The translations under genes were made by a program, and so were the position numbers. DNA of 64,000 nt. It comes from Oscillospiraceae bacterium (GTDB taxonomy: Bacteria > Bacillota > Clostridia > Oscillospirales > Ruminococcaceae). The notes under the pieces are model-generated. The model was not told the DNA's origin. It did no database searches and saw nothing but the letters and a program-made list of their open reading frames with translations. Every line of letters begins with the position of its first letter. Position 1 is the first letter of the stretch. The stretch covers positions 62,001 to 126,000 of the forward strand of contig SVMZ01000002.1 in the NCBI GenBank assembly GCA_015067185.1. Reading direction: 5' to 3'. Positions 1-64,000 of the stretch are shown here, piece after piece.

Positions 1-64
1 ATCTATAAGCAGGTATGGTATAATAACTTTATATTACTACAGGAAAACTTTTTATCAGAAAGGA

Positions 65-862
65 TTGCGTCAGATGAATACCCCAACAACAAATGCCAAA
101 AGAATCGCCGTCATTACCGGTGCCTCCAGCGGCATGGGCAAACGCTTTGCGGAAACCCTCAAGGAATACGGCAGTTTCGATGAAGTATGGGTAATTGCCC
201 GCCGTCTTGACCGTCTTCAAGAGCTAAAGCTGGACTTTCCAACCCGCCCTCTTCCCTTCGATCTTTCCGATCCTGTCAGTTACGATCGCTATGCTGCTCT
301 GCTTGCAAAGGAAAAACCGGATGTAGCGCTGCTTATCAATGCCAGCGGATTCGGTAAATTTCTTGCAACCATGGACGTACCGTTGGACATCAATCTGAAC
401 ATGATCGACCTCAACTGTAAAGCGATCCTTGCTATGTGCCAACACACCATTCCCTATATGAGAAGCGGTGCACAAATCATCAACATTTCTTCCGTTTCGG
501 CGTTTCAACCTGTCCCCTACATCAATGTTTACGGTGCAACCAAAGCTTTTGTGCTCAGCTATAGCCGTGCTCTCAACCGTGAACTGCGCAGCCAAGGCAT
601 CCGTGTCATAGCTGTTTGCCCCTTCTGGACAAAAACTGAGTTTTTCGACCGTGCTATCTCTGATCATCGGGATGCGGTAGTCAAAAAATACATTGCCATG
701 TATTCTCCAGACCAAATTGTCCGCCGAGCCTGGCGGGATGCACGCCGCGGCCGGGATATCAGTCAGTTTGGTTTTAAGGCCAGAACACAGTCTCTGCTTG
801 CCAAATTGCTCCCTCATGGCTTTGTCATGGACTTCTGGATGAAACAACAAAAATTAAAATAA
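65..862 (+). CDS. SDR-family NAD(P)-dependent oxidoreductase
   Basis: TGASSGMGK nucleotide-binding motif and YGATK active-site motif; start may be ATG at 74. Confidence 0.88.
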   Translation: MRQMNTPTTNAKRIAVITGASSGMGKRFAETLKEYGSFDEVWVIARRLDRLQELKLDFPTRPLPFDLSDPVSYDRYAALLAKEKPDVALLINASGFGKFLATMDVPLDINLNMIDLNCKAILAMCQHTIPYMRSGAQIINISSVSAFQPVPYINVYGATKAFVLSYSRALNRELRSQGIRVIAVCPFWTKTEFFDRAISDHRDAVVKKYIAMYSPDQIVRRAWRDARRGRDISQFGFKARTQSLLAKLLPHGFVMDFWMKQQKLK

Positions 863-898
863 AAGAAGACAAGACAGCCCATTTTTTCTTGTACTGTC

Positions 899-2092
899 TT
901 ATTCTCTTACTGACTCAAGTTCGGGATTTTCCGCAAAATGCTTGAGCATAACAAGGGGTTCAACAGAAGAGGTATTGGTAACCAGGATTCCTTCCTGTGC
1001 AGCTTTTTCGCTGACAAAAAACTCATCATTGGTCAATTCCCCATACCGAATCATCGTCGGTGTTTCGATATCCCATCTGCCAAATTTCCCCTTGCCCTGC
1101 AAAAGAATAAAACCATATGCAGCCTGATCCTTTATGATCACTGTTTTTCCCGGATAGACCGTCAGTCTCTTTGCCGAAACGACAGGACATTTATAGCATA
1201 TCCATTCCTCACACCCAACTTTATTTTTCCATATAACTTTCGGTTCCATGAATCGGTTTGCAGAAAAGTTTGGATCTATATTAGCTTCCCAGTCAATTAC
1301 TTCCATTAAATAATCCACGTTCCCATTTTCTTCCACGGGACAATTTTTCCAAAGAAGCTCTTCCGAAACACACTGTCCGCCATACAGTACCGATTGATAC
1401 ATGGCATATACATCACTGGCAAACTGCGGTTCATAGGTACAGAGACTTCCAGGTGCATGCAGAACACCGGGCGGCACATCCCAACCGGTATCCAACGATA
1501 ACCGGTATGCTCTGGAAAAATTCAGCAGCTGATTATCCCCTCCGGAAAAGTTTTCAAGACTCTGCTTCACCTGTTCTTTACTCACTTCCGGATTGATCCC
1601 GAAAAAAGTGAACGGAAATTCTCCTCCGTGATTATTGCACTGGGATGGGAAGAAATACATTTCCGGTTTACCTGCAGCACCCACACGACGTGCATGTTCA
1701 TCTCTGTGATGGATGTGGTGCGGAAGAGGCCCTGCATTGTCAAAAAACTTTGAAAACATCGGCCATCTGTGATACTTATTCCAGAGCGTTTTCCCAATTA
1801 TACCTCCCTCAAGCTCATCTATCGCATCCCTTAACAAAATCCGTTCCCTTCCATCTGCGGATACGATATAGGAAAGTCCCTCATCTTCGGGAGTATCAGG
1901 TCCATTTTCCGCCCATGTGGTGGATGCAAACCACCGTTCATCAATTCCACCACGTTCCAATCCCAGAATATAATAATCATCCGGATGTAACTTAATCCTT
2001 TTCCCTGGACGACAAAAACTACGCGGAACCCATGTAGGTACAAGACGGTATACACCGTTTCCTTCCTCTAAAAGCTTCTTGGCAATCGACAT
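899..2092 (-). CDS. Cupin / mannose-6-phosphate isomerase-like protein
   Basis: Full-length ORF with HHxHxxDE-like stretch (PHHIHHRDEH) and a C-terminal cupin-like segment; family assignment from motif reading only. Confidence 0.5.
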   Translation of the reverse strand: MSIAKKLLEEGNGVYRLVPTWVPRSFCRPGKRIKLHPDDYYILGLERGGIDERWFASTTWAENGPDTPEDEGLSYIVSADGRERILLRDAIDELEGGIIGKTLWNKYHRWPMFSKFFDNAGPLPHHIHHRDEHARRVGAAGKPEMYFFPSQCNNHGGEFPFTFFGINPEVSKEQVKQSLENFSGGDNQLLNFSRAYRLSLDTGWDVPPGVLHAPGSLCTYEPQFASDVYAMYQSVLYGGQCVSEELLWKNCPVEENGNVDYLMEVIDWEANIDPNFSANRFMEPKVIWKNKVGCEEWICYKCPVVSAKRLTVYPGKTVIIKDQAAYGFILLQGKGKFGRWDIETPTMIRYGELTNDEFFVSEKAAQEGILVTNTSSVEPLVMLKHFAENPELESVRE

Positions 2093-2229
2093 GATATTTT
2101 TCTCCTGTTATCATTATTTCTTTTTCTCTTTGCTCTTATTGCTTTTATATTGATTTTATCATAAAGCAGTGCTATAATAACAGTCAACAACCGTTGCAAA
2201 AACAGCATTTTTAACCGGAGTGATTAATC

Positions 2230-3075
2230 GTGTTAGTCCATACAAATAAAAAAGAGCTTGAGCAGCTTGCCAAATATTTTTATCACATCAGCAAAACTCT
2301 CATCTCCATTTATGATTCGGATATGAATATAATAGCCGCTTATCCCTCCACTCTCTGTGATTTCTGCACACAGATCAGAACTTCCAATACTTTACACAAC
2401 GAATGTATTGCCAACGATAACACAGCCCTTGAAACCTGTAGAAAAACGCGCCAAACCCACATCTATCGATGTCATATGGGGCTTGTAGAAGTAACAACCC
2501 CGATTATTTACAACAACATTGTCGTCGGCTATCTTCTCTTTGGCCAAATTACAGACCAAAAGGACAAAAGGGATGTATACGAAAAAATTGAATCTCTTCC
2601 CGACTATTACGGCTTTGATAAAAATGAATTAATGCAGGCCGCTTCTAAAATACGCTACCGCTCCCACGATTATATCGAATCCATTTCCGCACTGGTTGAG
2701 ATGTGTGCCAACTATATCTGGCTCAATAATATCATCAGCGTACGCGATGATGGCTTAGCGCACAATATCAATCTTTATATCAGAGAAAACCTTTCTGGAG
2801 ATCTCTCTGTTCCAGTCATCTGCAATACTTTTCACATTGGCCGAAGTAAACTATATGAGCTTGCACAAGCCCATTTCGGCTGCAGCATCTGCGAATATGT
2901 ACAGCTCTGCAGACTCAACAAAGCAAAAGAACTGCTCTCCAAATTAGATCTCTCGGTTTCTGAAGTTTCTGAATCTGTCGGTTTCAAAGATGTCAACTAC
3001 TTCATTCGCTTTTTTAAAAAACACACCGGAATCACTCCAAAAAAATTTCAAACAGGACATTTCACCGTCTCATAA
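2230..3075 (+). CDS. AraC-family transcriptional regulator with N-terminal PocR-type sensory domain
   Basis: PocR-like Cys/His pattern (CDFC...YRCHMGLVEVTTPI) followed by two C-terminal AraC HTHs (SEVSESVGFKDVNYFIRFFKKHTGITPKKF); GTG start. Confidence 0.85.
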   Translation: MLVHTNKKELEQLAKYFYHISKTLISIYDSDMNIIAAYPSTLCDFCTQIRTSNTLHNECIANDNTALETCRKTRQTHIYRCHMGLVEVTTPIIYNNIVVGYLLFGQITDQKDKRDVYEKIESLPDYYGFDKNELMQAASKIRYRSHDYIESISALVEMCANYIWLNNIISVRDDGLAHNINLYIRENLSGDLSVPVICNTFHIGRSKLYELAQAHFGCSICEYVQLCRLNKAKELLSKLDLSVSEVSESVGFKDVNYFIRFFKKHTGITPKKFQTGHFTVS

Positions 3076-3119
3076 ACACAAAGCACACAAGAACATCTCT
3101 CTTGTGTGCTTTGTGTTTT
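3074..3119. terminator. Bidirectional intrinsic terminator
   Basis: 19-bp perfect inverted repeat AAACACAAAGCACACAAGA / TCTTGTGTGCTTTGTGTTT between convergent genes. Confidence 0.85.
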
Positions 3120-3147
3120 CTCAGATATAGTCTTTACCTTGCCATAT

Positions 3148-5157
3148 TCACTTTTCTTTTCTCTTCAGCTCGTACATATCAAAAATATCCACTGCACGTG
3201 TCTGAAATACGGTATATCCCTTTTCTATTGAGAACGGTATTTCTTCACCGTCCGGCAACAGACGGATCGATGATACCTCCTCTTTCACTTTGACACTAAA
3301 AGGTGCTGCCGGTGTTGTGATAGCTTCTTCATCCAACACCATTAGATTTACCGTAATCTTTTCCTTATCTGTAAAAGCTGTAATTTCTACATTTTTCGGT
3401 GCATCAGAACAGAAGAAATAATCCGGCCTTCCTGCTATATGAAGCAGATTGACAAACACCTTCCTGTACTCCTCAAATTCGATTGCCTCCAACGGCACGG
3501 CAGACCAGATAACCTTTCCTTTTCCGTAATCATTGACGGTAACTGCCGGGACATCACTCGCTATTCCGGGTGGATCGGAATGGATTGCTGCATATTTGTC
3601 TTCCCGGTGCCTCGTGTATGGGAATGTCAGCGTTGCAAGAACCTTCGCCTCTCCGCACGCAACAATGGCCGCCTTTGTTTCCATCACCGGCAACGGATAT
3701 TTTCCGTTAAATTCACCGAATATCTCTTCATACCCCGCTTTAGGAGCAACGTATACACACCTCTCCTCATATTCGCTCATGTACACATGCCCGGTAAGCT
3801 CTTTCAGTAACGCAGTGTTATGTCCCCCACTCAGATATAAAACACCGCCGTTTCTGACATATTCAATCAGACGCTCGTTGTCCTTATCTTCCAGTTCAGA
3901 TAGTACGGGAGCGACAATAATTTTATATTGGGATAACTCATGGAATACCCCTGTCACACCAAAGGGAATATGTGCCCGGACGAGTGTTTTGGATGCATTT
4001 ACACAACATACGCGGGCATTTTCTTTCTCCACATAATTTCTACTTCGCAGTCCGTAGTATAAACCTATCTCCTCTACCATTTCCCCTGTAAAAAACGGCT
4101 CGTATTTTTTTTGGAATCGGAATATCTCCCCCACCTGCTCATAAACACGCCGGTCCATTGTTCCCACAGGATCTATCGCGTCAATCACCAGTGTTGCACC
4201 ATGATGTGCCATGGTAGATGACAATGCCGTCTTCATTTCATCTTTGGTTTTTGTAAGAGTATGAACACGGAGTTTCGGTTTACACCGGGAAAACATCTGC
4301 TCGAAGGGAGGATTCAGCGTTGCATTTTTAAAAAATTTACAGGCAAAAGAATGATTATATAAATTTCCGTAAAGATCTCCACCCACATAATCACATGCTG
4401 CTAACACTTCTTCGATACAAGCCGAACTTGTATCCCCTGCAACTGCATTGGCAAAGTTATGCTCTACTGGCATATCTGGCTGTCTCTTTTTCACATATCC
4501 CGTAATCGATTGGACAAATTCTCCCATTGACTTTGCCTTGAATTCCACCAACTCACGGTTTATTTCTTTCGGAATTTCTCCGCCGTACGCTTTTTGACAT
4601 GCATCACAATAACAGGTATGCGGCCAGTACGGCATATCAAAAAACAAGGCATCGCACTCAAAATAATCCAATATCTCATCAATCTGATTATATACAAACT
4701 GCCGATATTCCATATTATTGGGACAGCAATGACCATACCTGCTGCCGTTGACATTGACAAAAGCCAACCCTTTCCCTCCTTCTTTGCCTTCCCTCGCAGA
4801 AAAGCCATCCTCTTTCTTCATTCGCCATAAAGGATGTCTATCATGTTCTCTGGTATTATAAATCAAGCTATAGTATCCACACACCCTGATTCCATTCCGG
4901 TGACATAAATCAACCACACGCTTGATCATATCGGGTTGTTTCTCTATCTGCTTATGCATCACACCAACTTTAGTCGGATAATAGCAGAGCCCCACATGAG
5001 ACTGCAAATAAATCATAGCATAATTGATTTCTGCCTTTTTCAAATTTTCCACATATACTTCAGGAGAAAATTCCGATAAAAAATCGTCACTCCAATCTTC
5101 TATATGCATATCCAAAAGATGCCTTCTATACAGCTGAGAATACCACATGCTCATCAC
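3148..5157 (-). CDS. Putative glycoside hydrolase (TIM-barrel catalytic domain plus beta-galactosidase-trimerisation-like domain)
   Basis: 669-aa ORF; DALFFDMPYWPHTCYCDACQ and later YVRNGGVLYLSGG segments typical of GHL6/beta-galactosidase-trimerisation-like proteins. Confidence 0.6.
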   Translation of the reverse strand: MMSMWYSQLYRRHLLDMHIEDWSDDFLSEFSPEVYVENLKKAEINYAMIYLQSHVGLCYYPTKVGVMHKQIEKQPDMIKRVVDLCHRNGIRVCGYYSLIYNTREHDRHPLWRMKKEDGFSAREGKEGGKGLAFVNVNGSRYGHCCPNNMEYRQFVYNQIDEILDYFECDALFFDMPYWPHTCYCDACQKAYGGEIPKEINRELVEFKAKSMGEFVQSITGYVKKRQPDMPVEHNFANAVAGDTSSACIEEVLAACDYVGGDLYGNLYNHSFACKFFKNATLNPPFEQMFSRCKPKLRVHTLTKTKDEMKTALSSTMAHHGATLVIDAIDPVGTMDRRVYEQVGEIFRFQKKYEPFFTGEMVEEIGLYYGLRSRNYVEKENARVCCVNASKTLVRAHIPFGVTGVFHELSQYKIIVAPVLSELEDKDNERLIEYVRNGGVLYLSGGHNTALLKELTGHVYMSEYEERCVYVAPKAGYEEIFGEFNGKYPLPVMETKAAIVACGEAKVLATLTFPYTRHREDKYAAIHSDPPGIASDVPAVTVNDYGKGKVIWSAVPLEAIEFEEYRKVFVNLLHIAGRPDYFFCSDAPKNVEITAFTDKEKITVNLMVLDEEAITTPAAPFSVKVKEEVSSIRLLPDGEEIPFSIEKGYTVFQTRAVDIFDMYELKRKEK

Positions 5158-5311
5158 TCCTTTTTTTTAATTTTAACATATTCCCTCCGAAAAAAACAGG
5201 GACTTATAACCGCAAAAACAGCATTTTAGTTAACCCACTTTATGTTATCCCTCTATCCTATGCTATCCTGCAACATAAAAATTGAGCCCAGGAAATTACC
5301 TGAGCTCAGTT

Positions 5312-6610
5312 TCATTTCTCCAAATAAAGCAAATTAAAGTGTTCTGCAAGCCAACATGTCATTCTTTTATTGATTTCAAAAACTGCCGCCAGCTTTTCCT
5401 GTTCTGCAAAGTAAGCTACGCAAATCAGTTGATTGGCAAAGAGGATATAAGGAACTGCTTTTCTCTCTTCTTCCGTCATTCCGGCTGCACTATCATATCC
5501 TTTCATGATATAACGGTATATCTCAAACCACTTTTCCCGATACTTTTCGAAGCCTTCCAGCAAAATTGCTGTTGCCGCATAACAGGGGTCATATATCCGC
5601 ACATTTCGTTCTGACAATTCAAAATCTATAAAACTCCATTCTTTTTCTTTATCCTCTGAACAGATAATGTTTCCAGGATTGGGGTCCCGGTGAATCAATT
5701 GTCTGGGCAGCTTATCATGTAACCTCTCCAAATTTTTGATATACTCCTGACAAAATACGTCCTTTAAATTCAGTATTTCCTTTGCTTTCGGAAGCGCCCA
5801 TTCTTTCACATTCTTATAGATATTCGTATCCCGGATCGGTACATCCACTCCGCGCAGAGCTGTATGAAGCTTTCCTATCTTCTCTCCTATCAGCCTCGCA
5901 CATTCCAAAGAATTACTTTCATACAAAGCTGCTGTACTCAGCTGCTTTCCCGGCAGCCGTCTGGTAAGGCAAAAATATACTTCTCCCTCCTGCATATATT
6001 CTTTTCCGTTATTTGTTGCAATTGGGACTGCGGCACACAACCCCGCTTTTTCAATCTCCTTGGATAACGTTATATTATTTTTTAGTTTTCCAAGGTTTGC
6101 TGTAAATTTCAAAACATAGTCTTCTCCGACATAATAGGCATTATCGTTTTTATTTCCGGTTCCTTCGTAATAGATATCTGATATTACTATCTTTTCCAAA
6201 TTCCAATGCTTCAATATCTCCGCAGCTTTTTTATGGGTTATCATGATGTGTTCCTCCTTTGTCAGCTCTATCCGGTAAGGCTTTTTTGCCTGGCAGGATC
6301 TCAAAAAAGCGGACGGAGTACAACCGAATTCACGTCGAAATGCCTTGTAAAAACCGGCATAGGTATCAAAGCCATAGGTGAGTGCTGCGTCAATCCCTTT
6401 GCTTCCGCAGTGTATTCCGTAAATGGCATGCAGTAGCCTGCGTCGAAGAACATACTGCATCACGGGCATCCCCGTTGCCGATTGGAACATTCTGTAATAG
6501 TGATAGAGTGAAAACCCTGCCTTTTCCGCCAACTCAGCAGCCGTGATCTCTGCCCTCAGGTTATCCTCAATGTAATCCAAACTTTGCTGTATAATTCTTT
6601 TATATTCCAT
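5312..6610 (-). CDS. Fusion protein: N-terminal AraC-type HTH DNA-binding domain plus C-terminal aminoglycoside phosphotransferase-like (APH) kinase domain
   Basis: Double-HTH AraC region (AELAEKAGFSLYHYYRMFQ...DAALTYGFDTYAGFYKAFRREFGCTPSAF) then APH motif LIHRDPNPGNII; start chosen at M18 of the ORF, preceded by an AAGGAGAAGG ribosome-binding site. Confidence 0.85.
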   Translation of the reverse strand: MEYKRIIQQSLDYIEDNLRAEITAAELAEKAGFSLYHYYRMFQSATGMPVMQYVLRRRLLHAIYGIHCGSKGIDAALTYGFDTYAGFYKAFRREFGCTPSAFLRSCQAKKPYRIELTKEEHIMITHKKAAEILKHWNLEKIVISDIYYEGTGNKNDNAYYVGEDYVLKFTANLGKLKNNITLSKEIEKAGLCAAVPIATNNGKEYMQEGEVYFCLTRRLPGKQLSTAALYESNSLECARLIGEKIGKLHTALRGVDVPIRDTNIYKNVKEWALPKAKEILNLKDVFCQEYIKNLERLHDKLPRQLIHRDPNPGNIICSEDKEKEWSFIDFELSERNVRIYDPCYAATAILLEGFEKYREKWFEIYRYIMKGYDSAAGMTEEERKAVPYILFANQLICVAYFAEQEKLAAVFEINKRMTCWLAEHFNLLYLEK

Positions 6611-6742
6611 CCTTCTCCTTTTCACTCCCTTCTGTCCATTTTGCAGCTGCATCCCTATCATATCACAAAAATTTCTGCAAACATTTCCCGTTTTGCGGTA
6701 TTGTCTCTGCTTCTATTTTCCTCTTATACAGCCTATCAAAAC

Positions 6743-6779
6743 AAAATGTCCCCTGGATTTTTATCCGGAGGACATTTTT
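6743..6779 (-). terminator. Intrinsic terminator of the hydroxyacid dehydrogenase gene
   Basis: AAAATGTCC...GGAT / ATCC...GGACATTTT imperfect inverted repeat with T-run on minus strand. Confidence 0.6.
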
Positions 6780-6806
6780 CTCGCAAACAATCCCTTTCCC
6801 TTACCG

Positions 6807-7790
6807 TCATCTACGATATTTGTTGACGGCGTTTTTCACCTCTCCTGCCATAAAAGAACGCAGATTATCCACGGCAATATCCATCAGACGAATCCGGCTC
6901 TCTTTTGAGGCCCAGGCAATATGCGGAGTAATGACACAGTTTTCCACGCCCAGAAGTGGGCTGTCGGCATTAACCGGTTCAATTGTCATGACGTCCAAAC
7001 CTGCTCCCGCTACTTTTCCACTCTTCAGTGCAGCCGCGAGAGCATATTCATCGATAACAGGACCGCGTGATGTATTGAGGATCATGACGCCATCCTTCAT
7101 TTTTGCAATATTTTCAGCGTTGATCAGATTTTTCGTACTTTCAAACAACGGACAGTGCAGGCTGATTACATCGCTCCTCGCAAAAACTTCGTCCAGCGAT
7201 ACAATCTCTGCAAAATCGCTTTCTTTTTTGGATGGGCTGTATGCGACTACTTTCATGCCGAAGGCCGCCGCAATTCGTGCCGCCGCCTGCCCTATTTTTC
7301 CAAAACCGACCACACCAAAGATTTTTCCCTCAAGCTCGATGAGCGGGGTATCCCAGAAGCAAAAATCTGCACTGCTGGTCCAACGGCCTTTATGCACCTC
7401 ATTGGAATGATGTCCCACATGATGACACAACTCCAGCAGCAACGCCATGGTAAACTGAGCCACAGCCTGTGTACTGTATGCAGGAATGTTGCAGACAGGA
7501 ATTCCCAATTCGGCAGCCGCATCGATATCTGCAATATTATAACCTGTGGAGAGCAGCCCAATATATTTCAACTCCGGCATCAGCGCAGTTATTGTTTCAC
7601 GGGTGAGCGGCGTTTTGTTTGTGATTACCGCATCAGCCCCTTTGGCTCTATGCAAAATCTCATCTGTCCCCTCTCTAAACGGGGTACGCTCATAGACAGT
7701 CAGCTCTCCCAGTTGTTCAAATCCTTCCCAGCTCAAATCTCCCGGATTTTCAGTATATCCATCAAGAATAACAATCTTCATCCGTCTCAC
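6807..7790 (-). CDS. D-2-hydroxyacid dehydrogenase (hydroxypyruvate/glycerate dehydrogenase type)
   Basis: GVVGFGKIGQAAARIA Rossmann motif, NTSRGPVIDEYAL, ITPHIAWAS; start at MVRRMKIVI with GGGAGGG ribosome-binding site. Confidence 0.88.
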   Translation of the reverse strand: MRRMKIVILDGYTENPGDLSWEGFEQLGELTVYERTPFREGTDEILHRAKGADAVITNKTPLTRETITALMPELKYIGLLSTGYNIADIDAAAELGIPVCNIPAYSTQAVAQFTMALLLELCHHVGHHSNEVHKGRWTSSADFCFWDTPLIELEGKIFGVVGFGKIGQAAARIAAAFGMKVVAYSPSKKESDFAEIVSLDEVFARSDVISLHCPLFESTKNLINAENIAKMKDGVMILNTSRGPVIDEYALAAALKSGKVAGAGLDVMTIEPVNADSPLLGVENCVITPHIAWASKESRIRLMDIAVDNLRSFMAGEVKNAVNKYRR

Positions 7791-7838
7791 CATCTGCCCT
7801 CCCAAATGGCATCCTCTCTTCAGTTTCTGCACTCATGC

Positions 7839-7877
7839 AGTTATGCTAATCTCTCTTTTGAAAAGATTAGCATAACT
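7839..7877. promoter_or_regulatory. 14-bp perfect inverted repeat, candidate operator
   Basis: AGTTATGCTAATCT-11 nt-AGATTAGCATAACT upstream of the hydroxyacid dehydrogenase; overlaps a plausible minus-strand -10. Confidence 0.6.
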
Positions 7878-8052
7878 TCCGTCATCAAGTCAAGTATATC
7901 AGAGAAATTTATTGTATAATCCCTTCTTCAAACATGTTTCCTCTTCATTCTTTCTACACTTGTTGTTCTTTTCCGTTTTTGTCATTTCACGCGGACGTGC
8001 CGCATAAATTTAAACTATCAAAATGTATCCTATCGAAACGGAGGAACAATAA

Positions 8053-9291
8053 ATGTATATACTCAAAAAAATTACTGCCACATTTCTTATTCTCTTCTCT
8101 CTCATTCCTATGACCACGGTATGTTATGCGGGAGGAGAAAAAGAAGAAACAAATCCCGCCCCCTCTTCTCCGGCTGAACCTATTGAAACAACAGTCTCTG
8201 CAATATCCCAGGATGTTCCGGAAGATGTCCGTAACAAAGTAAAAGCAGCATCCGCTATCTTAATTGAACAATCCTCTGGAAAAGTATTGTTTGAATTTAA
8301 TCCCGATGAACCAAGGGCACCTGCTTCCATCACCAAGGTCATGACACTGCTTTTGGTGATGGAGGCCATATCCAACGGAGAGCTTTCCCTGTCCGATACA
8401 ATCATTGCCTCTGAACACGCCTGTTCCATGGGCGGTTCCCAAATCTGGCTGGAACCCGGTGAAAACATGACGGTGGATGAACTGATCCGTGCCACTGCCA
8501 TTGCCTCCGCTAATGATGCCGCCGTCGCACTTGCTGAGCATCTCGGTGGCAGCGAACAGGGCTTTGTGGACCTGATGAACGCCAGAGCTTCTCAGCTTGG
8601 TATGAATAATACCTGCTTTAAAAATGCTTCCGGTCTTGATGAAGAAGGACACTTTACCACTGCCAGAGACATTGCCACCATGTCTGCAGAACTTTTGAAA
8701 CACGAACTGATAAAAAATTACTCCACTGTATGGATGGACTCTCTGCGCGGCGGAGAAACTGAACTTGTCAACACCAATAAACTCATTCGTTTCTATAAGG
8801 GAGCCACCGGATTAAAAACCGGCACCACCGATGAGGCCGGACGCTGTGTCACTGCCTCGGCAATGCGTGGCGATATGCAGATTATTGCCGTTATTCTTGG
8901 CGCACAAAACCGTGATGAACAGTTCAGCTCTGCCTCTACCCTGCTCAACTACGCCTTCGACAGTTACACAATGACCTCGCCACCCTCTATTGACGACCAG
9001 CTTCTTCCCGTTAAAATAGAGGGCGGTGTCCTCAACGAAATTCTCCCTGTCTGTACTGTTCCGAAAAAACTGCTGCTTCATAAAGGTGATGAAAAACAAT
9101 TGGAGCAGATTGTAGAATTACCTGACAGCATCCGTGCACCGCTTGCTGCCGGAGATCAAATTGGACGTGTAATTATAAAAATTGCCGGTGAAACAGTGGG
9201 GGAATATGCCATAAACACACCTTGTGAGGTGGAAAAAATGACTTTTGGTAAAGCTTTCAGTTTGCTTTTTGCTGCTATGCTGCAAAATTGA
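8053..9291 (+). CDS. D-alanyl-D-alanine carboxypeptidase (serine-type, DacF/DacB-like)
   Basis: Signal peptide; SxxK (ASITKVM), SxN (SAN), KTG (LKTGTTDEAG) motifs. Confidence 0.93.
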   Translation: MYILKKITATFLILFSLIPMTTVCYAGGEKEETNPAPSSPAEPIETTVSAISQDVPEDVRNKVKAASAILIEQSSGKVLFEFNPDEPRAPASITKVMTLLLVMEAISNGELSLSDTIIASEHACSMGGSQIWLEPGENMTVDELIRATAIASANDAAVALAEHLGGSEQGFVDLMNARASQLGMNNTCFKNASGLDEEGHFTTARDIATMSAELLKHELIKNYSTVWMDSLRGGETELVNTNKLIRFYKGATGLKTGTTDEAGRCVTASAMRGDMQIIAVILGAQNRDEQFSSASTLLNYAFDSYTMTSPPSIDDQLLPVKIEGGVLNEILPVCTVPKKLLLHKGDEKQLEQIVELPDSIRAPLAAGDQIGRVIIKIAGETVGEYAINTPCEVEKMTFGKAFSLLFAAMLQN

Positions 9292-9393
9292 GTCCGAAAT
9301 ATATAATATTTAATAAAAATTTTCGTTCCCCTTGAAATATTCGGAAATTTAAGGTACAATATATGCAAGGTAATTTTATTTTAATTATAAGGA

Positions 9394-10752
9394 ATGAAAA
9401 AAATGCCACTGACACTATCTGCAAAGTACCTAGAAGGATTTATCGCCCCGCATGAACTTGACAGAGTAACCACTCAGGTCAACGCTGCTCACAAGCTTAT
9501 GCATTATGCCAAACTTGGAACCGAACCCGGTCCCGGCAGTGATTTTTTGGGTTGGGTTGACCTCCCTGAAAAATATGACCGCGAAGAGTTTGAACGTGTA
9601 AAACTTGCTGCTAAGAAAATATCTGCCAATTCCGATGTCGTTATCGTCATCGGCATCGGTGGTTCCTACCTCGGCGCAAGGGCTGCTATTGAGTTTGTCC
9701 GTTCGCCGTTCTATAACAACCTGAAGAAAGATACTCCTGATATCTATTTCTCCGGCAATAACATCAGCGCAGACTACATCAACGAACTCATCTCCATCTG
9801 CGAAGGCAGAGATGTTTCCCTGATCGTTATTTCAAAATCCGGTACCACCACTGAGCCCGCCCTTGCTTTCCGTATCTTCCGTGATCTTCTTACCAAGAAG
9901 TACGGTGCTGACGGACTCAAAGACCGCATTTATTGCGTAACCGATAAGGCTCGCGGTACACTCAAACAGTTGGCTGATGCCGAAGGTTATGAGAGCTTTG
10001 TCATTCCCGATGATGTCGGCGGCAGATTCTCTGTTCTTACTCCTGTCGGTCTTCTCCCCATTGCCATCGCCGGTATTGATATCGATGCCATGATGCAGGG
10101 TGCTATTGACGCAAGAGAAAAATATGCTGAATGTGATTTGGAGAACAACGATGCGTATCGTTATGCAGCTCTCCGCAACTGTCTCTATCGCCGTGGCAAG
10201 AGCATTGAAATGCTGGTTGCCTACGATGCCGCATTCACCCAGATGGCTGAGTGGTTCAAGCAGCTCTTCGGCGAGAGTGAAGGCAAAGACGGAAAGGGCA
10301 TCTTCCCCGCTTCCGCTATCTTCTCTACTGATCTTCACTCCATGGGTCAGTTTATTCAGGATGGTTCCCGCAACCTGTTTGAAACTGTTATCAATATTGA
10401 GCGTCCCAATCAGGATCTCTATATTGAATCCGATGCAGAAAACGCTGACGGACTCAACTTCCTCTCCAACCAGAATCTTTCCATTGTAAACCGCAAGGCT
10501 ATGGAAGGAACGATCCTTGCTCACACAGCAGGAGGCGTTCCCAACATCATCCTTACTCTCCCCGAAAAGAGTGCTTATGAGTTTGGTTGGATGGTATACT
10601 TCTTCGAGACAGCTGTTGCTATCTCCGGCTACATGTCCGGTGTCAATCCCTTTGACCAGCCCGGCGTTGAAAGCTACAAGAAGAATATGTTTGCTCTCCT
10701 TGGCAAGCCCGGTTACGAAGATCTCCGCGCTGAACTGGAAGCAAAAATATAA
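9394..10752 (+). CDS. pgi: Glucose-6-phosphate isomerase
   Basis: [30 protein letters not shown] family motifs across the full length. Confidence 0.96.
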
Positions 10753-10811
10753 TTAAAAGGTCGTTACACTCTGAAAAGAGTTGAAATCTCATACATCAAG
10801 GAGGATTTTAT

Positions 10812-11222
10812 ATGATTAAATTGATCGTTGGCACCAAAGGTTCCGGAAAAACAAAGGCGCTGATCAACCTCATTAATGAAGCAGCAAAAACCACAAAGGG
10901 TAACGTTGTATGTATCGAGAAAGGGCTCAAGCTCACTTATGATCTCGATTACTCCGTAAGACTCGTTGATATAGAGCAGTTTGCAGTCTCTGGCTTTGAT
11001 TCTTTCTACGGCTTTATTGCCGGTGTTCTCGCTGGAAACTATGATATCACCCATGTATTTATCGATGCTACTTTCAAAATTGGTGGACGCGATATCCCCG
11101 CTTTTGAAAACATGATTCTTAAGCTTGAAAAGCTTCTTACTACCCATGGTGCAGAGATCACCTTCACCGTCTCCTGTGATCCCTCCGAGATTCCTGAAGA
11201 CATCAAGAAGTATATGATCTGA
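10812..11222 (+). CDS. Small P-loop NTPase-like protein of unknown function
   Basis: Walker A GTKGSGKT at N-terminus; ribosome-binding site AAGGAGG; directly downstream of pgi. Confidence 0.7.
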   Translation: MIKLIVGTKGSGKTKALINLINEAAKTTKGNVVCIEKGLKLTYDLDYSVRLVDIEQFAVSGFDSFYGFIAGVLAGNYDITHVFIDATFKIGGRDIPAFENMILKLEKLLTTHGAEITFTVSCDPSEIPEDIKKYMI

Positions 11223-11254
11223 TTTCCCTATTTCATACAATGATTTTATAATAA

Positions 11255-11298
11255 AACAAGCCACCACATATGTTAAAACCATTCTGGTGGCTTGTTTT
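11255..11298 (+). terminator. Intrinsic terminator
   Basis: AACAAGCCACCA / TGGTGGCTTGTT followed by TT. Confidence 0.8.
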
Positions 11299-11330
11299 CC
11301 TTTCCAAACTTTTGCTTCGGAGGAACCAAG

Positions 11331-12086
11331 ATGCTTTCTATCAACTATCTCAATCCCCTTCCCTTTTCTCCCGAACATGTTTTTCACAAAACATATTACA
11401 GCCAAATTCTTGACCATGAAATCGGTTACTATATCTATCTTCCTCCTGATTATGAAGAAACAGATCACCGTTATCCTGTCTTCTATCATCTGCATGGTTG
11501 GACCGGTAATGAATCCTCTGATGTTCTGATAATGGAAAAATGTTATCGCCATCAACAAACTATTTTTGTTTTTCCCAATAATTCTCCTGTTCTGGAGACT
11601 CGGGAACATCTTCCCATTGAAGATGTAATCATCCAGGAATTAATTCCTCATATTGATGATACCTATCGAACTTTCCCTACCCGTGAAAACCGCTTCATTT
11701 CCGGATTCTCTATGGGCGGCGGAATGGCTTTTTATTATGCTGTCAAATATCCTACCATTTTTTCTGCTGTCACAGCTTACGCCGGTACCTATCATCATTA
11801 TTATCACAAAGATTATCTCACTGTTGGTACCCCTTTTGAAAAGGCACCGGAATTATATCAAACCATGATTCGAGAAAAGAAATACTTTGAAAAAAGCATC
11901 ATTCAACTCTTGAACAACCAGGCTGCAGCTATCCGAAATCATCTGAAAATAATCCTTCACATCGGTACGAAAGATGTTTTATTTTGTGATAATGAAATTT
12001 TGCGGCTGCACCTGGAAGCACTCTGTATTCCTCATGAATATAAAATAATTCCGGGAGCCGCCCACAGTCTTTCCGATATTTTATAA
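11331..12086 (+). CDS. Alpha/beta-hydrolase, esterase (esterase D / putative feruloyl esterase type)
   Basis: HGWTGNE, GFSMGGGMA nucleophile elbow, GAAHSL; start chosen at MLSINYLN. Confidence 0.82.
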   Translation: MLSINYLNPLPFSPEHVFHKTYYSQILDHEIGYYIYLPPDYEETDHRYPVFYHLHGWTGNESSDVLIMEKCYRHQQTIFVFPNNSPVLETREHLPIEDVIIQELIPHIDDTYRTFPTRENRFISGFSMGGGMAFYYAVKYPTIFSAVTAYAGTYHHYYHKDYLTVGTPFEKAPELYQTMIREKKYFEKSIIQLLNNQAAAIRNHLKIILHIGTKDVLFCDNEILRLHLEALCIPHEYKIIPGAAHSLSDIL

Positions 12087-12091
12087 AAAGA

Positions 12092-12140
12092 AAACACTGT
12101 TGATACTCTTTTTCTGCACGGAGTACCAACAGTATTTTTT
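12092..12140. terminator. Intrinsic terminator
   Basis: ACTGTTGATACTC ... GAGTACCAACAGT then TTTTTT. Confidence 0.6.
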
Positions 12141-12165
12141 CAGCTTATCTTACCCGGAAAAATCC

Positions 12166-12405
12166 TTATTTTATAATAAAGGGCTTTAATTCTTCCATAA
12201 ACTTGCTGCATTCTTTTTCATTTTCACTGTGTGCCACAAGCTCTACCGGTTTGGAAAGATCAAGACTGAAAATACCCATGATAGATTTTGCATCTACCGA
12301 ATATCTTCCGGAGACAAGATCCACAGAAAAATCATACTTGCTCACAACACCTACAAAATCTTTTACATCACTGATTGTATTAAGAAAAATTGTTACCTTT
12401 TTCAT
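12166..12405 (-). CDS. HPr-like protein lacking the His15 region, retaining the Ser46 motif (Crh-like)
   Basis: 79 aa; YSVDAKSIMGIFSL aligns to the HPr Ser46 motif KSVNLKSIMGVMSL; no GIHARPA motif. Confidence 0.72.
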   Translation of the reverse strand: MKKVTIFLNTISDVKDFVGVVSKYDFSVDLVSGRYSVDAKSIMGIFSLDLSKPVELVAHSENEKECSKFMEELKPFIIK

Positions 12406-12477
12406 ATCTTTCTACTCCCTTTTTTATTCTTATTCATTCTGTTAACACTTATTTTGTTGCTATTCTCCTATAATTAA

Positions 12478-12548
12478 AGTATAGCACGGGATTCTTTTTT
12501 GTCAACTGCTAATTGCAATGTTGACAAAAAAACTGTATAATATATAGT
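12478..12548. promoter_or_regulatory. Palindromic divergent promoter region
   Basis: 12-bp perfect inverted repeat TTTTTTGTCAAC (12495-12506) / GTTGACAAAAAA (12520-12531) placing TTGACA on both strands; TATACT (minus) and TATAGT (plus) 16 bp away. Confidence 0.6.
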
Positions 12549-12608
12549 AAGTGTTATTCTGCCTATTGTAAAATAACACAAATAGCTAATATAATTAAAG
12601 GAGACCTT

Positions 12609-13895
12609 ATGCGGGCAGCTTTTTTCACCCTTGGATGCAAGGTCAATCAGTATGAAACATCCATTATGGAGCAGCAGTTTTCCGCTGCCGGCTTTGATAT
12701 TGTCAATTGTGACGAATCAGCCGATGTTTATATTGTAAATTCCTGTACCGTCACCGCCTCCGGAGACAAAAAAACCCGCCAAATGACTCGCCGCTTTAAG
12801 CGTCAAAATCCATCTGCCCTTATTGCTATGACAGGATGTTATCCTCAGGCCTTTCCTGAACAGGCAGCAGAAGTGCTTGAAGCGGATATTATCACCGGCA
12901 ACGGAGAACGCTCTGCCCTTCTCCCTCTTGTTCTTACCGCTCTTCACGAAAAGGAACGTATTATCTGCGTAAAACCCCATACGGCTGCTGAGCCCTTTGA
13001 ACCTATGCGTGTGGATAAATTTCTGGACAGAACCCGCGCCTTCATAAAAATTGAAGACGGCTGCGACAGATATTGTGCCTACTGTATTATCCCAACCGCC
13101 AGAGGAAGAGTTCGTTCCAAACCACTCTCTGATCTCCGTGACGAAGCAGCCCACCTGGTTTCTGTTGGTTACCGTGAAATTGTTTTGACTGGTATCAACC
13201 TCTCTTCCTACGGGAAAGAAATCGGACTGCGGCTTTCTGATGCGGTAAAAGCCGTCTGCGAAACCGGCGTGGAGCGTGTTCGCCTTGGCTCTCTGGAGCC
13301 GGAACTCCTCACAGAAGAAGATGTACAGCTTTTCGCATCTTATAAAAACTTCTGCCCACAATTCCACCTTTCTCTGCAAAGCGGATGTGACGAGACGTTA
13401 AAGCGGATGCGCCGCCGATACGATTCGTCAGAATACAAGAAAATTGTTGAAATGATCCATTGTAACTTTGAAAACGCTTCTGTCACTACCGATGTTATGG
13501 TTGGTTTTGCCGGAGAGACCGATGAGGAATTTGAACAATCTCTCTGTTTTGTTGAGGAGATAGGCTTTGCCAAAACCCATGTTTTTGCCTATTCCATCCG
13601 TCCCGGCACCAAAGCCGCTGCTTTCCCGAATCAGATAGAAAACCGTATTAAAGATGAGCGCGTTCAGAAAATGATTGCCGCTTCAGACAAAACCAGAATG
13701 CAATTTTTGTCCGAACAGGTTGGTCGAACCGAACCGGTTCTGTTTGAGACTGAAATAGAAAAAGACATATTTGAAGGCTATACCATGAATTATACCCCTG
13801 TTCACGCCCATTCTGACAGCAACATCTGCGGAGAAATCAAAAATGTACTTCTCTGCCAGACCGCTGAAGATTGGTGCGAGGGAAAATTAATATAA
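12609..13895 (+). CDS. mtaB: tRNA (N6-L-threonylcarbamoyladenosine(37)-C2)-methylthiotransferase
   Basis: MiaB-like: TLGCKVNQYET N-terminus, radical-SAM CxxxCxxC (CDRYCAYCIIPTARGRVRS), TRAM-like C-terminus. Confidence 0.92.
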   Translation: MRAAFFTLGCKVNQYETSIMEQQFSAAGFDIVNCDESADVYIVNSCTVTASGDKKTRQMTRRFKRQNPSALIAMTGCYPQAFPEQAAEVLEADIITGNGERSALLPLVLTALHEKERIICVKPHTAAEPFEPMRVDKFLDRTRAFIKIEDGCDRYCAYCIIPTARGRVRSKPLSDLRDEAAHLVSVGYREIVLTGINLSSYGKEIGLRLSDAVKAVCETGVERVRLGSLEPELLTEEDVQLFASYKNFCPQFHLSLQSGCDETLKRMRRRYDSSEYKKIVEMIHCNFENASVTTDVMVGFAGETDEEFEQSLCFVEEIGFAKTHVFAYSIRPGTKAAAFPNQIENRIKDERVQKMIAASDKTRMQFLSEQVGRTEPVLFETEIEKDIFEGYTMNYTPVHAHSDSNICGEIKNVLLCQTAEDWCEGKLI

Positions 13896-13910
13896 ACGGA
13901 GGATGTTTCA

Positions 13911-16900
13911 ATGCCTGAATTTAAAAATGTAAGAAGGATCTATGTTGAAAAACTCCCCGGCTTCGATGTTGAAGCTAACGGCGTTGCATCTGATCTGCGT
14001 CTCTCCCTTGGTATTTCGGGATTAGAGGCAGTCAGACTTCTCAACCGTTACGACATTCAGGGAATATCCGATGAGGATTTTTCCGATGCCGTAAATACTG
14101 TTTTTTCCGAACCTCCTGTTGACGCTGTCTATGATCAGCTCCCTGAAATAGGTACTAATGACAGGATCTTTGCTTCCCAGTATCTCCCCGGTCAGTTTGA
14201 CCAGCGCGCAGACTCTGCTGCACAGTGCATCCAGCTCGCCACCTGTAAAGAGCGTCCTCTAATCCGCACTGCTCGCGTATACATCCTCTCCGGAAATATC
14301 TCTGACGAACAATTTGCTCAGATAAAGAGCTACCTTATCAACCCTGTTGAAAGTCTTGAGGCTTCTCTGGATGAAGTTGATACCCTCTCTGTCGAATACG
14401 AAATAAAAAAGACCGTTGAAACTCTCACCGGGTTTATTGCTCTGGACGACGCAGGACTGGCAAAATTCCTTGCCGACTATGCTCTCGCCATGGATTTTGA
14501 CGATATCAAATTCTGCCAGAATTACTTTGCTTCCGAGAAACGTGATCCTACCATCACCGAGATCCGCATGATCGATACCTATTGGTCCGATCATTGTCGT
14601 CATACCACTTTCCTCACCCACATTGGCAATGTTGATATTGAATCCGAAGCCGTGAGAAAATCCTTCGAAAAATATCTCGAATGCCGTAAACTGGTTTACG
14701 GTGACCGCGATAAGCCCATGTCGCTGATGGATCTTGCCACCATCGGCACCAAGACCCTCAAAAAGCAGGGACTGGTTCCCGATCTCGACGAATCCGAAGA
14801 GATCAATGCCTGCTCCGTCAAAATCGATGTAGAGATCGATGGCGTTAAACATCCGTACCTTCTGATGTTTAAAAACGAGACTCACAACCACCCCACAGAG
14901 ATTGAGCCTTTCGGCGGAGCTGCCACCTGCCTCGGTGGTGCTATCCGCGATCCTCTCTCCGGCCGCTCCTATGTATATCAGGCTATGCGAGTAACCGGTG
15001 CTGCCGATCCGCTGCTCCCGGTATCTGAAACTATGCCCGGAAAGCTTCCCCAGAAGAAGATCTGCACCACTGCTGCTGCCGGCTACAGCTCTTACGGTAA
15101 CCAGATCGGTCTTGCTACCGGTCACGTATCCGAGATCTATCATCCCGGATATGCTGCAAAGCGCCTTGAAATCGGTGCTGTAGTGGGCGCTGCTCCCGCA
15201 GAAAATGTCAAACGTGAAGTTCCTGCAGAAGGTGATATCATCATCCTTCTCGGCGGACGCACCGGACGTGACGGCTGCGGCGGTGCAACTGGTTCCTCTA
15301 AATCTCACACCCTTGAATCTCTCTCCAACTGCGGAGCTGAGGTCCAGAAAGGTAATGCTCCCGAAGAGCGCAAACTTCAGAGACTTTTCCGCAACCCGGA
15401 AGTAACAGCTATGATCAAACGCTGCAACGACTTTGGTGCAGGCGGTGTGTCTGTTGCCATCGGTGAACTTGCTGACGGTCTTGAAATCAATCTGGATGCT
15501 GTTACCAAGAAGTATGACGGCCTTGACGGTACTGAACTCGCTATCAGTGAATCTCAGGAGCGCATGGCTGTGGTTGTTGCAAAAGAAGACGTTGACCGTT
15601 TCATTGCTGAATCCTCCAAGGAGAACCTGGAAGCTACTCCCGTTGCTGTTGTTACCTCCAAGGCTCGCCTTGTTATGAACTGGAACGGCAATACCATCGT
15701 GGACATCTCCCGCGACTTCCTCAACTCCAACGGTGCACCGAAGCTCACTGATATTGCTGTCAACGCCGTTAATCCCCTGCCCCGCGCCACTTCTGATGAT
15801 ATTGCTGAAACATGGAAGAAGATGGTCTCTGACCTCAATATCTGCTCCCAGAAGGGTCTTGTTGAGCGTTTTGACTCCACCATCGGTGCCAATACCATTA
15901 TTATGCCCTTCGGTGGAAAATATCAGCTTACTCCCGCACAGGCCATGGCTGCAAAGATCCCCCTCATCAAGGGCGATACTTCCGACTGCTCTGTAATGGC
16001 TTGGGGTTATGATCCCTATCTTTCCAGCGCAAGCCCCTATCACGGTGCTATCTATGCCGTTGTTCAGTCCATCGCAAGACTGGTTGCCTGCGGTGCGGAT
16101 ATCCGAAAGTGCTGGCTGACCTTCCAGGAATACTTTGAGCGCACAAAGAATGATCCTTCCCGCTGGGGCAAACCCTTTGCCGCACTGCTCGGCGCTCTTG
16201 AAGCACAGCTTCGCTTTGAGGTTGCCTCCATCGGCGGTAAGGACTCCATGTCCGGCACCTTTGAAAACATTGATGTTCCGCCCACACTGGTTTCCTTTGC
16301 TGTTGCCATGGCGGATGCCAATAAGGTTATCTCCCCCGAATTCAAACGTGCAGGTAGCGCTGTATATTATGTTCCTTCCAAACAAAACACGGATGAAACT
16401 CCCGACTTTGATTATCTCAATGACAGCTTTGAGAACATGAGAGCCTTCATCGCTGACGGCAAGGCAGCTTCTGTATGGTCCATCTCCGGCGGCGGTGTTG
16501 CCGAAGGTATCACCAAGATGGCATTCGGCAACCGCATCGGTTTCCGTTTCGATACCGACCTCTCTGCCGATATCCTGTTCGGTGCCGGTTACGGCGGTTT
16601 CCTTGTTGAGGCTGATGAATCTCCCAAGGATGCTGTAAAGCTTGGTGAAACCATTGCTGATTACCGCATTGAAAGCAGCAATTTCTATCTCGATCTTGCT
16701 GACCTTCAGAAGATGTGGGAAGATAAGCTTGAGCCGGTCTACCCTGTCAAAGCAGGTGACGCTGACTGCACCGCTCCCTCCTATTCCTATACTGCTGTAA
16801 CTCGTCCTGCTCCCGCCATTAAACTGGCTGCTCCCCGCGTTCTTATCCCTGTCTTCCCCGGCACCAACTGTGAATATGATACTGCCAAACGTTTTGAGGC

Positions 16901-17630
16901 TGCTGGTGCCAAGGCAGAAATTGTTGTTGTGCGCAACCTTACTCCCAGCGATGTTGAACAGTCTGTTGAATACATGACCAAGGCTGTTGCCAATGCTCAG
17001 ATTATTGCTATCCCCGGTGGATTCTCCGGTGGTGATGAGCCCGATGGTTCCGGTAAATTCATCGTCTCCTTCTTCCGTAATCCGATGCTGAAAAATGCTG
17101 TCCATGAAATGCTCAAAAACCGCGATGGTCTTATGTGCGGTATCTGCAATGGCTTCCAGGCTCTGATCAAACTGGGTTTGGTTCCCTACGGTGAGATTAC
17201 TGATATGACTTCCGAGTCTGCAACCCTTACCTTCAATCTCATTGGACGTCACCAGTCGATGCTTACCCGTACCGTAGTAGCCTCCAATAAGTCTCCCTGG
17301 CTCTCCAGATGTAATGTGGGTGACATCTACACTGTTCCCATTTCCCACGGTGAAGGACGCTTTACCGCCTCCCCCGAGCTCATTACCCAGCTTGCCGAAA
17401 ATGGCCAGATCGCTACCCAGTATGCAGATCTTGATGGAACTCCCAGCATGAGCTACCGCTACAACCCCAACTACTCCGTCTGTGCAATCGAGGGTATCAC
17501 CTCTCCTGACGGACGTGTGTTCGGAAAAATGGCTCACTCTGAACGTACTGGTTCCAACCTCTACAAGAACGTTGACGGAAATATCTATCAGCCGATCTTT
17601 GAGTCCGCTGTTGATTATTTCACTAAGTAA
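13911..17630 (+). CDS. purL: Phosphoribosylformylglycinamidine synthase, long single-chain form
   Basis: FGAM synthase motifs (SDHCRHTTFLTH, FKNETHNHPTEIEPFGGAATCLGGAIRDPLSGR) and C-terminal glutaminase (FPGTNCEYDT, GICNGFQALIKLGL, SHGEGRF). Confidence 0.97.
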   Translation: MPEFKNVRRIYVEKLPGFDVEANGVASDLRLSLGISGLEAVRLLNRYDIQGISDEDFSDAVNTVFSEPPVDAVYDQLPEIGTNDRIFASQYLPGQFDQRADSAAQCIQLATCKERPLIRTARVYILSGNISDEQFAQIKSYLINPVESLEASLDEVDTLSVEYEIKKTVETLTGFIALDDAGLAKFLADYALAMDFDDIKFCQNYFASEKRDPTITEIRMIDTYWSDHCRHTTFLTHIGNVDIESEAVRKSFEKYLECRKLVYGDRDKPMSLMDLATIGTKTLKKQGLVPDLDESEEINACSVKIDVEIDGVKHPYLLMFKNETHNHPTEIEPFGGAATCLGGAIRDPLSGRSYVYQAMRVTGAADPLLPVSETMPGKLPQKKICTTAAAGYSSYGNQIGLATGHVSEIYHPGYAAKRLEIGAVVGAAPAENVKREVPAEGDIIILLGGRTGRDGCGGATGSSKSHTLESLSNCGAEVQKGNAPEERKLQRLFRNPEVTAMIKRCNDFGAGGVSVAIGELADGLEINLDAVTKKYDGLDGTELAISESQERMAVVVAKEDVDRFIAESSKENLEATPVAVVTSKARLVMNWNGNTIVDISRDFLNSNGAPKLTDIAVNAVNPLPRATSDDIAETWKKMVSDLNICSQKGLVERFDSTIGANTIIMPFGGKYQLTPAQAMAAKIPLIKGDTSDCSVMAWGYDPYLSSASPYHGAIYAVVQSIARLVACGADIRKCWLTFQEYFERTKNDPSRWGKPFAALLGALEAQLRFEVASIGGKDSMSGTFENIDVPPTLVSFAVAMADANKVISPEFKRAGSAVYYVPSKQNTDETPDFDYLNDSFENMRAFIADGKAASVWSISGGGVAEGITKMAFGNRIGFRFDTDLSADILFGAGYGGFLVEADESPKDAVKLGETIADYRIESSNFYLDLADLQKMWEDKLEPVYPVKAGDADCTAPSYSYTAVTRPAPAIKLAAPRVLIPVFPGTNCEYDTAKRFEAAGAKAEIVVVRNLTPSDVEQSVEYMTKAVANAQIIAIPGGFSGGDEPDGSGKFIVSFFRNPMLKNAVHEMLKNRDGLMCGICNGFQALIKLGLVPYGEITDMTSESATLTFNLIGRHQSMLTRTVVASNKSPWLSRCNVGDIYTVPISHGEGRFTASPELITQLAENGQIATQYADLDGTPSMSYRYNPNYSVCAIEGITSPDGRVFGKMAHSERTGSNLYKNVDGNIYQPIFESAVDYFTK

Positions 17631-17655
17631 TTTTTCCATTGTTACTCTCTGTCTT

Positions 17656-17690
17656 ACAGGGTGTTTTCCTCAAGAAAACACCCTGTTTTT
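17656..17690 (+). terminator. Intrinsic terminator of purL
   Basis: CAGGGTGTTTTC / GAAAACACCCTG perfect stem then TTTTT. Confidence 0.92.
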
Positions 17691-18212
17691 ATATAAAAAT
17701 GCCCTGCCGAATGTTTTATTCCCGTTATACCGGCAGGACACAATCTGAAAATGTAACAACATCATCCAACTGAAATCCTTGCTTTCCGATTATGTTGGTA
17801 TTGATCTTATAATCCATACAACATACCAATGATACAACTTAAAACACTTCAACAGAGCAATTGCCGCTCCCGGACAGAAAGAAACAATTCTATCCAATTC
17901 TCCATCCTGTCTATCGCTTTTATATTTGCTTATCAACCGGCAAATATTTTGGATCCTCTCTCCCCAATGGGCCGTTATCCTAAAATACACAACTGCGATC
18001 CGACTCCTATAACGGTTTATCTATAAGCTTCTGACTGTTGCCAAAACAATTGCCTTATTCCAACCCGTTACTGTGTTGCAAAAGATCTGAATATCCTTCT
18101 TCTCACAATGGAGTCTTTCGGTGGCGACACTACTATTATACTCTTTCTCTTCCCAAATAAACCAGGAAAATCTTTACATTTATTTTTCCTGTCTATATTC
18201 GAGTATAAGACA

Positions 18213-18250
18213 AAAACGATGCAGCTCCATAAGAACCTGCATCGTTTTTG
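18213..18250 (-). terminator. Intrinsic terminator of the solute-binding protein gene
   Basis: AAAACGATGCAG / CTGCATCGTTTT. Confidence 0.8.
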
Positions 18251-18269
18251 CTTTTATTTTTTTACTCTT

Positions 18270-19556
18270 TTAGCCGATAATAAACTCTTTCAATTCCTCT
18301 GCTACACTCTTCATACGGGATACGAAAGCATCCGCATCGGTATCACCGTAAAGCATGGAAGTAAGGGTATTGACCAGCGTTCTTTCGAAGTCCTTATCTG
18401 CTTCAGCAGAAAGGAGCGGTGCGCGGTAGCTGTAGGTCTCTCCTGCTTCGGCAGTGTTTCCATTCAGTGCACTCATATCAGAAGCAAGAACAACAGACAC
18501 AAACTTCTTGGCCAGTTCTACATTGGCAGATTCTACTGGAATGTAGAGATCACCAAGCTGTGCATAGCTGGTTCCCAGCGGAAGGAACTTAAGCTCCGCA
18601 GCATTGACTTCGTCTGCTGTCGCTCCGGTATATTCTTCATTCTCAGCAGCGGCAATGGTTGCAGTCTGTGCAGCCTCTACCTTTGCACCGTTAATATCGG
18701 TAAGTACACCAAAAGCAGCCTCTCCGCCAACCAGAGCCAGATATACATCGCCCTGACTATACTGGTAAGAATCCTCCAGAACAATCCCTTCTGCAGAAAG
18801 AGCAGCAAGCATATCTATGGCAGCAGCAACATTAGCATCATCCCATGCAGCAGAATCCATACCAAACAGGCTGTCAGCAGTTGCAGTATCCGCTACAGAA
18901 AGAAGAGCCGCTGTGAAAAGTCCTTTCAATGTATCTGCATCTTTGCCTGCAAAAGTAAATACAGCAGATCCTTCTGCAGCTTTATATGAAGCAAGTGCAT
19001 CGATATTAGCAGGTGCTTCTGTTACAACAGCGGGGTTATACCACACACCAAAAACAGTCTTTCCAACTGGCGCAATATAAGTCTTGCCATCGCCATAGGG
19101 CTGGCAATAGCTGTTGATATCGCCAGAAAGTCCTTCCACACCGGTAAGTTCGGCAAGAGCCTTATCAGCAATCAGAGCCTCTGTTACTCCAGAACCTTCC
19201 CAGCTGGGAAGGAATACAACATCAGGAATCATTCCTGCCAGAATATCTGTACGTACTTTATCAGCAACATCCTCACCGATTACAGCTTCCACAGCTACAT
19301 TGGTCTCATTTTCAAAAGCCTGAATGGCAGCTGTCCAGGCAGATTTAGTCTCTTCTGTAGCATAGATGTATGCCGATATAGATCCTTCGGTTGCAACATC
19401 CGATTCTTCAGAACCACCGGAAAGCTCTCCTTCACTCAGTCCCTCGGAACTCTGATCATCCGGATTCTTATTGCATCCGGCAAAAGCGCCGAAAACAACC
19501 AGAGAAATAATCAGTAAAAATGCTGTCAAAACTCTTTTTTTCAATACTTTCTTCAT
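18270..19556 (-). CDS. Extracellular solute-binding lipoprotein (ABC transporter type)
   Basis: Lipoprotein signal peptide with lipobox AFAGC; periplasmic-binding-protein-like body (DVADKVRTDILAGMIPDVVFLPSW). Confidence 0.82.
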   Translation of the reverse strand: MKKVLKKRVLTAFLLIISLVVFGAFAGCNKNPDDQSSEGLSEGELSGGSEESDVATEGSISAYIYATEETKSAWTAAIQAFENETNVAVEAVIGEDVADKVRTDILAGMIPDVVFLPSWEGSGVTEALIADKALAELTGVEGLSGDINSYCQPYGDGKTYIAPVGKTVFGVWYNPAVVTEAPANIDALASYKAAEGSAVFTFAGKDADTLKGLFTAALLSVADTATADSLFGMDSAAWDDANVAAAIDMLAALSAEGIVLEDSYQYSQGDVYLALVGGEAAFGVLTDINGAKVEAAQTATIAAAENEEYTGATADEVNAAELKFLPLGTSYAQLGDLYIPVESANVELAKKFVSVVLASDMSALNGNTAEAGETYSYRAPLLSAEADKDFERTLVNTLTSMLYGDTDADAFVSRMKSVAEELKEFIIG

Positions 19557-19589
19557 GATTTGATACCTCACATGTTTTGTAGTATTATC

Positions 19590-20750
19590 TCACAGGGCAG
19601 TTATCGACCTGCTGTAATCACTTGGGTTCATACCAAATTTCTTTTTGAATTCCGTTGAAAAATATGTCACCGAACAAAATCCCATCATATCCGAAACCTG
19701 TGTTATCGTATATTCGCCTGACCGGATCAATTCTTTGGCTCGTTCCAACCTGCGTTCTCTGATAAACACCGATACACCAATACCAAGCTCAGCACGAAAC
19801 AGCTTGCTTATGTAGGATGTACTGACACATACCTTCTTAGCCAGCATTTCCAATGTAATCCGTGTTTCCAGATTACCATCAATAATCTGCATACATCTCT
19901 GCACAATCTCATTTTTCGTTTTGTCAGAAACATTGGATGGAACCGTTGCAGTTATATTCTCCTGCCGAAGGGAACGGATGGAAAGAATAATTACCTGCAT
20001 CAAAGCAGCAAGAATCATACCGCCCGAATAGATATTATCCTCACGATATTCAGACAGGATCAACTTCATTACTCTGTGTATCTCGGCATTAGCTGGCAGA
20101 ATCCGATCTGTCAACAGGGTCATATCTCCCTCTGACAATTCAAAGGTAACTGTCAGAAAGGCTAATGGACCGCCGCCTGTTTCCCACTGAGAATGATACT
20201 GCATCGGCGCAAAAAACATCATTTCGCCCTTTTTCAGCTCATAATCTTTACCATCCACCGTGCATACCATTTTTCCAACATCCATATAGGTCAATTCCCA
20301 ATAGGGATGTTTTTCTCCTTTAAACGAGAACTTTCCTGTACGTTCCTGATACAATACGGTGTTAATGCGTTCTGCCATAATGTTGGGATAAATTCCGCTT
20401 GCAGTCAGAACACTGCCCGACCTCACAGTCTCTCTGGTATCGGGCGCAGCCATAATACAATAAAAATCGCTGTAATAAGACAAAATACAAAAGCTGCATG
20501 TTGGCTCCAGAACGATAGGCTTATCCAATAAGAACATCTTGAGCGGCATGGAATCGGTTTCTGCAAAAACAACGCCGGTTCCTTCAAGAGGCTCCAGATA
20601 AACCGGTCTGCCATATCTCCACAACTCTTCGCTTCGGTCCCCCGTGGGAGACAGGGTGATCTGCTTCCATGGAATCCCGCTTTCGCTGAATTTTTTTACG
20701 ATCTTTCCGTAACCGGAAAACTCAATCGCATTGATCTCACTCAGCTTCAC
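19590..20750 (-). CDS. AraC-family transcriptional regulator (cupin-like sensor)
   Basis: C-terminal double HTH (LEMLAKKVCVSTSYISKLFRAELG...ITQVSDMMGFCSVTYFSTEFKKKFGMNPSDY); GTG start. Confidence 0.88.
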   Translation of the reverse strand: MKLSEINAIEFSGYGKIVKKFSESGIPWKQITLSPTGDRSEELWRYGRPVYLEPLEGTGVVFAETDSMPLKMFLLDKPIVLEPTCSFCILSYYSDFYCIMAAPDTRETVRSGSVLTASGIYPNIMAERINTVLYQERTGKFSFKGEKHPYWELTYMDVGKMVCTVDGKDYELKKGEMMFFAPMQYHSQWETGGGPLAFLTVTFELSEGDMTLLTDRILPANAEIHRVMKLILSEYREDNIYSGGMILAALMQVIILSIRSLRQENITATVPSNVSDKTKNEIVQRCMQIIDGNLETRITLEMLAKKVCVSTSYISKLFRAELGIGVSVFIRERRLERAKELIRSGEYTITQVSDMMGFCSVTYFSTEFKKKFGMNPSDYSRSITAL

Positions 20751-20827
20751 AGGTTCACCCTCTCTCCAATATATTTATGGTGATTCAAAAACTCTTTTTT
20801 ACTGCATCCTTACAGGACACAGCATCA

Positions 20828-22507
20828 TTATTTTTTACCTTTTTCCCAACTGTCCTTCAATGTTACAATACGGTTGAAAGTGTTGGGATGACGGCTGTCA
20901 GCACAGAAATAACCCATTCTTACAAACTGGAACTTCTCACCCGGCTTTGCATCTGCGAGAGCCGGCTCAAACTTGCAGTTGGTCAGCTTCTTGACAGAAT
21001 CGGGATTGAGATAATCGCCATATCCTTTTCCTTCCGGAATATCGAAGACATTTTCAATTGTAAAAAGATAATCATAGAGCATAGCTTCTGCATCGATAGC
21101 ATACTGGGAAGATACCCAATGGATAGTTCCCTTCACCTTACGTCCGTCAACAGGATTGCCGTTACCGGTTTCAAGATCGGCAGAGCAGATGATCTCTGTA
21201 ATATTGCCCTCATCATCTTTGATTATATCCTCATACTTAACGATGTACGCACCCATGAGACGTACCTCTCCACCGGGCTTCAAACGGAAGAACTTGGGAG
21301 GAGGATTGTCAGAGAAATCCGAACGGTCAATATACAATTCCTTCGTAAACGGAACCTTACGGGTACCGGCTTCAGGATCGCTGGGATTATTAGGAAGCTC
21401 GAAATATTCGGTTTTATCTGCGGGATAGTTGCTGATGGTAACCTTAACAGGATCAAGCACGGCAATTCTTCTCTGTGCCTTTGTGTTCAGCTCTTCACGA
21501 ATACAGTGCTCCAGAAGCTGGATATCCACGATGCTGTATGCTTTTGCAACACCGGCACGGCGCACAAACTCAATAATAGATTCCGGGGTATATCCGCGGC
21601 GGCGAAGTCCGCAAAGCGTAGGCATACGAGGATCATCCCATCCGTCAACCAGTCCCGTCTCAACCAGTTCGCGGAGGTATCTCTTACTCATAACAGTATG
21701 GGTAAGATTCAGGCGTGCAAACTCATACTGATGTGGTTTCTTTTCAAAACCGATATTATTAACAACCCAATCATACAGGGGGCGGTGATTCTCAAACTCA
21801 ATAGAGCAGAGAGAATGGGAAATACCTTCCAGTGCATCCTGAATGGGATGAGCATAGTCATAAAGCGGATAGATACACCATTTTGTACCCTGTCTGTGAT
21901 GGGCGGTGTGCACAATGCGGTAGATGGCCGGATCGCGCATATTCATGTTCGGGGATGCCATATCGATCTTTGCACGGAGTGTATGGCTTCCATCGGGAAA
22001 TTCGCCGTTCTTCATGCGCTCAAAGAGATCCAGGTTTTCCTCAACGGAACGATTGCGGTAAGGGCTCTCCTTGCCGGGCTCGGTGAGGGTTCCTCTGTAT
22101 TCACGCATCTCTTCGGAATTAAGATCGCAGACGTATGCTTTGCCTTCACGAATCAATTTGATGGCATATTCATAGCATTTATCAAAATAATCGGAGCCAT
22201 AATAGATACCACCATCCGGTTCAGCCCCCAGCCATCGGAGATCTTCTTCGATGGAACGAACATACTCGTCGTCTTCTCTTACAGGGTTGGTATCATCATA
22301 ACGAAGATTAAACTTTCCGCCGTATTTCAAAGCAGTACCCTTGTTGATCCATATTGCCTTGGCACTTCCGATGTGGAGATAACCGTTGGGTTCAGGCGGG
22401 AAGCGGGTGTGTATCTCATCAGCAGGAACTCTGCCTTCGGCGATATCGCTGTCGATAATATCATGTATAAAATTACTGGTGTTATTGATATCTTCCATAT
22501 CACTCAT
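20828..22507 (-). CDS. glnS: Glutaminyl-tRNA synthetase
   Basis: RFPPEPNGYLHIGSAKAI, VMSKRYLRELV (KMSKS-like), C-terminal anticodon-binding beta-barrels. Confidence 0.95.
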   Translation of the reverse strand: MSDMEDINNTSNFIHDIIDSDIAEGRVPADEIHTRFPPEPNGYLHIGSAKAIWINKGTALKYGGKFNLRYDDTNPVREDDEYVRSIEEDLRWLGAEPDGGIYYGSDYFDKCYEYAIKLIREGKAYVCDLNSEEMREYRGTLTEPGKESPYRNRSVEENLDLFERMKNGEFPDGSHTLRAKIDMASPNMNMRDPAIYRIVHTAHHRQGTKWCIYPLYDYAHPIQDALEGISHSLCSIEFENHRPLYDWVVNNIGFEKKPHQYEFARLNLTHTVMSKRYLRELVETGLVDGWDDPRMPTLCGLRRRGYTPESIIEFVRRAGVAKAYSIVDIQLLEHCIREELNTKAQRRIAVLDPVKVTISNYPADKTEYFELPNNPSDPEAGTRKVPFTKELYIDRSDFSDNPPPKFFRLKPGGEVRLMGAYIVKYEDIIKDDEGNITEIICSADLETGNGNPVDGRKVKGTIHWVSSQYAIDAEAMLYDYLFTIENVFDIPEGKGYGDYLNPDSVKKLTNCKFEPALADAKPGEKFQFVRMGYFCADSRHPNTFNRIVTLKDSWEKGKK

Positions 22508-22521
22508 ACCCTTTCTGAATG

Positions 22522-24174
22522 TTATTTGTTTATTGCCTCAAGTGCAGCATCGATTCTTGCGAGAGTTCTTTCCTTTCCAAGAATCGACATAACCATCTGC
22601 ATATCGGGGGAATTCTGTCTGCCTGTAACAGCCACTCTCAAAACCATGCTGATATCACCGACATGTCCCTTATACTGCTCCGGATTCTTCTTGTAGAGCT
22701 TGGTTTCGGGCGCAAATCCCAACTCTTCCGCAATGGCTTTGATCTTGCCGAACCAGACAGTCTGCTCGTCGGCAGGATCATATACATTTTTATATTTTTC
22801 CAAAACAGCAACGGCATCCTCGTTGGCCACATTTCCCGGGAAATCGTACTGGGGAGCAAACAGTTCATCAAAGAAGAAATCCAGATAACCGCGGACATCG
22901 CTCCACTTGGCAAAATCTTTTCTCGGCTTGGCGCCGCCCCTGCCTATGGAGAGAATGGAAACAGCATAATCTCTGTCTCTTGTCAGCAGTGTATGAAGCT
23001 GTTCATCATATCTCTCAGCCCATGCAACGGTGCTGTCATATACAATATCTGCAGAAAGTTTGGAAATAACGTTTTTACTGATATCATCCAGTTTCTGGAG
23101 ATCAAACAGCGCACCGGAAACACCGGCTTTTTTGATGTTAAATTTGAAGTTCTCAAAGGGTTCATTGGGATTGGCAATACGCCACTCTTCAAAGTTGGAG
23201 TTGATCAGCGTCATCAGATACTCCTTAATTGCGGGGACATAATATCCCTGCTGGGAATAGAAACGCATATCTGCCTCCGGATCCTTTCTCTTGGAGAGCT
23301 TGCGCTTGGAATCTCCGTCCAGCTTCATCACCTGCGCGGTATGACCGTACTTGGGACGCTTCCAGCCAATTGCTTCAAACATCTCCACGTGAAGCGGAAG
23401 TGTTGCCAGCCATTCCTCTCCGCGGATAACATGAGTGGTACGCATAAAGTGGTCATCCACCACGTGGGCGAAGTGATAGGTAGGAACGCCGTCAGACTTA
23501 AGCATGACATGGTCAATATCGTTCTGCGGGAAATCAAGTGTGCCTCTAATCAGATCATCCTGCTTGACACGGCGGGAAAGATCTCCCATACTGCGGAAAC
23601 GCAGTACATAGGGTTTTCCTTCTTTCAACAGCTGCTCTACCGTCTCAATGGGACACTCGCGATATTTTGCCCACTCGCCATAGTAACCGAAGTTTGCCTT
23701 TTGCTCTTCCTGTCGCGCTCTCATCTCTGCCAATTCTTCTTCTGTGCAGAAGCAGGGATATGCTCTGCCGAGCTTAACAAACTCTTTTGCCACAGCGTGA
23801 TATATTTCCACACGCTCACGCTGTCGGTAGGGACCGTATATTCCTCTATCTCCCTGAGAAGAGGCGCCTTCATCGAACTCAATTCCAAGTTCAGCAAAGG
23901 TATCACATATAATGCTTACACCGTTTTCAATCTCTCTCTTGGCATCGGTATCTTCTATTCTCAAATAAAATACACCGCCGCTCTGATGAGCCAGTCTTTC
24001 ATCTGTCAGCACACCGTACATAGCACCAATGTGGACATAGCCTGTAGGGCTTGGAGAAAAACGGGTTACTTTTGCACCTTCGGGAAGATTTCTGTTTGGA
24101 TACTTTTCCTCCAGGTCGGCAATGGTGAGTTTAACATCAGGAAACAACAGGTCAGCCAAATAATTGTAATCCAT
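22522..24174 (-). CDS. gltX: Glutamyl-tRNA synthetase
   Basis: TRFSPSPTGYVHIGAMYG, KLSKRKDPEADM. Confidence 0.93.
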   Translation of the reverse strand: MDYNYLADLLFPDVKLTIADLEEKYPNRNLPEGAKVTRFSPSPTGYVHIGAMYGVLTDERLAHQSGGVFYLRIEDTDAKREIENGVSIICDTFAELGIEFDEGASSQGDRGIYGPYRQRERVEIYHAVAKEFVKLGRAYPCFCTEEELAEMRARQEEQKANFGYYGEWAKYRECPIETVEQLLKEGKPYVLRFRSMGDLSRRVKQDDLIRGTLDFPQNDIDHVMLKSDGVPTYHFAHVVDDHFMRTTHVIRGEEWLATLPLHVEMFEAIGWKRPKYGHTAQVMKLDGDSKRKLSKRKDPEADMRFYSQQGYYVPAIKEYLMTLINSNFEEWRIANPNEPFENFKFNIKKAGVSGALFDLQKLDDISKNVISKLSADIVYDSTVAWAERYDEQLHTLLTRDRDYAVSILSIGRGGAKPRKDFAKWSDVRGYLDFFFDELFAPQYDFPGNVANEDAVAVLEKYKNVYDPADEQTVWFGKIKAIAEELGFAPETKLYKKNPEQYKGHVGDISMVLRVAVTGRQNSPDMQMVMSILGKERTLARIDAALEAINK

Positions 24175-24465
24175 ACTTTTTGCCGGTCACCGATGACTTT
24201 GTTCCGTCTCGGCTTTTCCTCTCGTTATTTTTTGTCCTTCGGACATGACTGTAATATTCATCGCCTTTCAGCATTCTTTGCATAGCGATACTAATATATA
24301 TTATCATATTTTTCCTCTTCTTTCAAGAGAATTTTTCAATCCTCACTTCAATATCAAATAATTAATAATTTCTTTACCGTTTTTATTTACATTCGCTTTC
24401 TGCAGCATGCTATAATTACAATAAAAGAATGTGTTTATTTTGATATTTCAGGTGATTGTTTCTAT

Positions 24466-25632
24466 ATGAGAAAACTTCTTTCTTTTCTTTTTTTAACTTG
24501 CTGCACAACATTTCTTTTTAATGGCTGCTACTTTGAAAGCGATCTCTTCGGCAGTGCCGCAGGCACATTAAAAAATGAATCTTCTCTCCTTGCCGGCTCT
24601 TCTCATCTCCCCTCAGACAAACAACAGCTTCATTCCCAGAAGCCTGACCGGCAGGATTCCATTTCACTTTCCGATGATACCACCTCCGATTTGTCTTCTG
24701 CTCCGGAAATGGATTCTTCTTCCTCTCCCTCTGAAGAGATTTTGAAAGAGGATTCTTCTCCTGCTACTTCAGAACCCCTTACTTCCGACAGCAGTACTTC
24801 CAATGATTTCATTTCCAATAATATCGATGACTCTCCGCTGCTCAATGCAACCCTGAAAACGCTTGGTCTGAAGCAACGCCCCGATGCCCTTGCATTGATG
24901 CTCTGTTCTCCCCTTAACGGGCAGCTGCATGCCGTTCCTTTCCGTGATTCTCTCTCCCTTTCAGACTCACCCATTACCTCTTTTCTTTTGATGCCTATTT
25001 ACAACAATTCTACACTGGAGATTTATGAACTCAGCTTTGATGGAGAAAATTATACCGATGACACACTCCTATACCGAAAAACGGCCTCTCCTTCCGGCTA
25101 TGCCCTCGATATTCTCCTGAATCCCCGTGAAGAAGCTGCTGCCTTCAAAGTTTCCATAAAATACGGCAATGTTTCCGGAACTTACATCATTGTTTGCGAT
25201 CTCCTTCTCTATGATCATGGCGAATATCTTCTTAAAGACAATACGCTCTCTCCTCTCGATTATGTCTCTGACTCCCTGACTCCCCTCACCCGCAAGGAAG
25301 CACTTGTCTCTGCCATAACTTATATTACCCGGGATTTTTCCTCCTCCTACAACTGGGAATATATCTCCGATTCTATGATCCGTCTCTATATCGCACCCGG
25401 CGATGACCCTCTTTCCGGTGAATATTTCCTTGAATCAAGTGAACTACGCGACGGAAAAGGTTGCTGCTATTATGCTGTCTCCCTTTCTCAGCGTTCGTAT
25501 GATGAATCCGGCAATGCCACTGGAGAAACCATTTATAACCGCTACCTTGTCTCACTTTCCGGCAATCAGATCATTCCCATGGTGGACAAAGAAGGAAATA
25601 TCAACGCGGAGTATAATGATATTATCATTTGA
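24466..25632 (+). CDS. Predicted lipoprotein of unknown function with Ser/Thr-rich linker
   Basis: Signal peptide with LFNGC lipobox; low-complexity Ser-rich region then a globular domain. Confidence 0.7.
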   Translation: MRKLLSFLFLTCCTTFLFNGCYFESDLFGSAAGTLKNESSLLAGSSHLPSDKQQLHSQKPDRQDSISLSDDTTSDLSSAPEMDSSSSPSEEILKEDSSPATSEPLTSDSSTSNDFISNNIDDSPLLNATLKTLGLKQRPDALALMLCSPLNGQLHAVPFRDSLSLSDSPITSFLLMPIYNNSTLEIYELSFDGENYTDDTLLYRKTASPSGYALDILLNPREEAAAFKVSIKYGNVSGTYIIVCDLLLYDHGEYLLKDNTLSPLDYVSDSLTPLTRKEALVSAITYITRDFSSSYNWEYISDSMIRLYIAPGDDPLSGEYFLESSELRDGKGCCYYAVSLSQRSYDESGNATGETIYNRYLVSLSGNQIIPMVDKEGNINAEYNDIII

Positions 25633-25978
25633 TTTGCATTTTGGATTTTATTTTTCCAATCCCTTGAATAATCCATTGAAGTGCGGTATAATAATATGTA
25701 ATTACAGCCCGAACATTTATCCGGGCTGTATGTTTGTGTGTAAAAACCTTTCCTTATTCTTTCCAAAGGTAATTCGGCTATATTCAAACATTCGGCATTC
25801 CTTAATTTCCTTGATTTCTTTGTCGATTATTCATATTAGAATCAGCATTTAAAAATAATAATTGTACAAAGCAAGAAACTTTGAGGTTTTCAAAAAAAAT
25901 CTTATTTTTAATATGGAAAATTCACCGATTGTTTGGTATAATATTAAGATGAAAAGTAAATCAGGAGGTTGATTATTC

Positions 25979-28612
25979 GTGAGTAAAAAGTTTGTCTACA
26001 TGTTCACCGAAGGCAACGCAAGCATGCGTGAGCTTCTCGGCGGAAAAGGCGCTAACCTCGCAGAGATGACCAAGATCGGTCTTCCCGTTCCGCAGGGTTT
26101 CACCATTTCCACAGAGGCCTGCACTCAGTACTATGAGGATGGCCGCAAGATCAATGATGATATCCAGGCTGAGATTCTGGAAAACATCGTTAAGATGGAA
26201 GAAGTTACCGGCAAAAAGTTCGGTGATAAGGAGAACCCCCTCCTCGTTTCCGTACGTTCCGGCGCAAGAGCTTCCATGCCCGGTATGATGGATACCATTC
26301 TTAACCTTGGTCTCAACGAAGAAGTTGTTAACGTTATTGCTGCTAAATCCGGCAATCCTCGTTGGGCTTGGGACTGCTACAGAAGATTTATCCAGATGTT
26401 CTCCGACGTTGTTATGGAAGTCGGTAAGAAATACTTTGAGAAACTCATCGACGAGATGAAAGAGCAGAAGGGCGTTACCTTTGACGTTGACCTCACTGCT
26501 GACGATCTTAAGGAGCTCGCAAACCAGTTCAAGGCTGAGTATAAGAATCAGCTTGGCAAGGACTTCCCGGACGATCCGAAAGAGCAGCTCTTCGAAGCTA
26601 TTAAAGCTGTTTTCCGTTCTTGGGACAACCCCAGAGCAAACATCTACCGTATGGACCACGATATTCCCTATTCCTGGGGTACCGCTGTTAACGTACAGAT
26701 GATGGCTTTCGGTAACATGGGCGATACTTCCGGTACCGGTGTTGCTTTCACCCGTAACCCCGCAACCGGCGAAAAGGGCCTCATGGGCGAGTTCCTCATG
26801 AACGCACAGGGCGAAGACGTTGTTGCCGGCGTTCGTACTCCGATGCCTATCTCCCAGATGCAGGAGATCCTCCCCGAGGTTTATGAGCAGTTCCTCGGTA
26901 TCTGCAAGACCCTCGAGAACCACTATCGCGACATGCAGGATATGGAGTTCACTATCGAAGATAAGAAACTCTATATGCTCCAGACCCGTAACGGTAAGCG
27001 TACTGCTGCCGCTGCTATCAAGATTGCCTGCGATCTCATCGACGAAGGCATGATCACTGAAGAAGAAGCTATCATGCAGATTGACGCTAAGTCCCTTGAT
27101 ATGCTCCTCCATCCCACCTTCGATCAGAAGGCTCTTAAGGCTGCTACCCCCATCGGCAAGGGTATTGCTGCTTCCCCCGGTGCTGCTGCTGGTTCTATTG
27201 TATTTACAGCTGAAGACGCTGTTGTTCATGGCAAGAACGGCGAGAAGGTTGTTCTCGTTCGTCTCGAGACCTCTCCTGAGGACATCGAAGGCATGAAGTA
27301 CTCCCAGGGTATCCTCACCGTTCGCGGTGGACAGACCTCCCACGCTGCTGTTGTTGCTCGTGGTATGGGTACCTGCTGCGTATCCGGTTGCGGCGATATC
27401 AAGATGGATGAGGAGAACAAGCAGTTCACCCTCAACGGCAAGACCTATCACGAAGGCGATTGTATCTCCCTCGACGGTTCTACCGGTGCTATCTATGATG
27501 GACTTATCCCCACTGTTCCTGCTGATCCTAACAGCGGTTACTTTGGCAGAATCATGGAACTCTCCGATAAATATAAGACTCTCGGCGTAAGAACCAATGC
27601 AGATACTCCCGATGATGCTAAGCAGGCAGCTGCTTTCGGCGCACAGGGTATCGGTCTCTGCCGTACCGAGCACATGTTCTTCGATCCCGCAAGAATTGGT
27701 GCTTTCCGTGAAATGATCTGCTCCGAAACTGTTGAAGAGCGCAAGGCTGCTCTCGATAAGATCGAGCCCATGCAGCAGGCTGACTTCGAAGGTCTCTTTG
27801 AGGCTCTCGGTGGCTATCCTGTTACCATCCGTTTCCTCGATCCTCCCCTCCACGAGTTCGTACCCACCGATGAGGCTGACATCGAGGCACTCGCTAAGAC
27901 TCAGGGCAAGACTGTTGCTTACATCAAGCAGACCATCTCTGATCTCCATGAGTTCAACCCGATGATGGGTCACCGCGGCTGCCGTCTGACCGTAACCTAT
28001 CCTGAAATCGCTGTTATGCAGACCAACGCTGTTATTAAGGCTGCTATCAACGTTCAGAAGAATCATCCCGATTGGAAACTTGTTCCCGAAATCATGATCC
28101 CGCTGGTTGGCGAGCTCAAGGAGTTCAAGTTTGTTAAGGATATCGTTGTTAAGACTGCTGACGAAGTTATCGCTGCTTCCGGTATCGAGCTTGAATACGA
28201 AGTTGGTACCATGGTCGAGATCCCCAGAGCTTGCCTCACTGCTGATGAAATCGCTGCTGAAGCTGACTTCTTCTGCTTCGGAACCAATGACCTTACCCAG
28301 ATGACCTTCGGCTTCAGCCGTGACGACGCTGGTAAGTTCCTCCCCGCTTACTACTCCAACAAGATCTATGAGTCCGATCCGTTTGCACGTCTCGACACTA
28401 CTGGTGTTGGCAAGCTGATGGATATGGCCCTCAAGCTTGGTAAGCCCGTCAATTCCGCTCTCCACTGCGGTATCTGCGGTGAGCACGGCGGAGATCCCTC
28501 CTCTATCGAGTTCTGCAACAAGATCGGTCTGGACTATGTCTCCTGCTCCCCCTTCCGTGTACCCATCGCTCGCCTCTCCGCTGCTCAGGCTGCTATCAAA
28601 GCTAAGAAATAA
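25979..28612 (+). CDS. ppdK: Pyruvate, phosphate dikinase
   Basis: GGKGANLAEM, GGQTSHAAVVARGMG phospho-His domain, FGTNDLTQM, HCGICGEHGG; GTG start with AGGAGG. Confidence 0.97.
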   Translation: MSKKFVYMFTEGNASMRELLGGKGANLAEMTKIGLPVPQGFTISTEACTQYYEDGRKINDDIQAEILENIVKMEEVTGKKFGDKENPLLVSVRSGARASMPGMMDTILNLGLNEEVVNVIAAKSGNPRWAWDCYRRFIQMFSDVVMEVGKKYFEKLIDEMKEQKGVTFDVDLTADDLKELANQFKAEYKNQLGKDFPDDPKEQLFEAIKAVFRSWDNPRANIYRMDHDIPYSWGTAVNVQMMAFGNMGDTSGTGVAFTRNPATGEKGLMGEFLMNAQGEDVVAGVRTPMPISQMQEILPEVYEQFLGICKTLENHYRDMQDMEFTIEDKKLYMLQTRNGKRTAAAAIKIACDLIDEGMITEEEAIMQIDAKSLDMLLHPTFDQKALKAATPIGKGIAASPGAAAGSIVFTAEDAVVHGKNGEKVVLVRLETSPEDIEGMKYSQGILTVRGGQTSHAAVVARGMGTCCVSGCGDIKMDEENKQFTLNGKTYHEGDCISLDGSTGAIYDGLIPTVPADPNSGYFGRIMELSDKYKTLGVRTNADTPDDAKQAAAFGAQGIGLCRTEHMFFDPARIGAFREMICSETVEERKAALDKIEPMQQADFEGLFEALGGYPVTIRFLDPPLHEFVPTDEADIEALAKTQGKTVAYIKQTISDLHEFNPMMGHRGCRLTVTYPEIAVMQTNAVIKAAINVQKNHPDWKLVPEIMIPLVGELKEFKFVKDIVVKTADEVIAASGIELEYEVGTMVEIPRACLTADEIAAEADFFCFGTNDLTQMTFGFSRDDAGKFLPAYYSNKIYESDPFARLDTTGVGKLMDMALKLGKPVNSALHCGICGEHGGDPSSIEFCNKIGLDYVSCSPFRVPIARLSAAQAAIKAKK

Positions 28613-28694
28613 TTTTAACTTTGTAACAGATGCGATCGCATAACCCAAAACTCATCCCCTCGGATTTTCTCCGAGGGGATTTTGGTTATCTGCA
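28602..28694 (+). repeat. Diverged direct repeat, copy A (ppdK 3' end plus terminator)
   Basis: CTAAGAAATAATTTTAACTTTGTAACAGATGCGATCGCATAACCCAAAACTCATCCCCTC... matches copy B at 31667-31758. Confidence 0.85.
28654..28684 (+). terminator. Intrinsic terminator of ppdK
   Basis: ATCCCCTCGGA / TCCGAGGGGAT perfect 11-bp stem then TTTT. Confidence 0.9.
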
Positions 28695-28768
28695 CGGAAA
28701 ACCATAAATCTCCTGTTATTCAGATAAAACAAAAGTACATTACGTAGACACAGCTGGAAGGTGTTTTG

Positions 28769-30046
28769 ATGAATACTATTATCAGAAATCTGCTAAAAGA
28801 TGTTGTGGTTCCCAAATTTGTAAGGGTTAAGCAAACCTTTGATGAAAACCATATCCCATCGGACAAAATAGCCAAAACGGTTTTTGAAATTTTATCGCAA
28901 AAGGAAGTTGGCCAATCACTTCGTCCTAACATGCGAGTTTGCCTGACCTGCGGCAGTCGCGGAATCGATAATATTGCAGAAATTCTGCGTGCTGTTGCTA
29001 CATTTTGCAAAAAACACGGGGCAGAGCCTTTTGCAATTCCCGCAATGGGCAGTCATGGCGGCGCTACTGCCGAAGGACAATTGGAGGTGCTTCATTCCTT
29101 TGGCATTACAGAGGAAACCATCGGCTGCCCTATCATATCTTCAATGGAGACAGATTGTATTGGGGAAACGGAAGAAGGGCACCCTGTTTTCATTGATCGG
29201 AATGCTGCCCGTTCTGATGGTATCATCGTCATCAATCGCATCAAACCCCACACCTCTTTCCGCGGTTCCTATGAAAGCGGACTGATGAAAATGATGGCCA
29301 TTGGTTTAGGTAAACAAAAGGGTGCGGAAGTCTGCCATGCAGCAGGCTTTCCTATGATGCATCATATGGTTCCGTTATTTGGCAATGCAATCTTAAAGCA
29401 TGCCCCCATCCTTTGCGGCGTGGGTATCCTTGAAAATGCTTTTGACCGGACAGCCCACATAGAGGCACTTTTACCTGAAGAATTTGTGGAAAGAGAGCCT
29501 GAATTGCTGGAGAAAGCCTTCGCTTTCATGCCTTCCATCGGTATTGCGGATTGCGATGTTTTGGTGATAGATGAAATCGGCAAAAACATCAGCGGCTGTG
29601 GTATGGATCCCAATATTTCCGGTGTCTTTGCCACCCCAGGAATGACCGGAGGTATTAAGGCACAAAGAAGATGTATCCTTTCTCTGACTGAAGAAACTCA
29701 TGGAAACGGCTATGGTATGGGTGCTGCTGATGCCATCAGTGAACGTTTCTATCGCGAACTGGATTTGGATAAAGTTTATCCCAACACAATCACCTCTACC
29801 TCTTTAACCTTTTCTAAAATACCGATAATTATGGATAATGACCTCAATACCATCCGCCTATGTATCCGAACCTGTAACGAGAAACACGCGGAGGGGCTCC
29901 GGATTGTACGCATACGCAACACCTTGTCTTTAAGCGAATTTGAAGTCTCTGAGGCACTTATTCCCATGGTGAAACAAAAGCCGAATATGGAAATTATTTC
30001 TGAATCTTATGAATTGCCCTTTGACCGAAATGGAAATCTCCTGTAA
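28769..30046 (+). CDS. LarA-like (lactate racemase domain, DUF2088-type) nickel-dependent racemase/epimerase homologue
   Basis: MGSHGGAT, INRIKPHTSFRGSYESGLMKMMAIGLGKQKGAE typical of LarA-like proteins. Confidence 0.75.
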   Translation: MNTIIRNLLKDVVVPKFVRVKQTFDENHIPSDKIAKTVFEILSQKEVGQSLRPNMRVCLTCGSRGIDNIAEILRAVATFCKKHGAEPFAIPAMGSHGGATAEGQLEVLHSFGITEETIGCPIISSMETDCIGETEEGHPVFIDRNAARSDGIIVINRIKPHTSFRGSYESGLMKMMAIGLGKQKGAEVCHAAGFPMMHHMVPLFGNAILKHAPILCGVGILENAFDRTAHIEALLPEEFVEREPELLEKAFAFMPSIGIADCDVLVIDEIGKNISGCGMDPNISGVFATPGMTGGIKAQRRCILSLTEETHGNGYGMGAADAISERFYRELDLDKVYPNTITSTSLTFSKIPIIMDNDLNTIRLCIRTCNEKHAEGLRIVRIRNTLSLSEFEVSEALIPMVKQKPNMEIISESYELPFDRNGNLL

Positions 30047-30077
30047 TCATAAAAGGATTCAAACTGCGGAGGAAGTC

Positions 30078-31607
30078 ATGGAAAACATTATTAATTTAGG
30101 TAAAAAGCGTGAAATGTTTTGGGATAACTATTTGGTAGATGATAGCTTGACCACCGCCCAGAATCGTATGCAGAAGCCTGTCTGTATGGGCACTGTTTTC
30201 TGGCTTGATAATAAGTTGGAGGATAATGCCGTCAGTTATCCTTGTATTATGAAGGATGACAAGGGCTATCGTATGTATTATATTGCCTGGCACAGACAGC
30301 AAAGCAGTTTTAAAGATGATGAGATTTCCACTACCGTCTCCCGTGTCTGTGTTTTGGAAAGCCAGGACGGATTAAAATGGACCCGCCCTAATGTTGGGCT
30401 TTATGAATTTGAAGGGAACACAAACAATAACATCGTTATTCCGGAACAGGATTTTCGGGACAATGCCTTCGTTTTCTACGATACCAATCCAAATTGTCCT
30501 CCGGAGGAAAAATACAAATGCTTTGTAGACGGTATTCCCGCCAAGAATGAAGAAGAACGTCGCCGTCCCGGTGCTATGAAGCGTGGTCTGTGGTACTATT
30601 ACTCTGCCGATGGCTACAAGTTCCACTGCTATGGTCTGGTTTCCGTTTGCGGCAATTTTGATACTTTGAATACCGCTCGTTGGGATGGCGAAAGATATGT
30701 TGCTTATATCCGTAATTACCATGGCTTCCCAATGGATCACGCCAGCGGCGCAATTACCGTTAATGGTATTGAAGATGTAAACGCCCACTCAATTCCCGGA
30801 GCGGATAAAAATTTAGGTATCCGTGATATTCGTGTAATGTACTCTGACGACTTCCGCAACTGGACTCGCCCGGAGAGGATCCACTTTAACGATGAGCACG
30901 ACATTCCTATGTATACCAATAATGTTATCGTCTATGACAGAGCCCCTCATATTTTGATCGGCATGCCTGTCCGCTACTGTGAGAGAACGTCATGGACACC
31001 TAACTTTGATCAGATGCCCCGGGTGGAATTCAGAAAGGAATGCATTGCAGCCGGTCTCCCCCGTGAAGGGCTTGCCATTACCGACTGTATCTTTATGTGG
31101 AGCCGCGATGGAATGAACTGGGATCGCTCTATGGAATCTTTTATGACTCCTCGCTATGAAACAGCATATAACTGGGTTTACGGTGATTGCTATCCTTCCT
31201 ACGGCTATGTTGATGAAGGTGATGAAAATATCAATTTCTTTACTATCGAGTACTCCTGCGTGAAAAAAACCGGCAAACCTCTGGTGCGCCATAGAATTCG
31301 CAAGGACGGCTTTGGCTTTTATTGGTCTGGCGGTAAAGAAGAAACTCTGGTGACAAAACCCATCATTTTCGAAGGTTCTAAACTACACCTGAACTTTGAG
31401 GGTTCTGCTTTTGGTCATCTCTACGTCGAGGTTTTGACAGAGGATGGAAAGAACTCTCTTTGTAAGAGCTTTGAAATTTTCGGCGATAATATCGATAGAT
31501 TGGTTGCTCTGGAGGATGGTACAGACTTTAGCCGGTTTGCCGGCCAGCCAATCCGCTTGAAATTCACAATGCTGGATACCAAACTGTATTCCTTGAAATT
31601 TGATTAA
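30078..31607 (+). CDS. Five-bladed beta-propeller glycosidase-like protein (GH32/GH43-like fold)
   Basis: MFWDNYLVDD, DGLKWTRPNVGLYEF, RDGMNWDRSME repeats typical of beta-propeller hydrolase-like proteins; start chosen at MENIINLG. Confidence 0.65.
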   Translation: MENIINLGKKREMFWDNYLVDDSLTTAQNRMQKPVCMGTVFWLDNKLEDNAVSYPCIMKDDKGYRMYYIAWHRQQSSFKDDEISTTVSRVCVLESQDGLKWTRPNVGLYEFEGNTNNNIVIPEQDFRDNAFVFYDTNPNCPPEEKYKCFVDGIPAKNEEERRRPGAMKRGLWYYYSADGYKFHCYGLVSVCGNFDTLNTARWDGERYVAYIRNYHGFPMDHASGAITVNGIEDVNAHSIPGADKNLGIRDIRVMYSDDFRNWTRPERIHFNDEHDIPMYTNNVIVYDRAPHILIGMPVRYCERTSWTPNFDQMPRVEFRKECIAAGLPREGLAITDCIFMWSRDGMNWDRSMESFMTPRYETAYNWVYGDCYPSYGYVDEGDENINFFTIEYSCVKKTGKPLVRHRIRKDGFGFYWSGGKEETLVTKPIIFEGSKLHLNFEGSAFGHLYVEVLTEDGKNSLCKSFEIFGDNIDRLVALEDGTDFSRFAGQPIRLKFTMLDTKLYSLKFD

Positions 31608-31666
31608 TCCGTCAAATACAAAGGGAATTCACCCATAGCCAAATATGACCATTATCCCTCTGAATC

Positions 31667-31758
31667 CTAAGAAATAATTTTAGTTTTGCGACAGGTGTGA
31701 CCGCATAACACAAAATTATCCCCTCCGAGAAATCGATGGGGATTTTGTATCTATTGCA
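31667..31758 (+). repeat. Diverged direct repeat, copy B of the ppdK 3' end plus terminator
   Basis: CTAAGAAATAATTTTAGTTTTGCGACAGGTGTGACCGCATAACACAAAATTATCCCCTCCGAG...; same order of elements as copy A. Confidence 0.85.
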
Positions 31759-31883
31759 AAATATTCGCCCGTAAGGTATAATAAATAACATTCAACATTT
31801 GTTTTTACCCGCTATTCGCAGGAAAACTTAAAATGGCCTAAGAACAATACAAAAAGAAAAATATAAACAGTACAGGTGATCCT

Positions 31884-33023
31884 ATGCAATACTTTGAAAC
31901 CTATACCTCCAACACTGTTGCCGGCAGCGGAAATCAGTTTTTCTTCCGTATGCCTCAGGATGAAATCCGGACAGGACGAATTTTCTATAAAATCTCAACT
32001 CCCGGTGAATATCATTATTCTCTCTTGTTTTCCAACATTATAGACAGTACCTTTGCCGACGGTACTCTCAGCCATAAAAATTTGATCTGTGATGAATGGC
32101 AGATTCACTCAGCACAAATAGGAAGGTGCTCCAAACCGTTTCCTCCAAAACTACTTTCCGAAATGACAATGAATGATAACTCCTCCCATGCTGATATTGT
32201 TGTTTCAGATCTACAGGAGATAACTTTTCAGGGAAAGAAACAAAAAACCGTTATGCCCGGAGAATTCTTTTCTTCTGATCCTGTAAAGATAGACTTTCAA
32301 AGAGATGATTATCTTTGTCTGGAGATGACTTTCTCCGGTGAAATGATTCCTTATCATGAAGAAACGCTTCTTCCCGTTTTTGTAAAACAGAACGATGAAT
32401 GGATTTATTCAAAACAAATGCCCGTTGCCGGAATGATCGGATGCGATAGACCCGTTTGTGCAAGAATTGGCTATGTTGGGGATTCTATTACACAGGGAAT
32501 CGGAACCGAACCAAACTCTTACTTACATTGGAATGCCGTGCTCTCTGAAAAAATGGGAGAACGGTATGCCTTCTGGAATTTAGGGCTTGGCTATGGCCGT
32601 GCAAATGATCTGGCCTCCGGTGGTGCCTGGCTTTACAAAGCACAGCAAAACGATATTGTTTTTGTCTGTTACGGTGTAAATGATATTCTGCGGGGCTTCT
32701 CTGAAGATCAGATCAAATCTGATCTTGCAGATATTGTACACACTTTAAAGAAACAAAATAAAACCGTAATTCTTCAAACAATTCCTCCTTTTGACTATCA
32801 GGATGAAAATATAGAAAAATGGAATAAGCTCAATCAGTATATAAAAACTGAATTATCCGATAAAGCAGATTTGATTTTTGATAACAGTCTCATTCTTTCG
32901 GAATGCAAGGAAAAAGCCCATCTGGCCAAATATGGCGGTCATCCCAATGCCAAAGGTTGCACTCTTTGGGCAGAGGCTTTATTCGAACAAACAGCCCTTT
33001 TTCTCAATCAGAATAATGTTTAA
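31884..33023 (+). CDS. SGNH/GDSL-type hydrolase
   Basis: GYVGDSITQGIGT block I, YGVNDILRG block III, GGHPNAKG block V. Confidence 0.82.
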   Translation: MQYFETYTSNTVAGSGNQFFFRMPQDEIRTGRIFYKISTPGEYHYSLLFSNIIDSTFADGTLSHKNLICDEWQIHSAQIGRCSKPFPPKLLSEMTMNDNSSHADIVVSDLQEITFQGKKQKTVMPGEFFSSDPVKIDFQRDDYLCLEMTFSGEMIPYHEETLLPVFVKQNDEWIYSKQMPVAGMIGCDRPVCARIGYVGDSITQGIGTEPNSYLHWNAVLSEKMGERYAFWNLGLGYGRANDLASGGAWLYKAQQNDIVFVCYGVNDILRGFSEDQIKSDLADIVHTLKKQNKTVILQTIPPFDYQDENIEKWNKLNQYIKTELSDKADLIFDNSLILSECKEKAHLAKYGGHPNAKGCTLWAEALFEQTALFLNQNNV

Positions 33024-33114
33024 GCTTCTTCTTTTCATATATCATAAGGCTTGATCTCCTCATTGTTTTTCTGTTTCCCACAATATAAATACAATATTTC
33101 ATGGAGGAATAAAA

Positions 33115-34188
33115 ATGAAAATTGAAAAGATCGATAAAAATTTTATTAAAGAAAACTATACCGAAACCGAAGACAGGTGCTGCTATGAGATTCCCTGCTG
33201 CGGCTTTGATTTGTATGGCGTTTTCTATGACAAAAAAAGAGGCCGTTTTATGAGAATGGACGGCGATGTAGCGGATCAAGTCAGTGAAGGTGTCTCCTAT
33301 CTTGCAACCAATACCTCCGGCGGCCGCATTCGTTTTTCAACAGATTCTTCTGTAATCGGTATTTCTGTTGCCTATTCCTCACTGGTGGAAATGTCTCATA
33401 TGCCGCTTACCGGCAGCTGCGGTTTTGCCTTGCTTGAAAAAATAGGCACCACGTATAAAACCGTCTCTCTTTTCCGCCCTCTGCACTCCGAAAAGCAGGG
33501 ATATACCGGTGAAGTTCTGATCAACGACCATAAAAGGCACGAATATATTCTGTACTTCCCCTTGTATAACGATGTGACAAAGCTTCAGATTTATCTTGAT
33601 AAAACCGCAACACTGTTTGAACCCGAAAAATACCGAAATATAAAACCGATCTTGTACTACGGCGCCTCCATTGACCAGGGCGGCTGCGCCAGCCGGCCGG
33701 ATTCCTCCTATACTGCCATTCTCTCCAAATGGAATGATATTGACTTTATTAATCTGGGATTTTCCGGTAATGCCAAAGGCGAACCCCTTATGGCGGAATA
33801 TGCCTCGAAAATTGACTGCAGCCTGTTCTTTATCGCCTATGACGGCAATGCTCCCAGTGCAAAATTTTTGGAGGAAACCCATTTCAAGTTTTACGAAACT
33901 TATCGCAAGATAAAAAAAGATATCCCAATTGTGTTCATGTCTGTTCCCTGTTTTGAAAATTTCCCGGAAGCCGCAGAACGCCGTGAGATTCTTAAACGCT
34001 CCTGCTTACGCGCAAAAGAACAGGGAGACAACAATATCTATTTTATCGATGGTGAAGGATTATTCGATGATAAAGACAGAGAAATGTGTACGGTAGAGGG
34101 AATTCATCCGAATGATCTGGGATTTTACCGTATTGCAACACATATTTATCAATTGTATAACAATATCGATGAACATTCCTGTCATTGA
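33115..34188 (+). CDS. SGNH-hydrolase-like protein (divergent GDS motif)
   Basis: ILYYGASIDQGGCASRPDSSY block I, EGIHPNDLGFYRIA block V. Confidence 0.78.
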   Translation: MKIEKIDKNFIKENYTETEDRCCYEIPCCGFDLYGVFYDKKRGRFMRMDGDVADQVSEGVSYLATNTSGGRIRFSTDSSVIGISVAYSSLVEMSHMPLTGSCGFALLEKIGTTYKTVSLFRPLHSEKQGYTGEVLINDHKRHEYILYFPLYNDVTKLQIYLDKTATLFEPEKYRNIKPILYYGASIDQGGCASRPDSSYTAILSKWNDIDFINLGFSGNAKGEPLMAEYASKIDCSLFFIAYDGNAPSAKFLEETHFKFYETYRKIKKDIPIVFMSVPCFENFPEAAERREILKRSCLRAKEQGDNNIYFIDGEGLFDDKDREMCTVEGIHPNDLGFYRIATHIYQLYNNIDEHSCH

Positions 34189-34235
34189 CTCTGCAGACAA
34201 AATTTTCAATAGCAATATCCACAAGGAGGTTCTAT

Positions 34236-35108
34236 ATGCTCGGACTGAAACGCGGAACGGTTATGCTCTGCGACCACGAAAAAGAATGGGAATCAGAAGC
34301 ACAGCGTACTATTGAGCGGCTACACGATATTCTTGGCCATGTTGCCAAAGACATCCAGCATGTGGGCAGCACTTCGATTCCCTCCATCAAAGCCAAACCC
34401 ATTATTGATATCGCTGTTGCCGTGGAAAACTTTGATGATATCCTTGCTTTAGAGTCTGAACTTAAAGCGGCCGGCTTCTACTACCGCCCCAACTCCTTTA
34501 CCAGAGATACGCAGATTTTATTCGCATGCGGTAATTTTTATGATGGCAGCGGGGATCTGCAGACCCATTTCATCCATGTTGTACTTTGGGGCAGTATGGA
34601 CTGGATCAACTATATCAATTTCCGTGATTATCTGAACAACAACCTTTCCGTGGCCAAGGAATATGAAGCGCTGAAGCTCTCCCTTGCCGAAAATGCTCCT
34701 GTCGACAAAGGCAGAGAAAAATATACATCCGGCAAACACAATTTTATCGTTTACACGCTGCGAAAGGCTCTTGTTTATTCTTATCTCGGGAAGACCGTTA
34801 CCCTACGGATGGATCGTCCTATTGGCTCAGTTCATCCTTCCCATGCAGATATCATCTATCCGGTTAACTATGGGTATATCCCCAATATTTTTGGCGGAGA
34901 CGGCGAAGAATTGGATGTCTATCTGCTCGGTGTCGATGTCCCTGTGAGAGAATACACCGCTGAAATCATTGCTATTATTCACCGCCGCGATGATGTGGAA
35001 GATAAGCTGGTAGCCGCCCCTGTTGGAATCACCTTTACCAAGGCTAAAATTGAATCCGCTGTGAGATTTCAGGAACAGTTTCACGACAGCTTTATCGAAA
35101 TACGCTGA
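34236..35108 (+). CDS. GrpB-family nucleotidyltransferase-like domain fused to an inorganic-pyrophosphatase-like domain
   Basis: GrpB motifs (HVGSTSIPSIKAKPIIDIAV) then C-terminal IIYPVNYGYIPNIFGGDGEELDVYLLGVD; start chosen at MLGLKRG with AAGGAGG. Confidence 0.8.
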   Translation: MLGLKRGTVMLCDHEKEWESEAQRTIERLHDILGHVAKDIQHVGSTSIPSIKAKPIIDIAVAVENFDDILALESELKAAGFYYRPNSFTRDTQILFACGNFYDGSGDLQTHFIHVVLWGSMDWINYINFRDYLNNNLSVAKEYEALKLSLAENAPVDKGREKYTSGKHNFIVYTLRKALVYSYLGKTVTLRMDRPIGSVHPSHADIIYPVNYGYIPNIFGGDGEELDVYLLGVDVPVREYTAEIIAIIHRRDDVEDKLVAAPVGITFTKAKIESAVRFQEQFHDSFIEIR

Positions 35109-35124
35109 CAATCTATATACCAAA

Positions 35125-35160
35125 AGTGCCTTCCCATATTTTCAATGGGAAGGCACTCTT
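35125..35160. terminator. Bidirectional intrinsic terminator
   Basis: AGTGCCTTCCCA / TGGGAAGGCACT between convergent genes. Confidence 0.85.
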
Positions 35161-35175
35161 TGGTTTCATGATATT

Positions 35176-36585
35176 CTATTTGGAACGATTCAGTTGTTGT
35201 CTCATGGGATTCCATCTTCCGGATATATAGTAAATGGAAAACACTACAAATAACAACAGATTATGCGCAATCATACAGCCCCAGGCAGAAACAAGATCAA
35301 GCTGGAAAATCTGTGTACAGATAAAAGTTCCTACAATACGCACACACCACATACCGATAATATTGGTTATAAACGGCATAACTGTTCTTCCCATCCCCTG
35401 CATCATACCTTCAATAATGATAGAAAAACCATAGAACGGCTCAGATAATGCCACCATTCTCAGAACAGTCGTACCAAGCAGAATAACCTGTATATCTCTG
35501 GAAAACAACTTCATCATCGTTGGCGCTACCGCAAACAATGCTCCACCGGACAAAATCATCAACAACACTTCGATGAACAGCATCATTCTCGCAAGTTCTT
35601 TTAATTTTTTTCCGTCTTTTGCACCAAGAGAATTGCCGGCCAGTGTTGCTGCCGCGGTCTGCATACCGTAAGCAGGAATATAGAAAGCAGACTCCACCGT
35701 ATTGGCAATGGTATGGGCCGCTGTCGATATCTCTCCTAATGAATTGATCATTGCTGCAAAAGCAACATATCCAAGAGAGGTTCCAAAGCGCTGCAGAGCA
35801 TTGGGAATAGCTACCCGGATACAGGGAATCAGAATTGCTTTATCCGGACGCAGCGACTGGCCTTTGGGCGACAGCATGGGGTGTCTCCACAGTGCCACAG
35901 TGACACAAATTCCTCCAACTGCAAAAGCAATGGCACTGGCAATCGCCGCACCAATCACGCCCCATCCCATTCCCATTATTGTTATTTTTATAGAAAACAC
36001 TTCAATGATTCTCGTCTCATAAATAAACAGGAAATTAAGCACGACATTGACAATATTCACCAACACCCCAACCCGCATGGGGGTTTTGGTATCCCCTGCT
36101 GCCCTGAGTACCGTTCCAAATATAATACTGGCCGTTCGTGGCAGCATAGGAAGATATAGAATAAAAAAATATTTTGCCGCAATGGGACGAATACCGCTTT
36201 CCACCTGCATCCACACAGGGATTCTTCCACTCAACGAGAGCGTTAGAACAGTAAAAAACACACCACAAACCAATACAGCCAGAACAGCCTGTGCCGAAGT
36301 CCGCCTAGTCTTCTCCTTTTCCTTTGCTCCTGCAGCCTGAGAAATAAAAGCCAAAAAACCTACGCTGACAGCAGAGATCGTGCTTCCAATCAACCAGTTT
36401 ACAGTTGTTGTGGAACCTACGGCTGCTGTTGCTTCTGTACCCAGAGTGCCCACCATCGCAGTATCAATATACTGCACCGCTGTCTGCATCAATTGTTCCA
36501 ACATGGTCGGCCATGCCAAGACAAAGATAGTGGGAAGCAGGTGCCACGGCATATTTAAAAAACCTCTTTTTTTCATCTCAGCCAT
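35176..36585 (-). CDS. MATE-family efflux transporter
   Basis: Polytopic membrane protein with two homologous halves (PTMLEQLMQTAVQYIDTAMVG); start ATG overlaps the upstream gene's stop (ATGGCTGA). Confidence 0.9.
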   Translation of the reverse strand: MAEMKKRGFLNMPWHLLPTIFVLAWPTMLEQLMQTAVQYIDTAMVGTLGTEATAAVGSTTTVNWLIGSTISAVSVGFLAFISQAAGAKEKEKTRRTSAQAVLAVLVCGVFFTVLTLSLSGRIPVWMQVESGIRPIAAKYFFILYLPMLPRTASIIFGTVLRAAGDTKTPMRVGVLVNIVNVVLNFLFIYETRIIEVFSIKITIMGMGWGVIGAAIASAIAFAVGGICVTVALWRHPMLSPKGQSLRPDKAILIPCIRVAIPNALQRFGTSLGYVAFAAMINSLGEISTAAHTIANTVESAFYIPAYGMQTAAATLAGNSLGAKDGKKLKELARMMLFIEVLLMILSGGALFAVAPTMMKLFSRDIQVILLGTTVLRMVALSEPFYGFSIIIEGMMQGMGRTVMPFITNIIGMWCVRIVGTFICTQIFQLDLVSAWGCMIAHNLLLFVVFSIYYISGRWNPMRQQLNRSK

Positions 36586-37414
36586 TTTGCACCTCAATGA
36601 TACAGCTGCTTTGTTCTGTCAAAATCATTTCCTGTACGGAGGGAACAACAATTTTTCCTTCTTTTGGATTTTTGATACTGATAACCGGTGTTGTAATATC
36701 TGCCTCTACTGTTGATTTTTCAAAAGCAAAATCTGCACCATGCATTTCACAGTTGATAAGCTTCAAATTCTTGCAATAGCATAACGGCTGTGTTCCCTCT
36801 ATAACACAATTTTCAAAAGTGACATTCTCGCAGTACCAAGCCAAATATTCACCCTTGATCACACTGTTTTTTACCAACACATTTTTTGCATGCCAAAAGG
36901 CATCCTTGGTATCAAAACGGCAGTTTTCAAAAACAGAATCGGTTATGTATTGAAAGGAATATTTCCCATTCAGTGTCACATCATGGAAATTCAACTTTTG
37001 CGCGCGCAGCATAAAATATTCTCCCTCTGCGCTGCTTTTTTCCATATTGATATCACAGGAAAACCATCCAAACTCCGGAGAACGGATATTACATCCTTTT
37101 ATGATTATTTCCCTGCATTCCCGCAAGGCTTTTATCCCGTGAAGTCTGGAATCCGCTATCATAATCCTCTCCGAATACCACAGCGCAGCACGGCAGAACT
37201 CTGTCATCTCACAATTTTGAATATTCACATCCATATCGTGCCAGAAAGGATACCTTAAATTGAAAAAACAGTTTTCGGCTGTTATCCCGCTGCTTTCCTT
37301 GAAAGCACTTTCTCCATCAGCCGGACCATCAAAACGGCATGCCACGGCATATACCCCACGACTTCCATAAAGTGCTCTCTCTTCATCAAAGTTTTTTCCT
37401 GTTATTATCTTCAT
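36578..37414 (-). CDS. DUF3737-like beta-helix protein
   Basis: Repeated FxNCxF/xNCxI pattern; GKNFDEERALYGSRGVYAVACRFDGPADGESAFKE; start chosen at MKIITGK. Confidence 0.75.
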   Translation of the reverse strand: MKIITGKNFDEERALYGSRGVYAVACRFDGPADGESAFKESSGITAENCFFNLRYPFWHDMDVNIQNCEMTEFCRAALWYSERIMIADSRLHGIKALRECREIIIKGCNIRSPEFGWFSCDINMEKSSAEGEYFMLRAQKLNFHDVTLNGKYSFQYITDSVFENCRFDTKDAFWHAKNVLVKNSVIKGEYLAWYCENVTFENCVIEGTQPLCYCKNLKLINCEMHGADFAFEKSTVEADITTPVISIKNPKEGKIVVPSVQEMILTEQSSCIIEVQNG

Positions 37415-37621
37415 TCTTTCTGCCTCTTCAGTTCGTTGATTCTCACGTTTATCATAAAGCAGCAGCCGTCCGCAAAACGGGCAGCTGCTTTCGTTTATCC
37501 CAGTTACACATTCCAAAAGCATCTTTTCTAACCGTTTTTCTGGAGTATGCACTTTCTTTTTGTTTATAAATAAAGTATATCACAGCTTGCTTTAACACGC
37601 AAGTTTGTTTTGATTTATTTA

Positions 37622-37650
37622 TTGTCTTTCTCTCTTTTTTATGGTATAAT
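37622..37650 (+). promoter_or_regulatory. Sigma-A-type promoter
   Basis: TTGTCT-17 bp-TATAAT (TGG TATAAT). Confidence 0.65.
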
Positions 37651-37768
37651 ATCATCTGCTGGCTCGGAAGGCAAAGCATTCATCGGAAATGTTGCGCCGG
37701 ATAAGGCTGCAGGCTGGAATGTCTGCCCTTGTTCGGTCTTTTTATATGGGTTTATGGAGGTTTTAACA

Positions 37769-39115
37769 TTGAAAAAAAATACTGATCTTACTGAGGGCAG
37801 TATTGCCCAAAAACTAATTCGTTTTGCTGTTCCCATTTTCTTTGCCCTGTTTTTGCAATCTCTTTACGGCGGCGTTGACCTGCTGATTGTAGGGCGGTTT
37901 GCCGAAACAGCAGATGTATCCGGCGTTTCCTCCGGCAGTCAGCTGATGCAGACCATCACAATGGTCATTACCGGTCTTGCCATGGGCATTACCATCTATG
38001 TTGCCCAATGCATCGGAAGAAAAAATCGGCAGGACGCAGGCAAAGCAATTGGCTTTTCCATTTATCTTTTTACACTGATTGGTATCGTCATGTCTCTTGT
38101 CATTGGCATCTTCAGCAGTATGTTTACCAAACTTATCAATGCCCCTGCCGAAGCTGTTACCCAAACCAATATGTATATCAAAATCTGCGGCTTTGGCTCT
38201 CTGTTTATCGTAGCATATAACATCCTCGGCGCCATCTTTCGTGGAATCGGTGATTCCAAAACCCCGCTGCTGGCTGTGGGTATTTCCTGTCTTCTCAATA
38301 TCATCGGTGATTTGCTTTTTGTCGCCGTCTTTCATATGGGTGCAGCCGGAGCCGCTCTTGCCACTGTCCTCTCTCAAGGAATCAGCGTCTTCCTCTCCAT
38401 TGTGATCATTCTTAAACGCGAACTTCCCTTCGACTTTAAAAAGGAGTACATCCGTTTCAGTAAATTTCTGGCTTGTCAGGTTATTAAACTCGGTCTGCCT
38501 ATTGCGCTGCAGGAATTACTTGTTGGCCTTTCCTTTACGGTGATTCAAGTGGTAGCAAACGGTTTTGACGTGGTTTCTTCTGCAGGAGTTGGTGTCGGCA
38601 GTAAACTTTGCGGATTTATCCTGTTGATTCCCTCTGCTTATATGCAGGCAGTCGCAACCTTTGTGGATCAAAATCTCTCTGCCGGTAAACCCGACCGCGT
38701 AAAAAAATCCATGCATTTTGCCATCGGAAGTGCCCTTGCTCTCGGTCTTTTCATTGCCGTCTTCTCCTTCTTCAAAGGAGATCTTCTTACTGCTATCTTC
38801 GCTAAAGACCCTGCTGTCATCGAAGCATCTTTCCAGTACCTTAAAGGCTATGCCATTGACTGCATCTTTGTCTCCATACTCTTCTGTATGATTGGTTATT
38901 TCAATGGTCGCGGAGATACCTTCTTTGTTATGGTTCAAGGATTGGTCGGTGCTATCGTCATCCGTGTTCCTGTTGCTCTTCTGATGAGTTCTCTTACCAA
39001 CACGTCGTTATTCCTCATCGGTCTTGCCACTCCCTGTGCCAGCCTTGTGCAAATTCTGCTCTGCTTCGGTTATCTGTTCCTCTCCCGCAAAAAATCTTTG
39101 CAGCCCACCAATTGA
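37769..39115 (+). CDS. MATE-family efflux transporter
   Basis: LTEGSIAQKLIRFAVPIFFALFLQSLYGGVDLLIVGRF; probable TTG start 8 nt after GGAGG (alternative ATG at 37754). Confidence 0.9.
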   Translation: MKKNTDLTEGSIAQKLIRFAVPIFFALFLQSLYGGVDLLIVGRFAETADVSGVSSGSQLMQTITMVITGLAMGITIYVAQCIGRKNRQDAGKAIGFSIYLFTLIGIVMSLVIGIFSSMFTKLINAPAEAVTQTNMYIKICGFGSLFIVAYNILGAIFRGIGDSKTPLLAVGISCLLNIIGDLLFVAVFHMGAAGAALATVLSQGISVFLSIVIILKRELPFDFKKEYIRFSKFLACQVIKLGLPIALQELLVGLSFTVIQVVANGFDVVSSAGVGVGSKLCGFILLIPSAYMQAVATFVDQNLSAGKPDRVKKSMHFAIGSALALGLFIAVFSFFKGDLLTAIFAKDPAVIEASFQYLKGYAIDCIFVSILFCMIGYFNGRGDTFFVMVQGLVGAIVIRVPVALLMSSLTNTSLFLIGLATPCASLVQILLCFGYLFLSRKKSLQPTN

Positions 39116-39166
39116 ACAACCATTTTCATCTCTTTGACAGCGTCGTTTTCAACGCCGCTGTCTTTT

Positions 39167-39736
39167 TTACTCTACCAGCTTTACTCCATCCCACGCCTTC
39201 CGAATCATGGCATACTGAGCCATATCCCAAAACTCTCCTGTTTTGCTTTTAAAAACCTCTTTCTCGATCCCCTCCAATGTAAATCCGCATTTCTGTGCCA
39301 CTCTTCCGGATGCAGGATTTTTCAATGCGTGATGAATCACGATGCGGTGAACACCAATTTCCCCAAAAAGATAATCTCTGACTGCTTTGACCGCTTCTGT
39401 CATAATCCCTTTTCCCCAATTATCATATCCCATACAGTACCCCAGTTCAGCACTTTCATGCTTTTCATTCAACAGCACAACACTGATTCCTCCAATCGCC
39501 CTGCCTTCTAACTCTATAACCCAGTTATAGCAGTTCTTCTCCTGATAAGCCGCACACCAAGTTTTCAAAATCTCTTTTGTCAGTTCTATCGACCCATGCG
39601 GTTCCCATGTAAGAAATCTGGTCACCCGCTCATCATTAGCCCAGTTATAAAACATATCTGCCGCATCATCCACAGCAAAGCGCCTTAGAATCAACCTTTC
39701 TGTTTTCAGTGTTTGTGTTCCTTTATGTGTCATCAT
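39167..39736 (-). CDS. GNAT N-acetyltransferase (RimJ/RimL-like)
   Basis: TERLILRRFAVDDAADMF, YCMGYDNWGKGIMTEAVKAV, ALKNPASGRVAQKCGF. Confidence 0.9.
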   Translation of the reverse strand: MMTHKGTQTLKTERLILRRFAVDDAADMFYNWANDERVTRFLTWEPHGSIELTKEILKTWCAAYQEKNCYNWVIELEGRAIGGISVVLLNEKHESAELGYCMGYDNWGKGIMTEAVKAVRDYLFGEIGVHRIVIHHALKNPASGRVAQKCGFTLEGIEKEVFKSKTGEFWDMAQYAMIRKAWDGVKLVE

Positions 39737-39741
39737 TTTAT

Positions 39742-40533
39742 TCAATCCTTTCTGAAAATATCCAATGTGTGGTGAGAATACCCCGACAGGTCAACCCTCT
39801 CACAGGTTGCAAGATGATATCTGATAAACATGTTATATCTCTCTTCTTCCATATTCGCCAAGGTATCACGCATATGATTGGCATAACCATCCGTCGCAAC
39901 ATAATGCAGCTGTGTAACAGGAAACTGCGAACGCAGTTCATCAATCTCTTCCTTACGATACAACTCAAATATATCCCAAGGATTGGAAAAGGTTTCAAAA
40001 GTCTCGGTATTAAGCATACATTTTTCTATAATATCCCAAATCATTCCTTTTCCAAAACCATAGCTGAGAATACTGGCATCTCCCATACAATATGTAGCAA
40101 AAATGATTCCCCCCTTCTTTGTCACCCTTATCGCTTCTGATAACGCCTTCCATTGATCCTCTTTCGTAAACAGATGATACATCGGTCCCAGCAGCAATGT
40201 TATATCATAACTCTCTGCTGTAAACATGGAAAGATCTGTCGCATTTCCCTGAATGATCGTAATTTGCTCTCCCTCTTTCGTATTTTCTCTGAACAACTGG
40301 ATATTGTGCTCCAATAGTTCTACAGCATCCACCCGATACCCCTTTTCTGCCAATGCATGGCTATATCTTCCTGTTGCTGCACCAATTTCCAGAATTCTCA
40401 TTCCTTTTTGCAAATACCTTTCGATATAGTGCATGGTTGTCAGATACTCCACCATACCGTGTCGGGTAGTAAGCCGTCCATCTTCATCGTAATTTTCATA
40501 ATACGCAGACAGATATTCTTTTGTCATCATCAT
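39742..40533 (-). CDS. Class I SAM-dependent methyltransferase
   Basis: ILEIGAATGRYSHALAEKGYRVDAVE motif I; LLGPMYHL; AAAGGAG ribosome-binding site. Confidence 0.9.
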   Translation of the reverse strand: MMMTKEYLSAYYENYDEDGRLTTRHGMVEYLTTMHYIERYLQKGMRILEIGAATGRYSHALAEKGYRVDAVELLEHNIQLFRENTKEGEQITIIQGNATDLSMFTAESYDITLLLGPMYHLFTKEDQWKALSEAIRVTKKGGIIFATYCMGDASILSYGFGKGMIWDIIEKCMLNTETFETFSNPWDIFELYRKEEIDELRSQFPVTQLHYVATDGYANHMRDTLANMEEERYNMFIRYHLATCERVDLSGYSHHTLDIFRKD

Positions 40534-40550
40534 TCCATCTCCTTTGTTAT

Positions 40551-40596
40551 AAATAAAAAACAGTGCGGCTAAACCAACACGTTCAGCTCACACTGT
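40551..40596 (-). terminator. Intrinsic terminator (candidate attenuator) between promoter and methyltransferase gene
   Basis: Minus strand CAGTGTG-A-GCTGAAC GTGTTG GTTTAGC-CGCACTG TTTTTT. Confidence 0.82.
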
Positions 40597-40627
40597 GTAT
40601 CCTCTGTTAATCCCTCTCAGCTTGCTG

Positions 40628-40756
40628 TTAAAAGACAGCCTTCTGTTTTTCAAAAACAAAGTATGACAATGTAAGCCTGTTTCCACACCACATTCCCATG
40701 GTTGGAACAGACTGCATGACGACTGCTGTATTAACAATAATACTGCGTACCGACAT
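40628..40756 (-). CDS. Unannotated leader peptide ORF, 42 aa: MSVRSIIVNTAVVMQSVPTMGMWCGNRLTLSYFVFEKQKAVF
   Basis: GGAGG 8 nt before ATG; downstream of a consensus promoter and upstream of a terminator; below the ORF-track length cut-off. Confidence 0.65.
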   Translation of the reverse strand: MSVRSIIVNTAVVMQSVPTMGMWCGNRLTLSYFVFEKQKAVF

Positions 40757-40782
40757 TGTCATAACCTCCGAAAATTTTCTAC

Positions 40783-40811
40783 ATTATAGCATTGTCTCTC
40801 TTTTTTGTCAA
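40783..40811 (-). promoter_or_regulatory. Consensus sigma-A promoter
   Basis: TTGACA (40811-40806) - 17 bp - TATAAT (40788-40783). Confidence 0.85.
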
Positions 40812-40967
40812 CTCTTCTCATAAAAACATTCTCATAGCATCTGTATGTTTTCTTATCAAAATGTTCTCATTTTCTACTTCTTTTCTCAAATCTCTGTATT
40901 TTAAAAAAGTTTATGCTATAATTTCCTCAGGACTTTTATCTACCATCTATTATGAAAGGAGAAATAT

Positions 40968-42653
40968 ATGAGACCCGATATTAACAAAATGACTCTCCGT
41001 GAAAAAATTGGCCAGACTGCTATTCCTGCTCCTCCCACCCTTACAAATGGAATGAAAAAATACGGTTCTTATGCCAAATACTTTAAAGATTATCCCTACA
41101 GCGGTATCTTCATCGAGTATTTCTATAAAGAAATTGATGCAAACTCTTCTTCCGATTCAGAAAAAAATAATGAAGCTTTTACTGGTGAATCAGTTGAACT
41201 TCAGCGTCTCAGCCTGACCCATGATTTTGCCGAGTTTGTTCCGAAATTCCAGAAAGAACTGGATATCCCTGCCTTTGTTTGCTGTGATGCCGAATTCGGT
41301 ATTAAGGGAGAAATTTTTGAAGACGGTCATCTGATTCCCACCCAAATTGCAGTTGCAGCTGCAGCCGATGAAAACCTTGCCTATCGCCGCGGTTATTACT
41401 GGGGACGTGAAATGCGCTCCATTGGTATGAACTGGGTTTTTGGTCCTATCGGTGATCTCTCTGCCAGCTTTTTTGCCACCCATGCCCCCAGAAGTTTTTC
41501 CGATGACCCACAGCTTACTGCCCGCATGCTCACTGCTACCCTGAATGGACTTCATGATGCCGGTATGGTCGACTGCACTAAACACTATCCCGGTACCGGC
41601 CACGAATTCCGCGATTCCCATTTTTCTTTCTGCTGCATCAATGATACTCTCGAGGAATGGTCCGATGGGCAGAAGCAGGTTTGGAAAGCGGCCGTGGATG
41701 CCGGCGCTAAAACCTTTATGACTGCACACCTTCCCCTTCCCTGCATTGATCCTACTCCTGTTAAAGGACGTTTTCTCCGCCCCGGGTCCGCCTCTAAAAA
41801 GGTTCTCGATGTTCTGCGTGACGATCTCGGCCACGACGGCGTTATCATCTCCGATGCTGTCAGCATGAAAAGTCTCGCCGCAACCTTTGAACATGAAGAG
41901 GTTTTGATCGAGTGTTTCAACGCTGGCAATGATATGATTCTTTTCTGCCATGATGACTATTTTGACATTATGGAACGTGCTATCCATGATGGCCGTGTCT
42001 CTATGGAGAGACTGGATGAGGCAGTCAACCGTATTCTTCGTCTTAAGGAAGAGATGGGGCTCTTCGACGGTAATTATATCAGTGCTCCGCTGACTGCAGA
42101 AGAGCTTGCCGATTTTGAAAAAATCAATTTTGAATCCGCCGCCAAATCTCTTACCCTTGTCAACAACGAGAACAATATGATTCCCTTTGATCCACAAAAG
42201 GTACACCGTGCAGCAATCATTGCCATCACCGAATATGCTCCTTTTGTCGGCTATCTTGACGAAATTGTAAAGACCTTTGAAGGTTACGGAATTGAAGCTA
42301 CAGTATATGATGGTTTGACTTCAAAATCTCACCTTACCAAGCTCTGCGATGAAAATGACATTATCATCTATGCCTGCTACCTGAATCAGGGACGTCCGCT
42401 TGGTTTTCCCGGCTTCTCCTCCGGTAAGGCTATGAATACCCTCTTTAATGCCTGCTCCTGTGGAAATGAGAAATCAGTCGCCGTTTCTTTCGGTTCTACT
42501 TCTATCTATTACAACTATTTCGAATATGTAGATGCCTATGTGGACGCCTACTCCGATACTCCTGAAACCATGCATGCCTTTGTTAAGGCACTTCTCGGTG
42601 AGATTCCTTTCCCCGGAAAACCACCTATGTCGCACAAACCCAAGCTTGTTTGA
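40968..42653 (+). CDS. Glycoside hydrolase family 3 protein (NagZ-like catalytic domain)
   Basis: KHYPGTGHEFRDSH (KHFPGxGxxxxDSH-type) and GVIISDAVSM nucleophile segment. Confidence 0.85.
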   Translation: MRPDINKMTLREKIGQTAIPAPPTLTNGMKKYGSYAKYFKDYPYSGIFIEYFYKEIDANSSSDSEKNNEAFTGESVELQRLSLTHDFAEFVPKFQKELDIPAFVCCDAEFGIKGEIFEDGHLIPTQIAVAAAADENLAYRRGYYWGREMRSIGMNWVFGPIGDLSASFFATHAPRSFSDDPQLTARMLTATLNGLHDAGMVDCTKHYPGTGHEFRDSHFSFCCINDTLEEWSDGQKQVWKAAVDAGAKTFMTAHLPLPCIDPTPVKGRFLRPGSASKKVLDVLRDDLGHDGVIISDAVSMKSLAATFEHEEVLIECFNAGNDMILFCHDDYFDIMERAIHDGRVSMERLDEAVNRILRLKEEMGLFDGNYISAPLTAEELADFEKINFESAAKSLTLVNNENNMIPFDPQKVHRAAIIAITEYAPFVGYLDEIVKTFEGYGIEATVYDGLTSKSHLTKLCDENDIIIYACYLNQGRPLGFPGFSSGKAMNTLFNACSCGNEKSVAVSFGSTSIYYNYFEYVDAYVDAYSDTPETMHAFVKALLGEIPFPGKPPMSHKPKLV

Positions 42654-42677
42654 TTTTCCCTCCTGTAAAACAGTTTT

Positions 42678-42716
42678 AGCCCCTGTTCTCGGATAACTCC
42701 GAAGACAGGGGTTATT
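42678..42716 (+). terminator. Intrinsic terminator of the GH3 gene
   Basis: GCCCCTGTTCTCGGA / TCCGAAGACAGGGGT. Confidence 0.65.
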
Positions 42717-42840
42717 TCTGTTTATGATAAATCATTATTTCAAACTTTTTCACATAAAAACATAGATATTATCCATTGAAGAAATTTTCACTGATGCTAT
42801 AATAATATCAATCATTCATGAACTGGAAGGAGCAGAAACT

Positions 42841-44088
42841 ATGGAAAAAGTACGTATTGGTGTAATCGGTGCAGGCCGCGGCACCAGCATGATCCGCTAT
42901 GCCAAAGAAGCTGATAATGCACAGCTCGTCGCTATCTGTGACAAATCTGTTGAACTGTTGGAAAAACAGAAAAAAAACTGCGGTGAAGAAGATATCGCTT
43001 ATTACACCGATTACGATGAATTTCTTAAGCATGACATGGATGCTGTTATACTGGCAAACTACGCCAACGAGCACGCACCTTTTGCAATCAAAGCCATGCG
43101 TGCTGGAAAACATGTTTTCAGCGAAGTGCTCCCCGTTCAAACAATGAAAGAGGCTGTAGAATTGATTGAAGCTGTTGAGGAAACGGGCAAAATCTATGCT
43201 TACGGTGAAAACTACTGCTACATGAGCGCCCCCTATGAAATGCGCCGTCTTTACAGAGAAGGAAAAATCGGCGAATTTGAATATGCCGAAGGTGAATATA
43301 TTCACAACTGCGAACCTATCTGGCACCTGATCACTTACGGTGAGGAAAACCATTGGCGCAATAATATGTTCTCCACCTTCTACTGCACCCACTCTCTTGG
43401 TCCCATTATCCACATCACTGGACTCAGGCCCGTTTCAGTTATCGGATTTGAGGGAACCAAAGTCGAACGCGGACTGCGCAGCGGAAGCAAAGCCGGCGCT
43501 TTTGCCATTGAAATGGTAACCCTTGAAAATGGTGGTATTATCAAGAGTATTCACGGCGGTCTTTACAAGAATTCTATCTGGTATACGGTCTACGGCTCCA
43601 AGGGACGTATGGAATCTGCCCGTGAGGATGCCAAACTCGGAGACGTCAACATGCTTTATGTCAATGCTGACGAATATTCCGGCGAATATGGTGAAGAACA
43701 TCTTGATGCCTACAAACCCGTACGCGAACATGATGATCTTGCCGCTTCCTATGGTCATGGAAATTCCGATTTCTATACGATGTATAACTTTGTCAGAAAA
43801 ATTCAAGGCTACGAAGATGCCGATACCATTGATGTTTATGAAGCACTGGACATGTTCCTTCCCGGTATATTTGCTTACCGTTCCATTCTGAATGGCGGAG
43901 CCTCTATGGAAATTCCCAATCTACGTGACCCGGAAGTGCGTGAAAAATACCGCAACGATACCATGTGCACCGATCCCAAGGTTGCCGGTGATATGCTTCT
44001 TCCCACCTCTGTCCTCGGTACCCTTCCTATTCCTGCAGAGGTTTATAAGAAAATGGAAGATCTCTGGAACCAATCCAAAGACGAGTAA
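42841..44088 (+). CDS. Gfo/Idh/MocA-family oxidoreductase
   Basis: IGVIGAGRGTSMIRYA Rossmann motif; AGKHVFSEVL. Confidence 0.9.
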   Translation: MEKVRIGVIGAGRGTSMIRYAKEADNAQLVAICDKSVELLEKQKKNCGEEDIAYYTDYDEFLKHDMDAVILANYANEHAPFAIKAMRAGKHVFSEVLPVQTMKEAVELIEAVEETGKIYAYGENYCYMSAPYEMRRLYREGKIGEFEYAEGEYIHNCEPIWHLITYGEENHWRNNMFSTFYCTHSLGPIIHITGLRPVSVIGFEGTKVERGLRSGSKAGAFAIEMVTLENGGIIKSIHGGLYKNSIWYTVYGSKGRMESAREDAKLGDVNMLYVNADEYSGEYGEEHLDAYKPVREHDDLAASYGHGNSDFYTMYNFVRKIQGYEDADTIDVYEALDMFLPGIFAYRSILNGGASMEIPNLRDPEVREKYRNDTMCTDPKVAGDMLLPTSVLGTLPIPAEVYKKMEDLWNQSKDE

Positions 44089-44111
44089 TATTTCTTTTCT
44101 GTTCGTTTTAG

Positions 44112-44146
44112 CCTCCCGCCCCCTCCGGCGTCGGGAGGTTTTTTTT
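44112..44146 (+). terminator. Intrinsic terminator
   Basis: CCTCCCG / CGGGAGG then T8. Confidence 0.88.
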
Positions 44147-44219
44147 ACCCATTTTCTCCATGTTGACAAGATATATGCTTTCAGTTAAAATATTATTATA
44201 CATGATAGGAGGGGATTTC

Positions 44220-44549
44220 TTGTCCAAACACGCAACTGAATTTGATATTTCGGTCATCGCCCGGCTGGCTGGTCTTGACTTAAACAAACAGGAGCTTGCC
44301 GCTGCACAAAAAGACATCTGCGACATGCTCACTCTTGCTGATACACTCGATATTATGGAGCCTATCCCAGCTGTATCCAATTTTTCAGGAACTTCCTGCA
44401 CCTTGGAAGACATTACACCAACTTCTGATGATCTTCTCTCTTTTTTAAATACAGTTTCTCCCAATGGAGAAAAATATTCAGGAGAACGCTTTTTCCTTGT
44501 TCCTGACCCCACCAATACCGCTTCTTCATCCGATCCTTCAAATGAATAA
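44220..44549 (+). CDS. gatC: Asp-tRNA(Asn)/Glu-tRNA(Gln) amidotransferase subunit C
   Basis: ARLAGLDL, GatC-like length and synteny with gatA/gatB; TTG start after AGGAGG. Confidence 0.8.
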   Translation: MSKHATEFDISVIARLAGLDLNKQELAAAQKDICDMLTLADTLDIMEPIPAVSNFSGTSCTLEDITPTSDDLLSFLNTVSPNGEKYSGERFFLVPDPTNTASSSDPSNE

Positions 44550-44640
44550 TCTGTTTTTATTTATGACAAAACCACGATGCTGCTTTTCATTCTGTTTTCC
44601 TCTCCTTCTCTATATCCTTATTTATTCCGGAGGCTTCAGC

Positions 44641-46107
44641 ATGTCTTCTCACGCTGCGCTTACGCACCTTACACTCACCGAAACCGCTGCTCTGCTTCAG
44701 CAAAAGGTAATTTCCGCTGCTGAACTTACCTCAGCGTATCTTCTTCAAATTGAAAAAAAGGAACCTGTCATCGGTGCTTATCTCTCTGTTTTTGCAGAAA
44801 AAGCGCTATCCCAAGCCAATACAATCGATTCTGCACGGCTCCATGGTGATGCTGTTTCTCCTTTGAGCGGCATTCCTTACGCCGCAAAAGATAATATCTG
44901 TACCGCTTTCGGTACTACCACCTGTGCTTCAAACATGTTGGCAGCGTATCATTCCCCCTATTCCGCAAAAGTAATTGAATCATTGGAAAAACAGGGGTGT
45001 ATTCTCCTTGGTAAAACAAATCTTGATGAATTTGCCATGGGATCAACAACACAAAATTCAGCTTTTCAAATTACCAGAAATCCCCGTAATCCTTCCTGTG
45101 TTCCGGGAGGAAGTTCTGGAGGCTCTGCTGCGGCAGTTGCTGCTGATGAAGCGGTCTTTTCTCTCGGCTCCGATACCGGCGGTTCTGTCCGTCAGCCTGC
45201 TGCTTTCTGTGGTGTTGTCGGCATGAAGCCAACTTATGGCCGTGTATCACGTTACGGTCTGGTTGCATTTGCATCCTCTTTTGATCAAATTGGTCCCATC
45301 ACCAAAAATGTCTCTGACTGCGCACTCGTTATGGATACTATCTGCGGTACCGCTGCCCCCACCAATTTTTCCCGCAGTATCTCTCATTCAGAATCACTCC
45401 ACGGACTTCGCATCGGCATCCCCACCCAACTTATGGATAACAGGATTGCTCCCGATGTGCGTGCTGCAGTCTATACAGCAGCCTCTTCTTTGGAGAAATT
45501 GGGTGCCGTTGTCTCTGAATTTTCTCTTCCCTCCCTATCACAATCCCTCTCTTCTTACTATATCATCTCTTCCGCAGAAGCTTCTTCCAATCTCTCCCGC
45601 TTCGATGGTATTCGTTTTGGCTCCCGTACCAATCATACCAGAACCATCAGTGAGCTCTATGAGCGTTCCCGCAGTGAGGGATTTGGGTCTGAGGTAAAAC
45701 GCCGGATTATGCTTGGTACCTTTGTTCTTAGTGCCGGTTTTGGCGACGATTATTATAAAAAAGCACTAACCCTTCGTGAAAAGCTGAAAAATGATTTTGC
45801 AAATCAATTCAACCAGTATGATCTTCTTCTTTCTCCTACTGCTCCTACATCGGCTTACCGGCTGGATCAAAAATGGAACGATCCTCTCGAGATGTATCTG
45901 GGGGATATCTGTACTGTACCCATGAGTCTGGCCGGTCTTCCCGCGCTCTCTCTTCCCTGCGGAGAAAATGTAAACGGACTTCCCCTTGCCATTCAACTGA
46001 CAGGAAACCATTTCTGTGAAACTGAACTTCTTCGCTGTGCTGCCGTTTTAGAATCAGAATTGGGATGTTATCACACCGGGAAGGAGAAGCTCTATGAATA
46101 CATATGA
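44641..46107 (+). CDS. gatA: Asp-tRNA(Asn)/Glu-tRNA(Gln) amidotransferase subunit A
   Basis: Amidase signature GGSSGGSAAAVAADEAVFSLGSDTGGSVRQPA. Confidence 0.94.
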   Translation: MSSHAALTHLTLTETAALLQQKVISAAELTSAYLLQIEKKEPVIGAYLSVFAEKALSQANTIDSARLHGDAVSPLSGIPYAAKDNICTAFGTTTCASNMLAAYHSPYSAKVIESLEKQGCILLGKTNLDEFAMGSTTQNSAFQITRNPRNPSCVPGGSSGGSAAAVAADEAVFSLGSDTGGSVRQPAAFCGVVGMKPTYGRVSRYGLVAFASSFDQIGPITKNVSDCALVMDTICGTAAPTNFSRSISHSESLHGLRIGIPTQLMDNRIAPDVRAAVYTAASSLEKLGAVVSEFSLPSLSQSLSSYYIISSAEASSNLSRFDGIRFGSRTNHTRTISELYERSRSEGFGSEVKRRIMLGTFVLSAGFGDDYYKKALTLREKLKNDFANQFNQYDLLLSPTAPTSAYRLDQKWNDPLEMYLGDICTVPMSLAGLPALSLPCGENVNGLPLAIQLTGNHFCETELLRCAAVLESELGCYHTGKEKLYEYI

Positions 46108-47515
46108 ACCTGTTATCGGTCTTGAAATCCACGTAGAGCTCAAAACAGAGCAAAAACTTTTCTGTTCCTGCTCTACCAAATTCGGCGCAGTCTCCAACAC
46201 CCAGGTATGTCCTGTCTGTCTGGGCCTGCCCGGCGTGCTTCCTGTCCTCAATCCCAAGGCTGTGGAACTCGCTGTAAAAGCCGGACTCGCCCTCAACTGC
46301 GAAATATCCCGCTACTCTGCTTTTGACCGCAAAAACTATCTCTATCCTGACCTTCCCAAAGGATACCAGATCTCTCAGTTCTATCTGCCGCTTTGTCAAA
46401 ACGGATATCTCGACATTGAAATTGAAGGCACTACCAAGCGTATTGGTATTACCCGTATCCATATGGAAGAAGATGCTGGTAAACTGCTCCATGATCCGGA
46501 ACTCGGTACCCTTGTGGACTGTAACCGCTGCGGTGTTCCATTGATTGAAATTGTCACCGAACCGGATTTTCGTTCTGCTGCGGAAGCATCCGCTTTCCTT
46601 GAAAAGCTGCGTACGCTGCTTGTCCATACAGATGTTTCCGACTGCCGTATGAATGAAGGTTCTCTTCGCTGCGATGTCAATCTCTCTGTACGCAAAATTG
46701 GGGATTCCAACTTTGGTACCCGCACCGAGACAAAAAATCTTAATTCCTTTCATTCTGTCCGACGCACAATCGAATATGAAACCTCTCGTCAAATCGCTGT
46801 TTTGGAATCAGGCGGCACAGTATACCAGGAAACACTGCGTCTGGATCAAACCAGGTGGCAAACGCAGGTGATGCGCCGTAAAGAAAATGCCGACGATTAT
46901 CGCTATTTTCCCGACCCGGATCTTTCTCCTCTTCTTCTTGACGATGAGAGTATACACACCATTGCTGCATCCATGCCGCTCCTTCCTGAACAACGCCGTG
47001 CTGTCTATATGGATCGTTACGCACTTTCCGAATACGATGCCAATTTATTGACTGAACGTCCCGATGTGGCCGATTTTTTCGAAAAAGCGGCCGCTCTCAC
47101 CTCGTATCCCAAAGCTGCCGCCAATTTACTCATCACCGAAGGCTTCCGGCTTCTCAACGCCTATACGCAAATTCCCATTTCTCCCGAGCAGTTGGCGGAA
47201 ACCGCTGAAATTTATGGCAACGGCAGCATCAACAGCACCTCTGCCAAGCGGCTTTTTCATGAGTTGTGGGAAAATGGCGGAAATCCGAAGGAACTCGTTG
47301 ATCAACTCGGACTTTCACTGATTGGTGATGAAGAGGCTCTGCGCAAGCAGATTGTCGACATTCTCTCCGGCTGTCAGTCGGCTGTGGAAGACTATAAAAA
47401 CGGAAAAACACGTGCTTTCGGTGCTATTATGGGAGAAGCCATGCGTGTTACTGCAGGGCGGGCTGAACCTAAATTACTGAAAAAACTGATCACCGAAGCC
47501 CTTGAGGAATTGTAA
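46094..47515 (+). CDS. gatB: Asp-tRNA(Asn)/Glu-tRNA(Gln) amidotransferase subunit B
   Basis: EPVIGLEIHVELKTEQKLFCSC; DRKNYLYPDLPKGYQISQ. Confidence 0.95.
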   Translation: MNTYEPVIGLEIHVELKTEQKLFCSCSTKFGAVSNTQVCPVCLGLPGVLPVLNPKAVELAVKAGLALNCEISRYSAFDRKNYLYPDLPKGYQISQFYLPLCQNGYLDIEIEGTTKRIGITRIHMEEDAGKLLHDPELGTLVDCNRCGVPLIEIVTEPDFRSAAEASAFLEKLRTLLVHTDVSDCRMNEGSLRCDVNLSVRKIGDSNFGTRTETKNLNSFHSVRRTIEYETSRQIAVLESGGTVYQETLRLDQTRWQTQVMRRKENADDYRYFPDPDLSPLLLDDESIHTIAASMPLLPEQRRAVYMDRYALSEYDANLLTERPDVADFFEKAAALTSYPKAAANLLITEGFRLLNAYTQIPISPEQLAETAEIYGNGSINSTSAKRLFHELWENGGNPKELVDQLGLSLIGDEEALRKQIVDILSGCQSAVEDYKNGKTRAFGAIMGEAMRVTAGRAEPKLLKKLITEALEEL

Positions 47516-47516
47516 A

Positions 47517-48275
47517 ATGAATGAGCTTTTTATCAATAGAATCACACTGGGCAATCTTCCTCCCAGAAGTTCTTACCTCTCCACACTTCCCGTGGTAAAG
47601 AATCTTTATGCTATGGAAGAGGGAATTGAGCTTACCTCTCCCATTACCTTTCTGGTAGGAGAAAATGGAATCGGAAAATCCACATTGTTGGAAGCGATTG
47701 CCGTAAAATATGGTTTTAACCCTGAGGGAGGCAGCCGCAATTTCAACTTTTCCACCCACGCCACCCACTCAGATCTTTATCATTCCCTGCATCTTACCAA
47801 AGGCTATCGACAACCCAAGGACGGTTATTTTCTCCGTGCCGAGAGCTTCTATAATGTTGCCACCAATATTGATGAACTGGATGATCAGCCCTCCTTTAGC
47901 CCTCCCATTATCTCAAGCTATGGCGGTATTTCCCTCCACGAACAATCTCACGGTGAAAGTTTTTTTGCGCTGATCTTCAACCGTTTTGGTGGTAATGGTC
48001 TCTATCTGCTCGACGAGCCGGAGGCCGCGCTCTCTGCTACAAGACAGCTATCACTGATCATTCGCCTGAATGAACTTGCCAAAAACGGTTCCCAGTTTAT
48101 CATTGCCACCCATTCACCCTTGCTGATTGCAACCCCCGGCGCTCAGATATTCTCTTTAAGCGAAAATACCATTGAGTCCATCCCCTATGAATTGACCGAG
48201 AATTATATTGTTACCAAGCGTTTCCTGTGTGATACCGACCGTATGCTGAAACAATTGCTCGACAACACACCATAA
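47517..48275 (+). CDS. AAA-family (ABC-like) ATPase
   Basis: Walker A GENGIGKST; LYLLDEPEAALS Walker B; IIATHSP switch. Confidence 0.88.
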   Translation: MNELFINRITLGNLPPRSSYLSTLPVVKNLYAMEEGIELTSPITFLVGENGIGKSTLLEAIAVKYGFNPEGGSRNFNFSTHATHSDLYHSLHLTKGYRQPKDGYFLRAESFYNVATNIDELDDQPSFSPPIISSYGGISLHEQSHGESFFALIFNRFGGNGLYLLDEPEAALSATRQLSLIIRLNELAKNGSQFIIATHSPLLIATPGAQIFSLSENTIESIPYELTENYIVTKRFLCDTDRMLKQLLDNTP

Positions 48276-48278
48276 CCA

Positions 48279-48322
48279 AAAGCAGCAGCCATGATATGTT
48301 TCATTATGACTGCTGCTTTTAA
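48279..48322. terminator. Intrinsic terminator
   Basis: AAAAGCAGCAG / CTGCTGCTTTT between convergent genes. Confidence 0.8.
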
Positions 48323-48338
48323 TTTTACCCTTTGTCTG

Positions 48339-49193
48339 CTATTCTCTGCTTCGTCTGGATTTATTCTCTCTGGCATGATATCCGCGCTTTTTCAGGTAGA
48401 GTCTGCTGAAATAATTCTGATCTTCATATCCTACCAATGCCGCTGCCTCTTTTATATTCAGGTCAGTACTTTGCAGAATGTCTTCTGCTGCGCGCAGACG
48501 TGTTTCAATCATATATTCGTGCGGTGTAACGCCGAACAATTCCCGGAATACCACATTATAACGCCCTTCGCTGAGATTTTCTATTTTCGCCAGCTCTTCC
48601 ACGGTAATCGGTTCCGGATAATGCTGTGCGATATATCTCAATGACCTCCTCAGACGATAAGATACCTCTGCCTCACCGCTTGCACTGTCTTTTCCCCTGC
48701 GAAGCTCTGCAAGTATACACTGCAGACATCCGGCCGCATCAATTTCGCCTTCTGCTCCCCCAAGAATAAAGGTATCAAAAAGCCGGAAAAAACGCTCTGT
48801 AATGTTTTCCTGCATCTCTGCCGCCGTTTCATAAAGTCTGTCGCACTCCAAACCAACACGTTCCAACAATTCTTTTACCCCGTTACCGGTAAAATGCACC
48901 CAAAGATACACCATAACTCCCTGATCCTCTTTCCCATAATGATAAGGAGTATGGGCTGAGTGAATATAAAAATTTCCCGGCTTCATGGGGAGTTTTCCGG
49001 CACGACTGCTTAGTGAAATACTTCCGGTATGCATAAACATCAGATAATAATCATTTCTTCCCCGTGGATTATCCGAAACGAAGGGATGTTCAATATTGAC
49101 TGCTCCCGTACAGTTCACATGCAGCCACCGATCCTTCAGCTCCAGATTGTCTGTTTCACTTAACGAATGCCTGTAACTTCTTTGCCTAATCAT
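48339..49193 (-). CDS. AraC-family transcriptional regulator
   Basis: C-terminal double HTH (VEELAKIENLSEGRYNVVFRELFGVTPHEYM...IKEAAALVGYEDQNYFSRLYLKKRG). Confidence 0.9.
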   Translation of the reverse strand: MIRQRSYRHSLSETDNLELKDRWLHVNCTGAVNIEHPFVSDNPRGRNDYYLMFMHTGSISLSSRAGKLPMKPGNFYIHSAHTPYHYGKEDQGVMVYLWVHFTGNGVKELLERVGLECDRLYETAAEMQENITERFFRLFDTFILGGAEGEIDAAGCLQCILAELRRGKDSASGEAEVSYRLRRSLRYIAQHYPEPITVEELAKIENLSEGRYNVVFRELFGVTPHEYMIETRLRAAEDILQSTDLNIKEAAALVGYEDQNYFSRLYLKKRGYHARENKSRRSRE

Positions 49194-49312
49194 AATTCTC
49201 TCCATAAATCATCGTTTTTGTCCAGTTTTCATCAGAATACTCCATAGACATTTTTCACTAATAAGTATACAATAATAATCAATAAAATAAAAGAGGTAAG
49301 GAGTGTTATTTT

Positions 49313-50137
49313 ATGAAACGTTCAATAAATGCCTGGTCCATACCCTCTGATGTCGGGTTTGAGGATATGTTCCGCGATATCAGCAAAGCCGGTTTTGAAG
49401 GAATTGAACTTAACGTAGACAGAGACGACCGCAGTGCTCATTCTCTGACTATGGGCATGACTAAATCGGAACTTTTAAATATCCGGGCACTGGCAGAAGC
49501 CAACGGTCTTGCTATACACAGTATATCCACCTCCCTTTATGGAGATTCTCTCGGCTCTCCCGATGCTGCAAGAAGAGACTTCGGTAAGCGTTTGCTGCTG
49601 ACTCAGCTTGATTTTGCCGAAACACTGGGCGCTGATGCCATTCTTGCTGTTCCCGGCGGCATCTCCCTCGATAACTCCATCAAAGCAGCACGTGAAAACT
49701 CTCTCTCATCGCTTTTGTCCATAAAATCCGAAATTGAAGGCAGCCCTGTCATTGTCGGACTTGAAAATGTTTGGAACTATTTCTTTGCCGGTCCCATTGA
49801 TATGGTACAGTTTATCGATGAGCTGAACTCTCCTCATATTCAGGCTTACTTCGATATCGGCAATGTGGCCATCTTCTCTGAGCCGTGGCACTGGATTGAG
49901 TTGCTGGACAAGCGGATTGCTAAAATCCACGTCAAAGACTTCGTCCGTACCGGTACCAACGCCGGCACTTTTGTCAATCTGCTGGAAGGCTCCATTGACT
50001 GGAAACGCTCTATGGATGCACTCCGCGCTGCCGGTTATGATGGTTATATCACTGCGGAACTTGGAACCATTGCTGCTGCGCCTCAGTTCCTCTATGATAT
50101 TACATCCAAAGCTCTTGACACCATATTTGCACTTTAA
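49313..50137 (+). CDS. Sugar phosphate isomerase/epimerase (xylose-isomerase-like TIM barrel)
   Basis: GFEGIELNVD; VGLENVWN; YFDIGNV; KIHVKDF. Confidence 0.88.
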   Translation: MKRSINAWSIPSDVGFEDMFRDISKAGFEGIELNVDRDDRSAHSLTMGMTKSELLNIRALAEANGLAIHSISTSLYGDSLGSPDAARRDFGKRLLLTQLDFAETLGADAILAVPGGISLDNSIKAARENSLSSLLSIKSEIEGSPVIVGLENVWNYFFAGPIDMVQFIDELNSPHIQAYFDIGNVAIFSEPWHWIELLDKRIAKIHVKDFVRTGTNAGTFVNLLEGSIDWKRSMDALRAAGYDGYITAELGTIAAAPQFLYDITSKALDTIFAL

Positions 50138-50155
50138 GAAAGGACGGAAAACAAT

Positions 50156-51193
50156 ATGAAAAAACTTGCTCTTATCGGCTGCGGCGGTATCGGCAGCTAT
50201 CACCTTGGTCATTTTCTGGATTACACTGATGTTGAACTGGCAGGCTTCTGCGATATCATTCCCGAGCGTGCTCAGGCTTTTGTGGACCGTGCCGGCTGCG
50301 GACGTGCTTTCACCGATTTTAAAGAAATGTATGATGAAATCAATCCCGATATGGTTTTCATCTGTGTTCCTCCCTATGCCCACGGTGAAATTGAATTTGA
50401 GACCATTCGCCGCCATATTCCCTTCTTTGTAGAGAAACCTCTGGCACTTGATGTTGATCTTGCACGTAAGATCAATGCTCTTGTCACACAAGCCGGTCTG
50501 ATTACCGCCTGCGGTTTTCAGTGCCGTTACAGCAACATCGTGGATGACACCAAGGCTTTTGCCCGTGATCATGAGATTCTTTTTGTCAACTGCAATCGTT
50601 TTGGCGGTGTTCCCTCCACCGAGTGGTGGGGAGATAAGAGCCTTTCCGGCGGTCAGATCGTTGAGCAGACCATCCATAACTTCGATATGATTCGCTATAT
50701 CATCGGCGATCCTGTAGAGGTTTATACCATCGGTGCCACCGGTTTTGTTTCCGGATATAAAAACTACAACACCGATGATATGACTGTCACCTCTGTACGC
50801 TTTGCTTCCGGCGCCCTTGCCGCCCTTTCTACCGGTTGCTTCGCCACAGATGGCTCCGCTTCCGACAATAAGATCACCTTTACCGCCCGCGATTCCCGTC
50901 TGGATCACTATATCATTGATAAAGCCGTCATCTATGGTGCTGCTCCGAAGGCAACTGAGGAAACGGTGGATATCGTTGTCAAAGGCGACGGTGCTATGCG
51001 TTCCACTGCTGACGGTATTGTGATCAAGGACGACGGTCTTGCCGGTGTTCGCTGCGACCGCACTTTCGTTGATGCGGTACTCACCGGAGATGCCTCCAAG
51101 ATCCGTTCCCCCTATGCCGATGCCCTCCGTTCCGTAGAATTTACCCTTGCCTGCAACCTCTCTCAAGAAATCTCCTCTCCTGTTGAACTTTAA
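50156..51193 (+). CDS. Gfo/Idh/MocA-family oxidoreductase
   Basis: LALIGCGGIGSYHLGHF; FFVEKPLALDVDLA. Confidence 0.9.
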   Translation: MKKLALIGCGGIGSYHLGHFLDYTDVELAGFCDIIPERAQAFVDRAGCGRAFTDFKEMYDEINPDMVFICVPPYAHGEIEFETIRRHIPFFVEKPLALDVDLARKINALVTQAGLITACGFQCRYSNIVDDTKAFARDHEILFVNCNRFGGVPSTEWWGDKSLSGGQIVEQTIHNFDMIRYIIGDPVEVYTIGATGFVSGYKNYNTDDMTVTSVRFASGALAALSTGCFATDGSASDNKITFTARDSRLDHYIIDKAVIYGAAPKATEETVDIVVKGDGAMRSTADGIVIKDDGLAGVRCDRTFVDAVLTGDASKIRSPYADALRSVEFTLACNLSQEISSPVEL

Positions 51194-51222
51194 TTCTTCT
51201 TTCTCAGAAAGGGGTCATTTTT

Positions 51223-52368
51223 ATGAAAATAGGAATCATTGGTTTGGGAAGCCGCTGTCTCGGTCTTTTAAAAACGCTTTTATCCATAGAAAAGGATATT
51301 GTCATTGCTGCCGTGGCAGATCCTGCTCCGGACTCCGTAACCGAAAAGCTCAGCGAACTCTCCCTCTCCTACTCTCCTAAACTCTATACTGAGGCAGACG
51401 AGATGCTGGATTATGAAACCCTTGACGGTGTCTTTGTTGCCACACGCTGTAATCTTCACGCTCAGCTTGCCATCAAAGTACTTAAACGTAAAATTCCTCT
51501 GTTTTTGGAAAAACCCATTGCCACCAATCTGGAAGATCTTCGCCAACTGAATGCGTTTGTTGAAGAATGCAACGATAACGTTGTCGTTTCCTTCCCCCTG
51601 CGCCTGACTTCTATTGTTCAGAAGGCAAAAGAGATCGTTCTCTCTGGTGATCTTGGTGATATTGAAAACGTCAATGCCTTCAACGATGTTCCCTATGGCG
51701 GCGTATATTACCACAACTGGTACCGCGATGAGAATACAACGCAGGGACTTTTCCTTCAGAAAGCTACCCACGATTTTGACGTTCTCAATTCTATTCTGAC
51801 ACCACTTCCCGTAGAGATTTGCGCCATGACATCCAAGCGCATTTTTACCGGTGATATGCCTGCCGGATTAAAATGCGATGATTGTGACCGTCAGCTTTTC
51901 TGCTGGGACAGTAAATACTATAATGAAACCTTCCGCAACGATTCTTCCAACGGGGACTATTGTGCCTTTGCTGTGGATACCGGCAATGAGGATTCCGGTT
52001 CTGCCTTGATTCGCTACAATACCGGTATGCATACATCCTATTCCCAGAATTTCTTCAGCCGTAAAAAAGCAGCCCGCCGTGGTGCAAGACTTTACGGTTA
52101 CCGCGGTACATTGGAGTTCGATTTCTATGCCGGTGAAAAGGTGCGTGTTTACGATCACTTCTCCGGAAATGTAACAGACTACGATGCTCCCAACTCCCTT
52201 GGCGGACATGGCGGCGGTGACTCTGCTCTCATGCGCAACTTTGCAGATATCATGAGAGGGGAAGATATTTCCCGTTCCACCCTGGCTGACGGCATCAAGA
52301 GTGCACTGATGTGCCTCCGTGCCCGTGAGTCTGCGCAGAACAGTCGTTTCTGCAAGATTGAACTGTAA
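51223..52368 (+). CDS. Gfo/Idh/MocA-family oxidoreductase
   Basis: IGIIGLGSRCLGLLKT; LFLEKPIATNLEDL. Confidence 0.88.
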   Translation: MKIGIIGLGSRCLGLLKTLLSIEKDIVIAAVADPAPDSVTEKLSELSLSYSPKLYTEADEMLDYETLDGVFVATRCNLHAQLAIKVLKRKIPLFLEKPIATNLEDLRQLNAFVEECNDNVVVSFPLRLTSIVQKAKEIVLSGDLGDIENVNAFNDVPYGGVYYHNWYRDENTTQGLFLQKATHDFDVLNSILTPLPVEICAMTSKRIFTGDMPAGLKCDDCDRQLFCWDSKYYNETFRNDSSNGDYCAFAVDTGNEDSGSALIRYNTGMHTSYSQNFFSRKKAARRGARLYGYRGTLEFDFYAGEKVRVYDHFSGNVTDYDAPNSLGGHGGGDSALMRNFADIMRGEDISRSTLADGIKSALMCLRARESAQNSRFCKIEL

Positions 52369-52391
52369 TAGAGTTCTCTTCTTACAACAAC

Positions 52392-52425
52392 AAGCCCGAA
52401 ACACAGCAACTTGTGTTTCGGGCTT
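52392..52425 (+). terminator. Intrinsic terminator
   Basis: AAGCCCGAAACACA / TGTGTTTCGGGCTT perfect 14-bp stem. Confidence 0.88.
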
Positions 52426-52558
52426 TACGCTTTCTTTTATTTCCAAAAAATGTCTTTCTCCTCATTATCTGTTCGGAAGCGCCGCATAACAGAAATTGGA
52501 CATGACTACACTCTTTGGAATAAAGCACCTTCATACCTCTGCGGGTGCTTTTCCTTTT

Positions 52559-55441
52559 TTACTCAAAACTCCTGATTGTGGCCATCACCGCATCAGAAAT
52601 GGCATATGCTGTCTTGTAGAGTGTAACTACATTGCAGCATTGCTCATATTCAAGGGGGTTGACCATATAGGCCAGTTCAACCAGGACAGAGGGCTGTGCC
52701 GTCATGCGTGTCACATAGAAATATCCTTCCATCGCTCCATCATTTTCACGCTGAAGAGAACCGGACACAAAACTTGCAATATGTCTTGCCAAAGATTGGG
52801 AAGCATCAAAGTGATAGTAAACCGCTGTACCGCTGACTTCATTGGAATCCGTTGTTTCTGCCGTACTGTTATGATGCAGCGATATGAACAGATCCGGTTT
52901 TATATCTGCCGCATAAGCAACCCGTTCCTCAAGCACAAGTTTACCGTCGCTTGGCTGCGGAAGCATCATAACCTTTGCGCCCAACTGTTTCAACCGTGCT
53001 TCCAAAAATTTTGCGGTCGCATAATTTAATATTGCTTCTGTTGCACCTTCCGCACCGCCAAAACCCAATGCTCCTGGATCTGTTCCTCCGTGTCCCGCAT
53101 CAAGAACAACGACAAGACCGTCAAGAGGCTTGAGCTTGTTTGTTGAAAACTTAGGTGCTTTGGAAAGATATATCATCGTTTTGCTGACATCCAATTCTGC
53201 CGCTTCTGTCTCTAACGTTGACAGATTCTCTACTGCATATTCCACAGCATATCCCCAAAGAGGGGCATCCTCTTTCAGGTTGAGGGTAATTTTTGTAATA
53301 GAATTTTCCTTATCGGTATCCACATCAATTTTTTCAACCAATTCGCTGGATACAGCTTCTATTTTATCGATTCCCTGGGTATTGAAGAGAGTAATTATTA
53401 GTTTTCCATCCGCCAATTCAGTATGGTAAGGGACACCTGCCGTTCCTGTAAGCGTTATGATTTCCGCCCGTTCATCATACTCTATCGTATATCCGGAAAC
53501 CGTGTTTTCAGGCGAACTATTGTCGCTCACAACCTCCACACTTTTAACCGGGACATACCCTCCGCTGGCCAATTCATAATAGCCGTCGTCTGTACAATTT
53601 ACCACATAATCCATAGCTCCCCTTCGCAATGTAGTGAGGAATTCATTGGTTACATCGGTATCATGGTAAACATTGGTATGATAATCAACTGCTCTTACCA
53701 CAAAATCAGCATTTTTTCCTACAACCATCAATTCACCCGGTGAATTCACTGTCGTTGTACTGCCATTAAATCTCACCCGATAAACAATATTGCCAACATT
53801 GGTCACTCTTCGTGCCGGATAACCTTCTGCTGGTATGGTATATTCCGCAGAATACCATGCCGGGATACCTGCTTCTGCTGTTGCCGCCACCTGCTTCAGC
53901 TGCACCCTTTCCCCGTTGATTGTTGCAGTAACATCCCCGTTTGAAGGAGCAATACATTCCAGCTTTATTGTTTCTCCCGCTCTTATACCGCGGGATACCT
54001 GAGGAAACACCGAACTTTCACGGATTGTTTTGATTTTCACTGCCGTACTGTCAGGATCCGGTCTCTCTATTGTAGTATAAACCACCTGTTGATTCTGTGA
54101 AAAAACATACTCGTTTTTTCCTTCCTTCACATCTACCAGAATACCGAAAATACCGCTTTCGGAAATTCTCTGCACCTCTTCACCATTATAATATAACGGT
54201 ACTGTCGGATCTGATGTTCCCATAATGAAATACTTTTTGCCTGTCCAAGTTATGTTTTCATAAGGACGCGTGACAGCAAGTTTTTTCGAAATAGTCAACT
54301 CACCTGTCAAGTCAGGATATACCATAGAATCATAATATGTCATCTGCACCGCCAGATATTCTCCGTTTGAGCTGAGCGAAGTATACCCTGAGCAAATATA
54401 GTTTTCTATTCCGTTCTTTTCGTTTACATAACGCCGGAAAAACAATTCATCGCCATCTGCCGTCGGCTGATGGCCGGAATCCGGAAGTTTTATCTTCTCG
54501 GCAGAAATTCGTACGTTAAAATCAACATTCGCCATTTCAGCAAAAGTTTTCCAATAAATAAGATCCTTCTCGTAGTTATCCGCATCATCACTGACACTGA
54601 AAGGACTGTCAAACACAATTGCATCCATCAAACCTGCCGTTATCCATTGCTCTTTGACAGAAGTCTGCACCGTATCTGTATATCCGCCATCAATTTCAAC
54701 AATTAATTTTTGTTGTTTTCCCTCATTCCAAATCAATTTAGAAATTTCATCCAGCAGCTGTGTTACCGTATCTGTCGCGCCAATACCCAGCGAATCCGTT
54801 GTCACCGAAGACATGTCAATCATTTCAAGCAAAACACCGTCAATATCATAGCGTTTTACCAGTTCTTCAACAATTCTCTTGATATATTCACGCACATTCT
54901 CATTCAGAATATTATAGTACACAACTCCATCTACCGTTGTTACTGCATATTCCTCATTTCTGGTTGAAAAAATTCTATCCTCATTCAGCAGCCTTCCCTC
55001 TTCCCCAATCTTAAAAGGATCCACCACTGCCACCAAAGCCAATCCTCGTTCACTGCAAAGCTCTGCCACTGTTTTCAGCGGATTCTCCAGCATAATCTCG
55101 CCGTTTTCGTCTCTCACATCGGGAGATAATGGCACTAGGGAAGAACGATACATGGCATTGGAATAATCCAGTGCCTCAAAATAAATGGTGGAATAGCCAT
55201 ATTTTTCGGCAAAATCCAGTATTCTTGCCAACTGTTCCTCGGGTTGGAGAGAAACAAATGGATTGTTTACAGGAAAATCCGAATAATCAAAACAGTTGAT
55301 ATATAATCCATTACCTTCAAACAGATTTGTTTTTTCTTGTGTTTCATCTGCCTTAGCTTGTACGCTGCCCGGAACCACTGCTGTCAGTACCAATAATAAT
55401 GCCAACAGCCCCGACAAAATTTTTTTACTCATTCTGATCAT
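52559..55441 (-). CDS. Secreted multidomain protein: N-terminal glycosyl-hydrolase-10-like (DUF187-type) barrel plus C-terminal N-acetylmuramoyl-L-alanine amidase (Amidase_3)
   Basis: Signal peptide; LFEGNGLYINCFDYSD...GYSTIYFEALDYSNAMYRS; C-terminal VVLDAGHGGTDPGALG, LFISLHHNSTAE, ELAYMVNPLEYE. Confidence 0.82.
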   Translation of the reverse strand: MIRMSKKILSGLLALLLVLTAVVPGSVQAKADETQEKTNLFEGNGLYINCFDYSDFPVNNPFVSLQPEEQLARILDFAEKYGYSTIYFEALDYSNAMYRSSLVPLSPDVRDENGEIMLENPLKTVAELCSERGLALVAVVDPFKIGEEGRLLNEDRIFSTRNEEYAVTTVDGVVYYNILNENVREYIKRIVEELVKRYDIDGVLLEMIDMSSVTTDSLGIGATDTVTQLLDEISKLIWNEGKQQKLIVEIDGGYTDTVQTSVKEQWITAGLMDAIVFDSPFSVSDDADNYEKDLIYWKTFAEMANVDFNVRISAEKIKLPDSGHQPTADGDELFFRRYVNEKNGIENYICSGYTSLSSNGEYLAVQMTYYDSMVYPDLTGELTISKKLAVTRPYENITWTGKKYFIMGTSDPTVPLYYNGEEVQRISESGIFGILVDVKEGKNEYVFSQNQQVVYTTIERPDPDSTAVKIKTIRESSVFPQVSRGIRAGETIKLECIAPSNGDVTATINGERVQLKQVAATAEAGIPAWYSAEYTIPAEGYPARRVTNVGNIVYRVRFNGSTTTVNSPGELMVVGKNADFVVRAVDYHTNVYHDTDVTNEFLTTLRRGAMDYVVNCTDDGYYELASGGYVPVKSVEVVSDNSSPENTVSGYTIEYDERAEIITLTGTAGVPYHTELADGKLIITLFNTQGIDKIEAVSSELVEKIDVDTDKENSITKITLNLKEDAPLWGYAVEYAVENLSTLETEAAELDVSKTMIYLSKAPKFSTNKLKPLDGLVVVLDAGHGGTDPGALGFGGAEGATEAILNYATAKFLEARLKQLGAKVMMLPQPSDGKLVLEERVAYAADIKPDLFISLHHNSTAETTDSNEVSGTAVYYHFDASQSLARHIASFVSGSLQRENDGAMEGYFYVTRMTAQPSVLVELAYMVNPLEYEQCCNVVTLYKTAYAISDAVMATIRSFE

Positions 55442-55487
55442 AACATTCCTCTTAACACGCTTTTTTCTTTTTTAAGTTCAAAAACAT

Positions 55488-55706
55488 TTAAAGTTCAAAC
55501 TCTTCCTGCGTAAACTCAGGCAGCACAGCAGCATTGCGCGGTACTCTTTTCAGCGGATCGTAATGAAATTTTCTGCAGTGATAATTTTTCTCTACCATTC
55601 CTTTTTTCGGACACATGATCATATCTCCGTTTTGAGTAATCATCCCGTTTCTGCAATAGACACAGGCAGGCTCTATATTCTTGCCAAATAATTTTTTCAA
55701 TTTCAT
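55488..55706 (-). CDS. Small Cys-rich (zinc-ribbon-like) protein of unknown function
   Basis: 72 aa, CVYCRNG...MCPKKG...YHCRKFHYDPLKRVP. Confidence 0.65.
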   Translation of the reverse strand: MKLKKLFGKNIEPACVYCRNGMITQNGDMIMCPKKGMVEKNYHCRKFHYDPLKRVPRNAAVLPEFTQEEFEL

Positions 55707-55823
55707 TGTTTTGACCTCGCATCGGCAGAGATTTATTCCATGATATATATAATCATTATATCACATATATCGCTAATAATCCACCATTTTCAATATTGTT
55801 TCTCCTTTTTCTGCTCTTCTTTG

Positions 55824-56819
55824 TCATACTTTCTCAATGATTCGCCGTATCTTTTGTTGCTCTTTTTCGCATTTTTCCAGTTCAAACAAATTTTTATTAA
55901 TCTGTTCAATTTTATCCTGGACCTCTTTCTGCTCTGGCTCCTCTTCACCAAGTACCTTCCTTACGCAATATTCCAGCCATCCAAGTCTTCCGTCAAAACT
56001 CACCGCAAAAAAGGCATCCCAGTTCACATGAGAAATATTCATAAATTCTGTATATCCCGTCAACAGCGCCATTATCTTCCGGTCATCATACTCTCCATTC
56101 TCATTGGTTGTCCAATCATAGATTGCTGCAAGCAATTCCTGATAGGGAGGTATGTAACCTGCTGCTTCCCAATCTATAACACATGGCATTTCACCGCTCC
56201 ACATCACATTCTTCGGGTCCAGATCCCTGTGGCTGATAACTTGTTTTGACTTCACTTCTTTTTGATATGTTATGACCTTTTCATCCCACTCCTCAAGCTT
56301 CTCTATCCATTGTTCTATAGTGCAGAAACACGGGTTGTTCGTCTGTTCTGCTTCCCTCAGCAATCTTTTCCAATCATATGCACTGCGGCTGTCCTGCTCT
56401 TCCGACAGCCCATCCAGACAAACATCTGCCGCATGGATCTTTCCAAGAATTTCTCCGATTTTTTTACAATGTTCATCGGATATTTCTGGAACAAAAACAC
56501 TCTTTCCTTCTATCCACTCATAAACAAAGCAATATTTTTTATTTCTTTCTATGAGATTTTTTCCGTTTAAACATTTTGCTCCAATCAGAGGAATTCTATC
56601 CTTCAACAGCTGTGCCACTCTCTCAGAATTTACCATATTATCATATGCTCCGGGGCGCCGCATAATATCCGGCTTCAGTACTTTGAGCGCATATTCTCCG
56701 CAATTCGTCTTTATGTGATACATTTTATGCAGCAGTCCGCCGGTTACTTTTTCCGGACCTGCTTGCAGATTACCCAAACCATATTTCATACAAAGATCCT
56801 GTATCTCCCTGTAATCCAT
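55824..56819 (-). CDS. APH-family phosphotransferase
   Basis: VISHRDLDPKNVMW Brenner motif and PCVIDWEAAG; start chosen at MDYREIQ with AGGGAG. Confidence 0.85.
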   Translation of the reverse strand: MDYREIQDLCMKYGLGNLQAGPEKVTGGLLHKMYHIKTNCGEYALKVLKPDIMRRPGAYDNMVNSERVAQLLKDRIPLIGAKCLNGKNLIERNKKYCFVYEWIEGKSVFVPEISDEHCKKIGEILGKIHAADVCLDGLSEEQDSRSAYDWKRLLREAEQTNNPCFCTIEQWIEKLEEWDEKVITYQKEVKSKQVISHRDLDPKNVMWSGEMPCVIDWEAAGYIPPYQELLAAIYDWTTNENGEYDDRKIMALLTGYTEFMNISHVNWDAFFAVSFDGRLGWLEYCVRKVLGEEEPEQKEVQDKIEQINKNLFELEKCEKEQQKIRRIIEKV

Positions 56820-56909
56820 TCTTCTTTGCTCCCTCTGCAGACTTAAAACTTTATTTGCTGTCACTCTTGTTTCACTGTTTTATATATCATAATAAAAGAT
56901 ATAACACAA

Positions 56910-56936
56910 AGAGGGTCTGCTGAGACCCTCTTCCCT
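56910..56936 (-). terminator. Intrinsic terminator of ylbJ
   Basis: AGAGGGTCT / AGACCCTCT followed by TTTGTGTT on minus strand. Confidence 0.6.
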
Positions 56937-57067
56937 TCCTGAAGCGAAATATTTCTCTGTCAACAGACTGTATCCACAACTATCTGTTCCCTTGTTTATT
57001 TTGCATCATCTGTTTTCACTATAACACAACCATCCATTCTTGTCAATCTATCTCTGCCGATTCTTTT

Positions 57068-58162
57068 TTATTGTTGTCCTCTGCCTACAGTCAGCAAAAA
57101 CATAGCTGTTACAATCAGTACTGCTGCCGAACCGACTGCGGAAGTAGAGGTAATCGCTGCCTCTGCTCCCTGAGCCATTGTCTCCGCTGCCTCCGGAAAA
57201 ATTCTTATCATCCCTCTACATATCACAGCTGCTACAACGCCATGTACAACTCTTGACAAAGTGAAGCCGGACAGCTTCATTCCACTCCCGACAAGCTGAC
57301 CATATATCTGAAAAATAACAGATAAGCTCCCAAAAGAAGTAATAAATGCCAGCATCGGTAGACTGCCATACCTGGCTACTGCCCTGCTTCCTGCCGTCAC
57401 TTCTATCATCCCCGTGAAAAAAGCCTGTATTTTCTCCTCCGAAACCGAAAAAACCTTCGCCAAAAACTCTACGGCAGCAACAAACAGACCCGAACTTTCA
57501 CAAAATGCTAGTACAGCACAAAATAACAGCACAAAAGCACACATAGAAATGATTGCCTGCACGCTATCGACAACACTCTCCACAAATACCTTTGAATAGG
57601 TTTCTGTAGATACCCCGACATTTCCATCAATTTTTCTTCTTTTCTCCTGAAACGACAATAAAAACCCCATGAGAAGCGAGGAAATTGCCTGTGAAAAATA
57701 GAGAATCATTCCCGCTTTCAAGCTACCCAGCATTCCAATTCCCACTGCCCCTACCAAAAAAGACGGGCCCGCATTAACACAGAAACAAAGCATTCTCTCT
57801 CCTGTTTTTGCCGGCAGGTTTCCATTTTTCACCTCCTGTCCAATCATACGCGCTGCTGCCGGATATCCTCCAATTAAACTCATCAGGATCATACTTCCCA
57901 TATTTTGAGGCAAATTGAATATCCTCATCGTCAACGGACTCAGCAGTTTTGATAATACCCTTGCGGCCCCGCTGCCGCACACAAATTTTGCCAACACCAT
58001 AAATGGAAATAATGCCGGAATGATAACTCCTGCACACAACGTCAATCCTTCTGCAATTCCCGCTGCAAATATTTTTGCATCCTTCAACAGCAGCCAGCCT
58101 GCCAGCAAGGAAATACCCGCAGCTACGGCCCCTTTCATTTTCACCCAATTTTTTAAATTCAT
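57068..58162 (-). CDS. ylbJ: Sporulation integral membrane protein YlbJ-like (nucleoside-recognition domain)
   Basis: GVIIPALFPFMVLAKFVCGSG, ISLIGGYPAAARMIGQ-type gate motifs; polytopic. Confidence 0.8.
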   Translation of the reverse strand: MNLKNWVKMKGAVAAGISLLAGWLLLKDAKIFAAGIAEGLTLCAGVIIPALFPFMVLAKFVCGSGAARVLSKLLSPLTMRIFNLPQNMGSMILMSLIGGYPAAARMIGQEVKNGNLPAKTGERMLCFCVNAGPSFLVGAVGIGMLGSLKAGMILYFSQAISSLLMGFLLSFQEKRRKIDGNVGVSTETYSKVFVESVVDSVQAIISMCAFVLLFCAVLAFCESSGLFVAAVEFLAKVFSVSEEKIQAFFTGMIEVTAGSRAVARYGSLPMLAFITSFGSLSVIFQIYGQLVGSGMKLSGFTLSRVVHGVVAAVICRGMIRIFPEAAETMAQGAEAAITSTSAVGSAAVLIVTAMFLLTVGRGQQ

Positions 58163-58186
58163 TTTCCCCTCCGTCAGTTTTTCTAA

Positions 58187-58236
58187 AGTATATGTCTATC
58201 TTTTTACTGATATTATCTGTTTCCCTGGCATAGTAT
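58187..58236. promoter_or_regulatory. Putative divergent SigE-type promoters sharing one -35 hexamer
   Basis: Plus: GATATT (58209-58214)-14 bp-CATAGTAT (58229-58236). Minus: AATATC (same hexamer)-14 bp-CATATACT (58194-58187). Confidence 0.55.
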
Positions 58237-58283
58237 TATTTGAACACAAAAATACACTTGTGGAAAGGCGCGGGAATTCATTT

Positions 58284-58580
58284 ATGGTATCCATCAAAAA
58301 GAACAACAGAAACCGACATTCTTCCCTCCGGCAACAGCTTGCCACCGGATTGGAACTGCCATCAAACGCCTTTGGCGGTGCTTCCCAAATTGAACTCTCC
58401 TCTAATCGGGAAGCTGTCATCGACGGATGTCTCGGTGTGCTGGAATACAGTGAAAACGAAATCCTCCTCAATCTCGGCAATCTGACTGTCTGTTTCCTCG
58501 GCACCTCTTTATGTATGAAATGTATGACACCAACCGGTGCCATTATTGAAGGAAACATATCCAGCATTCAGTTCAAATAA
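58284..58580 (+). CDS. yqfC: Sporulation protein YqfC-like (YabP/YqfC family)
   Basis: IDGCLGVLEYSENEILLNLGNLTVCFLGTSL; synteny with yqfD and phoH. Confidence 0.82.
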   Translation: MVSIKKNNRNRHSSLRQQLATGLELPSNAFGGASQIELSSNREAVIDGCLGVLEYSENEILLNLGNLTVCFLGTSLCMKCMTPTGAIIEGNISSIQFK

Positions 58581-58621
58581 AACGATGCATAAAGACCGTA
58601 TCCCTTACTGATGCATGACTT

Positions 58622-59842
58622 ATGAAAGGATGTGACCGCAGCGTGTTTATCTCCTGGATCAGATATCTGCGCGGATATGTAACCCTGCAGGCAGAGGGAG
58701 CTTTTACAGAACGATTTTTAAATTTGCTGATTCAGCATGGTTTTGCTTTATGGAATATTGGAAAAACCGGTTATACCCTATCCTGCTGTGTCTTTGCTGC
58801 CGATTACAAAAAACTGAGACGCTATGCAAAGAAAACCCATGTCCGGCTTCATATTATCTCCAAACACGGCGCCCCCTTTTTTGCACGTGAAAATTACCGC
58901 AGAGGAGGACTTTTATTCGGTATTGTTTTTTTTATTACCTTTCTCTCTGTCATGAATAGTTTTGTCTGGAACATTGAAATTGTAGGAAACGAAACCGTAA
59001 CTGATGAACTTATTCTTTCTGTTGCACAAAAAAACGGTCTTCGCACCGGCATAAAATCATCCTCGGTCGATGCAGAATCGCTGGAACGCAGAATGTTCAT
59101 TGAATTGGATCAGCTTTCCTGGATTGCTGTCAATGTTGAAGAAAGTACCGTCACAATCCATGTCAAAGAGGCAGAACCTCTTCCTAAAATGTACCCTGAA
59201 AACGACAGACCTTACAACATTACAGCTGCTTGTGATGGTGTGATCCGCCGGATCGTCTGCTCTGTGGGAAAAGAGCTTGTCAGCGAAGGAATGATCGTAC
59301 AGAAAGGGGATCTTATCGTCAGCGGTGTTTTAGGATATACCGATGGCAGATGGGACTGGAAACATGCCCGCGCCGATGTTTATGCCGAAACAGAATATGC
59401 CATAATAATAGATATTCCTCTTGAACAGACCGTGGAGAAGGCTACCGGTGAACATATCATACAAACCACGCTTGAACTGTTCGGCAGAGAATTGCCCCGT
59501 TTCTCTATGCCCTATACAGAAACTGCATATGAATTCCGAAAAGAAGAACCAATTCGATTTCTCTGGTTTGATCTCCCCATAAAACGCATCATCTACGATT
59601 ATATGATATATGAATATGTTGATGTCACCTACAGTGAAGAGCAGGCCAAAAAACTCGCTCTGGACGAACTGGAACTCCGGCGAAGTGCCGAACTTGGCGA
59701 TGCTCAAATTTTGGATTCCCGACTGACTGGCTTTGTAAAAAACGATGTCTTCCATCTGAAAGCGGAATATACCTGCATTATGAATATTGCTGAAGAACAG
59801 AGCTTTCTCGTTTCGGAAAAAGAGGATTCCGAGGCAGAATAA
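58622..59842 (+). CDS. yqfD: Sporulation protein YqfD
   Basis: GYVTLQAEGAFTERFLNLLIQHGFALWNI; SFVWNIEIVGNETVTDELIL; EAEPLPK. Confidence 0.88.
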   Translation: MKGCDRSVFISWIRYLRGYVTLQAEGAFTERFLNLLIQHGFALWNIGKTGYTLSCCVFAADYKKLRRYAKKTHVRLHIISKHGAPFFARENYRRGGLLFGIVFFITFLSVMNSFVWNIEIVGNETVTDELILSVAQKNGLRTGIKSSSVDAESLERRMFIELDQLSWIAVNVEESTVTIHVKEAEPLPKMYPENDRPYNITAACDGVIRRIVCSVGKELVSEGMIVQKGDLIVSGVLGYTDGRWDWKHARADVYAETEYAIIIDIPLEQTVEKATGEHIIQTTLELFGRELPRFSMPYTETAYEFRKEEPIRFLWFDLPIKRIIYDYMIYEYVDVTYSEEQAKKLALDELELRRSAELGDAQILDSRLTGFVKNDVFHLKAEYTCIMNIAEEQSFLVSEKEDSEAE

Positions 59843-60017
59843 ACTGTAGAGCATGACAAAAAATACTTTTTTGACAAGGTGAATATAGATATCTTCCACT
59901 TTTTTGTATGAAAAAACGTTGCAATAGACGACAATTTGTGGTAAAATAAATTTTGTATAGATTGTATGTTTTTTCTTCTCACACAGGCACTATTATGACA
60001 GAAAAGGTGATTGTCTA

Positions 60018-60986
60018 TTGATTGAGCAGATTGTTGACATTGAGCGCATGGAACATGCTCTTGCGCTCTTTGGAAGTATTGATGAGAATATCCGCATGAT
60101 AGAACGTGAATATAACGTTTCCATTGTTACACGGGGAACCCAGCTGAAAATCAGCGGTGAACCGGAAGAGGTCATGCATGCCACAAGAGCTTTGCAAGGA
60201 CTTTTGACAATGCTTGATCATGGTGAAACCATCAATGAACAAAGCATACGCTATGTTATCGATATGGTGGCAGAGGGGAACGAAGATAAAATCTCTACGC
60301 TTTCCGGTGACTGTATCTGTATCACCTCCAAGGGTCGCCCGGTAAAACCCAAAACCCTCGGACAAAAGCAGTATATCGAATCCATCAAAAACAACACCAT
60401 TGTTTTCGGTATCGGTCCCGCCGGTACAGGTAAAACTTATCTGGCTGTTGCCATGGCGGTTAAGGCCTTCCGTGCTCACGAGGTCAACAAAATCATTCTG
60501 ACCCGTCCTGCCGTGGAAGCGGGCGAAAAGCTTGGTTTTCTTCCCGGTGATCTTCAGAATAAGGTAGATCCCTATCTGCGCCCTCTTTATGATGCTCTGT
60601 TCGATATGTTGGGTGCGGAAAACTATCAGAGATTCCTTGAGCGGGGCAATATCGAGGTGGCTCCCCTCGCCTATATGCGCGGCCGCACACTCGATGACAG
60701 CTTTATTATCCTTGATGAAGCACAAAATACGACCCCTGAGCAGATGAAAATGTTTCTTACACGTCTCGGCACCAACTCCAAGGCGGTTATTACCGGAGAC
60801 GTGACACAGATAGATCTCCCCGATCCCAAAAAATCCGGCGTTGTTGAGGCAATAAAAATCCTCAAACACATTGATGACATCAAAATTGTTCGTTTCAACG
60901 AGAAGGATGTCGTTCGCCACAGGCTGGTGCAGCAGATTATCAAGGCATACGAAAAATATGATGAGGAGGGCAAAAAACACAAGTAG
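60018..60986 (+). CDS. phoH: PhoH-family protein
   Basis: GIGPAGTGKTYLAVAMAV; LTRPAVEAGEKLGFLPGDL; DEAQNTTPEQMKMFLTRLG; TTG start. Confidence 0.93.
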   Translation: MIEQIVDIERMEHALALFGSIDENIRMIEREYNVSIVTRGTQLKISGEPEEVMHATRALQGLLTMLDHGETINEQSIRYVIDMVAEGNEDKISTLSGDCICITSKGRPVKPKTLGQKQYIESIKNNTIVFGIGPAGTGKTYLAVAMAVKAFRAHEVNKIILTRPAVEAGEKLGFLPGDLQNKVDPYLRPLYDALFDMLGAENYQRFLERGNIEVAPLAYMRGRTLDDSFIILDEAQNTTPEQMKMFLTRLGTNSKAVITGDVTQIDLPDPKKSGVVEAIKILKHIDDIKIVRFNEKDVVRHRLVQQIIKAYEKYDEEGKKHK

Positions 60987-60988
60987 CC

Positions 60989-61495
60989 ATGAAAAGTATC
61001 AGTGTAAAAGTAATGATAAGCAACAATCAGAAAACCGTTAAAATTCCCACAGGTATCCGCCTGCTCGTCAGACGCTGCTGTCATGCAGTGCTGGATATGG
61101 AGGGATTTGAGCATGATGCCGAAGTCAGCGTTTCCTTTGTTGACAATGCGCAGATTGCAGAACTCAATGAAAAACACATGAACAGAGTAGGTCCCACCGA
61201 TGTCCTTTCCTTCCCTCTCGGTGAAAACGGAATCTATGATACCAACGAAGAAACCGGCGCCAAAATGCTGGGTGATATTGTTATCTCCGTTGAAAAAGCC
61301 GTGGAACAGGCTGAACTCTATGACCATACCCTTCAGCGTGAAATTGGCTTCCTGACTGTCCACTCTATGCTTCACCTTATGGGATATGACCATGAAACAG
61401 GCGGTCTCGACTATGTCCACATGCGCGAAAAAGAGGAAACCGCACTCACTCGTCTCGGTCTTGAACGTGACGCCAGTTATTTTAATGCCAACTAA
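60989..61495 (+). CDS. ybeY: Endoribonuclease YbeY
   Basis: PTDVLSFPLGE; HSMLHLMGYDHETGG zinc-binding motif. Confidence 0.94.
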   Translation: MKSISVKVMISNNQKTVKIPTGIRLLVRRCCHAVLDMEGFEHDAEVSVSFVDNAQIAELNEKHMNRVGPTDVLSFPLGENGIYDTNEETGAKMLGDIVISVEKAVEQAELYDHTLQREIGFLTVHSMLHLMGYDHETGGLDYVHMREKEETALTRLGLERDASYFNAN

Positions 61496-61648
61496 CCACC
61501 TTTTCCAATTTTTCACGTTAAATTCAAACAGTACCTTTTAAGCGGCATGTTGCCGAAACGCTCAATACCGCTCTCGGCCAAACTGCCGCGGCGGTATTAC
61601 TTTTTATCGGCGATTCCGCTATATCAACACAATCTAAGAGGAAAAAAG

Positions 61649-62575
61649 ATGAATGATATGAACGATATCAATATTGCCGGAGAAAACAACAGCCGCTCTG
61701 TTTTTGTGGCTATTGTCGGCAGGCCCAATGTAGGTAAATCCACCCTGATCAACAGCCTTGTCGGTGAAAAAATTGCCATTGTCTCCGACAAGCCTCAAAC
61801 CACCCGCAACCGTATTACCGGTATTGTCACCAAAGATGATCTGCAGTTTGTTTTTATTGACACACCGGGATTGCATAAACCCCGCACCAAGCTCAACGAA
61901 TATATGATCAAGCAGGTTGGTGACTCGGTAGCGGATGTGGATGTGGCTGTGCTTGTCACCGAACCCACCGGCGAAATCTCTCCTGCTGAAAAAGAACTGA
62001 TCTCCAACTTTGAGAAATTGGGACTTCCCGCTATTCTCGCTGTAAATAAAATTGATTCTCTGACTAAAAAGGAAGACATGCTAGAGAAAATCGCCCTCTT
62101 CTCTGAGGCCTTTGATTTTGATGAGATTCTTCCCATCAGTGCCAAAACCGGCGATGGCGTCGATCTTCTCATGGGAATGATGGAACGCTATGCCTCCGAA
62201 GGTCCCCATTTCTTCCCTGATGATGCCTTTACCGATCAGCCGGAACGTGTAATTGCTGCGGAAATTATCCGCGAAAAGCTGCTGCTCTCCCTTGATAAAG
62301 AAGTTCCTCACGGTACCGCCGTTACCATCGAATCCATGAAAGAACGCGAAGATGCGGATATTCTGGATATCGATGCAGTTATCTGCTGCGAAAAAGCTTC
62401 TCACAAGGGCATTATTATCGGCAAGGGCGGCGCCAAGCTCAAAACTGTTGCCAGCGAAGCCAGAATCGATATGGAGGCCTTCTTTGATATCAAGGTCAAT
62501 CTTCAGTGCTGGGTCAAAGTTAAAGAAGACTGGCGCAACCGTGAGGGCCTGATGCGCAACTTTGGTTATGTTTAA
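61649..62575 (+). CDS. era: GTPase Era
   Basis: GRPNVGKSTL G1, DTPGLH G3, NKID G4, C-terminal KH domain (GIIIGKGGAKLK). Confidence 0.95.
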   Translation: MNDMNDINIAGENNSRSVFVAIVGRPNVGKSTLINSLVGEKIAIVSDKPQTTRNRITGIVTKDDLQFVFIDTPGLHKPRTKLNEYMIKQVGDSVADVDVAVLVTEPTGEISPAEKELISNFEKLGLPAILAVNKIDSLTKKEDMLEKIALFSEAFDFDEILPISAKTGDGVDLLMGMMERYASEGPHFFPDDAFTDQPERVIAAEIIREKLLLSLDKEVPHGTAVTIESMKEREDADILDIDAVICCEKASHKGIIIGKGGAKLKTVASEARIDMEAFFDIKVNLQCWVKVKEDWRNREGLMRNFGYV

Positions 62576-62706
62576 TCTTTCCTGTTATATATTCCCTTTT
62601 ACGGCTGCTATTTCCTTAGATATGCCACACCGCTTCCGGTTATACTGTTATTGAAACCGTTTAAACGGTAAATGATCGGGATGATCCGATAACAGGAGGA
62701 ATCGTT

Positions 62707-62862
62707 GTGGATAAAGGTTCTGCGTGGCAAAAATTCATGATAACAGGAAGCGTTAAGGATTACCTCAATTATAAGAAATATGAGCTGCTGAATTATTCTG
62801 ATGGGGACGAGGAATACGATTATGGCGAATTCGGTGATAACGACCACCGGCTTGATCCTTAA
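62707..62862 (+). CDS. YqzL-like small protein (51 aa)
   Basis: GTG start after AGGAGG; MDKGSAWQKFMITGSVKDYLNYKKYELL resembles YqzL; located between era and recO; below the ORF-track cut-off. Confidence 0.7.
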   Translation: MDKGSAWQKFMITGSVKDYLNYKKYELLNYSDGDEEYDYGEFGDNDHRLDP

Positions 62863-63580
62863 AGAAATAGATTATCGTGAAAGCGACAAGCTTCTCACCA
62901 TCCTGACAAAAGATCTCGGTGTTGTTTTTGTCAAAGCCAGGGGTGCCAAAAGAACCAAAAACAAATCTTCTGCTGCAACCGGGCTTTTTGCCTATTCCAA
63001 TCTCGCCCTCTTTCGCATGGGAGACAAGTTCACCATCGACTCTGCAGACAGCATTGATCTCTTTTTTGGTCTGCACAGCGATATTGTCAAAATATCGCTG
63101 GCTGCATACATATGTGAGTTGTGCTCAGTGTTTGCACCTGAGATGGAACCTGCCGAGCAGCAGCTGCGTCTTGCGCTGAATACACTCCATCTGCTTGAAA
63201 AGGACAAAAGGGATCCCCTTCTGCTTAAAGCTATTTTTGAACTGCGGCTTACAGCTATCTCCGGTTTTTTCCCCGATCTTACCGTCTGTCAAAGCTGTGA
63301 TGAGGAAGATTTCTCTCTTAGTTTCTTCTCTCCCAGCGACGGCACCCTGCTCTGTGGTGAATGTGCAAAACATCATCCCAGACGTCGGGATGATCTTCCC
63401 CTCAGCCGCGCAGCGCTGACGGCCATGCGTCACGTAATTTATTCCCCGGATGAAAAAATATATAACTTTTCCCTTTCGGGTGATTCGCAGGCACAATTTT
63501 TCCGGGCCTGCGAACAAAATCTGCTGTACTACGCAGAAAAGACTCCCGTCTCATTAAGTTTTCTCAAAAGCATACTATAG
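62822..63580 (+). CDS. recO: DNA repair protein RecO
   Basis: GLILKEIDYRESDKLLTILTKDLG; CxxC zinc motif CQSCDEED...CGEC. Confidence 0.92.
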   Translation: MANSVITTTGLILKEIDYRESDKLLTILTKDLGVVFVKARGAKRTKNKSSAATGLFAYSNLALFRMGDKFTIDSADSIDLFFGLHSDIVKISLAAYICELCSVFAPEMEPAEQQLRLALNTLHLLEKDKRDPLLLKAIFELRLTAISGFFPDLTVCQSCDEEDFSLSFFSPSDGTLLCGECAKHHPRRRDDLPLSRAALTAMRHVIYSPDEKIYNFSLSGDSQAQFFRACEQNLLYYAEKTPVSLSFLKSIL

Positions 63581-63633
63581 CGGTGCGCATCTCTCTCCGA
63601 TTCTGTGCACCACCCCTTCAGGAAGGATTCTAT

Positions 63634-64000
63634 ATGTACGACATGGAAAAACACTGTCGGGTGTTGGAACTCGACAAAATACTTACAATGCTCTCTGAGT
63701 GCTGTGGCTGCGACAACAGCAAACAGCAGGCTCTCTCTATTCGCCCTACCGATGATTTTGACACGGCAGCGGAGAGAATGAAACTCACCACCGATGCTGC
63801 TCAGCTCGCCGCCCGTTTCGGTACTCCTTCTGTCTACGGCATCAAGGATGTAACCACCAATGTCCGGCGTGCACAGGTTGGTTCCTCCATGACACTGGGT
63901 GAACTGCTGGATGTAGCCCGTGTGCTCAAAGCCATTCGCGGAGCGGTGGAATACCGTGCCGAATGTGAAAATGCTGAAACATCTCTGGATGATATGTTTC
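63634..64000 (+). CDS. mutS2: MutS2-like protein, N-terminal part (runs off window)
   Basis: LELDKILTMLSECCGCDNSKQQALSIRPTDDF...; GGAAGG ribosome-binding site; position after recO. Confidence 0.8.
   Translation, partial: MYDMEKHCRVLELDKILTMLSECCGCDNSKQQALSIRPTDDFDTAAERMKLTTDAAQLAARFGTPSVYGIKDVTTNVRRAQVGSSMTLGELLDVARVLKAIRGAVEYRAECENAETSLDDMF

Follow-up and report, generated by a model that had tools for sequence, protein, structure and literature searches.

Leader-peptide regulation of erm and cat genes proceeds by translational attenuation and relies on drug-specific stalling peptides. Ribosome-mediated transcription attenuation of an antibiotic resistance gene, with Trp codons in the leader, is known from trpRS1 of S. 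coelicolor, which provides indolmycin resistance. In the attenuators of the ARE-ABCF genes cplR, vmlR, vga(A), and lsa(A), the start of an upstream ORF (uORF) lies in a 5' hairpin, and ribosome arrest opens the terminator; these uORFs, which stand before ABC-F genes, have only 3 to 4 codons and specify a conserved peptide, MRI or MIN (PMC10201436). The terminator of cplR, which is from Clostridia, also hides the Shine-Dalgarno (SD) sequence of the gene (PMC10201436). In E. coli, a single uORF upstream of topAI, toiL, reports many ribosome inhibitors and acts on translation and Rho (PMC12121999).

The region described here lies on the minus strand of a 64,000-nt stretch of DNA from an Oscillospiraceae bacterium (the window) and is flanked by a glycosidase-like gene and a gene for a methyltransferase. 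As judged from its sequence and that of its homologues, it is probably a ribosome-controlled transcription attenuator of a methyltransferase-GNAT operon that takes ribosome progress as its input, with translation-inhibiting natural products the most likely cause of a change in that progress. Four segments of the leader RNA would be involved: arm 1 at the leader start region, arm 2 in the 3' part of the leader ORF, and arms 3 and 4 in the terminator.

Like the cplR, vmlR, vga(A), and lsa(A) attenuators, the leader has a short ORF starting in a 5' hairpin and an intrinsic terminator before the gene, and arrest is proposed to free a terminator-opening strand. However, the ORF here has 22 to 45 codons across the family and runs through arm 2, its peptide is not conserved, the cargo consists of modifying enzymes, and, unlike in cplR, the SD of the gene lies beyond the terminator rather than hidden in it. 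The exclusive 1:2, 2:3, and 3:4 helices, the first of which keeps the operon off if the leader is untranslated, resemble those of trp- and his-type attenuators, but there is no regulatory codon run (never more than one or two Trp codons), the leader stop codon comes after arm 2, and the genes are not biosynthetic. The S. coelicolor trpRS1 leader differs in being actinobacterial and Trp specific, with TrpRS itself as the target. As in toiL, the uORF is proposed to respond to ribosome arrest of many kinds, not to a single combination of drug and peptide; unlike toiL, the leader has an intrinsic terminator and belongs to a family common to many operons and species. The combination of a leader ORF with alternative helices before (here putative) resistance genes is shared with erm and cat, whereas transcription attenuation and a drifting peptide are not. 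Thus, the leader differs from known attenuators in its long, drifting ORF through arm 2, in its changing modifying-enzyme cargo, and in being one RNA family that extends across an order.

Leader region of the methyltransferase operon

All features in this section are on the minus strand. The promoter proposed in a first-pass annotation of the window, TTGACA-17-TATAAT (40783..40811), matches the consensus at 12/12 positions, with the -35 element TTGACA at 40811-40806, a 17-nt spacer, and the -10 element TATAAT at 40788-40783. It was the best of 4 promoter-like sites in a consensus scan, compared with about 2, weaker, sites in shuffled sequences. The GGAGG and 42-aa leader ORF of the same annotation were also found. 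The SD (40765..40769) is separated by 8 nt from an ATG at 40756-40754, which opens an ORF of 42 codons plus a TAA stop codon at 40630-40628 (40628..40756), in the frame that is open in homologous leaders. An alternative in-frame ATG at 40762 would yield 44 aa but is merely 2 nt from the SD.

The 11-bp perfect inverted repeat was exactly where it had been placed. It pairs arm 1 (40753..40763), which overlaps the leader start codon, with positions 40672-40662 of arm 2 (40662..40677) to form helix P1, and the pairing is supported by covariation. The strong terminator upstream of the methyltransferase gene (P3 and U-run, 40555..40596) was confirmed as well; its stem (40596-40560) and U-run (40560-40555) have a folding energy of -22.1 kcal/mol (z -5.1 versus shuffles), and P3 is also paired in the homologues. 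A consensus terminator scanner did not list it, probably because of a bulged A in the stem. The SD of the methyltransferase gene is located beyond this terminator.

What the annotation had overlooked was the antiterminator helix, P2. Arm 2 is complementary to the 5' strand of the terminator as well, with GGCUUACAUUGU (40677-40666) pairing at 12/12 positions with ACAGUGUGAGCU (arm 3, 40596-40585; z -5.2 versus shuffles). The four arms of the leader can therefore form three mutually exclusive helices, namely a 1:2 anti-antiterminator, a 2:3 antiterminator, and a 3:4 terminator. Structure prediction on the entire leader transcript gave -77.3 kcal/mol (z -4.7), with 0/200 shuffles equally good, and the 1:2 region had a z-score of -4.0 versus shuffles. 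A GTATTA/TAATAC mini-hairpin that had been included in the structure is present in the window but appeared, by eye and uncounted, to be absent from the other aligned leaders. A Trp codon, UGG (40688..40690), is situated 13 nt before the arm 2 motif GGCUU.

Distribution of homologous leaders

The leader set consisted of 77 distinct homologues; its sources were a sample of 397 genomes of the order, 42 of which contributed, and loci reached via the methyltransferase. Covariance models (R1 and R2) were built on the SD-to-arm-2 part only and then run on the genome sets; because both models end at arm 2, the terminator and P2 were unselected and are independent findings. The leader was detected at an E value of ≤0.01, which is a rough value from a short calibration, in 42/397 genomes of the order (29/316 high-quality genomes), representing at least eight families. 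In a class-wide sample of 392 genomes, strong matches were confined to the same order. The sequences are mostly from metagenome-assembled genomes, and leaders within one clade are not independent of each other. One carrier, Negativibacillus massiliensis (L047), is a cultured species from the host's own family.

Genes for methyltransferase homologues with 64 to 77% identity had the same upstream anatomy with a different sequence, and homologues of about 60% identity or less were mostly without a leader. DNA similarity searches recovered no homologous leader outside the host's own genome. That genome contains a second copy on the minus strand (G000:C3:55480-55587, in L198, G000:C3:51000-56000), which has no Trp codon and is followed by genes for another methyltransferase, for a protein resembling 2'-5' RNA ligases, and for a P-loop kinase.

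Several candidates were rejected. DNA similarity matches L003-L005 had merely promoter-like or A/T-rich sequence in common, and weak covariance model matches with E values of about 0.001 or worse (L085-L088, L092-L099, L102-L121, and L123) lacked the anatomy when they were read. A protein scan of viral contigs had no matches, and the one match in a viral DNA pattern scan (L202) was phage coding sequence without a leader.

There was no match in the window to Rfam 15 at the gathering score, and a relaxed threshold added just a chance-level snoRNA match (E value, 6.7). No description of the leader family was found in the literature searched, which included little subscription literature, or of a uORF motif of this type in the passages searched of two structured-RNA discovery papers. 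From the sequences collected here, the leaders appear to represent a real, previously undescribed family of ribosome-mediated transcription attenuators, serving a probable resistance regulon.

Some loci carry remnants: at L039:2765-2871, arm 2 and the terminator persist, but the end of another gene has taken the place of the 5' half, and upstream of position 632 in L042 the terminator alone is kept. In L194 (G432:C48) and L064, the leader directly follows an unrelated gene and no separate promoter is evident, as though leader and cargo had been inserted as one unit. A nearly identical element of roughly 110 nt was observed in three genomes of one genus (L105, L106, and L109, about 1501-1608), where it is followed by different genes, two for kinases like those of leader operons and one for a protein that is GyrI-like by eye. 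This element is a weak covariance model match with no clear terminator and is perhaps another small-ORF regulator or a repeat.

Conservation of three mutually exclusive helices

In 28 aligned leaders, 84.9, 94.2, and 97.7% of the cells of P1, P2, and P3, respectively, were paired, compared with 11 to 49% when the partners were slid, and changes on both sides of all three helices exceeded nearly all shuffles. Comparison of cognate with non-cognate arms in 73 distinct leaders gave z-scores of -9.5 for P1, -7.3 for P2, and -16 for P3; the control pair, arm 1 with arm 3, had a z-score of -2.5, which is the contribution of relatedness alone. The best partner of arm 2 overlapped the 5' arm of the terminator in 76/77 leaders. 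Mean duplex energies were -12.5 (P1), -17.6 (P2), and -23.4 (P3) kcal/mol, and by this measure several leaders had a weak P1 or none (no better than shuffles in L162, L167, L184, L185, and L197). No aptamer-like conserved core was seen between the arms of the aligned leaders. The elements expected of an attenuator are thus found together: a leader ORF with SD and start codon, a terminator before the first gene, a P2 helix that shares a terminator strand, and a P1 helix that holds the antiterminator strand.

When a ribosome was simulated as a mask over the start codon of transcripts that stop short of arm 4, P1 was abolished and P2 was the stronger of the two in 77/77; P2 of the window transcript increased from 0.40 to 0.88. 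A mask at the stop codon did not favor P2 on average. In the full leader at equilibrium, P3 had a mean of 0.9 or more under every mask. Since P3 wins once the leader is complete, the antitermination decision must be kinetic and taken while transcription is under way, which is the normal situation for attenuators.

The annotation's proposal that a leader-ORF attenuator controls the methyltransferase-GNAT pair is therefore supported by 77 leaders with an open ORF, three covarying exclusive helices, and a terminator. With regard to conservation in homologues, the stems, the open ORF, and the terminator are kept, but the peptide sequence drifts.

Predicted translation of the leader

There was no in-frame stop codon before arm 2 in any of the leaders (0/77), compared with 63/77 for each of the other frames, and an SD-like sequence was found 5' of the start codon in nearly all homologous leaders. 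The leader stop codon was beyond the start of arm 2 in every case, usually 23 to 42 nt after it. The frame in which arm 2 is read varies among leaders, with all three in use (35/39/3 leaders), which means that arm 2 is kept as RNA. Almost no residues are common to leader peptides of different clades, and codon analysis of the leaders detected no signal at the peptide level; the synonymous fraction was near neutral (0.26 seen versus 0.21 expected in 18 independent close pairs). Therefore, the switch probably senses the progress of the ribosome and not a specific nascent chain. It seems, as far as comparison of sequences can tell, that the leader must be translated and that a particular peptide is not needed.

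In the mechanism that we propose, an RNA without a loaded ribosome would form 1:2, and 3:4 would then terminate transcription. A freely translating ribosome would pass through arm 2, as the position of the stop codon beyond the start of arm 2 implies, so that arm 2 could not hold arm 3 and 3:4 would again terminate. If the ribosome were arrested or slow before arm 2, arm 1 would be covered or held apart and arm 2 would be free when arm 3 emerges; 2:3 formed before arm 4 is made would let RNA polymerase read through into the enzyme genes. The simplest case would be arrest at or shortly after the leader start codon. Such arrest would most likely come from translation-inhibiting natural products, which the downstream enzymes would modify.

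Alternative explanations

AT-rich intergenic DNA often contains short repeats, and inverted repeats might lie upstream of an ordinary gene by chance, but fold z-scores of -4 to -5 and covariation among the 77 homologues leave practically no room for this explanation, which conservation refutes. The strongly conserved structure with a terminator at its end could also suggest a riboswitch or a protein-binding leader, with a short ORF that plays no role. We consider this highly improbable: the frame is open in every leader, the SD and start codon are in arm 1, and neither a conserved core of the aptamer type nor an Rfam match was found. Drug-specific nascent-chain stalling as in ermC or ermB, in which a particular peptide and a particular drug arrest the ribosome, would fit a leader ORF before putative resistance genes, and short peptide stretches such as VVMQSAVPAYYWQ do recur in one clade. 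However, a conserved arrest peptide of the erm type was not found among the leaders, the peptides being unrelated across clades. A peptide that drifts almost freely, with a near-neutral synonymous fraction, makes stalling of this specificity very unlikely.

Another explanation comes from the Trp codon. An in-frame Trp codon 10 to 16 nt before arm 2, mostly at 12 to 13 nt, was present in 50/77 leaders whatever the frame of arm 2, compared with three out-of-frame UGG triplets in this range, all at 11 nt. A ribosome waiting at this single codon, for want of charged tRNA-Trp or through inhibition of TrpRS, would just touch arm 2 with its front edge and leave it free for arm 3; in a simulation of the window leader, masking the 30 nt that precede arm 2 brought P2 to 0.98 before arm 4. 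This bias is not accounted for by a purely general sensor and counts against the reading of the leader as a general reporter of ribosome progress. A Trp attenuator is nevertheless rather unlikely: 27/77 leaders, including the second copy in the host genome, are without such a codon, there is as a rule a single Trp codon, and no gene for Trp metabolism or TrpRS was found among the leader cargo (methyltransferase, GNAT, kinase, nucleosidase, ANT(6), and S66). The codon preceded methyltransferase genes in 45/53 cases and was rare before other cargo, although the methyltransferase set was enriched by the mode of collection. Furthermore, in most leaders that have it, the UGG is predicted to fall in the 3' strand of a small hairpin; effects of codon and RNA are thus not separated, and a constraint on the RNA may explain the codon.

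Genes downstream of the leader

The first gene after the 77 leaders encodes a methyltransferase (53 leaders), a GNAT-methyltransferase fusion (5), a RimJ-like GNAT (5), a PNP-type nucleosidase (4), a P-loop kinase (3), or, in one case each, a tandem GNAT, an S51 peptidase, an S66 peptidase, or ANT(6); three were not assignable, and none was an ABC-F gene. The streptomycin adenylyltransferase ANT(6) clearly belongs to its family, with matches to Pfam Adenyl_transf (4.3e-104) and PDB 2pbe (1.1e-58), and its match to NCBIfam ANT_6 (5.9e-74) was below the cut-off of that model. The S66 protein was closest to MccF-like peptidases (PDB 4e5s, 4e-96). Longer operons (L036, L044, L054, L158, and L188) stack several types of cargo. 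The fusion proteins, of about 440 to 470 aa, are encoded by the first gene in L193, L192, L152, L154, and L163 and by L054 at 4356-5714. A family of P-loop proteins, C3 (GPHAVGKMTVGQELAKIT; first gene in L155, L036:4783-5382), recurs in leader operons and had no match in Pfam, NCBIfam, or PDB. No function could be assigned to the kinase from a search of solved structures.

In the window, the operon encodes a class I SAM-dependent methyltransferase of 263 aa (39742..40533, minus strand; Pfam Methyltransf_25, 1.7e-15, and Methyltransf_11, 2.9e-15) and a RimJ/RimL-like GNAT acetyltransferase of 189 aa (39167..39736, minus strand; Pfam Acetyltransf_3, 9.7e-36). The solved folds nearest to an AF2 model of the methyltransferase (pLDDT, 94) were of the small-molecule type (RebM, AtmM, MitM, and TleD) and the tRNA methyltransferase CmoM, and the search of solved structures gave no functional assignment. 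Both proteins were far below all curated NCBIfam cut-offs for resistance identity. The pairing of the two enzymes, which the first-pass annotation had treated as a unit, holds more widely. GNATs of the window type adjoin or are fused with the methyltransferase in many loci of other genomes, with a single fused protein in several, and this adjacency and fusion supports a joint function.

The ORF, the three exclusive helices, their covariation, the terminator, and the changing enzyme cargo can be read directly in the sequences; we infer arrest as the signal, drugs as the inducers, and detoxification as the output. Because the same switch precedes many different drug-modifying enzymes in dozens of related gut bacteria, it probably activates these genes in response to blocked ribosomes. 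Guilt by association with ANT(6), the MccF-like peptidase, several GNATs, and the kinase behind the same leader favors ribosome-targeting drugs as inducers and enzymes that confer resistance. In a broader and more tentative reading, which may well prove too general, one leader family would be a drug-agnostic sensor of translation arrest that has repeatedly been attached to a variety of small-molecule-modifying enzymes and that defines an entire regulon for inducible detoxification in this order of gut Clostridia. If so, the genes that follow the leader could serve as a guide to gut antibiotics and resistance enzymes that have yet to be discovered, and searches for the common translation-sensing leader would pick out inducible resistance genes that now escape every protein-based method. 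The leader would also predict that the substrates of the methyltransferase family, the GNAT-methyltransferase fusions, and the P-loop kinase stop ribosomes. Moreover, a leader that needs to be translated though its peptide hardly matters would help separate position-sensing from peptide-sensing attenuators.

Genes that by eye encode MATE-like transporters are located just downstream of the window operon (37610-39115, plus strand, and 35176-36597, minus strand), one of them convergent with the GNAT gene. Leaderless methyltransferase homologues were often preceded, again by eye, by a gene for a TetR-type regulator (L016:912-1484, L012, L021, and L023-L025), which would represent a different control of the same enzyme family.
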